Source: Nitrospinaceae bacterium
GTDB lineage: Bacteria; Nitrospinota; Nitrospinia; Nitrospinales; JACRGP01
Direction: 5' to 3'
NCBI GenBank assembly: GCA_029261555.1
Contig: JAJDBB010000022.1
Location: 1 to 51,227, forward strand
Length of the DNA stretch: 51,227 bases
Part shown: piece by piece, positions 1 through 51,227 of the stretch
Numbering within the stretch: position 1 is the stretch's first letter
How the letters are laid out: every line of letters starts with the position of its first letter
Made by a program: the position numbers and the translations under genes
The notes under the pieces: model-generated
Told to the model about the DNA's origin: nothing
Databases searched by the model: none
The model's input: only the letters and a program-made list of their open reading frames with translations

Positions 1-1
1 C

Positions 2-1738
2 AAACTGCACCAGCGCTTCAAGGACCTCTGGGTCCGATTCAACGTTTCAAACAGCGATTTCATACGCACCACGGAGGCGCGCCACACCCATGTCGTTCAA
101 AATATTTTGCAAACCCTGTTCGACAAGGGAGAAATTTACAAAGACAGCTACGAAGGCTGGTATTGCACCCCAGACGAAAGGTTCTGGACCGAAAAGGACG
201 TCGTCAATGGAAACTGCCCGGAATGCGGCAGGCCTGTGGAAAAAATCAAGGAGCACAATTACTTTTTTAAAATGGGACAGTATGGCGAATGGTTAACGCG
301 GCACATACGCGAAAACGAAAGCTTCATCCAACCCGTCTCGCGCCGAAACGAAGTGTTGGGCTTTCTGGAAAAACCTCTGGGCGACCTGTGCGTCTCCCGT
401 CCCAAAGAGCGTTTGCCCTGGGGCATTCCCCTTCCCTTTGACGATGATTACGTCGCCTACGTCTGGTTCGACGCCTTGATCAATTATATTTCAGTACACG
501 GCCAACCGGACCAGATACGCGATTGCGGGTTCTGGCCCTGCGACCATCACCTCGTCGGCAAGGACATCCTGACCACGCACGCGGTGTATTGGTCCTGCAT
601 GTTGAAAGCGATGGACCAGCCGCCGCCGAATAATATTTTCGCCCACGGATGGTGGACGGTGAATGGACAAAAAATGTCCAAGTCCCTGTTCAACGTCGTG
701 GAACCCAATTTGCTCGCCGACCAGTTTGGCGTGGACGTGATCCGCTATTTTCTCCTGCGCGAGGTTCCGTTTGGACTCGACGGCGATTTTTCACACAAGG
801 CGCTGATCGGCAGGAACAACAGCGACCTCGCCAACAATCTGGGCAACCTGCTGAACCGAACGCTCAACATGGTGAAAAAATATCAGGAAGGAAAAATCCT
901 GGAACCCTCCGCCTCCACTCCGGAGGACCAGGCCCTGGCCGACAAAGCCTCGGAAGTGGTCCAGTCCGTCGCCGGCCTGTACGACCAGTTGGCTTACAAC
1001 AAAATACTGGCGACCATATGGGAACTTGTGGACCAGTGCAATCAGTACATAAATAATATGGGACCGTGGAATCTCGCCAAGTCAGAGGAAGGCCAAGTCC
1101 GGCTGACGCGCGTCATGTACAACTCCTGCGAAGCGCTCCGCGTGATCGCAGTTTTGATTTACCCGTTCATGCCGGAGTCGGCGGAGAAAATTAACCAACA
1201 GCTCGGCGCGGATTCCACAATAGAAGAACAAGGCTTACAGTCAATCCGCGAATGGGGTTTCCTAACCGCAGGCATACAAACTCAACCGGGTCCACAACTG
1301 TTCCCGCGCATCGAAGAAGAAGAGGAGAAAAAAATCATGGAACAGGCCAATGAGTTGTCAACACCGTCCGCCCCGGTCCCAGCCGAGGAAGAAAAGAAAA
1401 TAGAACCGGTCGCCGAACAAATTGAGTTCGACGATTTCACCAAGATCGATCTCCGAACCGGAAAAATTCTCGAAGCGGAAAAAATCAAAAAGTCCAAAAA
1501 GCTCATCCAACTGAAAGTGGATATCGGTTGCGAAACGCGGCAGGTCGTCGCCGGAATCGCCGCCGGTTACGAGCCAGAACAGTTGGTGGGCCGAACCGTC
1601 ATCTTGGTCGCCAACCTGAAACCGGCCAAACTGATGGGAGTCGAATCTCAGGGCATGATCCTGGCGGGAAGCGACGACGATAAAATCATTCTGGCGGGAT
1701 TCGACGGAGAATTGAAACCGGGAGTGCGCGTAAAATGA
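2..1738 (+). CDS. metG: Methionyl-tRNA synthetase, 5'-truncated by window edge
   Basis: Class I synthetase that charges tRNA-Met in the cytoplasm. The frame is open from base 2, so the N-terminus and HIGH signature lie outside the window; an internal TTG at 107 is not the start, because the upstream codons give conserved family sequence (DFIRTTEARH). Seen: the zinc-knuckle region (about bases 160-240), the KMSKS loop in NGQKMSKSLFN (about 662-695), the anticodon-binding helical domain, an acidic/lysine-rich linker, and a C-terminal tRNA-binding OB fold (FDDFTKIDLRTGKI, about 1429 to the end) of the kind that dimerises bacterial MetRS. The knuckle reads CTPD...CPEC, so the usual second Cys is Asp. 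The stop overlaps the next start (ATGA). Confidence 0.96.
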   Translation, partial: KLHQRFKDLWVRFNVSNSDFIRTTEARHTHVVQNILQTLFDKGEIYKDSYEGWYCTPDERFWTEKDVVNGNCPECGRPVEKIKEHNYFFKMGQYGEWLTRHIRENESFIQPVSRRNEVLGFLEKPLGDLCVSRPKERLPWGIPLPFDDDYVAYVWFDALINYISVHGQPDQIRDCGFWPCDHHLVGKDILTTHAVYWSCMLKAMDQPPPNNIFAHGWWTVNGQKMSKSLFNVVEPNLLADQFGVDVIRYFLLREVPFGLDGDFSHKALIGRNNSDLANNLGNLLNRTLNMVKKYQEGKILEPSASTPEDQALADKASEVVQSVAGLYDQLAYNKILATIWELVDQCNQYINNMGPWNLAKSEEGQVRLTRVMYNSCEALRVIAVLIYPFMPESAEKINQQLGADSTIEEQGLQSIREWGFLTAGIQTQPGPQLFPRIEEEEEKKIMEQANELSTPSAPVPAEEEKKIEPVAEQIEFDDFTKIDLRTGKILEAEKIKKSKKLIQLKVDIGCETRQVVAGIAAGYEPEQLVGRTVILVANLKPAKLMGVESQGMILAGSDDDKIILAGFDGELKPGVRVK

Positions 1739-3123
1739 TCATCGACACCCATGCCCACATCGACATGGAGGCCTTCGACGAGGACCGCGACGCAGTGGTG
1801 CAACGCGCTCGCGAAAGCGGCGTGAGCTACATTCTCGACGTGGGATGCGATCTGGAGAGCAGTCGGCGCGCCGTCGAACTCTCCGAACGCTACCCGTTCA
1901 TTTACGCGACGGCGGGCGTTCATCCGCACGACACGGGCGACCTGGACGACGCGGTTTACGACGAGCTTCGCGACCTGCATGCGCATCCCAAAGTCATCGC
2001 CGTCGGCGAAACTGGACTCGATTATTTCAAAAACTATTCCCCGCATGATTTGCAACGCAAACACTTCCGCAAGCAGATAGAACTGGCGCGGGATTTAAAA
2101 AAACCGCTGATCATTCACACCCGCGACGCAAGCGAAGATATCGTCTCCATCCTGTCCGACTATTATCCCAACGGCGACGGCGGAGCGGGAATCTTCCACT
2201 GCTTTTCAGGAGATCAGGAGTTGGCGGACCAGGCCTTGGAGATGGGGTTTTATATTTCCTTCGCCGGACCGGTCACATTTAAAAAATCCGAAGCCCTGCG
2301 CGAGGTTGCCAAAACTATTCCGGCGGACAAACTGTTTGCAGAAACCGATTGCCCGTATCTGGCGCCCATGCCCAAACGCGGCAAACGAAACGAACCGGCC
2401 TATGTCAATCACACCGCGCAAATGCTGGCCGACATACGCGGCCTGAAAATTGAGGACGTGGAACGGACCATGGCCCTGAACTTTTTCGAACTGTTCGGCG
2501 TCGGCGAGGCCGCCCAACCGGGAACCATCGCCTATCAAATCCGCGACTCGCTCTACCTCAACCTGACACAACGATGCACCAACGATTGCGTGTTCTGCAC
2601 GCGCATCAGCCGTCCCGTCGTGCAAGGCTACAACCTGGCGTTGAAACGCGAACCGACCTCGGACGAATTGTGGGACGCCATCGACGACGTCGGCAAATAC
2701 AAGGAAGTCGTATTCTGCGGCTTCGGGGAACCCACCCTGCGCCTGGACGCGATCAAGGACGTCGCGAAGCGGATCAAGCAAGCGGGCGGACGCGTTCGCC
2801 TGAACACCAACGGACACGGCAACGTCATTCACCAACGCAACATCCTGCCCGAACTCCAGGGCCTGATCGACGAGGTCTCCGTCAGCCTGAACGCAGACAC
2901 GTCGGAGAAATACGACGAGATATGCAAACCCTGGCCGAAATTTCGCGGCACAATTTACGAAGAGATCAAGGAATTCATCCGCCTGGCCAAGGAATACATT
3001 CCCACGGTGCAGGCCACAATCGTCACGCAACAGGAAGGCGTTGACGAATCCGAATGCGAAACCATTTCCTCGGGCGAGTTGGGAATCAATTATCGTGCGC
3101 GGCGAAACAACATGGTGGGCTGA
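1735..3123 (+). CDS. TatD-family hydrolase fused to a TatD-associated radical SAM domain
   Basis: A 462-residue two-domain protein. Residues 1-258 are a TatD metal-dependent DNase/hydrolase: DTHAHID at 4-10, GETGLDYF (Glu92), IIHTRD (His128), IFHCFSGD (His155) and ETDCPYL (Asp205) are the expected metal ligands. Residues 270-462 are a radical SAM domain with CTNDCVFC (Cys281, 285, 288; CX3CX2C) binding a 4Fe-4S cluster, followed by GFGEPT and a C-terminal ELGINYRAR...MVG tail typical of the stand-alone TatD-linked radical SAM family (TIGR04038-like). In many genomes these are adjacent genes; here they form one frame. It overlaps metG by ATGA, a common metG-tatD arrangement. The radical SAM substrate is unknown; tRNA or DNA repair are guesses. 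Confidence 0.93.
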   Translation: MIIDTHAHIDMEAFDEDRDAVVQRARESGVSYILDVGCDLESSRRAVELSERYPFIYATAGVHPHDTGDLDDAVYDELRDLHAHPKVIAVGETGLDYFKNYSPHDLQRKHFRKQIELARDLKKPLIIHTRDASEDIVSILSDYYPNGDGGAGIFHCFSGDQELADQALEMGFYISFAGPVTFKKSEALREVAKTIPADKLFAETDCPYLAPMPKRGKRNEPAYVNHTAQMLADIRGLKIEDVERTMALNFFELFGVGEAAQPGTIAYQIRDSLYLNLTQRCTNDCVFCTRISRPVVQGYNLALKREPTSDELWDAIDDVGKYKEVVFCGFGEPTLRLDAIKDVAKRIKQAGGRVRLNTNGHGNVIHQRNILPELQGLIDEVSVSLNADTSEKYDEICKPWPKFRGTIYEEIKEFIRLAKEYIPTVQATIVTQQEGVDESECETISSGELGINYRARRNNMVG

Positions 3124-3126
3124 GAC

Positions 3127-3501
3127 ATGAGACTGTACATAGGACTGGGAGCTTTATTTGCGGGAATTGCCGTCCTTCTGGGCGCCTTTGGAGCGCACTC
3201 GCTGAAGGCGGTGTTGACCGCCAAACAGCTCGCCACCTTTCAAACCGGCGTGCATTACCAATTCATCCACAGCCTGGCGCTCGTCCTGATTGGCGTGTTG
3301 GGAACAACGGCCAATCCCCCGCTGGACGAAAAATTAAAAACCCCTGGCAAATTTTTTATCGCCGGCATCCTGCTTTTCTCCGGAAGCCTCTACGCCCTCG
3401 CCCTCGGCGGCCCCAGATTCATGGGACCCGTCACCCCATTAGGGGGGCTCTGCTTTATGATCGGTTGGTTCACCCTCGCCTCCCGGTTCTTGAGGAAATA
3501 A
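3127..3501 (+). CDS. DUF423 family small membrane protein
   Basis: A 124-residue inner-membrane protein with about four hydrophobic segments. The start IGLGALFAGIAVLLGAFGAH and the FQTGVHYQFIHSLAL segment are the hallmarks of the DUF423 (YgdD/YwdK) family, whose function is not established. Length is normal for the family. It starts three bases after the stop of the TatD-radical SAM gene, so it is almost certainly in the same transcript. ATG start at 3127. Confidence 0.9.
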   Translation: MRLYIGLGALFAGIAVLLGAFGAHSLKAVLTAKQLATFQTGVHYQFIHSLALVLIGVLGTTANPPLDEKLKTPGKFFIAGILLFSGSLYALALGGPRFMGPVTPLGGLCFMIGWFTLASRFLRK

Positions 3502-3584
3502 GAGACAAATTAACAAAACCGCGCTCTAACCTCAAAAATTTCAATAAATTTACATTTCCCGCATAAAACTAACGAAAATAAAGG

Positions 3585-3612
3585 TTTACATTTATTCCAT
3601 AGTTAGTATTAT
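3585..3612 (+). promoter_or_regulatory. Sigma-70-like promoter for the STN/HEAT and HYR gene pair
   Basis: TTTACA (3585-3590) and TATTAT (3607-3612) are separated by 16 bases in an AT-rich stretch. This would give a leader of roughly 105 bases before the ATG at 3726. The leader contains a GCTAAATTAGCT palindrome and G- and T-rich tracts, but I recognise no riboswitch in it. The rest of the 3502-3725 spacer shows no gene. Confidence 0.5.
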
Positions 3613-3725
3613 GCCTCTGCCTTTGTACTCTCTTTGGGGCAAGCACGCTCCAAAAAGGGGTTTTTTAAGGGTTTTATAGCTAAATTAGCTGAACAAAATA
3701 GATCTCGCGCCTGTTGGAGTTGCTC

Positions 3726-4895
3726 ATGTTATTCAAGTGGCTTAGCGCATTATTTACCAGCCTGCTGTTCGTCGCGGCTCCGGCTTTTGCCAGTACGTCC
3801 CCATCGCCCGCCGAACAGAAACCTCAATTATCGTCCCCGACCATTCCTCGCCATGTGATCCTGGCTCATTCCTCGGCGGACGAAAGTTTAGCCGGTCTAT
3901 TGGCTCCACAAATTATCCTTGAGGTCCGCCAGGATAAGCAGTCCGGTCTCCTTTCCGTTAACGCCAGAGGCGTGACTCTGGGCGAGGTCATGGAAAAGAT
4001 ATCCGAAGTTACCGGCCTGATCGTGACGTCAATCAACGAGGAACTTTTGCAAGAACCAGTACAAATTTACCTAAAAGACATCCCGTTGAAACAGGCAATC
4101 GACAGACTGCTTTTCAACGTCAACTCGATCTATCTTTACTCTTCCATCCCGGCGACTAAAAAAGAAAATACTTCAAAGGACTTGTTCAAAGTCATGTTGA
4201 TGTCCAAAAAAGAAGAGTTGCCCAAAGGAATCCAAACTCAACGAACCAAGGAAGCCGAGGCCGCCAAGTTACAGGTTGTCATGGGAACGGACCTCGGACG
4301 CGCCATTCTTGGAGGCGGCGCTACTACGACCAAACAAATTCTCAATGAATTGCTGGAAACGGGTACGGAAAAGGAAATTAAAAAAGCGATTGCGGATTTG
4401 GAAAAAGTATTACTTCTGCCAACCCTTTACAATCATGCTGGCACAGGGTCTGTTTTTTTTGAATCCCTGAATGCTCTCAAGAAATTGGACTCTGAAACGG
4501 CAGAATATACGCTCACCAACCTTCTTGAAACAGGAGAAGAATCTTGGATTCAATCGCTGGCGGCAGAGAACCTCGGGGAGGTAGGCGGCGAGGACTCCAT
4601 AGATCCTCTAATAGCCGCTGCCGAAAGCGAAGATCCCCTCGTGCGAGACGCCGCCGTTTATAGTCTTGCAAAGATAGGGGACGGCAGAGGAATCGAACTA
4701 TTGTTACATAAAATTGAAGAGGGAGAACCAGCCGTCCAGCAAGCAGTCGTCAATACTATGGCCAGTTCGGAAAACGAAAGCACCAAGGCGGCTTTAAACC
4801 AAATTGAAACAGAGGTAACGCCTCAAGACGTAGTCAGCGCATCGGAACAACAGGAAGTATCTGAAATCAATTCTGAATCGGAATTACAGAAATAA
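3726..4895 (+). CDS. Exported protein with secretin/TonB N-terminal (STN)-like domain and HEAT repeats
   Basis: A 389-residue protein with a clear signal peptide (LFKWLSALFTSLLFVAAPAFA), so periplasmic. Residues about 65-140 (LLSVNARGVTLGEVMEKISE ... IPLKQAIDRLL) look like an STN-type domain, the small fold at the periplasmic entry of secretins and TonB receptors. The C-terminal half carries HEAT-like repeats (AAENLGEVGGEDSIDPLIAA, DAAVYSLAKIGDGRGIELLL). No outer-membrane barrel or secretin domain follows. ATG 3726 is chosen over TTG 3714 because GGAG lies six bases upstream of it. It precedes the HYR-repeat gene by 57 bases, suggesting an assembly or export helper for it. Domain calls are by eye; function is unknown. 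Confidence 0.75.
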   Translation: MLFKWLSALFTSLLFVAAPAFASTSPSPAEQKPQLSSPTIPRHVILAHSSADESLAGLLAPQIILEVRQDKQSGLLSVNARGVTLGEVMEKISEVTGLIVTSINEELLQEPVQIYLKDIPLKQAIDRLLFNVNSIYLYSSIPATKKENTSKDLFKVMLMSKKEELPKGIQTQRTKEAEAAKLQVVMGTDLGRAILGGGATTTKQILNELLETGTEKEIKKAIADLEKVLLLPTLYNHAGTGSVFFESLNALKKLDSETAEYTLTNLLETGEESWIQSLAAENLGEVGGEDSIDPLIAAAESEDPLVRDAAVYSLAKIGDGRGIELLLHKIEEGEPAVQQAVVNTMASSENESTKAALNQIETEVTPQDVVSASEQQEVSEINSESELQK

Positions 4896-4912
4896 TCCGA
4901 GAATAACTCGGA
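4896..4912 (+). other. Short intercistronic hairpin
   Basis: TCCGAG, loop AATAA, CTCGGA: a perfect 6-bp stem immediately after the stop of the STN/HEAT gene. No T-run follows, so it is not a convincing terminator. It could protect an mRNA 3' end or separate expression of the two genes. Confidence 0.4.
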
Positions 4913-4952
4913 GAACTATTAATTTTCATTCACTAACTTTAGGAGGTTGGTT

Positions 4953-7900
4953 ATGAGAAAAGTTTTGAAACGGTTGCCATTATTGGTCGTCTTTTTACTG
5001 GCGATCATTCTGGCGACGGCAGGACAGGCGGCGGCGGCAGGCGGCCCGATAGTCCTAAGCGGCGACGACGCCGACGACGGCGGCAATCATTGTCGACTGT
5101 CGGCCTGCGGCCAGCTTTACGGCAAAGCATTGAATTTTGTCGTCACCAATTCCAATTCGGGAGGAACCGGAATTATAGCCATTGGCGGTTCTTTCACCGG
5201 CGGAGCCATAACCGCCCTGAAGGACTGGAACAAGACGATCCACGGCGGCCCGAATGTGTCGATCACGCACGTAAGTAGCACCACTGATATTGCTGGCATC
5301 GATTTTTCGAATTATGCCGCCATCTACATCCCATCCAATGACAACAATACGAGTAGGGGAATAACCTCTTCCCAATTGACCGCTTTGAACGCGCGGCAGG
5401 CGGACATCGTCGACTTCGTGAATAATCTCGGCGGCGGATTGTTGGCCTTGACAGAAGCGGGAGATTCCCATCAATACGGTTGGCTTCCTCTCTCTTTAAA
5501 TGTCGGAAATACAAGCCACTCCAGCAACCAAGTAATCAGGCCCACGGCTGAAATGGACGCCATTACACCAGGGCTGACCGCTTCGCAACTGAGCCATTGT
5601 TGTTACCATACGGTGTTCACCGGCCCAGACGGCTTCTCCGGCCTCAAGGTCCTCGCCTACCACGATCACAATGGTAATGGTCAATTCGACGGCAAGGCGA
5701 CCGATCATGTCATCATCCTGGGCGGCGTCCAGGTCACCATCCAGGGCAACATCGAGTTGGACCCGGCGACCGCAACCCTGACCACCGGCGACCAGCACAC
5801 GGTTACGGCTACGGCTGAAGACGGCGATCCTCTGGCTCCCGTACAAGGCGCTTTGATAGACTTTGACGTCAGCGGCGCCAACGCAGGCGCAAGCGGAACG
5901 TGTAACCCGGCCAACTGTGAAACAGATTCCAACGGAATGGTGAGCTTCACCTATACGGGAAACAACGAAGGAACCGACAACATTGCGGCTTCTTTTGTGG
6001 ACGGCAATGGAACTACCCAGACCTCCAACACCGTTAACGCGATCTGGGAAGCTCCGGTCAACCTTCCGCCTGTAGCCAACGCGGGACCGGACCAGACGGT
6101 GGAAGCGACCGGCGCCATTACGGCGGTTACTCTGGACGGAACGCTTTCCAGCGATCCGGACAGCGATCCGTTGACCTATCTCTGGACGGGAACGTTCGGT
6201 AGCGCCACCGGCGTAAGCCCAACGATCAACCTGCCGCTGGGAACGCATACCATCTCCTTGGTGGTTAACGACGGCACGGTGGATTCAGCTGTGGACACGG
6301 TGAGCATCACGGTTCGAGACACAACCAAGCCCGTGATCACAGCGCCGGCAAATGTCACCGCCTGTAATAACCCCGGCCAGGCCTCTGCTGTTGTAACGTT
6401 CGCGTCTGCTACAGCGACGGACAACTCGGGATCGGCAACGGTGACGCAAACCATCGGTCTACCCAGCGGTTCGGCATTCCCGGTCGGAACGACCACAGTC
6501 ACGTGGACGGCAACCGACGCTTCGGGCAATACCGCCACCGCTTCCATCACGGTTACCGTGAACGATTGTGAGAAGCCGGTGATTACCACGCAGAACCTGA
6601 CCGTGGAAGCAACTGGAACGACCACGCCGGTGAATATCGCCGCTGTGACAAGCGCTACAGATAACGTGGGCGTAACGTCCGGTCCGACCGCCAGTAATAA
6701 CGGTCCGTTCCCGATCGGTTCCACCACGGTGACCTGGACAGCTTCGGACGCCGCGGGCAACGTCGGAACCGCGACGCAAGTTGTCACGGTTGTGGACACT
6801 ACGCCTCCAGCGATCACTGCGCCTGCGGACGTCACAGCATGTAACGATCCTGATCAGGCCTCTGCGGTTGTCTCCTTCGCGTCTGCTACAGCGACGGACA
6901 ACTCAGGCTCGGCAACCGTGACCCAAACCAGCGGTCCCGCTTCCGGCTCGGCATTCCCGGTTGGAACGACCACGGTCACATGGACGGCAACGGATGCTTC
7001 CGGCAACACCGCTTCCGCATCCATTACGGTTACCGTGAACGATTGTGAGCCGCCGGTGATCAACACCAGCGACATCACGGTGGAAGCCACGGGGCCGACT
7101 ACTCCGGTCGATGTGGCGGCTGTAACCTCGGCGACGGATAACGTCGGCGTAACGTCCGGTCCGACCGCTAGCAATAACGGTCCATTCCCGATCGGTTCCA
7201 CCACGGTGACCTGGACGGCTGAGGACGCCGCGGGCAATGTCGGAACCGCAACGCAAGTTGTCACGGTTGTGGACACCACCCCGCCGGAGATCACTGCTCC
7301 TGCGGACGTCACAACATGTAACGATCCTGGTCAAGCCTCTGCGGTTGTCTCCTTCGCGTCTGCTACAGCGACGGACAACTCAGGCTCGGCAACCGTGACC
7401 CAAACCAGCGGTCCCGCTTCGGGCTCGGCATTCCCGATTGGAACGACCACGGTCACGTGGACGGCAACGGATGCTTCTGGCAACACGGCCTCCGCGTCCA
7501 TTACGGTTACCGTGAACGATTGTGAGCCGCCGGTGATCGACACCAGCGACATCACGGTGGAAGCAACTGGAACAACCACGCCGGTGGATATCGCCGCTGT
7601 GACCAGCGCTGCGGATAACGTCGGCGTAACGTCCGGTCCGACCGCTAGCAATAACGGTCCGTTCCCCATAGGTTCCACCACGGTGACCTGGACAGCTACG
7701 GACGCCGCGGGCAATGTCGGAACCGCAACGCAAGTTGTCACGGTTGTGGACACCACCCCGCCGGAGATCGACAACGCTTGTCTGACCGACACGTTGTGGC
7801 CGCCGAACCATAAGTTGGTTCTCGTGTCCACGGGTTCATTCAGCGATATTGTCGATCCTGATCCGTCAATCAGTATTTCCGTAACCAGCAACCAGCCGAT

Positions 7901-8135
7901 TAACGGCACGGGCGACGGCAATACCGATTCTGATTGGGAAGCGGTCGACAACGGCGACGGAACCTACTCGGTTTCTCTCCGGGCAGAACGAGCCGGCAAC
8001 ATCGGCCAGCGTGATTACACAATCACTCTGACCGCGACCGACGCTGCGGGCAACTCGTCCGAAGCAGAGTGCGCAGCTTCCGTTCCGCACGACCAGGGGA
8101 ATAACAACTCGCCTGGCAGTAAGAAAAAGAAGTAG
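4953..8135 (+). CDS. Large exported PKD/HYR-repeat surface protein
   Basis: A 1060-residue secreted protein. ATG 4953 sits six bases after a perfect AGGAGG; TTG 4947 overlaps no better site. A signal peptide (LLVVFLLAIILATAGQAAAA) is followed by about 230 residues reminiscent of a ThuA/glutamine-amidotransferase-like fold (FVNNLGGGLLALTEAGD), then an invasin-type Ig domain (ATATLTTGDQHTVTATAEDG), a PKD domain (PPVANAGPDQTVEATG), six HYR-type beta modules in three 159-residue pairs (PFPIGSTTVTWTA, TATDASGNTA), and a distinct C-terminal domain containing LWPPNHK that ends in a lysine tail. No LPXTG, autotransporter or type IX sorting signal is evident. Likely a cell-surface or matrix adhesin. 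The repeat family is established for extracellular adhesion; the role here is inference. Confidence 0.85.
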   Translation: MRKVLKRLPLLVVFLLAIILATAGQAAAAGGPIVLSGDDADDGGNHCRLSACGQLYGKALNFVVTNSNSGGTGIIAIGGSFTGGAITALKDWNKTIHGGPNVSITHVSSTTDIAGIDFSNYAAIYIPSNDNNTSRGITSSQLTALNARQADIVDFVNNLGGGLLALTEAGDSHQYGWLPLSLNVGNTSHSSNQVIRPTAEMDAITPGLTASQLSHCCYHTVFTGPDGFSGLKVLAYHDHNGNGQFDGKATDHVIILGGVQVTIQGNIELDPATATLTTGDQHTVTATAEDGDPLAPVQGALIDFDVSGANAGASGTCNPANCETDSNGMVSFTYTGNNEGTDNIAASFVDGNGTTQTSNTVNAIWEAPVNLPPVANAGPDQTVEATGAITAVTLDGTLSSDPDSDPLTYLWTGTFGSATGVSPTINLPLGTHTISLVVNDGTVDSAVDTVSITVRDTTKPVITAPANVTACNNPGQASAVVTFASATATDNSGSATVTQTIGLPSGSAFPVGTTTVTWTATDASGNTATASITVTVNDCEKPVITTQNLTVEATGTTTPVNIAAVTSATDNVGVTSGPTASNNGPFPIGSTTVTWTASDAAGNVGTATQVVTVVDTTPPAITAPADVTACNDPDQASAVVSFASATATDNSGSATVTQTSGPASGSAFPVGTTTVTWTATDASGNTASASITVTVNDCEPPVINTSDITVEATGPTTPVDVAAVTSATDNVGVTSGPTASNNGPFPIGSTTVTWTAEDAAGNVGTATQVVTVVDTTPPEITAPADVTTCNDPGQASAVVSFASATATDNSGSATVTQTSGPASGSAFPIGTTTVTWTATDASGNTASASITVTVNDCEPPVIDTSDITVEATGTTTPVDIAAVTSAADNVGVTSGPTASNNGPFPIGSTTVTWTATDAAGNVGTATQVVTVVDTTPPEIDNACLTDTLWPPNHKLVLVSTGSFSDIVDPDPSISISVTSNQPINGTGDGNTDSDWEAVDNGDGTYSVSLRAERAGNIGQRDYTITLTATDAAGNSSEAECAASVPHDQGNNNSPGSKKKK
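6318..7748 (+). repeat. Three tandem 477-bp repeats inside the HYR protein gene
   Basis: Equivalent codons beginning GAC-AC(A/T/C) occur at 6318, 6795, 7272 and 7749, giving an exact 477-base (159-codon) period. Units two and three are nearly identical over long stretches; unit one is more diverged. Each unit encodes two HYR-like modules. Such repeats expand and contract by recombination and may collapse in short-read assemblies. Confidence 0.93.
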
Positions 8136-8158
8136 TAGTATTTAAAGCTTGATTTAAG

Positions 8159-8194
8159 AGGGGAAGGGAGATTTTCTCCCTTCCCCTTTTTTTA
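8159..8194 (+). terminator. Rho-independent terminator after the HYR gene
   Basis: A perfect 13-bp stem (AGGGGAAGGGAGA at 8159-8171, TCTCCCTTCCCCT at 8175-8187) with a TTT loop is followed directly by a T-run. It lies 24 bases after the stop codon. Confidence 0.93.
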
Positions 8195-8272
8195 TTCCTC
8201 CGATCAAACACTTCCCGCCTTTTTTGTTTTAAAATAAAGCTATAAAAACTCATAAGCCGAAGGGTCAACGCC

Positions 8273-10489
8273 ATGCCACTCAATCCGCCAAAATCGGCGG
8301 GAGGTTGGAACGCCATTTTCTACTCCCTGCGTCTCGCGCTTCGTTCCGGGCCGTTTCAGTTATTAAAAGCCCTGGCCTCAAAAAACGCGTGTAAAACCTG
8401 CGCTCTGGGCATGGGCGGCCAAAAGGGCGGCATGCGCAACGAGTCTGGACGCTTCCCCTCAGTCTGCAACAAATCCGTTCAAGCCCAGTCCTCCGACATG
8501 CAAGCGGGCGTCGACGACGAGTTTTTCGCGCGCCACAGCGTCGCGGAACTTTCTACCTGGACGCCCAGGGAACTGGAACACAGCGGCCGTCTTGTGAGTC
8601 CTCTGATTTGCGAACCCGGCTCGGAACATTACCGACCGATAAGCTGGCCGGAGGCGATGGACCGCTTGGCCGTTAAAATGAAATCCACCTCGCCCGAGCG
8701 TTCTTTCTTTTATTTCAGCGGAAGGTCTTCCAACGAAGCGGGATTCCTCCTGCAATTGTTCGCCCGCGTTTACGGCACCAACAACGTCAACAATTGTTCC
8801 TACTACTGCCACCAGGCGTCCGGCGTGGGGCTGACGCAAAGCTTGGGAACGGGCACGGCGACCATCGAGTTGGAAGATCTGGATCATGCCGACCTGGTGT
8901 TTTTGATCGGCGCCAATCCGCCGTCGAACCATCCGAGATTCATGACGACCTTGATGGAAGTCCGCCGGCGAGGCGGACGGGTGATCGTGGTCAATCCGGC
9001 AAGGGAACGCGGACTGGAAAACTTCAGCGTGCCGTCGGACTGGCGCAGTATGTTGTTCGGTTCCGAAATCGCCAGCAGTTACATCCAGCCAAACATCGGC
9101 GGCGACGTCGCCTTTTGCAAAGGAGTCGCCAAGGCGCTCTTTCAGATAGCCCATAACAATCCCGAAGTCATCGACCGATCCTTCATCGAATCGGCGACGG
9201 AAAATTTTTCAGATTACAAACAAGACGTCGAGAACTCGTCGTGGGAGGATATCGAAAAAGCTTCCGGACTCAGCCAGGAATTATTGCAGGACGTCGCGGA
9301 CCAATACGCCGGCGCCAAAAACACGGTGTTCGCCTGGGCCATGGGGCTGACCCATCACGCCCACGGGGTGGCCAATGTGCAGTCCATCGTCAACCTCGCG
9401 TTGTTGCGCGGCATGGCGGGCAGGCCGCACGCGGGCTTGCTTCCCCTGCGCGGACACAGCAACGTCCAGGGCATGGGTTCCATGGGGGTGGCTCCTCAAT
9501 TGAAGAAAGCGGTGTTTGACAATCTGGAATCGCTGTACGGGATCGCGCTTCCCAAAACGCCGGGACGGGACACGCTGGCCTGCATGCAGGCAGCGCGGGA
9601 AGGGAAATTTGATTTCGCCTGGAACCTGGGAGGAAATTTATACGGCTCGAATCCGGATTCGCGTTTTGCACAAGAGGCGCTTTCTAAAATTGATTTCACC
9701 CTCTACATGAACACCACTCTCAACCAGAGCCATTTTCTTGGACGCGGGAAAACCAGTTTGATCCTGCCCGTATTGGCGCGAGACGAAGAGCCGGAGCCGA
9801 CCACGCAGGAGAGCATGTTCAGTTATGTGCGCATGAGCGACGGCGGACCGGCGCGTCATAAAGGGCCGCGTAGCGAGGCGAGCATAATTGTCGAAACGGC
9901 GGAGCGTGTGGCGCCGGACGTATCCATCCCATGGAGCGATTTTAAAAGCGCGGCAGGCGTCCGGAAAACCATCGGCGCAATCATTCCCGGTTTTGAAAAA
10001 TTAAAGGACATGGACAAAAGCCGCGAGGAGTTCCATATCGCTGGGAGGATTTTGCATCAACCCCAATTCCCCACCGCCAACGGCAAGGCAAAATTCAAAG
10101 TCTGCCCGACCGCTTGCTTTAAAAACGAAAAGCGCGAGGCAAATCAGTTCAAACTGATGACGGTTCGTTCCGAGGGCCAGTTCAACACGGTGGTGTACGA
10201 AACCGAAGACAAGTACCGGGGAATCCAAGCGCGAAACGTGGTCCTGATGAATCCCGTGGACATTGAGAAATTGGGCATGAAGGAAAATGATCGGGTGACC
10301 GTGGGCAGTAGCGCGGGTGAACTGGACGCGCAAGTTCTCCTGCCCTACCCCATCAAGGCGGGGAATATAATGATGTATTATCCGGAGGCCAACGTTCTGG
10401 TCCCATTGGAGTGCGACGCACAATCCAAAACTCCGTCGTTTAAATCAGTAGACGTCCGGGTGGAGAAAGAAACGGCAAAGGCGGGTTGA
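8273..10489 (+). CDS. FdhF/YdeP-family molybdopterin oxidoreductase
   Basis: A 738-residue cytoplasmic enzyme (no Tat or Sec signal). The N-terminus (NPPKSAGGWNAIFYSL, then CKTCALGMGG) and the segment CSYYCHQASGVGL match the YdeP branch of the formate-dehydrogenase-H superfamily. Cys179, followed by His, aligns with the molybdenum-coordinating Sec/Cys of FdhF. GANPPSNHPR and VNPARERGLE belong to the MGD-binding domains, and the C-terminal VLMNPVDIEKLGM is the molydopterin-dinucleotide-binding fold. The N-terminal four-Cys Fe-S motif of true formate dehydrogenases is absent; only CxxC is seen. No electron-transfer subunit or fdhD is adjacent, and the substrate is unknown. E. coli YdeP is linked to acid resistance. 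It converges with the next gene. Confidence 0.9.
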   Translation: MPLNPPKSAGGWNAIFYSLRLALRSGPFQLLKALASKNACKTCALGMGGQKGGMRNESGRFPSVCNKSVQAQSSDMQAGVDDEFFARHSVAELSTWTPRELEHSGRLVSPLICEPGSEHYRPISWPEAMDRLAVKMKSTSPERSFFYFSGRSSNEAGFLLQLFARVYGTNNVNNCSYYCHQASGVGLTQSLGTGTATIELEDLDHADLVFLIGANPPSNHPRFMTTLMEVRRRGGRVIVVNPARERGLENFSVPSDWRSMLFGSEIASSYIQPNIGGDVAFCKGVAKALFQIAHNNPEVIDRSFIESATENFSDYKQDVENSSWEDIEKASGLSQELLQDVADQYAGAKNTVFAWAMGLTHHAHGVANVQSIVNLALLRGMAGRPHAGLLPLRGHSNVQGMGSMGVAPQLKKAVFDNLESLYGIALPKTPGRDTLACMQAAREGKFDFAWNLGGNLYGSNPDSRFAQEALSKIDFTLYMNTTLNQSHFLGRGKTSLILPVLARDEEPEPTTQESMFSYVRMSDGGPARHKGPRSEASIIVETAERVAPDVSIPWSDFKSAAGVRKTIGAIIPGFEKLKDMDKSREEFHIAGRILHQPQFPTANGKAKFKVCPTACFKNEKREANQFKLMTVRSEGQFNTVVYETEDKYRGIQARNVVLMNPVDIEKLGMKENDRVTVGSSAGELDAQVLLPYPIKAGNIMMYYPEANVLVPLECDAQSKTPSFKSVDVRVEKETAKAG

Positions 10490-10492
10490 ATC

Positions 10493-11959
10493 CTAAACTA
10501 CCGCTCGAGCGGGTTCGGGTTTGGATTCTGGAACTACGGCCTCGGCAACGGGTTCCGGGGCAACGGTCTCTTTCATCAATATCCAGTGATAAAAACGCAT
10601 CAACAAAAACTTAAGATGGCGCAAACTGCGGATGCCCATAAGATTCCGTATCAGAACATTGGGGCGCAAATGGAATTGAAGAAACGCGCGGCGTTTCAAA
10701 CTGAGCAATTCTTCCCTCTCAATTCCCAGAGGCACATAGGCGGCGCTCATAAAATAAAAATTATCCCAATCGACTTTTTTGATTTCTCCGCTCTCTTCCA
10801 ATAAGCGATAACTTTCCGTACCCGGCAGAGGCAGGTAAGTGAAAAAATTGGCGCGAATCAAGGGAAGGTCCATCGACAGGCGAATGGTCTCGTTCATCGT
10901 GTCCAGAGTTTCGCCGGGAAATCCTAGAATGAAAAACGCCGCAATATCCAACCCGTTTTTCCGAATGCGCTCGACGTCTCCGCGGATCTTCGCGACCGTG
11001 GTGCCTTTCTTCATGATCTTCAATATCTTGTCGTTTCCGGATTCTATGGCGACGCTCACCAGGTAAAGCCCCGCCTTCTTGAGCAACTGTAACAACTCGT
11101 CGTCCAGATAATCCATGCGAATACCGTTGGGCATGGCGAGGCTGACATCCAGTTGCAGGCTGATGATTCCACGAACAATATCCTTGGCGTATTCGATGTC
11201 CTGAGTGAAGTTGTCGTCCACGATGTGGAATTCGCGGATTCCATAATCATCGTAAAGCCGTTGAATATTTCTTAAAACGTATTCCCTGGAATGGTGACGC
11301 AATTTTTTTCCAGACAAATTCGGGGCCGAGCAAAACGTGCAAGCATACGGGCACCCTCTGGTCGTTATGATGGGAGCGATGGGGAATTTTCTGAAAAAAG
11401 CGCCGTGCTGGGCTTCGGGGTAATTTTCTGGATGTATCAGATCCCAGGCAGGGTCGCCCAGGGAATCCAAATCCTGCTCCATTTCTTGCGAATTGAATAC
11501 CGTTTCTGTATCGCGTTTCCAGATCAAACCGGGGACGTCTGAAAAATCGGCTTCCGCATTGGACTCCAAAAGATCGCAAAAAACGGGAAACCCGATTTCC
11601 GCTTCTCCGGCGAACCCGAAATCCAAATTGCTTTCAAGATTTTTAAACGCTTGTTCGGGGTCGCTGGAAATATGCGCCCCGCCAACCAAGGTAACTATTT
11701 TGGGATCGATTTCTTTTATGGAAGCGAGAATGGCGCGTACGTTGCGTATGTCGAAGGTGTAACATTGGATTCCGATCAGGTCGGGTTTATACTTTCCGAC
11801 GATCTGTTGGCCAAATTTTTCCGGAGGGATTCTATCCTTAATGCAATCAATAATATGGACTTCGTGACGCGCGCGCACTTTCTGCGCCAGATAGGCCAGC
11901 CCGAGGGAAGGTTGAATATGGTCGCTTAAGTTGTTGGGCTTGACCAGTAGTATTTTCAC
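10493..11959 (-). CDS. B12-binding-domain radical SAM protein
   Basis: A 488-residue protein with an N-terminal cobalamin-binding Rossmann domain (MKILLVKPNN ... IGIQCYTFD ... LVGGAHISSDPE, residues 1-130) and a radical SAM domain with CPYACTFC (Cys203, 207, 210; CX3CX2C). The later segments VDDNFTQDIEYAK and FFILGFPGET are typical of the BchE/P-methylase-like class. This class performs methylations and cyclisations on lipids, tetrapyrroles or antibiotics; the substrate cannot be read from context. It ends four bases from the convergent oxidoreductase stop, without a visible terminator between them. The start lies at a clear MKILLVKP. Confidence 0.9.
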   Translation of the reverse strand: MKILLVKPNNLSDHIQPSLGLAYLAQKVRARHEVHIIDCIKDRIPPEKFGQQIVGKYKPDLIGIQCYTFDIRNVRAILASIKEIDPKIVTLVGGAHISSDPEQAFKNLESNLDFGFAGEAEIGFPVFCDLLESNAEADFSDVPGLIWKRDTETVFNSQEMEQDLDSLGDPAWDLIHPENYPEAQHGAFFRKFPIAPIITTRGCPYACTFCSAPNLSGKKLRHHSREYVLRNIQRLYDDYGIREFHIVDDNFTQDIEYAKDIVRGIISLQLDVSLAMPNGIRMDYLDDELLQLLKKAGLYLVSVAIESGNDKILKIMKKGTTVAKIRGDVERIRKNGLDIAAFFILGFPGETLDTMNETIRLSMDLPLIRANFFTYLPLPGTESYRLLEESGEIKKVDWDNFYFMSAAYVPLGIEREELLSLKRRAFLQFHLRPNVLIRNLMGIRSLRHLKFLLMRFYHWILMKETVAPEPVAEAVVPESKPEPARAVV

Positions 11960-12042
11960 GGAATAATTGCCGCTCCCGAAAAATTTGGAGAACTAAATAT
12001 ATTATTATGAGAACACAGGCTGGTAGGGGGATCAAACTTATT

Positions 12043-12864
12043 TCACGCGAAAAATTTTACCTTCCGCAAGCGGGCAAAATACAAGGCAAAAACCAGCGCA
12101 ATTAAAACGAATGCATGCGCCCACAACCGCCCAGCCTGGAACGGAAAACCAAAGTCGACGGCCCCGTTGACGTGTCCGGCATAATGCTTCATCAACTGCC
12201 CGTATTCAATCATGAGGTGCACGGGATAACTTCCCGGCGCCATGGGGTCCGGCTTTTGTAGGGGAACCTCAAATGCCTTCTCCTCCCCGCCTCTCAAAGT
12301 GAACCCCAGCATTCCTTTAAATTTGTCGGCCTTCAGCCCCTTGGGCAAATGCAACATCATCTGAATATTTTTGAACGACGACGATGAGTTTTTGAGGACG
12401 ATCTTGAGAAAGCTGTTCCCCTCCCTTTCTTCGGCAAGTATCTCTCCTTCAATAGCTGATTCCAGAGCTTCCTTGTAATAAAAGGAATCGACATGCATTT
12501 GCATCCGACGCGCGGATTCCGTTTCGTCCGCTTTATAATCGACGCCGATCATTATCGGATACCGTCCCACGCGAAGCACGGGAGGATGATTGTCGTTTGT
12601 GAGGGATATTTTTGCTCCCGCCTCCAACTTCGGAATCGCGGGCGCCATGAACTTTGAATGATGAAAATGGAACATGGGGCGAACGTCATACAAGGTTTGC
12701 CTTCCCGCATTTTTCAAATCCAAAACAATCTTTACCTTGCCGTCTTCGGAGACCTCGGACAGGGTGGAAATATCCAGCAAGCCCTTGTCTTCCGCCTCGG
12801 CCTGACCCGCCAGAGCGCAGAAAAACAACGCCGCCGTCAATCCATGTTGCCACTTAACGTTCAT
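12043..12864 (-). CDS. Exported protein with C-terminal membrane anchor, unknown function
   Basis: A 273-residue protein not recognised with confidence. It has a signal peptide (HGLTAALFFCALAGQAEA), two beta-rich stretches resembling CARDB/NEW3-type Ig folds (VKIVLDLKNAGRQTLYDVRP; FLKIVLKNSSSSFKNIQMML), and a single C-terminal transmembrane helix (AHAFVLIALVFALYFARL) followed by a basic tail. This implies a periplasmic domain anchored in the inner membrane. It is divergent from the DUF4175-like/MoxR cluster across 96 bases, so a shared control region and a joint role at the membrane are plausible but unproven. Confidence 0.7.
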   Translation of the reverse strand: MNVKWQHGLTAALFFCALAGQAEAEDKGLLDISTLSEVSEDGKVKIVLDLKNAGRQTLYDVRPMFHFHHSKFMAPAIPKLEAGAKISLTNDNHPPVLRVGRYPIMIGVDYKADETESARRMQMHVDSFYYKEALESAIEGEILAEEREGNSFLKIVLKNSSSSFKNIQMMLHLPKGLKADKFKGMLGFTLRGGEEKAFEVPLQKPDPMAPGSYPVHLMIEYGQLMKHYAGHVNGAVDFGFPFQAGRLWAHAFVLIALVFALYFARLRKVKFFA

Positions 12865-12960
12865 CCAACCGTCGTCCCGTTTTCAAAGCCTTGTTTGGCG
12901 TCATTGAAGGATTAAATGTAATACAATGAAACTGGGGTTAAGCGCCCATGGTTAAATTAT

Positions 12961-15900
12961 ATGAAACTTCCCGATTCAATATATAAAATTCTTCAGAACG
13001 CCCGGAGCCGGCGCTCCGCTGCGCTGGCGCTGAACGGCGTATTTTTGCTCGCCGCCCTGCTGATTTGCGGCTACCTGGTCGCCAACTCATATTCCTACTT
13101 TTTTCTCGACGCGAGAAAATTTGCCTCGCCCTATGCAGTGGGTTTGTTATTAGCCGCCGGCTATATTCTCTATCGTTATTTTATTAACGGAGCGTTTTCC
13201 AGGCTTAGCGACGACCAGACGGCGCTTCTGATAGAGCAAAACCACTCGACGCTGAAAAATTACCTGGTCAACGCCTGCCAGTTAAACCGTCTTCTAAACA
13301 GCCCCAGGGGAAATCAGGAAACTTCTTCCGGATTTATCAAGGAGTTGGCGGTTCAAACGGAATCCAGAGTCGACGCCGTCCAGTCCCTTAAGGTGGCGGA
13401 CGCCGGTCAACTGAAAAAAAATCGCAACCTGTTTTTGGTTTCGCTGACTGTCCTTGCGGTCGCTGTATTGGCCGCGCCGGATTTTATATCCAAGGGATAT
13501 AAAAATTTCATTTCCAATCAAAACCCAAATACACAAGCCAAGTCTCAAAATTCATCCGGGAAAAGCGTTTCGCCGCCGCCCCTTCCCGCTTACCGCATCG
13601 AGGAATTGTCGCTGGCATATAACTACCCGGCCTATACCGGCCTGCCGCAAAAAACGGTTCATCCCTCCGACGGACGCGTCCTGGCCTTGCCGGGAACAGA
13701 AGTCCTGATAAAAGTAAAAACCAACCTGCCTCTTTCCAAAGCGTCTCTGGTTCTTAACCGCGACGCGGAATATTCCACCCGGCAAACGGACCCTCAGGCT
13801 TTCGAAGGCCAGTTCCTGAACCAACAACCGGGTTTCTATCAATTCCAAATCCAGTCTCCCGACCGACAAACGGTTTTACTTCCGGAAAAATATCCAATCG
13901 TCATGGACAAGGACCAAACGCCGCGAATCGTATTGTTCGTTTTGAATCCCAAACCCGTTTATTACGCGGACCACAAGATTGAGTTATCGTTTGAAGGCTC
14001 CGACGATTTTGGAATCAAACGCGTGGACCTGATCGCCGACGTTAACGGCAAACTGCATAAAATTCCCGTTAAAAGCGTGAAGGACCAGACAACCATGTTG
14101 CAGGAAAACTTTTCCTGGAATCTGGCGCCGCTGAATCTGGGTCCAGCGGACACCGTTCAATATTATTTCGAGATTCAGGACAACGACAATATTCTGGGGC
14201 CCAACGTCGGCCAATCGGAAGTCATTTCATTTTCCATTTTCGACGCGCAAAAGGAACGTGAAGACTTGATCGCCTTGCAAGACGAATTGGTGGAACGCAT
14301 GATCGCGCTTTTGTCCCATACCTTGGTGGGCGACGCGACGCATTTCCAGGGTCCGCCCCCGGGCGTCGCGGTATTAAAAACGTTTATTACCAGAAGCGCA
14401 GATCAACTCATTGAGATCATCAACCTTGCCCAGGCCATTCAGACGCAGGCCAAAAACATTCCCAGTTTTCCGCAGTCATATAGAACGCTTTTGACCAATA
14501 TCGTAAACGGGTTAAACAAAATTCGCGAACAACAGATAACCGCTCTCGATCAGTTGAACAGGGAAGAAGGGCGTACGCGGCCCATCTCCTTTGGACTCCC
14601 CCCCGCCGCCGCCATTAACAATCGTCTGATCGCCCATCTGGAAAAAGATATTATATTTTTGGTCAAAATTTCCAACCGGCAAAAAATGGACCAGGTGATG
14701 GACATGAAAAAAGACCTGAACCAACTGGCGGAGGAATTAAAAAAGGCGTTCGAAAAGGCAAAAAATCAAAAGTCAGAATTCAATCGCCAGGATTTCAAAG
14801 CCAAGCTCGAAAAACTCAAGGAAACGCTCGGAAAAATCATGGAACAACTGGGACGACAAACCCAGGCCCTGCCGGACGAATTTTTAAATCCGGAGGCCTT
14901 CAAGCGCATGGATTTGGAAAATCTCGACGCCTCGCTGGAAAAACTCATGGACCTGGTTAACCAGGGCAAAATGGAAGAAGCCCTGAATGAAATGGAAGAA
15001 TTGTCGAAGGAACTTCAAACGCTTTCCAGCCAACTCAACCAGGCGGACTCGGATATGGACGAGTTGGTGGACATGAAAACCATGGAAAAACTGGAAAACT
15101 CGCTGGAGGAAATTCGCGGATTGGAGAAGGCTCAAAAAAATCTCCTGGAAGAAACCATGAAGATCAATCAGTCCCTGCGCCAGGCTCAATCCAGGGAATT
15201 TGAGGACTCGCTCAAGGAGTTTTTCGATTCATTGAGAAAGGACGTCGAACAAATCCTGGGTATTTTGAACTCCGACCGGGAGTTCCTGAATTCCCACCGC
15301 GTCATGAAAATTTTTCACGCGCTATTGGCTAAAGAAGCGGCGTTGAATTCGGCAATCAACGACCTGAGGCAGAAAACAGTCGACGCGGAAAAATCCGACT
15401 CCCTCGAAAAAAGTTTTCAAACGTTGAATGAAGCGCGTAAGGAATCGGCGACGATCCATGCGGAGCTGGACGCCCTGCGAGTCTTCATGGCGCACCGCTT
15501 TCAGGAAGGCCTTCCGCAACTTTTCGAACGCTATAACGCGCTGGAGGAATTCACGCGTATGCAGGATTTGCCGGAATTCAATTCGCTGTTCAAGAACACC
15601 TATCCTGAAATCCTGCGGTGGAACAACCGTCTGCGCATGTCGCACAACACCCGCGAGGACGTGGCCGGCCGGTTAAACCAGGACCTGCGGGACATAGCGG
15701 CGCTCAATACGGAAATCTCCAAAAAGCTGGGAACCATGAAACGCAATTTGGACCAAAGCCTTCAGGCGCTGGTCGGACCGAAGGACGTAGAAAAAATGAA
15801 GGCCTTGTCCGAGCAGCAAAAAAACCTGGGCGCAAAAACCAAGGATCTTGCGGAAGACTTTTTTAAGATGACGCGGGAAAACCCCATGCTCACTCAGGAA

Positions 15901-16296
15901 CTGGGTTTGAAGATGGGAGGCGGGAGCCGCCACATGCAACAGGCGGAAAAGAATCTCAACCAGCAGAAAGTTTCCGAAAGCATTCAATCCGAAAATCGGG
16001 CCTTGGAAAAACTGGCCGAGACCCGCGATTTGCTGGAACAAATGAAAAACGCGCAAAATCAAAACGGCGGACAAGCGCGCCAACAAAGCTCCATTCAATT
16101 GGGAACCGGACGCGGCAAGGACCAGCGCCTGGGCGGCTCCGCCCGGATGCAACGGGAAAAGGTGCAACTGCCCTCGGAAGATCAGTACCAGGTTCCCGGC
16201 GAATTCCGCAACGATATTCTCAAAGCCATGAAAAACTCCTTCCCCCGGAAGTACGAACGCCTGGTCGGGGAATACTATAAGGAACTGGTGAAATGA
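12961..16296 (+). CDS. DUF4175-like large membrane coiled-coil protein
   Basis: An 1111-residue protein. Transmembrane helices at about residues 21-41, 57-74 and 156-172 are followed by a periplasmic beta-rich segment (about 210-420, with IELSFEGSDDFGIKRVDLIA), and then a very long, charged, Gln/Lys/Glu-rich coiled-coil region to near residue 1080 (MDELVDMKTMEKLENSLEEI). The layout resembles DUF4175-type proteins encoded beside MoxR/aerotolerance genes. The tail (PGEFRNDILKAMKNSFPRKY) recurs at the end of such proteins. ATG 12961 lacks a strong Shine-Dalgarno sequence. The stop overlaps the next start by ATGA, so translation is probably coupled. The role is unknown; an envelope-spanning scaffold is an inference. 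Confidence 0.75.
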   Translation: MKLPDSIYKILQNARSRRSAALALNGVFLLAALLICGYLVANSYSYFFLDARKFASPYAVGLLLAAGYILYRYFINGAFSRLSDDQTALLIEQNHSTLKNYLVNACQLNRLLNSPRGNQETSSGFIKELAVQTESRVDAVQSLKVADAGQLKKNRNLFLVSLTVLAVAVLAAPDFISKGYKNFISNQNPNTQAKSQNSSGKSVSPPPLPAYRIEELSLAYNYPAYTGLPQKTVHPSDGRVLALPGTEVLIKVKTNLPLSKASLVLNRDAEYSTRQTDPQAFEGQFLNQQPGFYQFQIQSPDRQTVLLPEKYPIVMDKDQTPRIVLFVLNPKPVYYADHKIELSFEGSDDFGIKRVDLIADVNGKLHKIPVKSVKDQTTMLQENFSWNLAPLNLGPADTVQYYFEIQDNDNILGPNVGQSEVISFSIFDAQKEREDLIALQDELVERMIALLSHTLVGDATHFQGPPPGVAVLKTFITRSADQLIEIINLAQAIQTQAKNIPSFPQSYRTLLTNIVNGLNKIREQQITALDQLNREEGRTRPISFGLPPAAAINNRLIAHLEKDIIFLVKISNRQKMDQVMDMKKDLNQLAEELKKAFEKAKNQKSEFNRQDFKAKLEKLKETLGKIMEQLGRQTQALPDEFLNPEAFKRMDLENLDASLEKLMDLVNQGKMEEALNEMEELSKELQTLSSQLNQADSDMDELVDMKTMEKLENSLEEIRGLEKAQKNLLEETMKINQSLRQAQSREFEDSLKEFFDSLRKDVEQILGILNSDREFLNSHRVMKIFHALLAKEAALNSAINDLRQKTVDAEKSDSLEKSFQTLNEARKESATIHAELDALRVFMAHRFQEGLPQLFERYNALEEFTRMQDLPEFNSLFKNTYPEILRWNNRLRMSHNTREDVAGRLNQDLRDIAALNTEISKKLGTMKRNLDQSLQALVGPKDVEKMKALSEQQKNLGAKTKDLAEDFFKMTRENPMLTQELGLKMGGGSRHMQQAEKNLNQQKVSESIQSENRALEKLAETRDLLEQMKNAQNQNGGQARQQSSIQLGTGRGKDQRLGGSARMQREKVQLPSEDQYQVPGEFRNDILKAMKNSFPRKYERLVGEYYKELVK

Positions 16297-17846
16297 AAAC
16301 GCTTCTGACGGCCTGTTTGATCTGGGCGGCAATGACTGTTCCATCCAACGCGCAGGTCGACACGGACCGGGTTCGGCAAGCTTATTCCTATATCGACCAG
16401 TGGCGAGTCGAAGAAGCGGAAGCGCTGACGCGGGAACTTCTAAAAAACTATCCCGATTCCGGCGACGTCCATTTCCTCAACGCGCGCGTACAGTTTTATA
16501 AGGGAAGGTATCGATACGCTCAAAAGATTTTGCAAGGAGTGGACGATCATTCCCCGATGGTGAAGGCGTTCAAAAAGCTCGTGAACAATACCGTCGCCGC
16601 CGCCGGCGATTTCGTTTCCGAAGAGTCCGAACATTTCATCTACCGCTACCGTGACGGGCGCGATCAAATCCTGGTCCACTACGCCCGCGAAGTTCTGGAA
16701 CGCTCCTACCAGGTTTTGGGCGACCTGTTCGACGTCCGCCCCGAGGAGAAAATTATCGTGGAATTTTATCCCGACCGCGAACCCTTCTCGCGCATTTCTC
16801 CGCTAACGATGCAGGACATCGTCACCTCGGGAACCGTCGCCCTGTGCAAGTACAACCGCCTGACGATCATCTCCCCGGCTTCGCTGGTCCGGGGCTACAA
16901 CTGGATGGATACCCTGAGCCACGAGTTCATCCATTACCTCATGGCCAAAAAAACTTACAACAACCTTCCCCTATGGTTCAACGAAGGCGTCGCAAAACAT
17001 TATGAGTCGCGCTGGCGGGAAGAAAAGAATTCCGCCTCCATGGCGCCAGTCATGGAAAACGTTCTGGCGCGCGGCCTTAAAAATGATTACCTGGTGCGCC
17101 TGGAGGACATGTCCCCTTCCCTCGCAAAGCTTAAAAAAGCCGAGGACGTGCATCTCGCCTACGCGCAGGTGGCCACGATGGCGGATTATCTTGTTTCTAT
17201 CATCGGCGAAAAACAATTGCCGGTATTTTTGGACGAGTTGAAGGCCAACCCTTCCTTCCCCGTCGCGCTGGAAAAACATACGGGGAAAACTCTGGCGCAA
17301 TTTCAAACTGATTGGCGAGGCTTCGTAAAAAGTAAAAAGCTGACCGTGATTCCCGGACTCAAGATTCTGGCGTTTAAATTTAAAAACGACCGAGACGCCT
17401 TGCAGGACGAAAAGGATTACGACGAAATAGAAACTAAATCGTCACGCGACAAGGCCTTCCTCGGGGACATTTTAAAATCCAGAAACTACGTCCAGGCCGC
17501 GATTCTTGAGTATCAAAAAGCCATCGAAGAATCCCCCACCCTGTCGCCCATTCTTCACAACAAACTCGCTGGAACCCATATCCTGATTAAAGAATACGCG
17601 CGCGCAGAAACTCTTCTCCGGGAAAGCCTGAGCTACTATCCGGAATTCCACACCACGCTGACCAACCTCGGCGAGTTGTATTTTATTAAGGAAGACTACG
17701 AGAGGGCCGAAGAGTATTTTGAAAAAGCCGCGAGGCTCAACCCCTTCAATCCACTGGTGCGGCAACGCCTGATCGCGGTGAACAAAAAACTGGGACGAGA
17801 CAAGATCGTCAAGTTGCAAGTTAAGTTGTTCCGTCAAATAGAATAG
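16293..17846 (+). CDS. Exported MA-type zinc peptidase with TPR repeats
   Basis: A 517-residue protein with a signal peptide (MKTLLTACLIWAAMTVPSNA). Residues 210-214 are HEFIH, and the downstream WFNEGVAKHYES (Glu231) supplies the third zinc ligand, as in gluzincins of the Peptidase_MA-like family. TPR-like helices flank it: residues 30-100, and 385-510 (NKLAGTHILIKEYARAETLL, NLGELYFIKEDYERAEEYFE). It is translationally coupled to the DUF4175-like gene and lies 67 bases upstream of moxR. The peptidase is probably active in the periplasm; the substrate is unknown. A role in maturing or policing an envelope complex built by its neighbours is an inference. Confidence 0.85.
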   Translation: MKTLLTACLIWAAMTVPSNAQVDTDRVRQAYSYIDQWRVEEAEALTRELLKNYPDSGDVHFLNARVQFYKGRYRYAQKILQGVDDHSPMVKAFKKLVNNTVAAAGDFVSEESEHFIYRYRDGRDQILVHYAREVLERSYQVLGDLFDVRPEEKIIVEFYPDREPFSRISPLTMQDIVTSGTVALCKYNRLTIISPASLVRGYNWMDTLSHEFIHYLMAKKTYNNLPLWFNEGVAKHYESRWREEKNSASMAPVMENVLARGLKNDYLVRLEDMSPSLAKLKKAEDVHLAYAQVATMADYLVSIIGEKQLPVFLDELKANPSFPVALEKHTGKTLAQFQTDWRGFVKSKKLTVIPGLKILAFKFKNDRDALQDEKDYDEIETKSSRDKAFLGDILKSRNYVQAAILEYQKAIEESPTLSPILHNKLAGTHILIKEYARAETLLRESLSYYPEFHTTLTNLGELYFIKEDYERAEEYFEKAARLNPFNPLVRQRLIAVNKKLGRDKIVKLQVKLFRQIE

Positions 17847-17913
17847 ATTACAATCCGAATTTTTGTGAGCGCCCTCGGCAAATCGAGCAAACAATTTTAT
17901 TCGCGAGCTATTT

Positions 17914-18900
17914 ATGGAAGATCTGGAGTTGGCCAAAGAGTTTGTTCAGGCCAAGGAAAACGTCGTCAAGGAACTCCGCAAGGTGATCGTCGGGCAAAAC
18001 CAGGTGATCGAAGACTTGTTGCTCGCGTTGTTTTCCAAGGGACATTGCCTGTTTGTCGGCGTGCCGGGCCTGGCGAAAACCCTGCTGGTGAGTTCTCTCG
18101 CAAAGGTTTTGAACCTCAAGTTCAACCGCATCCAGTTCACGCCCGACCTCATGCCCTCCGATATCACCGGAACAGACATCCTGCATGAGGATCAGGCGAC
18201 GGGGAAACGGGTTTTCGACTTCATAAAAGGACCGGTTTTTTCCAACATTATTCTGGCGGACGAAATCAACCGGACGCCTCCGAAAACCCAGGCGGCCCTG
18301 CTCCAGGCCATGCAGGAACGCGAAGTCACCGTCGGCGGTAAAACCTATCCCATGGACGCCCCGTTCCTGGTGTTCGCCACGCAAAATCCCATCGAACACG
18401 AAGGCACCTATCCCCTGCCGGAAGCCCAGTTGGACCGCTTCATGTTCATCATCAACGTCGGCTACCCCAGCCGCGAACAGGAAGTGGAGATCGCCCTATC
18501 GACCACCTCGGGAAGCCAACCGAAGTTGAACTTTGTAATGCAAGCCGACCGGGTCGAGGCGTTGCAAAAACTCGTGCCCCGCGTGCCGGTCTCCGACCAT
18601 GTCGCAAACTTTGCGGTGAACCTGGTTCAATCCACCCGTCCGCAAAATGGCGCGTCGCTCGATTTCGTGAACGAATGGATACAATGGGGAGCGGGACCGC
18701 GCGCCTCGCAATACCTGATCCTGGCCGCCAAGGCCAAAGCTCTGATGGACAGCCGCGTCGCCGCGACGGTGGACGACGTCCGCGCAGTGGCGCGGCAGGT
18801 GTTGGAACATCGCCTCGTTCTCAACTTCAAAGCCGAAGCGGACAACGTAAAATCCCTCGACGTGGTTGAAAAACTCCTGGCCGCCGTCAAGCCGGATTAA
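17914..18900 (+). CDS. MoxR-family AAA+ ATPase
   Basis: A 328-residue cytoplasmic AAA+ ATPase: Walker A GVPGLAKT (residues 49-56), Walker B with sensor region IILADEINRTPPKTQAALL, MQEREVT, and FATQNPIEHEGTYPLPEAQ with LDRFMF, all diagnostic of MoxR. MoxR ATPases normally act with VWA- and DUF58-domain proteins to mature or insert cofactors in protein complexes. No DUF58 or VWA gene is seen upstream (peptidase gene) or downstream (DUF4124 protein), which is unusual. It is likely co-transcribed with the two preceding genes. Confidence 0.95.
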   Translation: MEDLELAKEFVQAKENVVKELRKVIVGQNQVIEDLLLALFSKGHCLFVGVPGLAKTLLVSSLAKVLNLKFNRIQFTPDLMPSDITGTDILHEDQATGKRVFDFIKGPVFSNIILADEINRTPPKTQAALLQAMQEREVTVGGKTYPMDAPFLVFATQNPIEHEGTYPLPEAQLDRFMFIINVGYPSREQEVEIALSTTSGSQPKLNFVMQADRVEALQKLVPRVPVSDHVANFAVNLVQSTRPQNGASLDFVNEWIQWGAGPRASQYLILAAKAKALMDSRVAATVDDVRAVARQVLEHRLVLNFKAEADNVKSLDVVEKLLAAVKPD

Positions 18901-18919
18901 ACCTTCCTGGGAAGGCGTT

Positions 18920-19798
18920 ATGAGATTCTGGATATTGATTTGCGCTCTGGTTATATTGTTTTTGGCGGGTCCGGCGGCAGCGAAAATTTACAAATGGAAA
19001 GACGAAAGCGGCAAGTGGCGCTTCACGGACAACCCAAGCTCCATTCCCCAAAAGCACAGGAAAAAATTAAAAACCGAACAGGACGCCCCCCCGCGGATCA
19101 AGACCCCCCGCCGGATTCCAGATTCCTCCCCCGCGACCGACGACGACAAGTGGCTGAAGAATATCAATCGGAATATTGAACAAGGGACAACGGTGATTCG
19201 CTTGCCTTTCGAAAAGTCCCTGGACAACCTCGGACCGATCGCGGTGGAAGGCCAGGTTCACGAAGGGGAAGCGGAATATTCCAGGGGCAAGAACGGATTC
19301 GCCTTGCATACGGCAGGCGATGGAAGCTGGGTCGAAGTCAATCCCAAAAGCAAGTTAAGCGTCGGCGACTGGATGGATGTCTCGTTCAAATTTCACAGGG
19401 AAGACTGGGTGAACCCTTATAAGGGAGGCAGTGGGGTGCAGACCATAGCAACTGTCAGCGGGAAAAACGAGAAACGCATTAACCATCTAACGATCGGCTT
19501 TTACCCCCGAAACAGCATGGCTCTCGCCATTAGTTTTAAGGACGACGACAACAAAAATCACCGGATGAGGACGGAGAATAGCGCGGTGACGCTGGATTGG
19601 CACGAGGTCAGGCTCGTCGTCGACGGCAAAGCGGGGGAAACGAAACTGTATTTCGATGGCAGATTGGCGGATACCGAATCCGCCGTGCCCGCCGTGTTGA
19701 AAAACGGCGTCGACCGCATCAAATTCGGAACCTGGTTCAAGAAAAATCAGGCCTTTCGAGGCAAGATAGACGATTTCACAATTCGGACGAAACCATGA
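18920..19798 (+). CDS. Exported DUF4124 protein with LamG/concanavalin-like domain
   Basis: A 292-residue protein. ATG 18920 places a signal peptide at the N-terminus (FWILICALVILFLAGPAAA), so upstream in-frame codons inside moxR are ignored. Immediately after cleavage comes KIYKWKDESGKWRFTDNPSS, the classic DUF4124 motif. Residues about 95-290 form a beta-rich domain (WMDVSFKFHRED, VRLVVDGKAGETKLYFDGRL, IDDFTIRT) resembling LamG/concanavalin-type jelly rolls that bind carbohydrate or protein. It follows moxR by 19 bases and converges on the exonuclease gene. Confidence 0.8.
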   Translation: MRFWILICALVILFLAGPAAAKIYKWKDESGKWRFTDNPSSIPQKHRKKLKTEQDAPPRIKTPRRIPDSSPATDDDKWLKNINRNIEQGTTVIRLPFEKSLDNLGPIAVEGQVHEGEAEYSRGKNGFALHTAGDGSWVEVNPKSKLSVGDWMDVSFKFHREDWVNPYKGGSGVQTIATVSGKNEKRINHLTIGFYPRNSMALAISFKDDDNKNHRMRTENSAVTLDWHEVRLVVDGKAGETKLYFDGRLADTESAVPAVLKNGVDRIKFGTWFKKNQAFRGKIDDFTIRTKP

Positions 19799-19827
19799 CG
19801 ACGCCAATTGAATAGAGAATACTTTCC

Positions 19828-20469
19828 TCAAATCACCTTTTCAAGCGACCAGTCGACGGAGAGGGTGAGGGGTTTTTTGTCGCGGCTCAGGTAATTTACA
19901 TAGCCCATTTTCTGGCCGTATAAAAATAGGTCGCGCGTGATTTCCACGTCCTTGATGCAGTACTCGACAATCTGATCCATCTTGCCCTCCTTGTACCACT
20001 GCAGGGAAAGCAAACCATCGGCCGTTTTCTTAGCGTTCAGCGATTGTTCCGCCAGGTGATTCAGGCTCAGGCGAAAGCCGAGTCGTTTGTGCACGTCCTG
20101 CAACATATCGAACGTCTTTAATTCCTGCAAGTCGATGGACGAGTACGGTTGCAGAACCGCGTAATCGAATCCGATCACGTTGAACCCCACCACTAGATCC
20201 GCCATGCGCAGGCGCTCTACCAGACCTTCCGCGTCCTTTTCCAAAAAACTGAAATATTTTTCCTCTCGGCTGTCCCAAACCACCCCGACAGCCAGTTTCA
20301 TGAGGTGACTGTTGCCCCAGCCGCCGACTTCCTGCGCGCCTTTTTGGGTTTCTAGATCGAAATAGAGGATTCGCGGTCCGGTTTTTGATTTCTGTTCCGT
20401 CTGTTCCGTCGGCGCCTGTGCCGGTTCGGGTTCCGGGTTGTCTGCGAATAAATCGAATTGCTCGGCCAT
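19828..20469 (-). CDS. DEDD-type 3'-5' exonuclease, RNase H-like
   Basis: A 213-residue protein with the DEDD nuclease residues in order: FDLET (Asp, Glu), GFNVIGFDY (Asp) and YCIKDVEITRDL (Tyr...Asp, DEDDy type). The family is the predicted PolB-like 3'-5' exonuclease group often found with helicases. The first 30 residues are low-complexity and Gln/Glu-rich (EPAQAPTEQTEQ). No polymerase or helicase partner is nearby. It probably trims DNA or RNA 3' ends; the substrate is not deducible. It is divergent from fliD across 224 bases. Confidence 0.85.
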   Translation of the reverse strand: MAEQFDLFADNPEPEPAQAPTEQTEQKSKTGPRILYFDLETQKGAQEVGGWGNSHLMKLAVGVVWDSREEKYFSFLEKDAEGLVERLRMADLVVGFNVIGFDYAVLQPYSSIDLQELKTFDMLQDVHKRLGFRLSLNHLAEQSLNAKKTADGLLSLQWYKEGKMDQIVEYCIKDVEITRDLFLYGQKMGYVNYLSRDKKPLTLSVDWSLEKVI

Positions 20470-20618
20470 GGTTCCTTCCTTGATAATTTTCGTCTAATTT
20501 ACCCTTTTACAAGGGCCTATTCATCTACAAACTTATAACTCTTTATTTTTAACGCATTTTAGCGATAAAGCGACAACCAAAAATCCCGGAGAAATCGTAC
20601 AAACCCTCCCGAATTATC

Positions 20619-20646
20619 TAAAGTTAATATTTTTAAAAACCGATAA
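20619..20646 (+). promoter_or_regulatory. Sigma-28 (FliA)-like flagellar promoter for fliDS
   Basis: TAAAGTTA (20619-20626) and ACCGATAA (20639-20646) match the sigma-28 consensus TAAAGTTT / GCCGATAA at 14 of 16 positions, with a 12-base gap where 11 is usual. The ATG of fliD lies 48 bases downstream. The remainder of the 20470-20693 spacer is AT-rich, with no gene seen. Confidence 0.7.
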
Positions 20647-20693
20647 TAACCACAGAGAATTGAATTTTTAACGATGAAGAGCGCGAAAAAACC

Positions 20694-22307
20694 ATGGCTC
20701 AAGGCATTTTTGGAATAAATTCCTCGTTCGACTCGGCGGCCCTTATAGACAATCTGGTCGAACTGAACCGGCGGCCCATTGATCTGAATCTGGCCAAGCG
20801 GGAACTTGAGGATCAAAAGCTGACGTCGTTTCTCGACCTGACCGACCGGTTGAAAACGTTCAAGAGCGTCCTCACCACTATTAATACAGAAAGCAGGTTC
20901 AAGGCCACTAAAGGGGTGTTCAACAACAGCGTATCCACCGCCACCACCGAAGTGGTGGATATCGTCACCAACAGCTCCGCCACCTCCGGAACATTCTCCT
21001 TCACGGTCAACCAACTCGCGAATGAGACCAAACTGATCACCGACGGATTCGCCAGCATCAACAACCTCATTCCTCAGGGAAATCTGGCGATTACCGTAGG
21101 CTCCACCGTAACCAACGTTTCCATCGACGCGTCCAACAACACTCTAGCGGGATTGCGACTAGCGATCAATAACTCCGGCGCGGACGTACAGGCCAACTTT
21201 TTGGACGACGGCTCGTCCCTGCCCTCGCATTTAACGATATCTGGAACAAAAACCGGAACAGACAACGCGGTTTCTATGTCCATGACGATCGATCTGATCG
21301 GCAGCGGCACGGTGAACCTGATGGGCTTCACCGAAACCCAGGCGGCCCAGGACGCATCAGTCACCGTGGACGGCGTCTCGGTGACCAGCTCCAGCAACAC
21401 GCTGACGGACGTCATACCCAATTCGGTTTTGACCCTGCTTGGAACCGGCGACGGAACACTCACCATATCTTCGGATTTAACGACCATCAAGGAACAGGTT
21501 CAGGACTTCGTCGACGGTTTCAACGACGTCATGGGCCACCTCAACGATCAACTTGCGCTGGACGAAGGCACGGGTACCACGAGCCTCCTGTTTGGGAATT
21601 TCATGGTGCAAAACCTGCAAAGCAATTTGCGCAACCTGGTCACCAGCTCCGTTACAGGAGTTTCCGGCTCGTTCAGCTATCTCTCGCAAATCGGGATACG
21701 AACCCAGGACGACGGACTGCTCAGCATAGACGACGGCCAGCTGGACGACGCCCTGGCGTCTGATATCGACAATGTCAGCCAGTTGTTCTCCAGCAAGGGG
21801 ACCACGGACAACATCGCCCTCACCTTCGTCGGTTTTACGGAAGATACCCAGCCGGGCAATTTCGACATTCGTGTGCTGAACGGCGTTCCGCAAGTGAGCG
21901 TGGCGGGAGCAAACGATTTTACCGACGCAGTGGGTTCCGGCAACTTCTTCACTGGAGCCGACGGCACGGCAGGGGAAGGTTTGAGTTTCAGGATTTCCTC
22001 TACCACCGTGGACGGATCATTTGGAAGCATCACCCTCGCAGTCGGCGTGGCGGAACTGCTCAACCGCGAAGTGGCGGACCTGACCGATTTCAGCAGGAAC
22101 GGCCCGCTCGACTCGGAAATCGATTCCGCAACCGACACCATCGACGACCTGGACGATACCATCGACGAGCAGGAGGAGCGCCTGATTTTATTTGAAGAGG
22201 ATTTGAGGGAACGTTTTTCCACGCTGGAGGTTCTTTTGGGTCAACTGGATTCTCAAAAACAGGCGTTCAACAGCGCATTGGACGGCTTGAAAGCCGTATC
22301 CTCTTAA
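20694..22307 (+). CDS. fliD: Flagellar hook-associated protein 2 (filament cap)
   Basis: A 537-residue FliD, the cap at the tip of the flagellar filament that folds exported flagellin. Seen: the conserved N-terminal helix region (INSSFDSAALIDNLVELNRR), variable beta-rich central domains, including a long Ser/Thr/Asp-rich segment, and a C-terminal coiled coil (EEDLRERFSTLEVLLGQLDS) ending in the usual QKQAFNSALDGL. Length is normal. Export is by the flagellar type III system, so no Sec signal is expected. fliS follows at 45 bases. No flagellin, FliA or FlgM gene is in the window. Confidence 0.95.
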   Translation: MAQGIFGINSSFDSAALIDNLVELNRRPIDLNLAKRELEDQKLTSFLDLTDRLKTFKSVLTTINTESRFKATKGVFNNSVSTATTEVVDIVTNSSATSGTFSFTVNQLANETKLITDGFASINNLIPQGNLAITVGSTVTNVSIDASNNTLAGLRLAINNSGADVQANFLDDGSSLPSHLTISGTKTGTDNAVSMSMTIDLIGSGTVNLMGFTETQAAQDASVTVDGVSVTSSSNTLTDVIPNSVLTLLGTGDGTLTISSDLTTIKEQVQDFVDGFNDVMGHLNDQLALDEGTGTTSLLFGNFMVQNLQSNLRNLVTSSVTGVSGSFSYLSQIGIRTQDDGLLSIDDGQLDDALASDIDNVSQLFSSKGTTDNIALTFVGFTEDTQPGNFDIRVLNGVPQVSVAGANDFTDAVGSGNFFTGADGTAGEGLSFRISSTTVDGSFGSITLAVGVAELLNREVADLTDFSRNGPLDSEIDSATDTIDDLDDTIDEQEERLILFEEDLRERFSTLEVLLGQLDSQKQAFNSALDGLKAVSS

Positions 22308-22352
22308 TACGCCTGATACGTTAAACCCGCGGCATGAACAGGAGCGAAGCAG

Positions 22353-22811
22353 ATGGTTCCGGAAAATTTCTATAACGAGTACAAACAAAACGCGGTTTCC
22401 ACCTCCAGCCAGGGTCAACTGATCCTGATGATGTACGAAGGAGCGATCAAGTTTTTGAATCTGGCGTTGCAAAGCCATCAGAAAAACGACATCTCTAACA
22501 AGTCGCTTTATATCCGCAAAACCCACGACATCGTCAACGAACTGTCCTGCTGTCTGGACGCGGAAAAAGGCGGCGACGTCGCCGGGCGCCTGGAAAACCT
22601 TTACCAGTTCATGCTCCGGCAATTGACGTTGGGCAATATCAAACCCGAAGCGAAACCTTTGGAAGACGTCAAACGTCTTTTGATAATCCTGAACGAAGCC
22701 TGGCAGAAAATCATCGTCCAGGAAGAATCCGCCGGCCACGCGCCCGCTCCAACCGTCCCCGGCGCCTCTGCCAATCCCACGCAACCCAACCGCATCACCT
22801 CCCATTGTTAA
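22353..22811 (+). CDS. fliS: Flagellin export chaperone FliS
   Basis: A 152-residue helical chaperone that binds flagellin C-termini and prevents premature polymerisation. The N-terminus YNEYKQNAVSTSSQGQLILM and the following MYEGAIKFLNLAL are diagnostic. The last 25 residues are Pro/Ala-rich and extend beyond the usual four-helix body. It is in an operon with fliD, the common order. Confidence 0.94.
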   Translation: MVPENFYNEYKQNAVSTSSQGQLILMMYEGAIKFLNLALQSHQKNDISNKSLYIRKTHDIVNELSCCLDAEKGGDVAGRLENLYQFMLRQLTLGNIKPEAKPLEDVKRLLIILNEAWQKIIVQEESAGHAPAPTVPGASANPTQPNRITSHC

Positions 22812-22913
22812 TATAAAAGCCGCTCGCTTTTTTCAAAAAGGGCCCTCAAAAAAAAACCAGCGTCTCAAATTTATTCCCCTTGAATTACCCCCGCTTACTG
22901 TCCTTCTTCTGTT

Positions 22914-22942
22914 TTGACAATCCCAAGGACATATGTTAAAAG
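22914..22942 (+). promoter_or_regulatory. Probable sigma-70 promoter of sucCD
   Basis: TTGACA (22914-22919), a 17-base spacer, then TAAAAG (22937-22942), about 50 bases before the sucC ATG. The -35 box is perfect and the -10 weak; TATGTT just upstream is an alternative. Confidence 0.5.
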
Positions 22943-22992
22943 GTTTGGCCTTTAACCCAAAAACAATTCAATTCGATCCCAATTAAAAGCCC

Positions 22993-24153
22993 ATGAATAT
23001 TCATGAATACCAGGGCAAACAATTGTTTGCCAAATACAACGTTCCCGTTCCCAATGGGATTTTGGTCTCCAAGCCCGCAGACGCGGCGAAAGCGGCGCGC
23101 AAACTTGGAACCAAAGTCACGGTGGTCAAGGCTCAAATCCATGCGGGTGGCAGAGGACTCGGCGGCGGCGTCAAACTCGCCAAAAGTCCAAAGGAAGCCG
23201 AAAAATACGCCAAGCAAATTATCGGCATGACGCTGGTGACTCATCAGACGGGACCGGAAGGCCGTCTGGTTAAAAAGGTATTGGTCGAAGAGGGCATGGA
23301 CATTGTCCGCGAGTTGTACCTCAGCATCCTGGTCGACCGGCAAACCAGCCAGATCATTTTCATGGCCAGCGAGGCGGGCGGAATGGACATTGAAGCGGTC
23401 GCTGACAAAACTCCCGAGAAAATTTTTTCCGTTCAGGTGGACCCGGTTGTCGGCGTCCAGCCATTTCTTGCGAGAAAGATTGCGTTCGGACTCAACCTCA
23501 AAGGCGAAGTTTTAAAAAAGGCGATTCCTTTTATCATTAATCTGTACGATTGTTTTGTGAAGGAAGACCTGGCGCAGTTGGAGATCAACCCCCTGGTGGT
23601 GACCGGAGACGACCGCCTGCTGGCGCTGGACGCTAAAGTAGGACTCGACCCCAACGCCCTGTACCGCCACAAGGACAATGCGGCGTTCCGCGACCTGGAC
23701 GAGGAAGATCCTCTGGAAGTGGAAGCCACCGATCATCATTTGAACTACGTCAAGCTCGACGGCAATATCGGTTGCATGGTCAACGGCGCAGGCCTTGCTA
23801 TGGCGACGATGGACATCATCAAGCATTCTGGCGGCGAGCCGGCGAACTTTCTGGACGTGGGCGGCGGAGCCGACGAGGAAATGATCGAGAACGCGTTTCG
23901 CATTCTCATGTCGGACAAAAACGTCAAAGCGGTTTTTATAAATATATTCGGCGGCATTTTGCGTTGCGATATCCTGTCGCGCGGCGTGGTCGCGGCGGCA
24001 AAAAAACTCAAATGCAAGCTTCCTATCGTCGTGCGCATGGAAGGCACCAATATGGAAGAAGGCCATCGTTTACTTGAGGAGTCCGGACTGGGCTTCATTA
24101 TCGGAAACGGCATCAAGGACGCCGCGAGAAAGGCGGTCAAGTCAATCCAATGA
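22993..24153 (+). CDS. sucC: Succinyl-CoA synthetase beta subunit (ADP-forming type)
   Basis: A 386-residue ATP-grasp subunit: [20 protein letters not shown], then [16 protein letters not shown] (nucleotide binding), [23 protein letters not shown] and [10 protein letters not shown]. With SucD it interconverts succinate + CoA + NTP and succinyl-CoA. The reaction is reversible, so it can serve the oxidative or reductive TCA cycle. The stop overlaps sucD by ATGA. It lies about 2.7 kb upstream of a 2-oxoacid:ferredoxin oxidoreductase operon, which would use or make succinyl-CoA if it is the 2-oxoglutarate enzyme. Confidence 0.97.
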
Positions 24154-25022
24154 GCATACTAGTCGATGAAAATACGCGCCTGCTAGTGCAGGGAATCACG
24201 GGCCGGGAGGGAACGTTCCACACCGAACAGGCCCAGAAATATGGAACCAACGTCGTCGCGGGAGTGACGCCGGGTAAAGGCGGACAAAAAGCCTGTGGCG
24301 TCCCGGTGTTCAATTCGGTCAGCGACGCGGTAAAGAAAACCAAGGCTAATGCCAGCGTCATATTCGTTCCGCCTCCCTTCGCGGCGGACGCCATTCTGGA
24401 ATCTGCCGACGCGGGAGTCGATCTGATCATTTGTATCACCGAGGGGATCCCCACCACGGACATGGTCGACGTCTACAAATATTTAAAGGGAACCTCCTCG
24501 CGTCTGGTCGGACCCAACTGCCCCGGAGTCATTTCCCCCGGCAAATGTAAAATTGGAATCATGCCGGCACACATTCACAAAAAAGGCAATATCGGCATCA
24601 TTTCGCGCAGCGGCACGCTCACCTACGAAACGGTGTCGCAATTGACGGCGCTGGGAATCGGGCAATCCACCTGCGTGGGAATCGGCGGCGACCCGGTCAT
24701 CGGCACGCGGTTTATCGACGTGCTTGAACTTTTCGAGAAAGATCGCGGGACCAAAGCGATTTGCATGATCGGTGAAATTGGCGGAAGCGCCGAGGAGGAA
24801 GCCGCGTATTACATTAAGAAGAACGTCAAAAAACCTGTGGTCGGTTTTATCGCCGGACAGACGGCGCCTCCAGGCAGACGGATGGGTCACGCCGGCGCGA
24901 TCATTTCCGGCGGTCAGGGAACGGCGGAAGAGAAAATGAAAGTGATGAAAAAGTGTGGCATCAAGGTGGTGAAGAGTCCGGGAGACATCGGCGCCACCCT
25001 CGCGAAGGCAATCAAAAAATAA
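24150..25022 (+). CDS. sucD: Succinyl-CoA synthetase alpha subunit
   Basis: A 290-residue CoA-binding subunit: [37 protein letters not shown], and the phosphorylated active-site histidine in [14 protein letters not shown] (His247). It is translationally coupled to sucC. Length and motifs are normal. Forms the catalytic heterodimer or heterotetramer with SucC in the cytoplasm. Confidence 0.97.
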
Positions 25023-25082
25023 ATAAAAACTCTCAAATAAAACAAATATTTAAATAATAAAAATTAATTTAAAACTTTAATT

Positions 25083-25119
25083 CTTGCCTGAGAAAAAGCA
25101 GCGCTTTTTCTCAGGCAAG
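25083..25119. terminator. Long hairpin between convergent sucD and the DUF1841-like gene
   Basis: A perfect 17-bp stem (CTTGCCTGAGAAAAAGC at 25083-25099 against its complement at 25103-25119) with a 3-base loop. On the minus strand it is followed by an AT-rich tract; on the plus strand no T-run follows. It lies between two convergent stop codons, so it probably serves as a shared terminator or 3'-end barrier. Confidence 0.75.
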
Positions 25120-25130
25120 TCACCCCTTGG

Positions 25131-25574
25131 TCAGTCAGCTTTCTCGCCGTTGTCGACCATCATTTGAAGCAGCAGAGATTCATATTCAAGCAGGTCAAAC
25201 TGCCCCCCTTGCCGAATGCCGCGAAAATGTAAATCCCCGTAAGTACCCATTACCGCGTGCAAGGCTTCATGCTCTTCCGCCCCATTCTCTTTCAGTCGCA
25301 TTAAAGTTTCGGCGACAAACACCGGATTATCATTGCGCAACTGCACGGAAATAATACCGTGCAATACCACATGAACAAAAGGGTTCACTATCTGTCCGTC
25401 GATGGGTCGCGCGATCAGGGCGACGTCGCCCTGCGGCCAGAGATCGTCGAATTCCGGATGCAAATCGAGGACTTTTGCAACCTCCAGTTCGACTCCTTCG
25501 AGTTCCTTCCCATCTGCCCGCGCTTCGGCCACGTAAAAAATTCTTTCTTGAGTCTCTTTATCAAAAGCAAACAA
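25131..25574 (-). CDS. DUF1841-like small cytoplasmic protein
   Basis: A 147-residue protein. The segments HPEFDDLW, NPFVHVVLHGIISVQL and GAEEHEALHAVMGTYGDLHF resemble DUF1841 proteins, of unknown function, with conserved His residues. The start is TTG 25574: the upstream frame closes at a TAA (25596-25598) with no ATG or GTG between, and GGAG lies eight bases upstream. The start region is part of a 26-base direct repeat whose other copy lies 193 bases upstream of this gene (see the repeat entry). Confidence 0.65.
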   Translation of the reverse strand: MFAFDKETQERIFYVAEARADGKELEGVELEVAKVLDLHPEFDDLWPQGDVALIARPIDGQIVNPFVHVVLHGIISVQLRNDNPVFVAETLMRLKENGAEEHEALHAVMGTYGDLHFRGIRQGGQFDLLEYESLLLQMMVDNGEKAD

Positions 25575-25779
25575 TAGCCAGTCTCCTACATCATCTTAGG
25601 TTTGATTACCGCTTCCAGGCGTTTGTCCATCATTACTGGCCCAGGCGCCTCGCCGACCGGGCAACCCCGGTGGTAGAATTTGAAATGCAACTGCTTTACA
25701 ACCTGCAACTTTATCCAAAAAGGATTCGCTATCTGGACCCGGCGCCTCGCCGCTCAAAAGCGAGCAATTGCCAGTCTCC
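25561..25779. repeat. Imperfect 26-base direct repeat bracketing the spacer
   Basis: Bases 25561-25586 and 25754-25779 match at 23 of 26 positions (TCAAAAGC, then a variable core, then GCCAGTCTCC), exactly 193 bases apart. The first copy covers the Shine-Dalgarno and start codon of the DUF1841-like gene (minus strand); the second is a broken copy in non-coding DNA. A shorter echo, CCAGTCTGC, occurs at 25815-25823. Confidence 0.8.
25644..25752 (-). repeat. GGCGAGGCGCC repeat pair in the 25.6-25.9 kb spacer
   Basis: On the minus strand GTCGGCGAGGCGCC occurs at 25657-25644, and CGGCGAGGCGCC at 25752-25741. A third copy of the 14-mer lies on the plus strand at 36836-36849, also non-coding. All three are intergenic. 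The spacer 25575-25870 contains these, the direct repeat and a terminator hairpin, but no supported gene. Confidence 0.65.
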
Positions 25780-25800
25780 AGCAGTTCATTAGTTTATTTT

Positions 25801-25839
25801 AAAAGAAACGATTCCCAGTCTGCGGGGCGCTCGTTTCTT
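25801..25839 (-). terminator. Probable terminator of the 25871-26155 gene
   Basis: A 9-bp stem, AAGAAACGA (25803-25811) and TCGTTTCTT (25831-25839), with a 19-base loop that can add CCC:GGG pairing. On the minus strand the 3' arm runs into CTTTT. It lies about 30 bases downstream of the minus-strand stop codon. Confidence 0.5.
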
Positions 25840-25870
25840 CACCTCAATCACTATTAGATAGAAAAGCGCG

Positions 25871-26155
25871 TCAAGGGGTTTCAGAGAAATGCGTTCTTCG
25901 CTTTTCCCCGACTCCGCCGTACACCATGAAGACCCGCTTTCCCTGGCGCACATGGTACTTGGCCCAGGCGGGGGATTTGCCGTCGTAGCAGGCGTCGGGG
26001 TCTTCTCCTTCAGCTTTAAGGAAGTCTGGGTAATCCAGTCCGGCGTCCATCACGTCCACCATCAAGGCGTCGGTGGTGAACCCGTCTCCGGTAAGAGATA
26101 TTTTGATTAAAAACTCCTGGATTTTTGCCGGGTCGTTGAGTTGAATAGCCTCCAT
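25871..26155 (-). CDS. Small acidic protein, unknown function
   Basis: A 94-residue protein that I do not recognise. It begins MEAIQLNDPAKIQEFLIKIS and contains DYPDFLKAEGEDPDACYDGK and a basic C-terminal half. There is no signal peptide or membrane helix, so it is cytoplasmic. ATG 26155 is preceded by GAGGAG with close spacing. A terminator-like hairpin follows. Coding is supported by the ribosome site, the terminator, and an open frame in a gap otherwise without genes. Confidence 0.6.
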   Translation of the reverse strand: MEAIQLNDPAKIQEFLIKISLTGDGFTTDALMVDVMDAGLDYPDFLKAEGEDPDACYDGKSPAWAKYHVRQGKRVFMVYGGVGEKRRTHFSETP

Positions 26156-26299
26156 GCGCTCCTCGGTATTTTAAATTTTTGGGAGAGAAAACTTTAACCA
26201 GCTCGTATTGCCGTTAGAAGTTTGCAAGCCGGCGGGTAAATGATATCATAGGCTTTATATGGCAAACAAAACCAAAGTCCTTTGCTGACAGGAAAAAAC

Positions 26300-26617
26300 A
26301 TGTTAACTGACAAAAACCTTATATTGACTCGCGCCGAACCTAACGGCAACGGCGGCGTTCAATTTTTGTACAAAGTCGCCGGTTACGGCGTTTCGGCCAT
26401 CAACCGGCCTCAGGAAGAGATATCCCAACTAAACTGGGAGCTTGAGATTCTGAAATACGCCGATGGCGAATCAATAAAGTTTGAAGTTTGCCACAATACC
26501 GATTTGGCGGACAAGACTCTGGTGTTTTACAATGACAAATCCGTAAACGAGTTTCTGGAAAAAGCTTTCAGCTACTTCGAAGAACTGGGTTCGCTGGAAA
26601 ATATGCTGGATAAGTGA
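26300..26617 (+). CDS. Small protein, unknown function
   Basis: A 105-residue cytoplasmic protein without a recognised family. ATG 26300 is chosen over TTG 26282 because AGGA lies six bases before it. The sequence mixes a beta-like front (VQFLYKVAGYGVSAINRPQE) with an acidic helical end (NEFLEKAFSYFEELGSLENM). It is divergent from the 25871-26155 gene across 144 bases, and 286 bases precede the oxidoreductase operon. Confidence 0.6.
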   Translation: MLTDKNLILTRAEPNGNGGVQFLYKVAGYGVSAINRPQEEISQLNWELEILKYADGESIKFEVCHNTDLADKTLVFYNDKSVNEFLEKAFSYFEELGSLENMLDK

Positions 26618-26903
26618 ATTTCCCTGTCTTTACCCGGAAAATAATTCAACCTGGGATTGTGATTTTAAGGACAAAACTTGTTTTCAAATTTGCTTTGCAA
26701 ACAGCCAGGCCCAAAGTTTTGAAGAAAACGGGCGAAAATCGGCAATAAGCCGCACTTAGCATTGTAAAAATCGTTTGTTTATGGTAACTTCACCGGGCTA
26801 ATTTTTAATTTATATGATCGGTTGGGGGAAAGCAGCGCCCATCCTTTAAAAATAATAAACCAACTATTTATACATAAATATTTAAAAGATAAGGAGTCGC
26901 GTT
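26618..26903 (+). promoter_or_regulatory. Leader and control region of the oxidoreductase operon
   Basis: A 286-base AT-rich spacer with no gene seen. It holds a TTTGC-TTT-GCAAA palindrome (26689-26701) and a weak candidate promoter: TTGTAA about 26772, 17 bases, TAACTT. A strong AAGGAG at 26891-26896 lies just before the ATG at 26904. The exact promoter is uncertain. Confidence 0.35.
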
Positions 26904-28133
26904 ATGTCCACCCAGACAGCTAGCAAGGTACCTGAGGGGAAACCGGCGGATTGGGTTCCGGCGGGAGATTTACAGGAAGTTGTCGACCCAGAATGGTTGA
27001 TGCATGAAGCCCCTCGCACTACCGAGTTCATCACCGGGAGTGAAGCGGCACGGGAAGCCATTCGGCGTTGCAATGTGGACGTTGCCATCTCTTATCCCAT
27101 TACCCCGCAAAGTGAAACCATGCAACAAGCGGGATACCTATACGACGAAGGCCATATCAAGGAATACTATCGGGCGGAAGAAGAAATCGGCACCATGTCC
27201 GCAATCGCGGGCGCTTCCAGAGCGGGCGTACGGTCTCTGACCGCCACCTCCGGCCCTGGGCTGATGCGCGGTTTGGAAGCCATCTCCTCCTGGCCGGGAG
27301 CGCGTACCCCCGTTGTTCTGTTGAACATGTGCCGGGTTATTAACACCCCGCTCGCGATCCAGCCCGACAATATTGAGATTTCTTTTCTCTTGAATACTGG
27401 AATGTTGCATGCTCACGGCGAAAACCAACAGGATTTTTACGATTACACGCTGGCCGCCTTCATGGTGAGCGAAGAAGTCGACGTGACCTTGCCCGCTACT
27501 GTTTCCGTGGACGGCTTTTTCGTCACTCACGCCCGCGGCCATGTCAGCATGACGGACCCGAAATACAAATTGCCGCCGCGAGACGGCTGGAGATCTGCCG
27601 TTCCCGCAATGGACAACGAAAATCCGCCCGCGAGAATCTCGCGCGACGCTCCCATTCAGAAAAGTAACTTCATCAGTTACCACATGCACGCCAGTTGGCA
27701 GCAGGAAGTCTTCGCCGCCGTCCGGCGCTCGGCAAAATACTGGAGAAAATATCTGGGAGATCTCATTGAGGTCGTAAATCCCGGCGCAAAAGAAATGATC
27801 ATCGCTTCCGGCGCCGCAGTGTCTCAAGCGCGCGAATGCGTCCGGCAATCCGAGGAAAAAGGCATTGAGGTCGGATTGATTAAGGTCAAAACCATTCGGC
27901 CTTTCCCGGAGGAAGAAATCCTCAACGCCGTTCAGGGCGCCGAACGGATTTATGTTCCGGAGTTCAACCAGGCCGGTTGGCTGCATAAAGAGGTCTGCTC
28001 CACGCTTTACGGAAAGTGTAAAGCGGATATCATCGCCGGGCCGCGCGTATACGGCGGCATGACGATGCCAACTGAGCTTTTGCTCGATTGGATGGCGGAG
28101 GGACGTAAGGATAATCCTAGTTACACATTCTGA
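26904..28133 (+). CDS. 2-oxoacid:ferredoxin oxidoreductase, alpha subunit
   Basis: A 409-residue alpha subunit of the pyruvate/2-oxoglutarate:ferredoxin oxidoreductase family. Seen: the domain I start GSEAAREAIRRCNVDVAISYPITPQSE, the YRAEEEIGTMSAIAGASRAG and TATSGPGLMRGLEAI segments that shape the TPP site, and the C-terminal domain II (GLIKVKTIRPFPEEEI). A roughly 45-residue N-terminal extension precedes domain I. It is the first of four genes in order alpha, beta, gamma, delta. The complex reversibly couples oxidative decarboxylation (or CO2 fixation) to ferredoxin. Substrate, pyruvate or 2-oxoglutarate, is not decided by sequence reading. SucCD nearby favours 2-oxoglutarate. Confidence 0.92.
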   Translation: MSTQTASKVPEGKPADWVPAGDLQEVVDPEWLMHEAPRTTEFITGSEAAREAIRRCNVDVAISYPITPQSETMQQAGYLYDEGHIKEYYRAEEEIGTMSAIAGASRAGVRSLTATSGPGLMRGLEAISSWPGARTPVVLLNMCRVINTPLAIQPDNIEISFLLNTGMLHAHGENQQDFYDYTLAAFMVSEEVDVTLPATVSVDGFFVTHARGHVSMTDPKYKLPPRDGWRSAVPAMDNENPPARISRDAPIQKSNFISYHMHASWQQEVFAAVRRSAKYWRKYLGDLIEVVNPGAKEMIIASGAAVSQARECVRQSEEKGIEVGLIKVKTIRPFPEEEILNAVQGAERIYVPEFNQAGWLHKEVCSTLYGKCKADIIAGPRVYGGMTMPTELLLDWMAEGRKDNPSYTF

Positions 28134-28137
28134 TCAA

Positions 28138-28164
28138 ATGCGGTAAAAGTAATATTAGCCGCAT
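28138..28164 (+). other. Hairpin between alpha and beta genes
   Basis: ATGCGG (28138-28143) and CCGCAT (28159-28164) form a 6-bp stem with a 15-base loop, five bases after the alpha stop. The alpha-beta gap is 133 bases and AT-rich, much longer than the beta-gamma and gamma-delta gaps. It may be an mRNA processing or attenuation site, or mark a separate promoter for beta. Confidence 0.35.
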
Positions 28165-28266
28165 GGTTATTAGATTTAGATAGGACGTTTTTCCAAAGTT
28201 TTACAATTTTCACTTTTATTAAATTACTTTCAAAAATCGAAACATATATTTCACGAGGTAACTCAA

Positions 28267-29136
28267 ATGTCATTAGCTAATCTCACCCCGTCTCCGGGCT
28301 TTCATAAGTGGCTTCCTGTTGAATACAGGGATCTGGTGGAACACGGTCCTTACTTTAGAGATAAAAAACCCAAAGTATCCGACATGGGCAAATTCAAGGA
28401 AATCGTTGAAGAGCATCCCATGTGCGCTGGTTGCGCCATGACGCTTTTCATTCGTTTGGTTTTCATCGGTCTGCCCACTCCCGAGCACACCGTCATCGTT
28501 GGCACCGCCGGTTGCGGCCGTCTGGCCATCAGCCAGGGTTCCATCCCTTTCATCTACGGAAACTATGGCGATACCAACGCCACGGCTTCAGGTCTGAAAC
28601 GGGGACTGGAAGTGCGTTTCCCAAATCAGCATAAAGACGTCGTTGTTATGGCCGGCGACGGAGGCCTGATCGACATCGGTTTCCAACATCTTATGCACGG
28701 CTGGTTCCGCCAGGAAAAATTCACCACCATCCTGCTGGACAACGAGGTTTATGGAAACACCGGCGGACAGGAAAGCGGCATGACGCGCCAAGGCCAGATT
28801 TTAAAAATGGCTCCCCGCGGCAAAAAAACCGGAAAAATCGACGCCTTGGGGCTGGCTAAAGTTTCAAAAGTCGACTACGTCGCTCGAATCGCGCCGACTA
28901 ATCCGGCTCGCGTCGCGCGTACGGTGCGCCGCGCAGTCCTGGTGGCGAGAGAAGTTGGTTCCTCCTATATCCAGGCATACACTTCCTGCAATATTGAATA
29001 CGCGATTCCGACGCCCGACGTTATGAAAGACGCCTTTGACGTCGAGAAAGATCGTTACGGTTTTGAAGAAATTATTTCGGATCGCGCGAAAGAATTTCTT
29101 GCGGAAGTTGAAAAGAAAGATAAAGCTAAAAAATAA
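28267..29136 (+). CDS. 2-oxoacid:ferredoxin oxidoreductase, beta (TPP) subunit
   Basis: A 289-residue TPP- and 4Fe-4S-binding subunit. CAGC near residue 57, GTAGCGR and SCNIEYA provide the cluster cysteines. The thiamine-pyrophosphate motif runs GDGGLIDIGFQHLMHG to DNEVYGNTGGQ. An atypical front of about 50 residues (LANLTPSPGFHKWLPVEYRD) precedes the CAGC region. GAGGT lies before ATG 28267. It forms the catalytic core with the alpha subunit. Confidence 0.94.
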   Translation: MSLANLTPSPGFHKWLPVEYRDLVEHGPYFRDKKPKVSDMGKFKEIVEEHPMCAGCAMTLFIRLVFIGLPTPEHTVIVGTAGCGRLAISQGSIPFIYGNYGDTNATASGLKRGLEVRFPNQHKDVVVMAGDGGLIDIGFQHLMHGWFRQEKFTTILLDNEVYGNTGGQESGMTRQGQILKMAPRGKKTGKIDALGLAKVSKVDYVARIAPTNPARVARTVRRAVLVAREVGSSYIQAYTSCNIEYAIPTPDVMKDAFDVEKDRYGFEEIISDRAKEFLAEVEKKDKAKK

Positions 29137-29155
29137 TCTGGAGGAGTTAAAACTG

Positions 29156-29917
29156 ATGTCTAAAGATATTAAACGCTACAACGTTCGAATGGCGGGATTG
29201 GGCGGTCAGGGAGTCGTAACGGCCTCTCACATCCTCAGCAACGGGGTGATCATTGACAAGGGAGAAAGCTCCCTCGTTCCTTTCTTTGGTTCCGAAAAGC
29301 GCAACGCCCCCGTTGAAAGTTATGTGCGGATCTCCAATCTGCCGATCTATGAAATCGGTGAGATTATTTATCCTAACGTGTTGATGATTTTTAGCGAACA
29401 GGTCATCACACTTGGTAAATCCTACACTAACCCTTTCTATACGGGACTCAAACAGGGCGGAATCATTTTGATCAATGCCAACAAACCGATTCCCTTCTCC
29501 CGCGACGAGCTGAGAGAAATGGAGGAGATGGAAGCCAAGCTCCATTATATCCCTGCCACCGTTCTTGCCAACGAGATCGCCAAGACCGAACTGGCCACGA
29601 ACATGGCCATGTGCGGCGCCATTGCGGCGGTCTTTGGAATGCCATCCATGAAGTCGCTCGAAGCGTCGGTCAAGGATCGCTTCATCGGCAAGGGCATCGT
29701 CGTTTCCGGCGGCACCGCCGCCCTGGACAGCGTTATTGAAAGAAAGTTCGCTAAGAAAGCGAAGCTTCTGGAAGCCAATATGAACACCATTAAAGCTTCT
29801 TATCAATACGCCATTGAACAGGGATGGGGCCATCCGGACGCTGTACCCTGCGAAGACGCTCCCAAATTGACCGAGGAGATCGCCGCGAAATACGGACTGG
29901 TACTGGGCGCAATCTAA
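29156..29917 (+). CDS. 2-oxoacid:ferredoxin oxidoreductase, gamma subunit
   Basis: A 253-residue gamma subunit (domain III): VRMAGLGGQGVVTASHILSN and SLVPFFGSEKRNAPVESYVR are diagnostic; a late TNMAMCGAIAAVFGM is also typical. ATG 29156 follows GGAGGAG, so the longer open frame reaching into the beta gene is not used. It contributes to substrate and CoA handling in the complex. The C-terminal about 60 residues (GWGHPDAVPCEDAP ...) extend beyond the minimal gamma fold. Confidence 0.92.
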   Translation: MSKDIKRYNVRMAGLGGQGVVTASHILSNGVIIDKGESSLVPFFGSEKRNAPVESYVRISNLPIYEIGEIIYPNVLMIFSEQVITLGKSYTNPFYTGLKQGGIILINANKPIPFSRDELREMEEMEAKLHYIPATVLANEIAKTELATNMAMCGAIAAVFGMPSMKSLEASVKDRFIGKGIVVSGGTAALDSVIERKFAKKAKLLEANMNTIKASYQYAIEQGWGHPDAVPCEDAPKLTEEIAAKYGLVLGAI

Positions 29918-29936
29918 ATCATTATCTGGAGATATC

Positions 29937-30200
29937 ATGTATTACATTGCAGAAGTTGATAAGGAAATTTGCTCGTCATCCAATTGCCACCTGTGCACCA
30001 CATTCTGTCCAGAGTCAAACTGCATCAATTATAGCGAGGAGGACAAGTCGGCCTATGTTTCCGTAGACCGATGCAAGTCCTGCGAAATTTGCGTTTATAT
30101 CTGCAAGGAGGTCGCTAAAAAAGACGCCATTTCCATGAAATGGATCAACGATCTCAGCGATAGATTCGTTATTAAGAAATCGGGCCTCGTCATCAGGTAA
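29937..30200 (+). CDS. 2-oxoacid:ferredoxin oxidoreductase, delta (ferredoxin-like) subunit
   Basis: An 87-residue protein with two 4Fe-4S sites: Cys46, 49, 52 and 56 (CX2CX2CX3C), and Cys12, 17, 20 and 24, where the first spacing is CX4C instead of CX2C. Cys29 is extra. It carries electrons between the TPP core and external ferredoxin. It is the last gene of the operon, followed by a terminator. Confidence 0.88.
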   Translation: MYYIAEVDKEICSSSNCHLCTTFCPESNCINYSEEDKSAYVSVDRCKSCEICVYICKEVAKKDAISMKWINDLSDRFVIKKSGLVIR

Positions 30201-30216
30201 TCTGCACTTTCAAAAA

Positions 30217-30256
30217 GGGGTATTTGGGTCTCAGCGCCTGAATACCTCTTTTTTTA
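30217..30256 (+). terminator. Rho-independent terminator of the oxidoreductase operon
   Basis: GGGGTATT pairs with AATACCTC (8 bp, one G-U) around a loop with internal GG/CC pairing, followed by a run of seven T. It starts 17 bases after the delta stop and separates the operon from ndk. Confidence 0.85.
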
Positions 30257-30292
30257 TTCAATCCCTTTTTACAAATTTATTAGGAGATACTA

Positions 30293-30718
30293 ATGGAGCA
30301 AACCTTTGCGATCATCAAACCGGACGCGGTGGAAAGAAATTTAATCGGAGCCATCCTCAAGCGCATCGAAGAGGAAGGATTCGAAATCACCGCATTACGA
30401 ATGACTCACCTGAGCCAGCGGCAAGCCGAGGGTTTTTATTACGTCCATAAAGAAAGGCCTTTTTTTGGCGAACTGACCGCTTACATGAGTTCCGGTCCCG
30501 CAGTCCTGATCGCAATGCAAAGGGAGAACGCCGTCGCCCACTGGCGCAAGGTCATGGGCGCCACTAATCCCGAAGAGGCCGAAGCGGGAACCATTCGCAA
30601 GGATTTCGGCGTCAATATCGAAAAAAACGCCACTCATGGGTCGGACTCCCAGGAAAACGCTACGTTTGAAATTGGCTATTTTTTTAGCAAAATTCAAACT
30701 CATAACGGCGCCTCCTAG
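30293..30718 (+). CDS. ndk: Nucleoside diphosphate kinase
   Basis: A 141-residue enzyme transferring phosphate from NTPs to NDPs through a phosphohistidine. [18 protein letters not shown] and the active-site NATHGSDS (His115) are diagnostic. AGGAG precedes ATG 30293. The upstream terminator indicates independent transcription, though the same strand and 92-base gap allow read-through. Confidence 0.97.
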
Positions 30719-30800
30719 GGTAAAATAATAGGAGTCTCCGGCAAGCGCCAAGGCGGATAGAAATAGAAATCGTCGATTTCAATCGACAAGCGAGGCCAGA

Positions 30801-30992
30801 ATGCCAATCTACGAATACGAGTGCGAGAAATGTAAGGAAGTAAGCGAACACCTGCAAAGCGCCAGCGCCGAACCTTTGGAAACCTGCGAAAACTGCGGCG
30901 GCAAACTGACTAAAATCGTGACAAGCTCAACGTTCCACCTTTACGGACCGGGGTTTTATTCTACGGACAATAAAAGGAAATATTTAAAATAG
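30801..30992 (+). CDS. FmdB-family zinc ribbon protein
   Basis: A 63-residue protein beginning MPIYEYECEKCKEVSE with two CxxC pairs (Cys8/11, Cys29/32) forming a zinc ribbon, and ending with the family's FHLYGPGFYSTD. FmdB-type proteins are putative regulators of uncertain function. Confidence 0.92.
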   Translation: MPIYEYECEKCKEVSEHLQSASAEPLETCENCGGKLTKIVTSSTFHLYGPGFYSTDNKRKYLK

Positions 30993-31058
30993 GCGGCACA
31001 ATTTCCCACTCCTTTCAAATGCATTCCCCGGCCATTGGTTCCGGAATTGCCTGACTCC

Positions 31059-31484
31059 ATGATTTACATCACGCGAAAAACTGAATTCTGCGCCAGCCAT
31101 CGTTTATTCAACCCGGATTTTTCCCACGAAAAAAACGAGGCCGTTTTTGGGCTTTGCAACAACCCCAACGGGCACGGGCATAACTACACGCTGGAAGTCA
31201 CCGTCTGCGGCCAAATCGACCCGCTGACCGGAATGGTTCTTGATTTAAAGGTTTTGAAGCGCTTGATCAACAAGGAAATCATCGATAAGGTCGACCACAA
31301 AAACCTCAATGTCGACGTGGATTTTTTGATGGGACTCATCCCCACCGCAGAGAACATCGCCATGAAGTTTTGGGAGATTCTGGAGCCTAAAATCGAATAC
31401 GGTCAACTGCACGAAGTAAAGTTGTACGAATCCGACAAAAATTTTGTGGTTTACCGAGGAGAGGTTCGTGAAAGAGTTAATTGA
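31059..31484 (+). CDS. 6-pyruvoyl-tetrahydropterin synthase family protein
   Basis: A 141-residue pterin-fold enzyme. ATG 31059 starts the conserved [17 protein letters not shown]; the TTG at 31035 adds nothing conserved. Zinc-binding His residues are in SHRLF and GHGHNY. The catalytic motif is CNNPNGHGH (CX5HGH), the spacing seen in animal-type 6-pyruvoyl-tetrahydropterin synthase, followed by [12 protein letters not shown] and DHKNLNVDV. It overlaps folE by 17 bases, so it probably uses the FolE product, 7,8-dihydroneopterin triphosphate. QueD activity (queuosine pathway) is the main alternative. Confidence 0.88.
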
Positions 31485-32028
31485 AAAGTTGCTCGCCGAC
31501 CTGGGCGAAGACCCGGCGCGGGAAGGACTTCAAAATACGCCGGAGCGGGTGGAAAAATCTCTCAGGTTCCTTACCAGCGGATATATGACCAATATCGACG
31601 AGTTGGTGAACGGCGCCATTTTTACAGAAAACTACGACGAAATGGTGATCGTAAAAGACATCGACTTCTTCAGCCTGTGCGAACATCACCTCCTTCCATT
31701 TTACGGCAGATGTCACGTCGCCTATTTGCCGAAGGGAAAAATTATCGGCCTGAGCAAGGTGCCGCGGGTGGTTGACGTGTACAGCAAAAGGCTCCAGGTG
31801 CAGGAGCGCCTGACCATGCAAATCGCGGACTGCCTGAACAAAATCCTCGAACCCCGAGGGGTCGCGGTGGTAATCGAAGCCCTGCATTTGTGCATGGCCA
31901 TGCGCGGGGTGATGAAACAAAACTCCTACACCACCACAAGCTCCATGCTCGGAGATTTCAAGGAAAACGAAATCACGCGCAGCGAGTTTTTGAGCCTGAT
32001 TCAAAACTCCACCAACGTTCGGATATGA
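31468..32028 (+). CDS. folE: GTP cyclohydrolase I
   Basis: A 186-residue enzyme making 7,8-dihydroneopterin triphosphate from GTP. GTG 31468 is the start: it gives [20 protein letters not shown], with GAGGAG just upstream, and overlaps the preceding gene. [20 protein letters not shown] and [13 protein letters not shown] hold the zinc ligands (Cys, His, Cys) and catalytic residues; [20 protein letters not shown] is also diagnostic. First step of folate and tetrahydropterin synthesis. Confidence 0.96.
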
Positions 32029-32065
32029 CTATGCGTCAAACCTCGTTCCCAAGGCTCTCCTTTAT

Positions 32066-33040
32066 ATGAGCGAAACAACGTCTGCCAGCTCTTCCAGTTC
32101 CAAGGATTTGGTTTTAGATAAAAGCCGACGGCTGCCGGATTTGTTTGGTCCTCAGGACGCTCATCTCAAGCTCATCGAAAAAAAATTCAACGTCCGCATC
32201 ACAACGCGGGACAATCAGGTTCGCGTTCAGGGAGACCTCGCGGCGACGGAAACCGTCGCCGACCTGCTCGCCCAACTGGACGCCCTGCTCAGTGAAGACG
32301 ACCTTCTGGTCAACGGAGACGTCAAGTTCGCCATCCGCCTGATGTCGGAGGATCCCCGCGCCAACTTGAAAGCCATATTCTCCCAGCGCGTCTACGTCTC
32401 GCCCAAACGCGGTTACATCACGCCCCGGGGCGTAGCGCAGAAACAATTCATCCAATCCATCAACCAGCACGATATCGTTTTGGGGATCGGACCCGCCGGC
32501 ACGGGAAAAACTTATCTGGCCGTGGTCCTTGCCGTGGAAGGTTTGCTCAAACACAAATTTGATCGTATCATCCTGGTGCGCCCCGCCGTGGAGGCGGGAG
32601 AAAAACTGGGGTTCCTGCCGGGAGACATCTCGGAAAAAATCAACCCCTACCTCATGCCGCTTTACGACGCCCTTTACGACCTGATGGAATTCAACCGCGT
32701 CCAAGAACTGATTCAGGAGGGAGTGATCGAAATCGCGCCCTTGGCCTACATGCGGGGCCGCACACTGAACAATTCCTTCATCATTCTCGACGAGGCGCAA
32801 AACTCCACTCAGGAGCAAATGAAAATGTTCCTCACCCGCCTGGGGTTCCGATCCAAAATGGTCGTCACTGGCGACGTCACCCAGGTCGACCTGCCGCGCG
32901 AAAAGCGCTCCGGCCTGATCCATGTGAAGCACATATTGAAAGACGTCGAAGGAATCAAGTTTATCGAGTTCACCGATAAAGACGTCGTCCGCCACGATCT
33001 GGTGAAAGAAATCGTGAGAGCCTACGACCAAAACGAGTGA
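32066..33040 (+). CDS. PhoH-like ATPase (PhoL type)
   Basis: A 324-residue cytoplasmic ATPase: Walker A GIGPAGTGKTYLAV, VRPAVEAGEKLGFLPGD, Walker B FIILDEAQNST, and VTGDVTQVDLP. A KH-like N-terminal segment (residues 25-90) and a serine-rich start precede it. It is followed by ybeY, the standard pairing, which points to a role in RNA metabolism and ribosome quality control. Confidence 0.94.
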   Translation: MSETTSASSSSSKDLVLDKSRRLPDLFGPQDAHLKLIEKKFNVRITTRDNQVRVQGDLAATETVADLLAQLDALLSEDDLLVNGDVKFAIRLMSEDPRANLKAIFSQRVYVSPKRGYITPRGVAQKQFIQSINQHDIVLGIGPAGTGKTYLAVVLAVEGLLKHKFDRIILVRPAVEAGEKLGFLPGDISEKINPYLMPLYDALYDLMEFNRVQELIQEGVIEIAPLAYMRGRTLNNSFIILDEAQNSTQEQMKMFLTRLGFRSKMVVTGDVTQVDLPREKRSGLIHVKHILKDVEGIKFIEFTDKDVVRHDLVKEIVRAYDQNE

Positions 33041-33089
33041 ACGCTACACAGCCCCCCTTTCCTCCCAGGCTCAAACCGGCTCCGGGTCC

Positions 33090-33557
33090 ATGACCGTTTT
33101 GATTAAAAACACCCAAAGAAAACATAAGTTAAACGTCAGGGAACTGGAGCGCAAAACCCAAAAAATTCTTGATATTCTGGGTTTGGCTCATTTAGAGCTT
33201 AGCCTTTACTTCATGAACGACGCGAGAATCAGAACCCTGAACTCCCAGTACAGGGGAATAGACCGGGCGACGGACGTCTTGTCCTTTTCGCAGAGCGAGG
33301 GCGACCCGGACGAACCAGAGACCGATTTGTTGGGCGACCTGGCCGTCTCGGCGCCCACCGCCGCCCGCCAAGCGGAGGAGCATCAACTTTCTTTGCAAGA
33401 GGAGTTGATCCTTCTTATCATTCATGGCATCCTTCACCTAACGGGAATGGATCATGAAAAATCGGACCGCGAAGCGACGGCAATGCGCCGCAAGACCCGT
33501 AAAGTTTTTGCCGAAATTTTCCCCGGAAAACGCCCCGGTCCCAACTGCCCTTTCTAA
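33090..33557 (+). CDS. ybeY: Endoribonuclease YbeY
   Basis: A 155-residue metal-dependent RNase acting in 16S rRNA maturation and ribosome quality control. The zinc motif HGILHLTGMDHE (HGxLHLxGxDH) and RGIDRATDVLSFS are diagnostic. It follows phoH by 49 bases and precedes the HIT gene by 24. Confidence 0.96.
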   Translation: MTVLIKNTQRKHKLNVRELERKTQKILDILGLAHLELSLYFMNDARIRTLNSQYRGIDRATDVLSFSQSEGDPDEPETDLLGDLAVSAPTAARQAEEHQLSLQEELILLIIHGILHLTGMDHEKSDREATAMRRKTRKVFAEIFPGKRPGPNCPF

Positions 33558-33581
33558 CCGCCGCCATCGGGAGCGAACGCC

Positions 33582-34064
33582 GTGAAACATCTCTGGGCGC
33601 CCTGGAGGATGAACTATATCTTGAGCGACAAATCCAACGACTGCATTTTCTGCACCCTGCCGCCGAAAAAGGAGGATGAGAAAAACTTCATCCTCTTCCA
33701 GGGATCAAAATGCTTCGTGATCATGAATATTTTTCCCTACAACAACGGGCACCTCATGGTCTCCCCCTATCGCCATATCGACTGCGTCACGAAATTTACG
33801 CCCGACGAAATGAGCGAACTGGGCGTCCTGACGCAAAAATGCGTAGCGGCCTTGAGGGAAGTTTATCAACCCAACGGTTTCAACCTGGGGATCAATCTCG
33901 GAAAGGAAGGCGGCGCGGGTTTCGACGAACACGTTCACAATCACATCGTTCCCCGCTGGACCGGCGACACCAACTTCATGCCGATACTGGGCGAGACCAA
34001 AATCCACCCGGAACTTCTTACCGAAACCTACGCCCGGTTGCTTCCTCTGTTCAAAAATTTATAA
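33582..34064 (+). CDS. HIT-family nucleotide hydrolase/phosphorylase
   Basis: A 160-residue histidine-triad protein. It begins from GTG 33582 as MKHLWAPWRMNYI, the family-specific start of the AP4A-phosphorylase-like HIT group. CIFCTLPPKKED resembles a zinc-binding pair, and FDEHVHNHIVPRW is the histidine triad. It probably cleaves dinucleoside polyphosphates or nucleotidyl adducts. Confidence 0.93.
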   Translation: MKHLWAPWRMNYILSDKSNDCIFCTLPPKKEDEKNFILFQGSKCFVIMNIFPYNNGHLMVSPYRHIDCVTKFTPDEMSELGVLTQKCVAALREVYQPNGFNLGINLGKEGGAGFDEHVHNHIVPRWTGDTNFMPILGETKIHPELLTETYARLLPLFKNL

Positions 34065-34079
34065 CTCCGGTTTGTTTGC

Positions 34080-36737
34080 ATGACGTCGCCCACGAAAGCC
34101 CCATCCCCCCCCGCGGACGAAACCCCGATGATGAAGCAGTACCAAGGCGTCAAACGGGATCACCCGGACTCCATTCTGTTTTTCCGCATGGGGGACTTTT
34201 ATGAAATGTTCAACGAGGACGCCAAGGCGGCGTCGAAAATCCTGCAGATCGCCCTGACCGCGCGCAGCAAAAATAAAGCGAACGCCATTCCCATGTGCGG
34301 AATCCCGCACCATGCCGCCAACGGTTACATCGCCAAATTGATTAAGGCCGGACAAACCGTCGCCATTTGCGAGCAGATGGAAGATCCGCGTCAGGCCAAA
34401 GGCATCGTAAAGCGCGAGGTGGTCCGGGTCGTCACCCCCGGAACGGTCTTGGACGACGCCTTGCTCGATCCCAAAAGCGATCATTTTCTGGTATCGATTT
34501 TTTTCAGCGAGGACGGATTCGGCCTGGCCGCTTTGGACGTCACGACTGGACTATTCAAAACAACCGAGTTTTCAGAAGAAGGAGGCGAGTCCCTTCTGCG
34601 CGACGAGTTGGAAAAAATGGAGGCGCGGGAAATCCTGGTCCCACAATCGGCGCTGGATTCCAATGGAGACGCCGCGCAATGGTTGAAGCGCCATTGCGAT
34701 TGTCTGCGCGGACTGGAGGACTGGACTTTCAGCCACAGTCAGTCCTACCGCTGTCTGGTGGAGCATTTCAAGACCGCTTCGCTCGAGGGGTTTGGATGCG
34801 AGACCTGGAAAAAAGCCGTGCGCGCCGCAGGCGCCCTTCTGCAATATTTAAATGAAACTCAAAAATCCTCGCTCGACCATGTCAACACGCTGACCGCCTT
34901 CAGCGTCGGCAAGCACATGGCGCTGGACCCCGCCACCTTAAAAAATCTCGAACTGGTCAAATCCAGCGAAGGCGGACGCAAGGGTTCTCTTCTCGATTTG
35001 TTAGACGTTTCCCAAACCCCGCTGGGATCGCGAAAGGTTAGGGAATGGATCGTCAAACCACTGATTGAGAAACCCTCCATCAACGAGCGCCTTGGCCTGG
35101 TGGAGGAATTTGTAACCCAGCCCATTCTACGGTCGGACTTGAGGGAACAGTTCAAATCCATTTTCGATCTGGAGCGGCTTTTGGGACGCTTGGCGATGAA
35201 CGCCGGTTCTCCGCGCGATCTCCATGCGCTTAAAACTTCGCTGGCCGTTCTACCGACCATCCGACGCTTACTGGACGGCCTTCCGCCCGACCGCGCAGGC
35301 CAATACGCGCAGAGTTGGGACAACCTGGAATCGGTTTATAAAATGATTGACGAAACCATCGTCGACGATCCGCCTCTGAATTTTAAAAACGGCAGCTTGA
35401 TCAAGCCCGGAATCGACGAAGAACTGGACCGATTAAAAACAGTCAGCCGCGACGGCAAAACCTGGATCGCCAATCACGAGATCCAGGAAAAAGAGCGCAC
35501 GGGCATTCCCACGTTGAAGGTGGGATACAACAAAATTTACGGTTACTATATCGAGGTTACCAAAAAACAATTGGAACGCGTGCCGCCGGAATACATCCGC
35601 AAGCAATCGTTGGTCAACTGCGAACGCTACGTTTCGTCCGAACTGAAAGATTACGAAAACGAAATTTCCGGAGCGGAAGAAAAAATTGTCGAATTGGAAA
35701 ACCGGATTTTTCAAAAATTTCGGTCGGAGGTCGCGGCGGAAGGCGCACGAATCCAGCACATGGCCCGAATTATGGGAGAGATCGACGCCTTGCTGGCGTT
35801 CGCAGAAATTGCGCATCGCAAAAATTATTGCCGCCCCAGAATTCACGAGGGATCGGAAATCAGACTCGTCAACGCCCGCCATCCGCTGATCGAACACCTC
35901 AATCCATCCTTGCAGTTCATCCCTAACGATGCCTTGCTCGATTGCGATGAAAACCAGATCATGATCATCACCGGTCCCAACATGGCGGGAAAATCCACAT
36001 TCTTGCGGCAAACAGCGCTGGTTTCCCTCATGGCTCAGGTCGGAAGTTTTGTTCCCTGCGAGGAGGCCGATGTCGGACTGGTGGATAGGATATTTTCCCG
36101 CGTTGGGGCGCAGGACCATTTAATGAAAGGCCAATCCACCTTCATGGTGGAGATGAACGAGACCGCGAATATTTTGAACAACGCCACCGCAAAAAGCCTG
36201 ATCATTCTGGACGAGATTGGCCGCGGCACCAGCACGTTCGACGGCGTCAGCATTGCCTGGGCAATTGTGGAGAGCCTCCATGGATCGCATAAGATCGGAG
36301 CCAAAACCCTGTTCGCCACCCATTACCACGAATTGACGGAGTTGGCGCTCACCCTTCCCGGGGTAAAAAATTTCAGCGTTCAGATAAAGGAGTGGAACGA
36401 CGAAATCATTTTCCTGAGAAAAATAATTCCCGGCGGCGCGGACAAGAGTTACGGAATTCAGGTAGCAAGATTGGCCGGCCTTCCGGAAGAGGTTCTGGCC
36501 CGCGCCCGCGAAATTCTTTATAACCTGGAATCCGGAGAGCTGGATGAAAACGGCTCGCCAAAAATCGGACACTCGCAGGAGGCCCCAAAAAATAAAGGTC
36601 CACAACAAATTCCCTTGTTTCAGGATCCCGCCTCCCCTGTCCTGAAAAAATTAAAAGAAACTCACCCGGACGAACTCACCCCACGCCAGGCATTGGATTT
36701 TTTGTATGAAATCCGGCAACTTATTGATAATAAATGA
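34080..36737 (+). CDS. mutS: DNA mismatch repair protein MutS
   Basis: An 885-residue MutS1. The mismatch-recognition start FFRMGDFYEMF (the Phe-X-Glu wedge), Walker A GPNMAGKSTFLRQ, LVDRIFSRVGAQDHLMKGQS, Walker B LIILDEIGRGTSTFDG, and TLFATHYHEL are all intact. The C-terminal helix-turn-helix ends with ELTPRQALDFLYEIRQL. It follows the HIT gene by 15 bases. No mutL in the window. Confidence 0.98.
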   Translation: MTSPTKAPSPPADETPMMKQYQGVKRDHPDSILFFRMGDFYEMFNEDAKAASKILQIALTARSKNKANAIPMCGIPHHAANGYIAKLIKAGQTVAICEQMEDPRQAKGIVKREVVRVVTPGTVLDDALLDPKSDHFLVSIFFSEDGFGLAALDVTTGLFKTTEFSEEGGESLLRDELEKMEAREILVPQSALDSNGDAAQWLKRHCDCLRGLEDWTFSHSQSYRCLVEHFKTASLEGFGCETWKKAVRAAGALLQYLNETQKSSLDHVNTLTAFSVGKHMALDPATLKNLELVKSSEGGRKGSLLDLLDVSQTPLGSRKVREWIVKPLIEKPSINERLGLVEEFVTQPILRSDLREQFKSIFDLERLLGRLAMNAGSPRDLHALKTSLAVLPTIRRLLDGLPPDRAGQYAQSWDNLESVYKMIDETIVDDPPLNFKNGSLIKPGIDEELDRLKTVSRDGKTWIANHEIQEKERTGIPTLKVGYNKIYGYYIEVTKKQLERVPPEYIRKQSLVNCERYVSSELKDYENEISGAEEKIVELENRIFQKFRSEVAAEGARIQHMARIMGEIDALLAFAEIAHRKNYCRPRIHEGSEIRLVNARHPLIEHLNPSLQFIPNDALLDCDENQIMIITGPNMAGKSTFLRQTALVSLMAQVGSFVPCEEADVGLVDRIFSRVGAQDHLMKGQSTFMVEMNETANILNNATAKSLIILDEIGRGTSTFDGVSIAWAIVESLHGSHKIGAKTLFATHYHELTELALTLPGVKNFSVQIKEWNDEIIFLRKIIPGGADKSYGIQVARLAGLPEEVLARAREILYNLESGELDENGSPKIGHSQEAPKNKGPQQIPLFQDPASPVLKKLKETHPDELTPRQALDFLYEIRQLIDNK

Positions 36738-36796
36738 GATTTTTTTGTTTAGCAAAGGCCCCGCGTTTAATTGTAACTTTACATTTCCTTGACAAT

Positions 36797-36813
36797 CTTG
36801 TAACATTTACAAG
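36797..36813. promoter_or_regulatory. Operator-like palindrome in the mutS-DUF4390 spacer
   Basis: CTTGTAA-CAT-TTACAAG is a perfect 7-bp inverted repeat with a 3-base centre. A perfect -35 hexamer, TTGACA, lies at 36789-36794, so the palindrome would occupy the spacer of that promoter; the -10 is poor. The 181-base spacer also carries the third GTCGGCGAGGCGCC copy at 36836-36849. No gene seen here. Confidence 0.4.
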
Positions 36814-36918
36814 CGTGTCGCTGGTGCCAATAGGCGTCGGCGAGGCGCCCTTTTAATTGCCTCCGACTGTTTGAGACGACTCACGTTCCCGTAAATCTAT
36901 CTTCTTTTCATCCGGCCT

Positions 36919-37647
36919 ATGGATTCTGAAAAAATATTTTGCGGTTTTCTTTCGAGCGGTGGATGGATGGCCAGTTCCCGTCCGATGCGCAAAGCCTTAT
37001 TGTTTATATTTTTTATGGCGGCGTTTCTTACCGTCGGACAGGCCTATGCCGCAAGCCCTTCCATTGTGAACATTGGCGTCGGTCAGTCAGGAAACCTTTT
37101 GACCGTGGACGCCAAACTGACCAACGGTTTCAATCACGACTTGATGGAGGTGGTTGAAAGCGGCGTTCCGGTAAATTTCACTTACCAGATTGAACTTCGC
37201 CGTTCAACTCCATTTTGGAAAGACAGTTTGATCGCCTCTGCGGAGGTGGTCCAATCCGTTCAGTACGACTCCCTGCAAAAGACTTTTCGTTTCCTGGTCA
37301 CAGGTAAAAACGTAAAACGTAAACTATCCACCCACGACAAAGCTCGGTTTCAGGAATTATTAACGACCCTGAAAGACGTCCCGATCGCTTCGTTTTTCAA
37401 GCTGGACCCGGAAGCTAAATATTATGTGCGGGTTAAGGCGGATTTAAAAACTGATCGCTTTTGGTTTCCCTTTAATCACCTCCTCTTTTTCGTTCCCTTC
37501 AACGACATAAAAACCTCCTGGGCCGAGTCTTCGCCGCTTCAATTACCCGCGTACGCGGAATCCGAAGAAGCCAGCCTGGATTCCAAAACGGAATCCGGCG
37601 CCGGGCCGAAGGTTTTAAAACATGTCATCCGATCCTTCAATCAATAA
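36919..37647 (+). CDS. DUF4390 exported protein
   Basis: A protein of up to 242 residues with an N-terminal hydrophobic segment (ALLFIFFMAAFLTVGQAYA) and the DUF4390 body (VDAKLTNGFNHDLMEVVESG, VNFTYQIELRR, LDPEAKYYVRVKADL). The start is uncertain: ATG 36967 or 36985 would place the signal peptide better than ATG 36919, and none has a strong Shine-Dalgarno. It overlaps the histidine kinase start by 26 bases, the usual partner of DUF4390 genes, suggesting a periplasmic accessory or input to the kinase. Confidence 0.85.
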   Translation: MDSEKIFCGFLSSGGWMASSRPMRKALLFIFFMAAFLTVGQAYAASPSIVNIGVGQSGNLLTVDAKLTNGFNHDLMEVVESGVPVNFTYQIELRRSTPFWKDSLIASAEVVQSVQYDSLQKTFRFLVTGKNVKRKLSTHDKARFQELLTTLKDVPIASFFKLDPEAKYYVRVKADLKTDRFWFPFNHLLFFVPFNDIKTSWAESSPLQLPAYAESEEASLDSKTESGAGPKVLKHVIRSFNQ

Positions 37648-39943
37648 TCCCCGCTACATCCCTCCCAGCGAGGAGCATTTAAGAAAAAAAAAGATTCGCA
37701 TACGCCGTGCCATCGTGGGAATCGGTCTGGCCCTCGCCGTGCTTACGTTTTTGGAAACCTGGATTTTAAAACAGGAGTCCAACGGTCCCCAACTGGCCAA
37801 CAACCTGGCAGTCTTGTCAGTCTTCAATATCATCCTGATCCTTATCTTTGTTCTTCTCCTGCTCATCACCCGCAACCTGGTCAAGCTATACAACGAACGC
37901 AAGAGCCGGATCCTCGGTTCCCGGTTTCAAACCAAGCTCATCATCGCCTTTTTGATCCTTGCCCTGTTTCCCACCATTTTTCTTTTTTTGGTGGCCAATA
38001 AATTATTCAGTTTCAGCGTTGGGAACTGGTTCAGCGTCAAAGTGCAGGAACCTCTGGAACAGTCCATGGAAGTGGCGCGGGAATACTATACGCACATGGA
38101 AAAACAGGCCCTGCATAATTCCCGGATGATTGAAAAGTTCATCACCAAAAACAAACTTTATCTGGTCGAAAACCGAAGCCAACTGGACGATATGGTCTCG
38201 GAAAAAATTGAGGAGTACGCGTTGGGCGGGGTGGTCATTTACGATAACCAGGGCAAACACGTGGCCTCCATTTTCCATGAAACCCTTCCGCCCGAATACG
38301 TCTCGATGGATCTATCGGAACTGGTGACTCCCTTGTCCGCTGAAAGGGAAAGCTCCGAAGTCCGGTCTGCGATGAAGGAGGACTTTTTAGTGACGGCGGT
38401 TCCCCTGACGCAAAAACTGGACGGCGAGCTGAGCGTTTGGGGTTACATCGTCACCATGTCACATATTCCAAAAACGGCACTGCAAAAAATCGAAAGCATC
38501 CGCAAATACTACGAGGAATACAAACAACAAAGCCTGCTCAAGTGGCCTGTCAGCGCCAACTATTACATTACTTTTTTATTGGTCACTTTATTGATTTTAT
38601 TCTCCGCCATATGGCTCGGATTTTATATGGCTCGCGGCATCACCGTCCCCATTCAAGAACTGGCCGAGGGGACGCGCAGGATCGCCGAAGGTGATCTGGA
38701 ATTTAAAATAGGCGTACAGGCCAACGACGAAATTGGAGTCCTGGTGGACTCGTTCAACAAAATGACAAACGACCTGAACGAAAACAACTCGAAAATTCAA
38801 GAGGCCAACGAAGCGCTGAAATCCACTAATATTGAGCTTGACCGTCGCCGTCGCTATATCGAAACAGTTTTAGAAAACATCGGCGCCGGCGTTGTGTCCG
38901 TTGACAAAAAAGGGAGGATATCCACCTTTAACAAGGCCGCCAGGAGAATCCTCGACGTCAAGGACCAAGACGTCCTAGGCTCCAGTTACAAATATATATT
39001 TTCCGAAACTTTCCAGAGTCCCATCAGAAAAATGATCAAACAAATGATTCGTGACGGCTCGGATTTTTTGGAAGAACAAATTGCGTTTCCCGTCGGCGAC
39101 TCTCAATTGACGCTCCTGGTCAACATCAACGCCCTCCAGGATTCCAATAGAAAATACGCGGGGATGGTGATCGTTTTTGAAAACCTGACGCAGATGATCA
39201 AGGCGCAAAAGGTCGCCGCCTGGCAGGAGGTGGCCCAGGGAATCGCTCATGAAATAAAAAATCCTCTCACTCCCATTCAGTTAAACGCCCAACGCTTGTT
39301 GAAAAAATATTACGAAGACAAAACCGACTTTGCCAGAGTGTTTGACGGCAGCATGAAAGTTATCATGCAGGAAGTGGAAGGCATGAAAGAGTTGCTCAAT
39401 GAGTTTGTGCGTTTTTCGCGCATGCCAGCTCCAAACCCCAGGCCTGTTTCTCTGAGGCAAATCCTCGACGACGTCGCTATGTTGTACTCAGACAATGAAA
39501 AAAACATTACCGTCAAAAAAAATTACGACCCAAACGTTAACCGGATCAACGTGGACGAGGAACAAATCCGGCGCGTATTCATCAACTTGTTCAACAACGC
39601 TCTGGACGCAATGGAACCTGGCGGGCAAATCGAAATCTCCACCCGCCTGATTAATAAAACCAACTCCGTCCAGATTGAATTTTGCGACGACGGCATGGGA
39701 ATTTCATCCTCCGACCGGGACAAACTATTCCTGCCCCACTTCACGACAAAAAACCGCGGAACCGGACTGGGTCTGGCCATCGTCCACCGGGTCATTGTCG
39801 ACCACGGCGGCTCCATTCAAGTCCGGGACAATCTGCCGAAAGGCACGGCGTTTATCATCGACCTTCCTCAAACGTTTAAATCCTCCGAGTCGGCAAAAAT
39901 CATCAGTCCCAAACAATTCAGAAAAACATCGCCTCCCGTTTAA
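37622..39943 (+). CDS. NtrY-like membrane sensor histidine kinase
   Basis: A 773-residue kinase. Three hydrophobic segments sit near the N-terminus (residues about 25-45, 60-85 and 105-125), then a periplasmic sensor region, another membrane helix (about 318-340), HAMP (MARGITVPIQELAEGTRRIA), PAS (YIETVLENIGAGVVSVDKKG), and the H box AHEIKNPLTPIQLNAQRL with phospho-accepting His543. The ATPase boxes (INLFNNALDAM, FCDDGMGI, GTGLGLAIVHRV) follow. The domain order matches NtrY. No NtrX-type response regulator follows; the next gene is a small unknown protein. Confidence 0.94.
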   Translation: MSSDPSINNPRYIPPSEEHLRKKKIRIRRAIVGIGLALAVLTFLETWILKQESNGPQLANNLAVLSVFNIILILIFVLLLLITRNLVKLYNERKSRILGSRFQTKLIIAFLILALFPTIFLFLVANKLFSFSVGNWFSVKVQEPLEQSMEVAREYYTHMEKQALHNSRMIEKFITKNKLYLVENRSQLDDMVSEKIEEYALGGVVIYDNQGKHVASIFHETLPPEYVSMDLSELVTPLSAERESSEVRSAMKEDFLVTAVPLTQKLDGELSVWGYIVTMSHIPKTALQKIESIRKYYEEYKQQSLLKWPVSANYYITFLLVTLLILFSAIWLGFYMARGITVPIQELAEGTRRIAEGDLEFKIGVQANDEIGVLVDSFNKMTNDLNENNSKIQEANEALKSTNIELDRRRRYIETVLENIGAGVVSVDKKGRISTFNKAARRILDVKDQDVLGSSYKYIFSETFQSPIRKMIKQMIRDGSDFLEEQIAFPVGDSQLTLLVNINALQDSNRKYAGMVIVFENLTQMIKAQKVAAWQEVAQGIAHEIKNPLTPIQLNAQRLLKKYYEDKTDFARVFDGSMKVIMQEVEGMKELLNEFVRFSRMPAPNPRPVSLRQILDDVAMLYSDNEKNITVKKNYDPNVNRINVDEEQIRRVFINLFNNALDAMEPGGQIEISTRLINKTNSVQIEFCDDGMGISSSDRDKLFLPHFTTKNRGTGLGLAIVHRVIVDHGGSIQVRDNLPKGTAFIIDLPQTFKSSESAKIISPKQFRKTSPPV

Positions 39944-39974
39944 CTGGTTTTTATATCGAATAATTTACTCCCAA

Positions 39975-40003
39975 TTGTTTGAATAAACGACGGCCTATAT
40001 TAT
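39975..40003 (+). promoter_or_regulatory. Sigma-70-like promoter of the small 40046 gene
   Basis: TTGTTT (39975-39980), a 17-base spacer and TATTAT (39998-40003), about 43 bases before ATG 40046. This also supports that the histidine kinase transcript ends upstream. Confidence 0.55.
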
Positions 40004-40045
40004 AATCAAACCAATCGAAAATTATATATTCACCCTAGGTTTGTT

Positions 40046-40285
40046 ATGAAAGACAACTGGACCATTTCACTCGACAAGAAGGCCCACGCCCGGTTAACCC
40101 AGGTTTGCGGAAACGATCCCGAGGCCGCGCGCCAATTTATCATTCAAGCGGTGAAGGAAAAGCTGGACGCCGTTTCTGGAATTGGCGCATCTGAAAAAAC
40201 TCTGGATGTCGACGGTCTGAAAGAATATCTGGATTCCGGGAAACCCGGCAGTCGTTCTTATGGAGCCAAAGGTCAAGGTTGGTAG
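40046..40285 (+). CDS. Small protein, unknown function
   Basis: A 79-residue soluble protein with no family recognised. The first half (ISLDKKAHARLTQVCGNDPE, then FIIQAVKEKLD) looks helical and resembles the ribbon-helix-helix style of small DNA-binding or antitoxin proteins only loosely. The end is Gly-rich (SGKPGSRSYGAKGQGW). It has its own promoter candidate, and no toxin-like gene is adjacent. Confidence 0.6.
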   Translation: MKDNWTISLDKKAHARLTQVCGNDPEAARQFIIQAVKEKLDAVSGIGASEKTLDVDGLKEYLDSGKPGSRSYGAKGQGW

Positions 40286-40334
40286 CCCTCAATAAATTCG
40301 TTTACTTATTATCTGGTTATTCAGCAAAATCCTT

Positions 40335-41771
40335 ATGACGCAAAAGCATAATTTTTTAATCGGAAAAGAATGGCGCGAAGCCAAAAATACGTTGCCGGTT
40401 CTCAACCCCTTTTCCCAAGAAGTCGTCGCCGAAGTTTGCCTGGCCGGACGCGAGGAGTTGTTGCAAGCCATCGACCTCGCGGAGAAGGCGTTCCGGATCA
40501 CTCAAACGCAACCGGCATTTGTGCGCAGTCGGATCTGTAAACAAATATCGGAGGGAATAGAAAAGCAGTCGGAAGAGTTTGCGCGAACCATCGCTCTTGA
40601 ATCTGGGAAACCCCTGGTATACGCCCGCGGGGAAGTTTCCCGCGCCGCGCTCACGTTTCAAGTCGCGGCGGAAGAGGCCAAACGCATCGGCGGGGAGATT
40701 CTGGATCTGGACATTGCGGAAAGCGGTCGCGGAAAAATGGGGATCACCCGACGGTTCCCCATCGGACCCATCGCGGGGATTTCCCCATTTAATTTTCCTC
40801 TCAATCTCGTAGCCCACAAGGTGGCCCCCGCTCTGGCAACCGGATGTCCCATAGTTTTAAAACCGTCCTCCACCACTCCCTTGACGGCGTTAGCTCTCGC
40901 GAATATCGTTATGGAAACCGAGGCGCCAGAGGGCAGCATGAGCGTTGTCCCTTGCAAAAGCACGGACGCGACCCCTCTGGTGGAGGATCCAAGGCTTAAA
41001 ATGATCAGCTTCACGGGAAGCCCTCCAGTGGGGTGGGACATTAAGAGCCGGGCCGGAAAGAAAAAGACGGTTTTGGAATTGGGCGGCAACGCCGCGGTGA
41101 TCATAGAACCGGATGCGGACTTGCCGTTGGCCGCAAAAAAAGTTTGCGCCGGGGCGTTCGCTTTTTCAGGCCAAGTTTGCATCTCGGTGCAAAGGGCGTT
41201 CATTCACGAATCCCGCATGGACGAATTCAAACGTTTGCTAACGGCGGAAATCAACGCATTAAAATCGGGCGACCCCTTGGACGATTCCGTCAACTTTGGA
41301 CCCTTGATCGATCTGGCCAACGCGGAAAGAATAGAAAACTGGATTCATAAAGCAGAAAATAGCGGCGCCAAAATTCTTTCGGGAGGAACGCGCACGGGAA
41401 CCATGGTGGAACCCACCGTACTCTCCAATGTTGATCCTCGCGAAGAAATCTCTTGTCAGGAAGCCTTTGGTCCGGTTTTGGTGCTTGAGGCTTACTCCGA
41501 TTTCCAAACCGTTTTGGACGTCGTGAACGACTCGCAGTTTGGTTTGCAAGCGGGTATATTCACTAATCAAATGGACAAAATCATGAAAGCGTTCAATCAA
41601 ATTGAAGTCGGCGGCCTGATCGTTAACGACGCGCCGACTTTTCGAGTAGACAACATGCCTTATGGAGGCGTGAAAAACTCCGGCTTTGGTCGGGAGGGAA
41701 TTCCTTACTCCGTGGAAGAGATGACGGAGATTAAACTTCTTGTTATGAACGATTACAGAGAGCGCCCATGA
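40335..41771 (+). CDS. NAD(P)-dependent aldehyde dehydrogenase
   Basis: A 478-residue aldehyde dehydrogenase superfamily enzyme: PFNFPLNLVAHKVAPALATG, SFTGSPPVGW, catalytic Glu248 in LELGGNAA and nucleophile Cys282 in FSGQVCISVQRAF, and FGPVLVLEAY. The SPPVGWDI variant of the usual SxxVG and the overall pattern resemble the group oxidising lactaldehyde, glyceraldehyde-3-phosphate or succinate semialdehyde; the substrate is not assignable. It overlaps the next gene by ATGA. Confidence 0.94.
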   Translation: MTQKHNFLIGKEWREAKNTLPVLNPFSQEVVAEVCLAGREELLQAIDLAEKAFRITQTQPAFVRSRICKQISEGIEKQSEEFARTIALESGKPLVYARGEVSRAALTFQVAAEEAKRIGGEILDLDIAESGRGKMGITRRFPIGPIAGISPFNFPLNLVAHKVAPALATGCPIVLKPSSTTPLTALALANIVMETEAPEGSMSVVPCKSTDATPLVEDPRLKMISFTGSPPVGWDIKSRAGKKKTVLELGGNAAVIIEPDADLPLAAKKVCAGAFAFSGQVCISVQRAFIHESRMDEFKRLLTAEINALKSGDPLDDSVNFGPLIDLANAERIENWIHKAENSGAKILSGGTRTGTMVEPTVLSNVDPREEISCQEAFGPVLVLEAYSDFQTVLDVVNDSQFGLQAGIFTNQMDKIMKAFNQIEVGGLIVNDAPTFRVDNMPYGGVKNSGFGREGIPYSVEEMTEIKLLVMNDYRERP

Positions 41772-42190
41772 CGGATCAAAACAGGTTTGAAGATAACGGG
41801 AACGGCACCGTTTCCGATCACGAAAAAAATGTGATGTGGAAAAAATTGGATTCGTTTCAAGACCAAAAAAAATGGCTTAATTTTTTTAAAGCCCACGATT
41901 ATATGGAAATCATGAACGTCATGAAATTTGCCGGTCACGATGACTGGCGATTTCCCACCGAGGAAGAGGCTTGGAGCCTATTCGAGCTTGATAAAACCAA
42001 CCAGGATAAATACGGGGACGACATTTATCTGAACTCTGTTTTTGAACAAGGTTGCGGAGGGACAACCTGGACCTCGGACGTTAAGGACTCCTCCGCTCTG
42101 GTGGTTCAATTTGAGGACGGACAGAAGGTGTGGCCCTCTCAATACGCTAATATGAACATGTGCGTTCGTCTAGCGCGCAACCTGGATTGA
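41768..42190 (+). CDS. DUF1566 (Lcl C-terminal-like) protein
   Basis: A 140-residue protein with FEDNGNGTVSDHEKNVMWKK, HDDWRFPTEEE and GGTTWTSD, ending in VRLARNLD: the features of the DUF1566/Lcl domain, usually found in surface proteins. It has no signal peptide and is translationally coupled to the aldehyde dehydrogenase, so this copy appears cytoplasmic. Function unknown. It converges on the metalloprotease gene with a 4-base gap. Confidence 0.85.
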   Translation: MTDQNRFEDNGNGTVSDHEKNVMWKKLDSFQDQKKWLNFFKAHDYMEIMNVMKFAGHDDWRFPTEEEAWSLFELDKTNQDKYGDDIYLNSVFEQGCGGTTWTSDVKDSSALVVQFEDGQKVWPSQYANMNMCVRLARNLD

Positions 42191-42194
42191 GCCG

Positions 42195-43802
42195 CTATTT
42201 TCCCTTGTACGCCTTGCGAATCGGATACACAATCCGGAGGCTGGGTTCCTCCTTTGGGAAATACTCAAACCATGAGGAGGCTACAAACCGAATCCCCTGC
42301 GAAGCCGATTTAATGCGTTTAAAGTTTCGGCGGTTGATCCTCTCAGCCATAAGCTCCAACACCACCGGGCGACCGGGTTCGATTTCATAAGGCTGATTAG
42401 CCGTTTTTTCCAGATCAATTTTGACCGATCCGTTTCCCCCGCGGGCGGAAAGTTTCCCCGCCGCAAAGGCTCCGGTATCATCCCCCTCATAAGATATTTT
42501 CCACGAGTAAACCGTTTCGAAATCGCGCGCCCAGGCGATCGCGGCGGCAGAATCCAAAAATTGCAAACGATCTTTTCCTTTTTCGCGGTAGAAGAACAGG
42601 CTTTCCAACGGACGGGGCGCTAGCAGTTTCTCAAACCCATCGCGTCCCATCCGGGCGCACCGTTCGTTTTTCAAAAGCGACTCCGAATCGGTCCGTCGCT
42701 TGCGAATTAAATTTATTCGAAATTTCAAAGCTTCGGGAGCGTACAGGTAACAACTGATCACGCCAAGTTGCAGCGCATCGTTTTGCCCCGCTCCGTCCGC
42801 AGAAACGAGACTCAAAACCGAAGCCAGGCCGGTCTGCAGGCCGGGATTGTAGCTCCTTCCGGCTTCACGCGCAATTTTTTTCGCTCCCTTCCAATCGCCG
42901 GAATCCAACGCGGTTTTAAAAAGTTTTGTTGCAAGCTCCTCCCACAAATTCTCTGCGGAATCTTTCGGGAAATATTCCTTGCCTTTAAATACCTTCTCTT
43001 TTAAATACGCATAGCGCCTGGGATGGGTAGATTGAAAAAAGGGGTAATGAATGAAAGCCGCGACCGAGTTCGCAAAATCCTCCTGCGGACTGGTTCGGGA
43101 ATAAGTTGAGATATGTCGGGAAGACGTTGGGGCATAAACATCGACAGTTGGATCGTTTATCAGAGTGTACAAAAAATCGCTTCCCTTGACGGCGTCCAGG
43201 GGCGGTAAATGCAATACCCGAAAATTGGAAATTCCCAGCCACTCATTCGAGAAGCTTAAAAACCCGTTTTCCAAATCGAAAGCATGCCCCATTTCGTGAT
43301 GAACGATATTTTCAAAGTGGGATTCGTCTTCGTAAAATAGCGCGTTAAAAAATTCCACTTTGGGATCTTCATTATTTAAAACCACATTGTAAAGGCCGCC
43401 CTCGTCGCGATATACGGTGTTATAGGATGGAAATACCCCCGCTGGAACTTCCTCCGCCAGCGCACCCAGGTTGCGCCCTTTGATTTCCGATACGCGGTAA
43501 AAATTTTTAAATCCGGACAAAAAGAAAAACTCCGACGGCAGTTTGGAAAAAGCCCGATCCAGTTTTTCCATTTCATCCAGTTTCCATCCTTTGTCCAGGT
43601 CCGCTAATTGATATCCATACTTCCTTGCAAAGTTTTCCCGCGCCTGCTGGAGCCGCTCCGGGTAATCAGCGGGGGCTTCATAATACTTGCGAACCTTGGG
43701 AGTGGCGACCTCCTCCCCGTCCGACAGAGAAAGGAACGCTCCCAAAAACGTAAAGGTCAGAAAAAGGACAAGATGTATTTTGGCGTTCAAAATTTTTGGC
43801 AT
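42195..43802 (-). CDS. Exported zinc metalloprotease-like protein
   Basis: A 535-residue protein. A signal peptide (AKIHLVLFLTFTFLGAFLSL) is followed by a zincin domain with HHEMGHAFD (His169, Glu170, His173) and a downstream SPQEDFANSVAAF (Glu241), as in gluzincins of the anthrax-lethal-factor/M34-like type, where the E-D-F-A helix supplies the third ligand. The C-terminal about 250 residues are helical and then beta-rich without a recognised domain. ATG 43802 is used; an in-frame TTG at 43814 is the alternative. A role in envelope or extracellular proteolysis is inferred. Confidence 0.8.
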   Translation of the reverse strand: MPKILNAKIHLVLFLTFTFLGAFLSLSDGEEVATPKVRKYYEAPADYPERLQQARENFARKYGYQLADLDKGWKLDEMEKLDRAFSKLPSEFFFLSGFKNFYRVSEIKGRNLGALAEEVPAGVFPSYNTVYRDEGGLYNVVLNNEDPKVEFFNALFYEDESHFENIVHHEMGHAFDLENGFLSFSNEWLGISNFRVLHLPPLDAVKGSDFLYTLINDPTVDVYAPTSSRHISTYSRTSPQEDFANSVAAFIHYPFFQSTHPRRYAYLKEKVFKGKEYFPKDSAENLWEELATKLFKTALDSGDWKGAKKIAREAGRSYNPGLQTGLASVLSLVSADGAGQNDALQLGVISCYLYAPEALKFRINLIRKRRTDSESLLKNERCARMGRDGFEKLLAPRPLESLFFYREKGKDRLQFLDSAAAIAWARDFETVYSWKISYEGDDTGAFAAGKLSARGGNGSVKIDLEKTANQPYEIEPGRPVVLELMAERINRRNFKRIKSASQGIRFVASSWFEYFPKEEPSLRIVYPIRKAYKGK

Positions 43803-43917
43803 ATTAATACCCAATATAATTTTTTGTTTTGAATTCTATAAAAGTATTATATGATTTTTACTTCACACAAAACCCAACTTTTTTAAATAAATTATTTTAT
43901 ACACTTGGAGGAATTAA

Positions 43918-44394
43918 ATGGCGGCATTACCTGGAAGCGACGTTAAAATGATCAAATTAAATCCCGAATGGTCGGTTGATAAGGCTGCAAGCGTGCCTCT
44001 TGAGGCCACCGCTTCCATCTCGGATTTCAAGGGCAAGCGTCTGGTGGTCACGCTCCCCGGGGCGGGCGGGTTTTGCAACAATGAGTTGGACTTGATCAAA
44101 GACAACATGGATCAGTTCAAAAGCGCCGGAGCCGACGAGGTTATCGTCGTGGTTGGCACGGATATTCTTACCAACGCGGGCCACGGCATCCCCAACCTGC
44201 TTCAGGATATCGACCAGAGTTTTGCCAAGGCCAACAAGCTTCAATTGGACGGCGTCCAAAGCCGATACTTGAACCGTGCAGTCATCGCCGTCAATGAAAA
44301 CGGCGAGGAAGTCGCTAGGGAAGATTCGCCTCTGCTCGCTTGCCGACCTTTGAACGGTCTTGTCGACGTCGCTAAAAAAGCGTTTTCTGGCTGA
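43918..44394 (+). CDS. Atypical peroxiredoxin-like (Prx5-type redoxin) protein
   Basis: A 158-residue thioredoxin-fold protein. VVTLPGAGGFCNNELDLIKD aligns with the PGAFTPTC active site of Prx5-type peroxiredoxins but is one residue shorter and lacks the conserved Thr; VVVGTDILTNAGHG and YLNRAVIAVNENGEE follow the redoxin pattern, the latter with the conserved Arg. The two cysteines are in GGFC and LLACR. ATG 43918 follows GGAGG. It probably reduces peroxides or is a redox sensor. It is divergent from the metalloprotease gene. Confidence 0.72.
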   Translation: MAALPGSDVKMIKLNPEWSVDKAASVPLEATASISDFKGKRLVVTLPGAGGFCNNELDLIKDNMDQFKSAGADEVIVVVGTDILTNAGHGIPNLLQDIDQSFAKANKLQLDGVQSRYLNRAVIAVNENGEEVAREDSPLLACRPLNGLVDVAKKAFSG

Positions 44395-44411
44395 CACATT
44401 TCTAAAATCAA

Positions 44412-44450
44412 ATGCGCTCCGGTTGGAATCAACCGGGGCGTATTTTTTTC
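44412..44450 (+). terminator. Rho-independent terminator of the peroxiredoxin-like gene
   Basis: A 14-bp stem with two G-U pairs (ATGCGCTCCGGTTG at 44412-44425, CAACCGGGGCGTAT at 44430-44443) and a GAAT loop is followed by a T-run. It is 17 bases after the stop. The remaining bases to 44610 hold nothing recognisable. Confidence 0.92.
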
Positions 44451-44610
44451 CTCCTCCTTGTGGCGTCTCAATATGGGCTATGAATGAGATATCAACACGC
44501 AAAAACCCCAAAACAAAACGGATCAACCGAAAAGAAAAAAGGAGAGGATTATTGTGGGTTGGCTTCGGGGAGGAATGGAAGTCTCAAACCCTTTCGGGCG
44601 AAAGGGAACG

Positions 44611-44964
44611 TCAATCTTTCAAAACTTTTAGCAATGCCTGCAAATCTTCTTTCAGGGAGTTTTTAAATCGTATCGCCTGTTCCCGGTCAAAGCCAAATTC
44701 CAACTGGCCTCCAGATTTCTTGGATACCTTCAACTTCTTCTTCGCGCCGGCGATGGTATACATTTCTTCGTAAAGGAGCCGTTTGATTTCCAAAACGAGG
44801 TCGACGTCCTTTCTTTGGTACAGCCTTTGGCCGGATTTATTCTTGGACGGTTTTAGAATTTCAAACTCTTCTTCCCAATAGCGTAGGACGTGTTGTTCCA
44901 CTTCGGCGATCTCTGCGACCTCGCCTATTTTGAAAAAGATTTTATCGGGAATGAAGCGGGTCAT
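44611..44964 (-). CDS. MerR-family transcriptional regulator
   Basis: A 117-residue regulator with the MerR winged-helix start [20 protein letters not shown] and [20 protein letters not shown], then a lysine-rich linker and a short helix. It belongs to the short MerR-like group commonly encoded right after ihfA. It overlaps the IHF-alpha-like gene by 23 bases. There is no effector-binding domain, so it probably acts as a DNA-architecture-dependent regulator. Confidence 0.92.
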
Positions 44965-45280
44965 GGGCCAGTTGATTGGTTTTTGCGAGCAAGCGCTTGC
45001 TGGGTTTAAACGTTAAAACTCTTTTGGGCTTAATGAGAACGGGTTCGCCGGTTTTTGGGTTTCGCGCCATTCTTTCTTTCTTGTTTCTCAAGTTAAAGCT
45101 TGCGAAACCGACAATACGCATGTCTTCGCCCTGGCTCAGCGCCGATTTGATTTCCTCAAACACCACGTCGACCGCTTGAACCGCCTCCTGGCGGGTAAAT
45201 CCCACCCTTTCGTAAACGCGTTCAACGATGTCGGCCTTGACGACGGCGCCCTTTTCTATGAAGGTTGGAGATGAAATCAT
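44942..45280 (-). CDS. Integration host factor alpha-like / HU-family DNA-binding protein
   Basis: A 112-residue protein of the HU/IHF family: [60 protein letters not shown] (the beta-arm) and [12 protein letters not shown]. The beta-arm Pro-containing RNPKTGE matches IHF-alpha. ATG 45280 gives about 14 residues before the fold; upstream in-frame codons overlap the EF-G-like gene's end and are ignored. It bends DNA in transcription, replication and recombination. The ihfA-merR order is conserved in many Gram-negatives, usually after pheT; here it follows an EF-G-like gene. Confidence 0.88.
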
Positions 45281-45332
45281 GAGCGAAAATTCAAAAATAA
45301 GGTCAAGAAGACTTTCCCAAAAAGCGGTCGGG

Positions 45333-47420
45333 TCATTCGTGCTTTTTGGCGGCTTTGGCCGTTTCAATTACTTTTTGAGCTATATGGTCGGGCACGTCCT
45401 GGTAACCGGAAAACTCCATCGCGAACGCTCCGCGCCCGCCAGTCATAGCTGTTAAATCAACGGAATAATTCAAAACCTCAGCCATGGGAATCAGAGCCTT
45501 GACGCTTTGATCGGCTTCCCCAGCCTCGATTCCCATCACTTTTCCCCGTTTGGAATTGAGATCTCCCATGACGTCCCCCACATATTCGCTGGGAACGTTG
45601 ACCTCCATTTCCATGATTGGCTCTAGCAAAATAGGCTTACAATCCATCACGCCTTTTTTAAATCCCATGGAGCCTGCGATTTTAAAAGCCATCTCGGAGG
45701 AATCCACGTCGTGATAAGAACCGTCGTAGAGGGAGACCTTGACGTCGACCATGGGATATCCCGCGAGGACTCCCTGCGCCATAGCTTCCATGACGCCTTT
45801 TTCCACAGCGGGAATGTAGGTTTTCGGAATGGCTCCGCCGACAATTTTATTTTCGAAAACAAATCCTTCGCCTTTAGGGAGAGGAGAAATCTCCAGCCAT
45901 GTGTCTCCGTACTGACCGCGCCCTCCAGTTTGCTTTTTGTATTTCCCTTGAACCTTAGTTCGGCCTCGCAGTGTTTCCCGGTAAGGAACCTTGGGAGGAT
46001 GAAGATCCACTTCCACGCCGAACCGGCGCTTCATGCACTCGATGACAACGTCCAAATGCACCTGCCCCATTCCGGAAACCAGAAGGTCGTGGGTTTGAGG
46101 GTCGCGCTCAATCTTCAGAGTGGGATCTTCCTCCGCCAAACGATGCAGGGCAGTACTGATTTTTTCCTCGTCTGCCCGGGTCTTTGGAACCATGGCGCGT
46201 GCCATTACGGGATGAGGAAAAGAAATTGGGGCAAATACGACGGGATGCTCCTGGGCGCACAAGGAGTCGCCAGTAGTGGTCGTTTTGAGCTTGGCCACGG
46301 CGCCAATATCGCCGGCGGAAATTTCTCCGACCGGAACTTGTTTTTTCCCTTGCAAGCCAAAAACCTGCCCCACCCGTTCGGCGACGTTTTGCGTGGAATT
46401 AAAAACGCTTGAATCACCCTTGAGCGTCCCGGAAAACACACGAAAAAGAGTCAACTTACCCGCGTAGGGGTCGGCCACTGTTTTAAAAACCAACGCGGAA
46501 AGCGGCGCAGCCTCGTCGGACTTAACGACGACTTCTGAATCGTCTTGGGTGGACTTTCCCTTGACCTGCGGACGGTCTACCGGGGAAGGAAGGTATTCAA
46601 CGATGGCGTCCAGCAAGACGTCGACGCCCATATTCAACGTTGCGGACCCACAAACCACCGGAATTAATTCGCCGTTTAGGACGCCTTTCTTCAACCCGGA
46701 GTTAAAATCCTCGTTGGAAAGCTCGCCGGTTTCCAAATATTTTTCAATCAATTCATCGTCGGATTCGGCGACGTTTTCCACCAGCTCCGCGCGGATTATC
46801 TCGACGTCTTCAACGGCGTCTTGCGGGGCCTCACCGGATTCTCCCAAACCCTTTCCGCTTTTATCGTATTTTCTATATACGTTTTCGACCAGATCCACCA
46901 ACCCGGTAAACCCCTCGCCGGAACCAACAGGAATTTGAAGAAGGACTGGGGATTTTTTGAATTTTTTCTTTATCGAGTCCATAACCGCCTGAAGGTTGGC
47001 GCGCTCGTGGTCGATCTTGTTGATAAAAATTATTTTGGGCAACCCTTCATCCTCGGCCCATTTCCAAACCTTCTCCGTATAAAACTGCACGCCGTCGGCC
47101 GCAGAAACCACGACCACCGCGCCGTCCACCACCCTCAAACTCGACGGCGTATCGGCGATAAAATTACTGTTGCCGGGGGCGTCGATCAAATTTATCTTAT
47201 GTTTGTTCCATTCGCATAAAGCGATCGAGGCGTTTATGGAGTGACCGCGCTTGATTTCATCGGGATCGTAATCCATGACGGACGAGGAGTCCCCGACCTT
47301 TCCCAACCGATCAGATACCCCGGAGGCGTAAAGAATGGCCTCCGCCAGGGACGTTTTTCCGGAGGCCCCGTGGCCTACAAAACCGACATTACGAATTTGT
47401 TCCACCTTGTATTTTTTCAT
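45333..47420 (-). CDS. EF-G-like translational GTPase (EF-G 2 subfamily)
   Basis: A 695-residue GTPase. ATG 47420 is preceded by AGGGGTGG, so the longer frame is ignored. P-loop GHGASGKTS; switch II reads DAPGNSNF instead of the canonical DTPGHVDF, so the catalytic histidine is Asn84; NKIDHE is the G4 motif. Domains II-V follow, with GGRGQYGDTWLEISPLPKGE and GGRGAFAMEFSGYQD. It matches the EF-G-like paralogue subfamily rather than housekeeping FusA, which is usually found with rpsL/rpsG/tufA. Activity as a translocase is doubtful, and its role is not established. It lies in a minus-strand operon after the cNMP/MBL gene. Confidence 0.9.
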   Translation of the reverse strand: MKKYKVEQIRNVGFVGHGASGKTSLAEAILYASGVSDRLGKVGDSSSVMDYDPDEIKRGHSINASIALCEWNKHKINLIDAPGNSNFIADTPSSLRVVDGAVVVVSAADGVQFYTEKVWKWAEDEGLPKIIFINKIDHERANLQAVMDSIKKKFKKSPVLLQIPVGSGEGFTGLVDLVENVYRKYDKSGKGLGESGEAPQDAVEDVEIIRAELVENVAESDDELIEKYLETGELSNEDFNSGLKKGVLNGELIPVVCGSATLNMGVDVLLDAIVEYLPSPVDRPQVKGKSTQDDSEVVVKSDEAAPLSALVFKTVADPYAGKLTLFRVFSGTLKGDSSVFNSTQNVAERVGQVFGLQGKKQVPVGEISAGDIGAVAKLKTTTTGDSLCAQEHPVVFAPISFPHPVMARAMVPKTRADEEKISTALHRLAEEDPTLKIERDPQTHDLLVSGMGQVHLDVVIECMKRRFGVEVDLHPPKVPYRETLRGRTKVQGKYKKQTGGRGQYGDTWLEISPLPKGEGFVFENKIVGGAIPKTYIPAVEKGVMEAMAQGVLAGYPMVDVKVSLYDGSYHDVDSSEMAFKIAGSMGFKKGVMDCKPILLEPIMEMEVNVPSEYVGDVMGDLNSKRGKVMGIEAGEADQSVKALIPMAEVLNYSVDLTAMTGGRGAFAMEFSGYQDVPDHIAQKVIETAKAAKKHE

Positions 47421-47467
47421 TCGCCACCCCTGTATTTTGGAAAGAGCGCCAAAATGCGCGCTAACCG

Positions 47468-49873
47468 TCAACTAGTTTCAGGAATTCGAAAGTCTCCGGA
47501 TTCAATTTTCCTGACTTTTTGATAAACGGTCCCAAAGAAAGACGGAAACAGTTTGAACAACTTATAGGCTTCGTCCTTTTTCAACCGAATGGCGAAAACC
47601 TCGACGCTTTTTGCGATGGCCGTGGTCGCTCGAGGAACGTTTTTTAACAGTTCCAGTTCGCCAAACACGTCCCCCCCTTTCAAACTAGCCATTTTTTTGT
47701 TATTCGCGCCCAAAACCTCGACGTCTCCCGATAAAATAATAAACATATCCCGGTCCTTACCGCCCTTCTTAAAAATCACCTCGCCTTTTTTCCAATGGGT
47801 CATTTTTCCGAACGCCAGAGAGGCGATAAAACTGGGACTGATTATATCGTTGTAAAAACTGCGTATCTTGTAAAAATCGTCCTGGATATTTGGAAGCGAC
47901 AACTTTTTGTAAAACCGCTTGGGAATTTTTAACAGAGTGACGGGCGTCATGGCTCGAACGGTAGCCCTGCGATGGGGGTTCGGAGTGTTGACCGCAAGCT
48001 CGCCAAAAAATTTTCCCTTTTCGTAAATGGCTGAAGATTCCCCGTTGATAATTATTTCCGCAAATCCCTCCAGAATGACGTAAAAGGTCTCCCCGGTGTC
48101 GTACTGCATGAACACGGTCTCGTCGGCGTTGTAGTGAACCACCTCGGAACTTTTCAACATGCTCATGAGGTTTTTCTGATTGACCTCGTTGAACAGGGGA
48201 ACCTGTTTTAACGTTTCGATTTGGGAGTTTTTGCTCTCCGTTTTTCTTTTTATGAGAGTCCTGGTTTCTCCTTCGACGGCAAAGTGGAAATTTTTGTGCT
48301 TGATGGGATCCTCGTGCTGGTGAACCAAAACCAGGTTTTTGCCAAGGCTCTTTTTTTCCAGTTCCAGGGATTCCAGTTTGGTGTGTAAAATACCGCCCCC
48401 CACGTCGTGGATAACCATGTCCGCGTCCCAAATAAAACCCAACACCATGTCGCGTCGCTTTTTAGTAAAAACTCCCTGCTGGTACCATTCGTCGACTTTT
48501 TCGACGTCAAATTTTGTGTCGCCGGAATGGCTGATGGCCCTGGTTTGTTTGCCGTCCTTGTAGGTCAGGATAAAACGCCCACACGGGATGGAGTGCAGGG
48601 AATAATCAAAAGTAAAATAGGTGTTTTTAAAACCCGGCAGTTTAATTTTCTTTTGCGGCTCCACTTCAATAAAATCCACTAGACTTTCAATCATGTCCGA
48701 AGGAAAACAGGTCAGAGCCTCGACCTTGCGGAGAAAACTGTCGAAGATAATGCGAGTGGAAATGATTTTAACGCGTTTCCCAAACAGGATCGTTTCAACC
48801 AGTCCCAGATCGTGATCCGAGTGAACATGGGTTAGAAAAACGCATTCGACGTCGTCCTCGGAAATTCCGTTGCCCAGCGCAAGGGCGGAGCTGTCGTGAA
48901 GCGCGTCCACCATGACCCCCTTGCCCTCCGACCAGACCACCACGCAACTGTTGTGCCTTTTCGGGGCGAAGCCGGATCCAACGCCTAAAAAGGTCGCCCC
49001 CATAAAGGGTTTTGACATTGGTTTGATTTTTACGGCCTGGGGATTGGCGTCCAAAACGCTGATATCGATTTCACATTTGAGCTCCCGCTTGTGGTAAATG
49101 CGAAACACAGAGGGTTGGACTTGAACCACCTTGATTTTTTTTCTGGAATCGCTTTCGCTTTGAATGGAAATGGCGCCGCTGGAGTCGAAATGGGCGAACT
49201 GAATAATTTTTTGAGTGAATTTTTTCCGATCTTTCTCTGGAGCGAGCGCAAATAAATCCATTTCGGATTTTAATTGGGCGCAAAGAAGATAGTTTTTTGA
49301 AAAAATAGAACGCAGGTCCAAACCCTTTTTGGAGGGCAACCATTTTTGAGATTTTAAAAGGTCGGAAAAATATCCTTCTATCCTTTGCAGGATTTTTTTG
49401 TCCCCGCAATGGTCCGCAAGCAGACTTTGATAAAATCCCCACAAAAAATCATCATAGGCGACTTCATCCAGAAACAAATTGAATCGGTCGATCTTTTTCG
49501 GAGTTAAATCAAGCCGGGCAATTAAGGATTTGAATTGCGAACGAATAATCTGGTTAAACCGGGGGCCAAAAAGCGTTTCATTCAGAATAATCAGAAAACG
49601 CTCTTTTTGTTCGGGGGTGCAGTAGAAAATGATTTTCCCCTGATTGGGGCGTATAAAAAGATAACTGTAAACGATGAACTCAAAGTCAAAATTATTCCGG
49701 CCCTGTACAAATGTGCGAATCGGAATCACAAACCGATTCGGCAACGGCCTGTTTTGGACCGTAAAATCCTTCACAATTCCCGGCGGACATCCAAAAACCA
49801 TTTCGCCAAAATCCCTGGTTTCCAAAACCCGGTAATTGTGCCTTTTTAAAATCTTAAAATTCTTATCTTTCAT
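47468..49873 (-). CDS. Metallo-beta-lactamase-fold protein with two cyclic-nucleotide-binding domains
   Basis: An 801-residue protein with an unusual layout. Residues 1-285 are an unrecognised domain without signal peptide. Residues about 290-530 form a metallo-beta-lactamase fold: LTHVHSDHD (His349, His351, Asp353, His354), SLHSIP (His427), SHSGDTKFD (Asp452), HDVGGG and LVHQHEDP, the pattern of the RNase Z/ribonuclease-like branch. Residues about 550-670 and 680-790 are two cNMP-binding domains; each keeps the phosphate-binding cassette (FFGELAVNTPNPHRRATV; VFGELELLKNVPRATT) with Glu and Arg. A hydrolase gated by cAMP, cGMP or another nucleotide is inferred. It lies three bases after der, and 47 bases before the EF-G-like gene. 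Confidence 0.87.
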   Translation of the reverse strand: MKDKNFKILKRHNYRVLETRDFGEMVFGCPPGIVKDFTVQNRPLPNRFVIPIRTFVQGRNNFDFEFIVYSYLFIRPNQGKIIFYCTPEQKERFLIILNETLFGPRFNQIIRSQFKSLIARLDLTPKKIDRFNLFLDEVAYDDFLWGFYQSLLADHCGDKKILQRIEGYFSDLLKSQKWLPSKKGLDLRSIFSKNYLLCAQLKSEMDLFALAPEKDRKKFTQKIIQFAHFDSSGAISIQSESDSRKKIKVVQVQPSVFRIYHKRELKCEIDISVLDANPQAVKIKPMSKPFMGATFLGVGSGFAPKRHNSCVVVWSEGKGVMVDALHDSSALALGNGISEDDVECVFLTHVHSDHDLGLVETILFGKRVKIISTRIIFDSFLRKVEALTCFPSDMIESLVDFIEVEPQKKIKLPGFKNTYFTFDYSLHSIPCGRFILTYKDGKQTRAISHSGDTKFDVEKVDEWYQQGVFTKKRRDMVLGFIWDADMVIHDVGGGILHTKLESLELEKKSLGKNLVLVHQHEDPIKHKNFHFAVEGETRTLIKRKTESKNSQIETLKQVPLFNEVNQKNLMSMLKSSEVVHYNADETVFMQYDTGETFYVILEGFAEIIINGESSAIYEKGKFFGELAVNTPNPHRRATVRAMTPVTLLKIPKRFYKKLSLPNIQDDFYKIRSFYNDIISPSFIASLAFGKMTHWKKGEVIFKKGGKDRDMFIILSGDVEVLGANNKKMASLKGGDVFGELELLKNVPRATTAIAKSVEVFAIRLKKDEAYKLFKLFPSFFGTVYQKVRKIESGDFRIPETS

Positions 49874-49876
49874 ATA

Positions 49877-51202
49877 TCAGGAGCTTTTGGCCGGCTTGTT
49901 TGGGGAAAAAACCAGTTTAACTGGAGTTCCGGAAAAACCAAATTCCTTACGCAAAAAATTCGTCAAATAACGCCGGTAAGAAAAATGGATGCCTTCGGGA
50001 TAATTCACAAAACATCGAAAAGTCGGAGGCCGGTTTCGAATTTGAGTCGAATAATACAATTTCAAAAGTTTCCCCCGGTACTGGCTCATCGGATTTTTCA
50101 ACAAGGCTTTTTCAAAGCAGGAATTGATTTTCCCGGTGGAAATTTCCTTGCAATACTCGTCGAACACGGCGTCGATTTGCGGAAACAGTTTATTCAGACG
50201 TCTTCCCGTTTTAGCGGACAAGTTTATTATAGGAGCAAAATCCAGGAACTTTAAATGACCTCTTGCCTCTTCCTGGTAGTCCGTAAAGCTTTTTTCGCCC
50301 TTTTCAACCAGATCCCATTTATTAAAAACGATCACGCAAGCCCGTCCTCTTTCCAAAGCGTACCCGGCAATCGCCGCGTCCTGGCTCGTTACGCCCGCTT
50401 GGGCGTCTAAAACCAAGACAACCATATCACTCCGCTCCATGGCTTTCAATGCCATGATCACGCTAAACTTATCTAGCAGTTTTTTAGTCTTTCCCTTTTT
50501 CCTGATGCCAGCGGTATCGACAAATATATATTTTTTGCCCTCGACTTCTAAAATCGAGTCCGTTGTGTCCCGCGTGGTTCCCGGCACGTCCGAAACAATG
50601 CAACGCGAGGAATTCAACAGCTTGTTTATCAAAGAGGATTTGCCCGCATTAGGTCGCCCCACCACGGCCACCCGAACGGCTTTTCCGTCGTATTCCTCCT
50701 TCGGAATTTCCGGGAAAGTTTCGACGACGTCTTGTAACAGGTCGGATATACCCAGCCCGTGTTCGGCGGAAACCGCATATAATTTTTTCACGCCCACTTT
50801 CGCAAAGTCGCCCAACTGATTGAAATGGCCGGGAGCGTCCACCTTGTTGACCGCAAAAAACCAAGGTTTTCCTGCCTTGCGAATATCTTCCAGGACGTCC
50901 AAATCGCTTGGAGTCAGGCCCTGCTGGTTATCCGCCAGGATCACCACGGCGTCCGCCTCTTCCCTTGCCAGCAACGATTGCTCTTTTATTTTTAATTCAA
51001 CGGGGTCGTCGCCGACGTCGACGCCGCCCGTGTCGATCAAAATAAATTGCTTGTCGAACCAACAGGCCTGGCCGTAATTCCTATCACGGGTAACGCCCGG
51101 CGTGTTATGGACAATGGCGTTCCTCTGACGAACGATTTTATTAAACAGCGTGGATTTCCCCACATTGGCGCGGCCCACAATGGCCACCACTGGAATCGCC
51201 AT
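49877..51202 (-). CDS. der: GTPase Der (EngA), ribosome assembly
   Basis: A 441-residue tandem GTPase for 50S subunit assembly. The first G domain has GRANVGKST, DTGGVDVG and NKVD; the second GRPNAGKSS, DTAGIRKKGK and NKWDLV; the C-terminal KH-like domain ends with KEFGFSGTPVKLVF. ATG 51202 gives the conserved MAIPVVAIVGRANVGKS; a TTG at 51217 is possible. It is the first gene of the minus-strand run here, but the operon may continue beyond the window edge. Confidence 0.97.
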   Translation of the reverse strand: MAIPVVAIVGRANVGKSTLFNKIVRQRNAIVHNTPGVTRDRNYGQACWFDKQFILIDTGGVDVGDDPVELKIKEQSLLAREEADAVVILADNQQGLTPSDLDVLEDIRKAGKPWFFAVNKVDAPGHFNQLGDFAKVGVKKLYAVSAEHGLGISDLLQDVVETFPEIPKEEYDGKAVRVAVVGRPNAGKSSLINKLLNSSRCIVSDVPGTTRDTTDSILEVEGKKYIFVDTAGIRKKGKTKKLLDKFSVIMALKAMERSDMVVLVLDAQAGVTSQDAAIAGYALERGRACVIVFNKWDLVEKGEKSFTDYQEEARGHLKFLDFAPIINLSAKTGRRLNKLFPQIDAVFDEYCKEISTGKINSCFEKALLKNPMSQYRGKLLKLYYSTQIRNRPPTFRCFVNYPEGIHFSYRRYLTNFLRKEFGFSGTPVKLVFSPNKPAKSS

Positions 51203-51227
51203 GGCATTCAAGCTCAAATCGAAGGAG

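Follow-up and report, generated by a model that had tools for sequence, protein, structure and literature searches.

A dispersed hairpin-ended repeat next to a duplicated gene start in a Nitrospinaceae genome, probably the footprint of an insertion

The spacer upstream of a DUF1841 gene

The stretch of DNA analyzed here (the window) comprises 51,227 nucleotides, positions 1 to 51,227 of contig JAJDBB010000022.1 from a Nitrospinaceae bacterium (assembly GCA_029261555.1). The genome to which it belongs (G000) amounts to 3.05 Mb in 129 contigs and is 86% complete. We have compared it mostly with the draft, likewise 86% complete, of its one congener (G001), which appears to be the Nitrospinaceae MAG OFTM44 (JAJDBD); by the same token, G002 and G004, mentioned below, would be JACRGP and JACQQK. 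The gene of interest lies on the minus strand (25131–25574), starts with TTG and codes for a protein of 147 aa that matches DUF1841 (PF08897, E 5.2e-15) and whose orthologue in G001 has 88% identity. Upstream of it and on the same strand there is an ORF of 94 aa without Pfam match (25871–26155).

An earlier note on this sequence had pointed out that a 26-base block covering the Shine-Dalgarno sequence and the TTG start of this gene recurs 193 bases upstream, and this is indeed the case. The left copy (25561–25586, minus strand) contains the GGAGA and the TTG of the gene, and the right copy (25754–25779, minus strand), which is non-coding, is identical to it at 23 of the 26 positions; none of 300 shuffled versions of the 331-bp region gave a 26-base match above 19. 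A weaker third copy (25798–25823, 18/26) may be due to chance, and beyond the 26 bases, up to about 50 bp, the duplication was not significant, as 25% of the shuffles were equally good. At the three positions in which both copies differ, G001 agrees with the right copy once and with the left copy twice. The right copy also retains GGAGA and TTG, and heads a frame of 12 codons (TTG ... TAG) that enters the neighboring element; it could serve as a decoy start.

Moving outwards from the gene, a flank common to the congener (25587–25609) is followed by a decayed hairpin (25610–25635, where G001 has TGCCTCCAGGCGCTTGCCTGGC), a first GGCGAGGCGCC hairpin (25644–25654, GGCG-CCT-CGCC on the plus strand) and a decayed element of ~97 bp in plus orientation (25657–25753). 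The latter is made up of a hairpin (25657–25670), a match to the core described below (25679–25752) and a right terminal hairpin (25739–25752), within which lies the second GGCGAGGCGCC (25741–25751). This hairpin stops at 25752 and the second copy of the gene start runs from 25754. The 11-mer GGCGAGGCGCC is found at 25644 and 25741 (minus strand) and at 36839 (plus strand); the surrounding 14-mer is exact at 25644 and at 36836–36849 (plus strand) and has two mismatches at 25741, so that the two copies between the blocks and the third one at 36836 are where the earlier note had placed them. By eye, the surroundings of the third copy resemble other hairpin modules of the family. Within the window alone, the three occurrences of the 11-mer with up to one mismatch are not striking (mean of 1.8 expected).

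The same note had proposed an alignment of the spacer with relatives. In G001 the spacer is short: apart from a single gene start, it has only the hairpin TGCCTCCAGGCGCTTGCCTGG and some bases (CCGGGCAAC) similar to the left end of the element. The suggestion that the spacer contains remnants of a decayed gene finds no support in this short counterpart, with its one hairpin and few further bases, nor in the core, which is common to dozens of spacers. About 40 bp after the left gene start are common to G001 before both sequences diverge, so that the copy in the window is no simple flush insertion: the left block and the element are 70 bp apart, with shared flank and further hairpins in between that are partly present in G001. 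We read the spacer as an old, rearranged insertion of a dispersed hairpin-ended repeat. The doubled gene start, which the earlier note had not connected to the repeat copies, is probably the footprint of this insertion. Elsewhere in the window (12179–12903), about 720 bp have no counterpart at the syntenic place in contig C3 of G001.

A dispersed repeat family

The genome-wide search that had also been proposed gave 60 occurrences of GGCGAGGCGCC in G000 versus 4 of the reversed pattern. When these 60 sites were stacked, a stretch of ~65 bp adjoining the hairpin turned out to be common to many, not all, of them; some of the sites fall in coding sequence, probably by chance. By an iterated profile search we found 77 copies of this core (E<0.01) in 593 kb of DNA from the window's genome, overlaps included. 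Along the long stretches, 39 of 43 cores were intergenic in G000 (451 kb) and 39 of 46 in G001 (615 kb), the intergenic share of the sampled DNA being 10–12%. The corresponding densities, 95 and 75 cores per Mb respectively, may be too high, since the stretches were partly chosen for having matches. The small dispersed repeat family that had been suspected is real: its copies number in the tens, lie mostly between genes and clearly exceed the control.

We searched 64 genomes of the order with a sequence model of the core and found at least 74 matches in G000 and at least 75 in G001; 11 other genomes had 1–4 marginal matches (best E 3.5e-4), i.e., 13 of the 64 had any match. A pattern of the three common hairpin types followed by the GCCTCC foot was found 81 times in G000, 92 in G001, 26 in G002 and 15 in G004, once or twice in four other genomes and never in the remaining 56. 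The reversed pattern gave no match in any of the 64. Among the matches listed, the same hairpin pattern appeared in other contexts of unrelated MAGs; those labeled as Alphaproteobacteria or Ruminococcus carry the hairpin TGCCTCCRGGCGCTTGCCYGG (stretches L163, L164, L185, L196, L209, L214, L219, L220, L236 and L237; L166, L173 and L228). This is thus a genuine dispersed repeat family, common in the window's genome and its congener, with a core nearly confined to one Nitrospinaceae genus and hairpins that are more widely spread. By title and abstract, we found no description of it in the open-licence papers retrieved. At L045, L060 and L159 (J5) we also saw another family of short repeats, ...TAATTGGATATTTT...GCTTT...GGCCCTTATT...GCCGCTCACGGCCATGAT..., sometimes with the same hairpin inside.

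Anatomy and folding of the element

The unit of ~97 bp consists of a GC-rich hairpin, the ~65-bp core and a second hairpin. Tandem copies are frequent, with a period of 95–98 bp. The terminal hairpins are short, perfect and come in interchangeable variants such as CCGGCG-AGG-CGCCGG and CCGGGC-GTT-GCCCGG. The 6-bp stems have five main sequences (CCAGGC, CCGGCG, CCGGGG, CCAGCG and CCGGGC), and there are additional CCAC and CTGC stem types with a GGCGA loop. Among the 143 copies (out of 156) having the foot, 116 showed a perfect hairpin (4 bp or more) after the core, compared to 25 ± 4 when the halves were shuffled among copies. This excess, together with the several stem sequences, indicates that the hairpins are interchangeable modules in which pairing is kept. 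The clearest complete unit was found at locus L126, described in the next section. It has the ends CCGGCG... and ...GCCCGG, which are hairpins, and there is consequently only a short imperfect inverted repeat between its ends. Positions 25656–25753 of the window align along the whole of this element (72 identities in 105 columns).

The core carries imperfect internal palindromes. RNAalifold predicted no consensus pair on 30 copies, and two internal core helices that we drew by hand showed no covariation above shuffles; their pairing was better in register than after sliding, which is no surprise for helices drawn from these same sequences. The terminal hairpins were tested separately, being poorly aligned in the alignment used for the core helices. 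The L126 element, taken as single-stranded DNA, has a better fold than its shuffles (z of −3.1 for one strand and −4.4 for the other), and the result was less clear for the element of the window (−2.3 and −1.9). At gathering thresholds, Rfam gave no match in the window. With neither an Rfam match, nor an RNAalifold pair, nor core-helix covariation, we have rejected the reading of the repeat as an RNA family.

Direct duplications around the elements

The usual evidence for an insertion is a full unit between exact long duplications and a single-copy site in a relative. Left and right flanks were compared for 116 element clusters, with 689 mismatched flank pairs as control. Scores of 14 or more were reached by 4 of the 116 clusters and by none of the controls (with a threshold of 13, by 4 clusters and 2 controls). 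These four, namely L249, L126, the window and L116, have direct duplications of 20–48 bp of a gene start or end. Stricter masking of the family words left 1 of 117 in one run and 2 of 116 in another, some of the duplications being hidden by it.

The clearest case is L126, in contig C43 of the window's own genome, where an exact 39-base repeat (GGCGAACTG...GCGTGCTAA) is found at either side of 97 bp that have a hairpin at the beginning and another at the end. The repeat spans the end of an ORF of 110 aa and the beginning of the ORF that follows, which has 103 aa and looks ferredoxin-like from its sequence. In contig C96 of G001 there is a single copy of the repeat, running into the same next bases (ACGTTAAATT), and no element. 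When L126:16016–16327 was compared with this contig (L279), the 103-aa ORF was found to be absent from G001 except for its first bases. The reverse situation was found at L249 (contig C11 of G001), where a repeat of 42–48 bp, which includes the start of an ORF of 348 aa, encloses 188 bp, the element plus further sequence, and the left copy stops at a hairpin. Here it is contig C30 of the window's genome that has a single copy and lacks the element, so that at two loci a long duplication has a single-copy, element-free counterpart. At L116 the repeat of a gene end (17/20, or 22/34 if extended) surrounds 214 bp, and G001 has no insertion at this site. A fifth, decayed case may be L122 (24 bp), its score of 10.8 lying within the control range. 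The two copies of the duplication match perfectly at L126 and less well at L249, in the window and at L116, which fits differences in age.

Most copies of the element, however, have no flanking duplication. Duplications flush with the hairpins at both ends were not significant overall (3/82 versus 5/322 at z of at least 5; 1/82 versus 0/322 at z of at least 7). Only one of the 63 new clusters in a second sample of 754 kb scored over 14 (control 3/492), and as it corresponds to a pair of tRNA-like 3′ ends it was set aside and the sample counted as 0/63. At 15 sites one of the two congeners has the element and the other lacks it. Among insertions defined by synteny between them, 4 of 15 had a duplication, a count that becomes 2 of 13 once two counterparts that had been fetched because of their duplication are removed; several of these insertions resemble replacements of 15–60 bp rather than clean insertions. 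No near-identical donor for the L126 element was found in the sampled DNA, the best other match having 83%. The lack of a donor and the second sample without duplications have slightly lowered our confidence in the explanation favored below.

We have also surveyed all direct duplications spaced 60–500 bp in about 1.48 Mb of sampled DNA. Out of 140, 108 were inside one ORF (where the window is counted, owing to a spurious overlapping ORF), 21 were the family itself and 11 were others. Three of these 11 are L249, L116 and L126, two more enclose copies of the family (the tRNA pair at L274 and a 17-bp A-rich match at L278), one is L222 and the rest are unrelated. At L222 (6368–6678, in G001), an exact duplication of 19 bp, located where a gene probably starts, surrounds about 245 bp that belong to a different repeat family, of the CCTCTCCC...GGGAGAGG type. 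Long duplications may therefore not be peculiar to the hairpin-ended element. At L312 (15709–16005) and L274 (188–541), elements lie between tRNA-like 3′ ends whose common terminal sequence mimics a target duplication.

Position relative to genes

The five main types account for 298 perfect hairpins in 1.82 Mb sampled from both genomes, and 42 of these were located 5 bp or less from a stop codon, compared to 124 of 3860 (3.2%) for random placements in the same gaps; the stop codons were those of ORFs of at least 100 aa ending there, called mechanically. Divergent spacers are also occupied by classified cores (8 of 38 in the window's genome and 4 of 36 in G001).

Origin of the duplicated gene ends

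On balance, we favor, with some reserve, that the spacer long ago received a non-autonomous MITE- or REP-like repeat that can duplicate long targets. A hairpin-ended unit of ~97 bp would insert and duplicate about 20–48 bp of its target, the duplication being produced by an integration enzyme supplied in trans. If this target comprises the first or last codons of a gene, the gene would keep its end intact while a dead copy of that end would abut the element, and the 26-bp repeat of the window may have arisen in this way. The duplications missing at most copies would have decayed. Direct repeats of MITEs fade with time, as far as PMC10969869 describes them, and such a decay would explain why most copies of our element show no duplication. 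A repeat that duplicates 20–48 bp of target can occupy gene ends without breaking genes, and leaves decoy start or stop regions beside them; spurious start sites and new spacer sequence in compact genomes would have a simple origin in such a repeat.

Regarding the enzyme, G000 has no match to RAYT (Y1_Tnp, PF01797), for which 5 of 14 control genomes were positive, to reverse transcriptase (RVT_1, PF00078), the genome being incomplete, or to DDE_Tnp_1, of which G001 has two genes. Cas1 (PF01867) was not found in G000, G001 or G002, and in G004 the matches are two stretches of one place. We have rejected these four routes for want of a match in G000, and since this genome is 86% complete their absence is not final. 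The missing enzyme bears on how hairpin repeats spread. It is tentative, and rather doubtful in all its parts taken together, that a largely genus-specific, hairpin-ended element of ~97 bp is inserted by an enzyme other than a RAYT, Cas1, a reverse transcriptase or a DDE_Tnp_1 transposase, with target duplications of 25–48 bp. In that case insertion in gene termini would be harmless, as the duplication rebuilds the gene end that is hit, and this would explain the enrichment of the hairpins near stop codons.

The main rival is template switching at hairpins, a serious alternative in spite of being, in our opinion, somewhat improbable. The replication fork would stall, the nascent strand would copy a hairpin repeat elsewhere and resume 20–50 bases behind, leaving a repeat flanked by a duplication with no need of a dedicated enzyme. 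The variable length of the duplications (20 to 48 bp), the insertions that look like replacements of 15–60 bp, the 19-bp exact duplication around a different repeat family at L222 and the lack of a candidate enzyme in G000 among the four families searched all fit this explanation. However, the L126 insert is exactly one unit with a hairpin at both ends, and copying from arbitrary points would not repeatedly give whole units, even if L126 is the only case so clear. It is unlikely, and more so than template switching, that the duplication in the window is an unrelated short segmental one that merely lies beside a repeat. The flank and hairpins between the left copy and the element, partly common to G001, and the many copies without duplication would be expected in that case, but the right copy follows immediately on the terminal hairpin and the association with gene ends is found again in three other clusters. 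A role of the repeats as functional RNA elements (terminators or stabilizers of mRNA), with the spacing of copies being a product of selection, is very improbable: the hairpins are enriched beside stop codons and their terminal stems are kept through compensated changes, but the window has no Rfam match, the core helices tested gave neither consensus pair nor covariation, presence differs between congeners at 15 sites and divergent spacers are occupied too.

Comparison with known systems

The insertion of a small repeat that we favor can be compared with several known systems. Casposons, in the account of PMC10359463, also have a target duplication produced by an integrase, but they are ~10 kb long and the duplication is of 14 bp in M. 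mazei; unlike them, our element is accompanied by no Cas1 match in G000 or G001. Long target duplications, like those at some copies of the element, are described for IS1549/IS1634 (8–514 bp, in the data given by PMC2266710) and for the IS1202 group (16–28 bp, in those given by PMC10132070). However, these are insertion sequences of 1.5–2 kb with their own transposase, whereas the element has ~97 bp, and no DDE_Tnp_1 match was found in G000. The duplication looks unusually long for so small an element.

REP sequences and BIMEs associated to RAYTs, as presented in PMC3733652 and PMC8266576, are likewise extragenic palindromes in high copy number, often near or touching stop codons. In contrast, the element has a conserved core between its hairpins and target duplications, and G000 has no Y1_Tnp match. 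By eye, neither a GTAG nor a CGTC tag was seen next to the hairpins of the stacked copies, whose foot reads TGCCTCC, TGGCCCC and the like. Prokaryotic MITEs, as portrayed in PMC10969869, are also short, non-autonomous, intergenic and dispersed, with direct repeats at the younger copies. The ~97-bp unit is smaller than 500 bp, dispersed, intergenic and devoid of coding capacity, as MITEs are. Target-site duplication, a trait of MITEs, was found at 4 of 116 clusters and at 0 of 63 in the second sample. It departs from MITEs in that its ends are self-complementary GC-rich hairpins instead of a plain terminal inverted repeat, its duplications measure 20–48 bp and no parent transposon was identified. 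As a whole, the family is most like a MITE or a REP, with long target duplications at some of its insertions.

Follow-up and report, generated by a model that had tools for sequence, protein, structure and literature searches.

A metallo-beta-lactamase protein with cyclic-nucleotide-binding domains in Nitrospinales, probably a cyclic-nucleotide-regulated phosphodiesterase

In bacteria, the enzymes that remove a cyclic-nucleotide messenger are often unknown. The window analysed here, a stretch of 51,227 nucleotides from a Nitrospinaceae bacterium, raises the question whether a gene near its end encodes such an enzyme or acts in translation, as its neighbours der and EF-G might suggest. An earlier note, made from the sequence, had read the product as an unassigned N-terminus followed by a metallo-beta-lactamase (MBL) domain and two cyclic-nucleotide-binding domains (cNBD1 and cNBD2). 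Pfam and the orthologues bear out this make-up, with matches of the 801-residue protein to Lactamase_B (PF00753, E 1.7e-8) and, in two stretches, to cNMP_binding (E 6.4e-31). The ATG start lies 3 bp past the der stop codon. As orthologues of 45-88% identity are spread through the order Nitrospinales, the open reading frame is not a chance one; the closest named relative, from a Nitrospinaceae MAG, is 88% identical. The genome holds one copy of the full-length protein, and plasmid searches with the gene gave partial matches only, mostly to the cNBDs, or none. Within the collection of papers searched, none dealt with bacterial MBL-cNBD phosphodiesterases, and to our knowledge no activity is known for any bacterial member of the family.

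Table 1. Features of the MBL-cNBD gene and its neighbours in the window.
Feature	Position	Strand	Basis or conservation
EF-G paralogue, downstream, start taken at MKKYKVEQ	45333..47420	(-)	NCBIfam NF009381, 968 bits
MBL-cNBD protein, 801 aa	47468..49873	(-)	ORF, Pfam domains, orthologues
cNBD2, about residues 685-775, cassette FGELE...PRATT (E739, R748)	47549..47821	(-)	degenerate in most orthologues
cNBD1, about residues 551-660, cassette FGELA...RRATV (E625, R635)	47894..48223	(-)	
MBL-fold domain, residues 288-545	48239..49012	(-)	Pfam PF00753; solved relatives
His518, last metal ligand by motif	48320..48322	(-)	invariant, 46/46 rows reaching H518
His497 (LHT motif)	48383..48385	(-)	invariant
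Asp452, bridging metal ligand by motif	48518..48520	(-)	invariant
His427, metal ligand by motif	48593..48595	(-)	invariant
HxHxDH metal motif, residues 349-354	48812..48829	(-)	invariant in all 47 aligned relatives
N-terminal region, residues 1-287, conserved core about residues 10-112	49013..49873	(-)	invariant columns, profile matches
der (ribosome biogenesis GTPase)	49877..51226, reaches window edge	(-)	NCBIfam TIGR03594, 528.6 bits, cut-off 306.7

The MBL domain carries the full ligand set HxHxDH, His, Asp, His: THVHSDHD supplies H349, H351, D353 and H354, and H427, D452 and H518 follow. Class II MBL phosphodiesterases, among them YhfI and yeast PDE1, bind two metals with these ligands and open cyclic-nucleotide (cNMP) rings. 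In 26 orthologues the first six residues are invariant, as is H518 wherever a row reaches it. Eight active-site residues, including H497, which we take to be the counterpart of the RNase Z auxiliary His, do not vary among 47 relatives, drawn from Nitrospinota and from many further families; this alignment combines orthologues, paralogues and out-of-phylum relatives, one of which ends before H518. The complete metal signature claimed by the earlier note is thus confirmed, with H497 in addition to its list, and the loss of ligands across orthologues that would have told against it is not seen. Of its alternative for the last ligand, His518/520, H518 stands, while H520 is replaced by Asn in three relatives.

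Profiles of the MBL domain do not discriminate a phosphodiesterase from a nuclease. Against solved structures the best matches were Apyc1-type chains (7t28, 7u2r and 7u2s), followed closely by ELAC1 and RNase Z. Single-sequence scores ranked RNase Z (33 bits) above Apyc1 (16.5 bits), both far under the cut-off: the curated RNase Z model gave 33.1 bits against 292.95, and the Pfam model of Apyc1 (PF23023) 16.5 against 50. Apyc1 is a cNMP phosphodiesterase (PMC9117128) and shares the MBL fold with HxHxDH. Its solved chains, however, comprise 245-257 residues without a cNBD or the N-terminal domain, and identity is low. RNase Z and ELAC1 likewise share the fold and the ligand motifs, but the spacing between the motif III His and the motif IV Asp is 25 residues, too short to accommodate the RNase Z arm; an RNase Z-like protein from this genome has 88. 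These genomes encode separate RNase Z-like proteins at other loci, which also score under the curated cut-off.

Of the two cNBDs, the first is the better preserved. E625 and R635 are invariant in all 18 full-length Nitrospinales orthologues (45-88% identity to the window protein); in the 47-protein alignment four distant relatives have Gln, Leu or Asn in place of the Glu. The corresponding pair of cNBD2 is kept in about 5-6 of the 18, namely in the window species and a few near ones, so that the two domains are unequal. Hence, two intact cassettes, as described in the earlier note, are correct for the window protein but not for the family, and the cassette loss that the note had set as evidence against itself affects, in these 18 orthologues, cNBD2 and not cNBD1. 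In both PKA and PKG, the residue after the phosphate-binding Arg helps to discriminate cAMP from cGMP. Here it is Arg or Lys, and the identity of the ligand cannot be guessed from it.

The layout of the C-terminal two thirds has a characterised counterpart in Dictyostelium GbpA and GbpB, intracellular cNMP-activated cNMP phosphodiesterases with the order MBL-cNBD-cNBD (PMC11988041). As in this type, the window protein has two cNBDs C-terminal to the MBL domain and an intact Glu and Arg in both cassettes; the comparison is one of domain layout, taken from their description. A known family with exactly the architecture of the window protein, which the earlier note had named as a possible refutation, is therefore found only in part, as the MBL domain with two cNBDs. 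Unlike the eukaryotic proteins, some of the bacterial relatives have no cNBDs.

The N-terminus matched no Pfam family over residues 1-288, and comparison with Pfam and solved structures gave nothing convincing. Nevertheless it is not an orphan region: the motifs FGCPPxxxK, FDFEF and ETLFGP form invariant columns of the Nitrospinales alignment, and a profile of the Nitrospinales N-terminus matches the same region of out-of-phylum MBL proteins (domain E 6e-17 to 3e-8, values that come from a small database of 166 proteins), with the motifs in register in the joint alignment. A more distant branch of paralogues, the L097 type, has a related GCPxxxVK N-terminus (local profile score 30.6; the highest score among 150 column shuffles was 21.6). 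By these comparisons the N-terminus is a conserved domain that neither Pfam nor NCBIfam contains; the 'unknown N-terminus' of the earlier note holds in that no database family covers it, but not in that it belongs to a wider family, found in 18 sampled out-of-phylum genomes. It accompanies the MBL domain in every complete member examined. A degenerate MBL copy was considered for this domain and is unsupported (profile comparison score 13.9; 19 of 100 shuffles scored as high). Structure models of the window, L008 and L069 sequences were poor, with a pLDDT of 51 for the N-terminus and 36 at full length.

The protein belongs to a widespread bacterial family without a name. Among 387 genomes sampled across the domain Bacteria, relatives occur in the 18 genomes outside the phylum mentioned above; most combine the N-terminal domain, the MBL domain and two cNBDs, some with a hemerythrin-like end, while four proteins from two genomes (L208, L209, L211 and L212) consist of the N-terminal and MBL domains only. 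Since some members lack cNBDs and most have two, the cNBDs were probably lost or gained more than once. No translation genes were found among the annotated neighbours of the out-of-phylum relatives. Two L097-type paralogues (L097:731-1675 and L128:6239-7048) adjoin response-regulator GGDEF proteins, and a 4-bp overlap with an upstream GAF-HD gene is seen for the MBL-cNBD gene of two genomes, related to each other, from a different lineage (L198:6469-7686 and L201:2758-3999).

Within Nitrospinales, four families share the order der/MBL-cNBD/EF-G/IHF/MerR; the gene lies -17 to +12 bp from der and 47-477 bp from EF-G. The conservation of this order, which the earlier note had proposed to check, therefore holds over four families but is broken elsewhere: in five checked genomes (G037, G060 and three others) the gene is absent from this place and der and EF-G are adjacent, 109-388 bp apart, and in G011 (genus g9) a 46-residue relic of its 5' part remains between them (L105:3227-3364). 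Because the gene can be missing from this cluster while der and EF-G remain neighbours, the link to translation or ribosome assembly that had been drawn from them is unsupported. Many of these genomes have at least two EF-G types, the downstream EF-G (window 45333-47471) representing one of them; another copy, 42-44% identical, directly precedes a 398-residue open frame matching an EF-Tu-like gene.

A different neighbour is found in genus g9. There the orthologue ends naturally after the MBL domain, without cNBDs, at 544-545 residues (three genomes), and the gene follows a GAF-GAF-PAS class III cyclase on the same strand at a distance of 79-81 bp (G048, G055, G060 and G064); in G048 and G064 it is cut off by the contig end, and the G037 contig begins 339 bp before the gene. 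The cyclase retains the catalytic motifs FSDIRGFT, IGDAI and VNLAAR. With tandem GAF domains at the N-terminus and the cyclase at the C-terminus it resembles the Anabaena CyaB2-type cyclase (PMC4411481). This adjacency of a cNBD-less form to a cyclase points to cyclic-nucleotide turnover rather than translation, although it was seen in one genus only and with the cNBD-less form only. Phylogenetically, the g9 form is placed with the der-linked forms of families f1 and f4 and not with its own family, which could reflect transfer or a placement error; the tree favours an origin of the cyclase-adjacent form inside the der-linked one, a separate origin not being rejected (AU p 0.1). A g9-type copy is also found on a contig filed as viral (IMGVR_UViG_3300006347_000020; L069:3511-4831), joined to a truncated phage-like DNA polymerase gene. 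From base 3511 on, this contig is 84% identical at the DNA level to G060, and it probably reflects a chimeric assembly, not a gene carried by a phage.

Class III cyclases also co-occur with the gene, in 25 of 26 sampled Nitrospinales genomes that have it against 20 of 35 that do not (Fisher p 0.0008) and in 18/18 out-of-phylum carriers against 190/292 non-carriers (p 0.001), both values uncorrected for phylogeny and genome size. As such cyclases are present in roughly two thirds of the bacterial genomes sampled, this is weak evidence and only supportive of a role in cNMP turnover.

Taken together, we favour, with a probability of about 0.6, a class II MBL-type cNMP phosphodiesterase set allosterically by its own cNBDs, a reading drawn from sequence and from analogy. 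The protein is conserved and probably active as such an enzyme; it would be cytoplasmic, its MBL domain holding two metal ions and opening the phosphodiester ring of a 3',5'-cNMP. The messenger would bind cNBD1, and in the window species probably also cNBD2, and alter the activity of the MBL domain, most likely by stimulating it, in analogy to GbpA and GbpB; in that case a rising messenger would speed its own removal. The N-terminal domain would form part of the catalytic core unit, as it is kept with the MBL domain even when the cNBDs are lost. The metal hydrolase under cyclic-nucleotide control proposed by the earlier note is supported to this extent, by the conserved catalytic residues, the conserved cNBD1 cassette and the cyclase neighbour in one genus; that the activity is a phosphodiesterase, that its substrate is a cNMP and in which direction it is regulated, we infer.

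A cNMP-regulated RNase in translation or ribosome assembly would account for the tight linkage to der in four families and for the scores to RNase Z models, and yet we regard it as very unlikely: der and EF-G stay together where the gene is gone or reduced to a relic, the g9 gene adjoins a cyclase instead, the 25-residue spacing has no space for the arm, RNase Z-like proteins are encoded separately, and the annotated neighbours outside the phylum are not translation genes. Somewhat less improbable, but still unlikely, is an MBL hydrolase for another substrate (a 2',3'-cNMP, a cyclic dinucleotide or a small ester) in which the cNBDs merely sense cNMP. The MBL superfamily is functionally broad, and the GGDEF and GAF-HD neighbours would suit such a substrate; direct hydrolysis of the messenger is the better fit to a cNBD-less form beside a cyclase, and GbpA and GbpB, the nearest characterised layouts, hydrolyse the cNMP that they sense. 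There is also little to recommend cNBDs that have given up cNMP binding and act purely as structural or dimerisation modules. The decay of cNBD2 in most orthologues, the replaced cNBD1 Glu in four distant relatives and the relatives without any cNBDs agree with it, but not the invariance of E625 and R635 over full-length orthologues that are as little as 45% identical to the window protein.

If the favoured phosphodiesterase reading is true, several bacterial lineages would be supplied with a self-regulated phosphodiesterase, a bacterial parallel to the slime-mould GbpA/GbpB layout, and the sensor-free form beside the cyclase makes the role of the sensor directly testable. A bolder version appears doubtful: a widespread family of messenger-gated cNMP phosphodiesterases with an obligatory N-terminal domain (perhaps an inactive copy of the MBL domain or an additional sensor), gated by or degrading an unusual cyclic nucleotide, which cNBD1 might allow with its basic residue at the base-discriminating position.

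Among the L097-type relatives, a C-terminal hemerythrin-like region is frequent (L098:1320-3938, L213, L214, L215 and L216), in L098 with an NCBIfam match to bacteriohemerythrin; such ends suggest oxygen or iron sensing coupled to a phosphodiesterase-like core. A 58-residue relic of an L097-type N-terminus lies between trmFO-like and cysE-like genes in G057 (L131:4795-4968).
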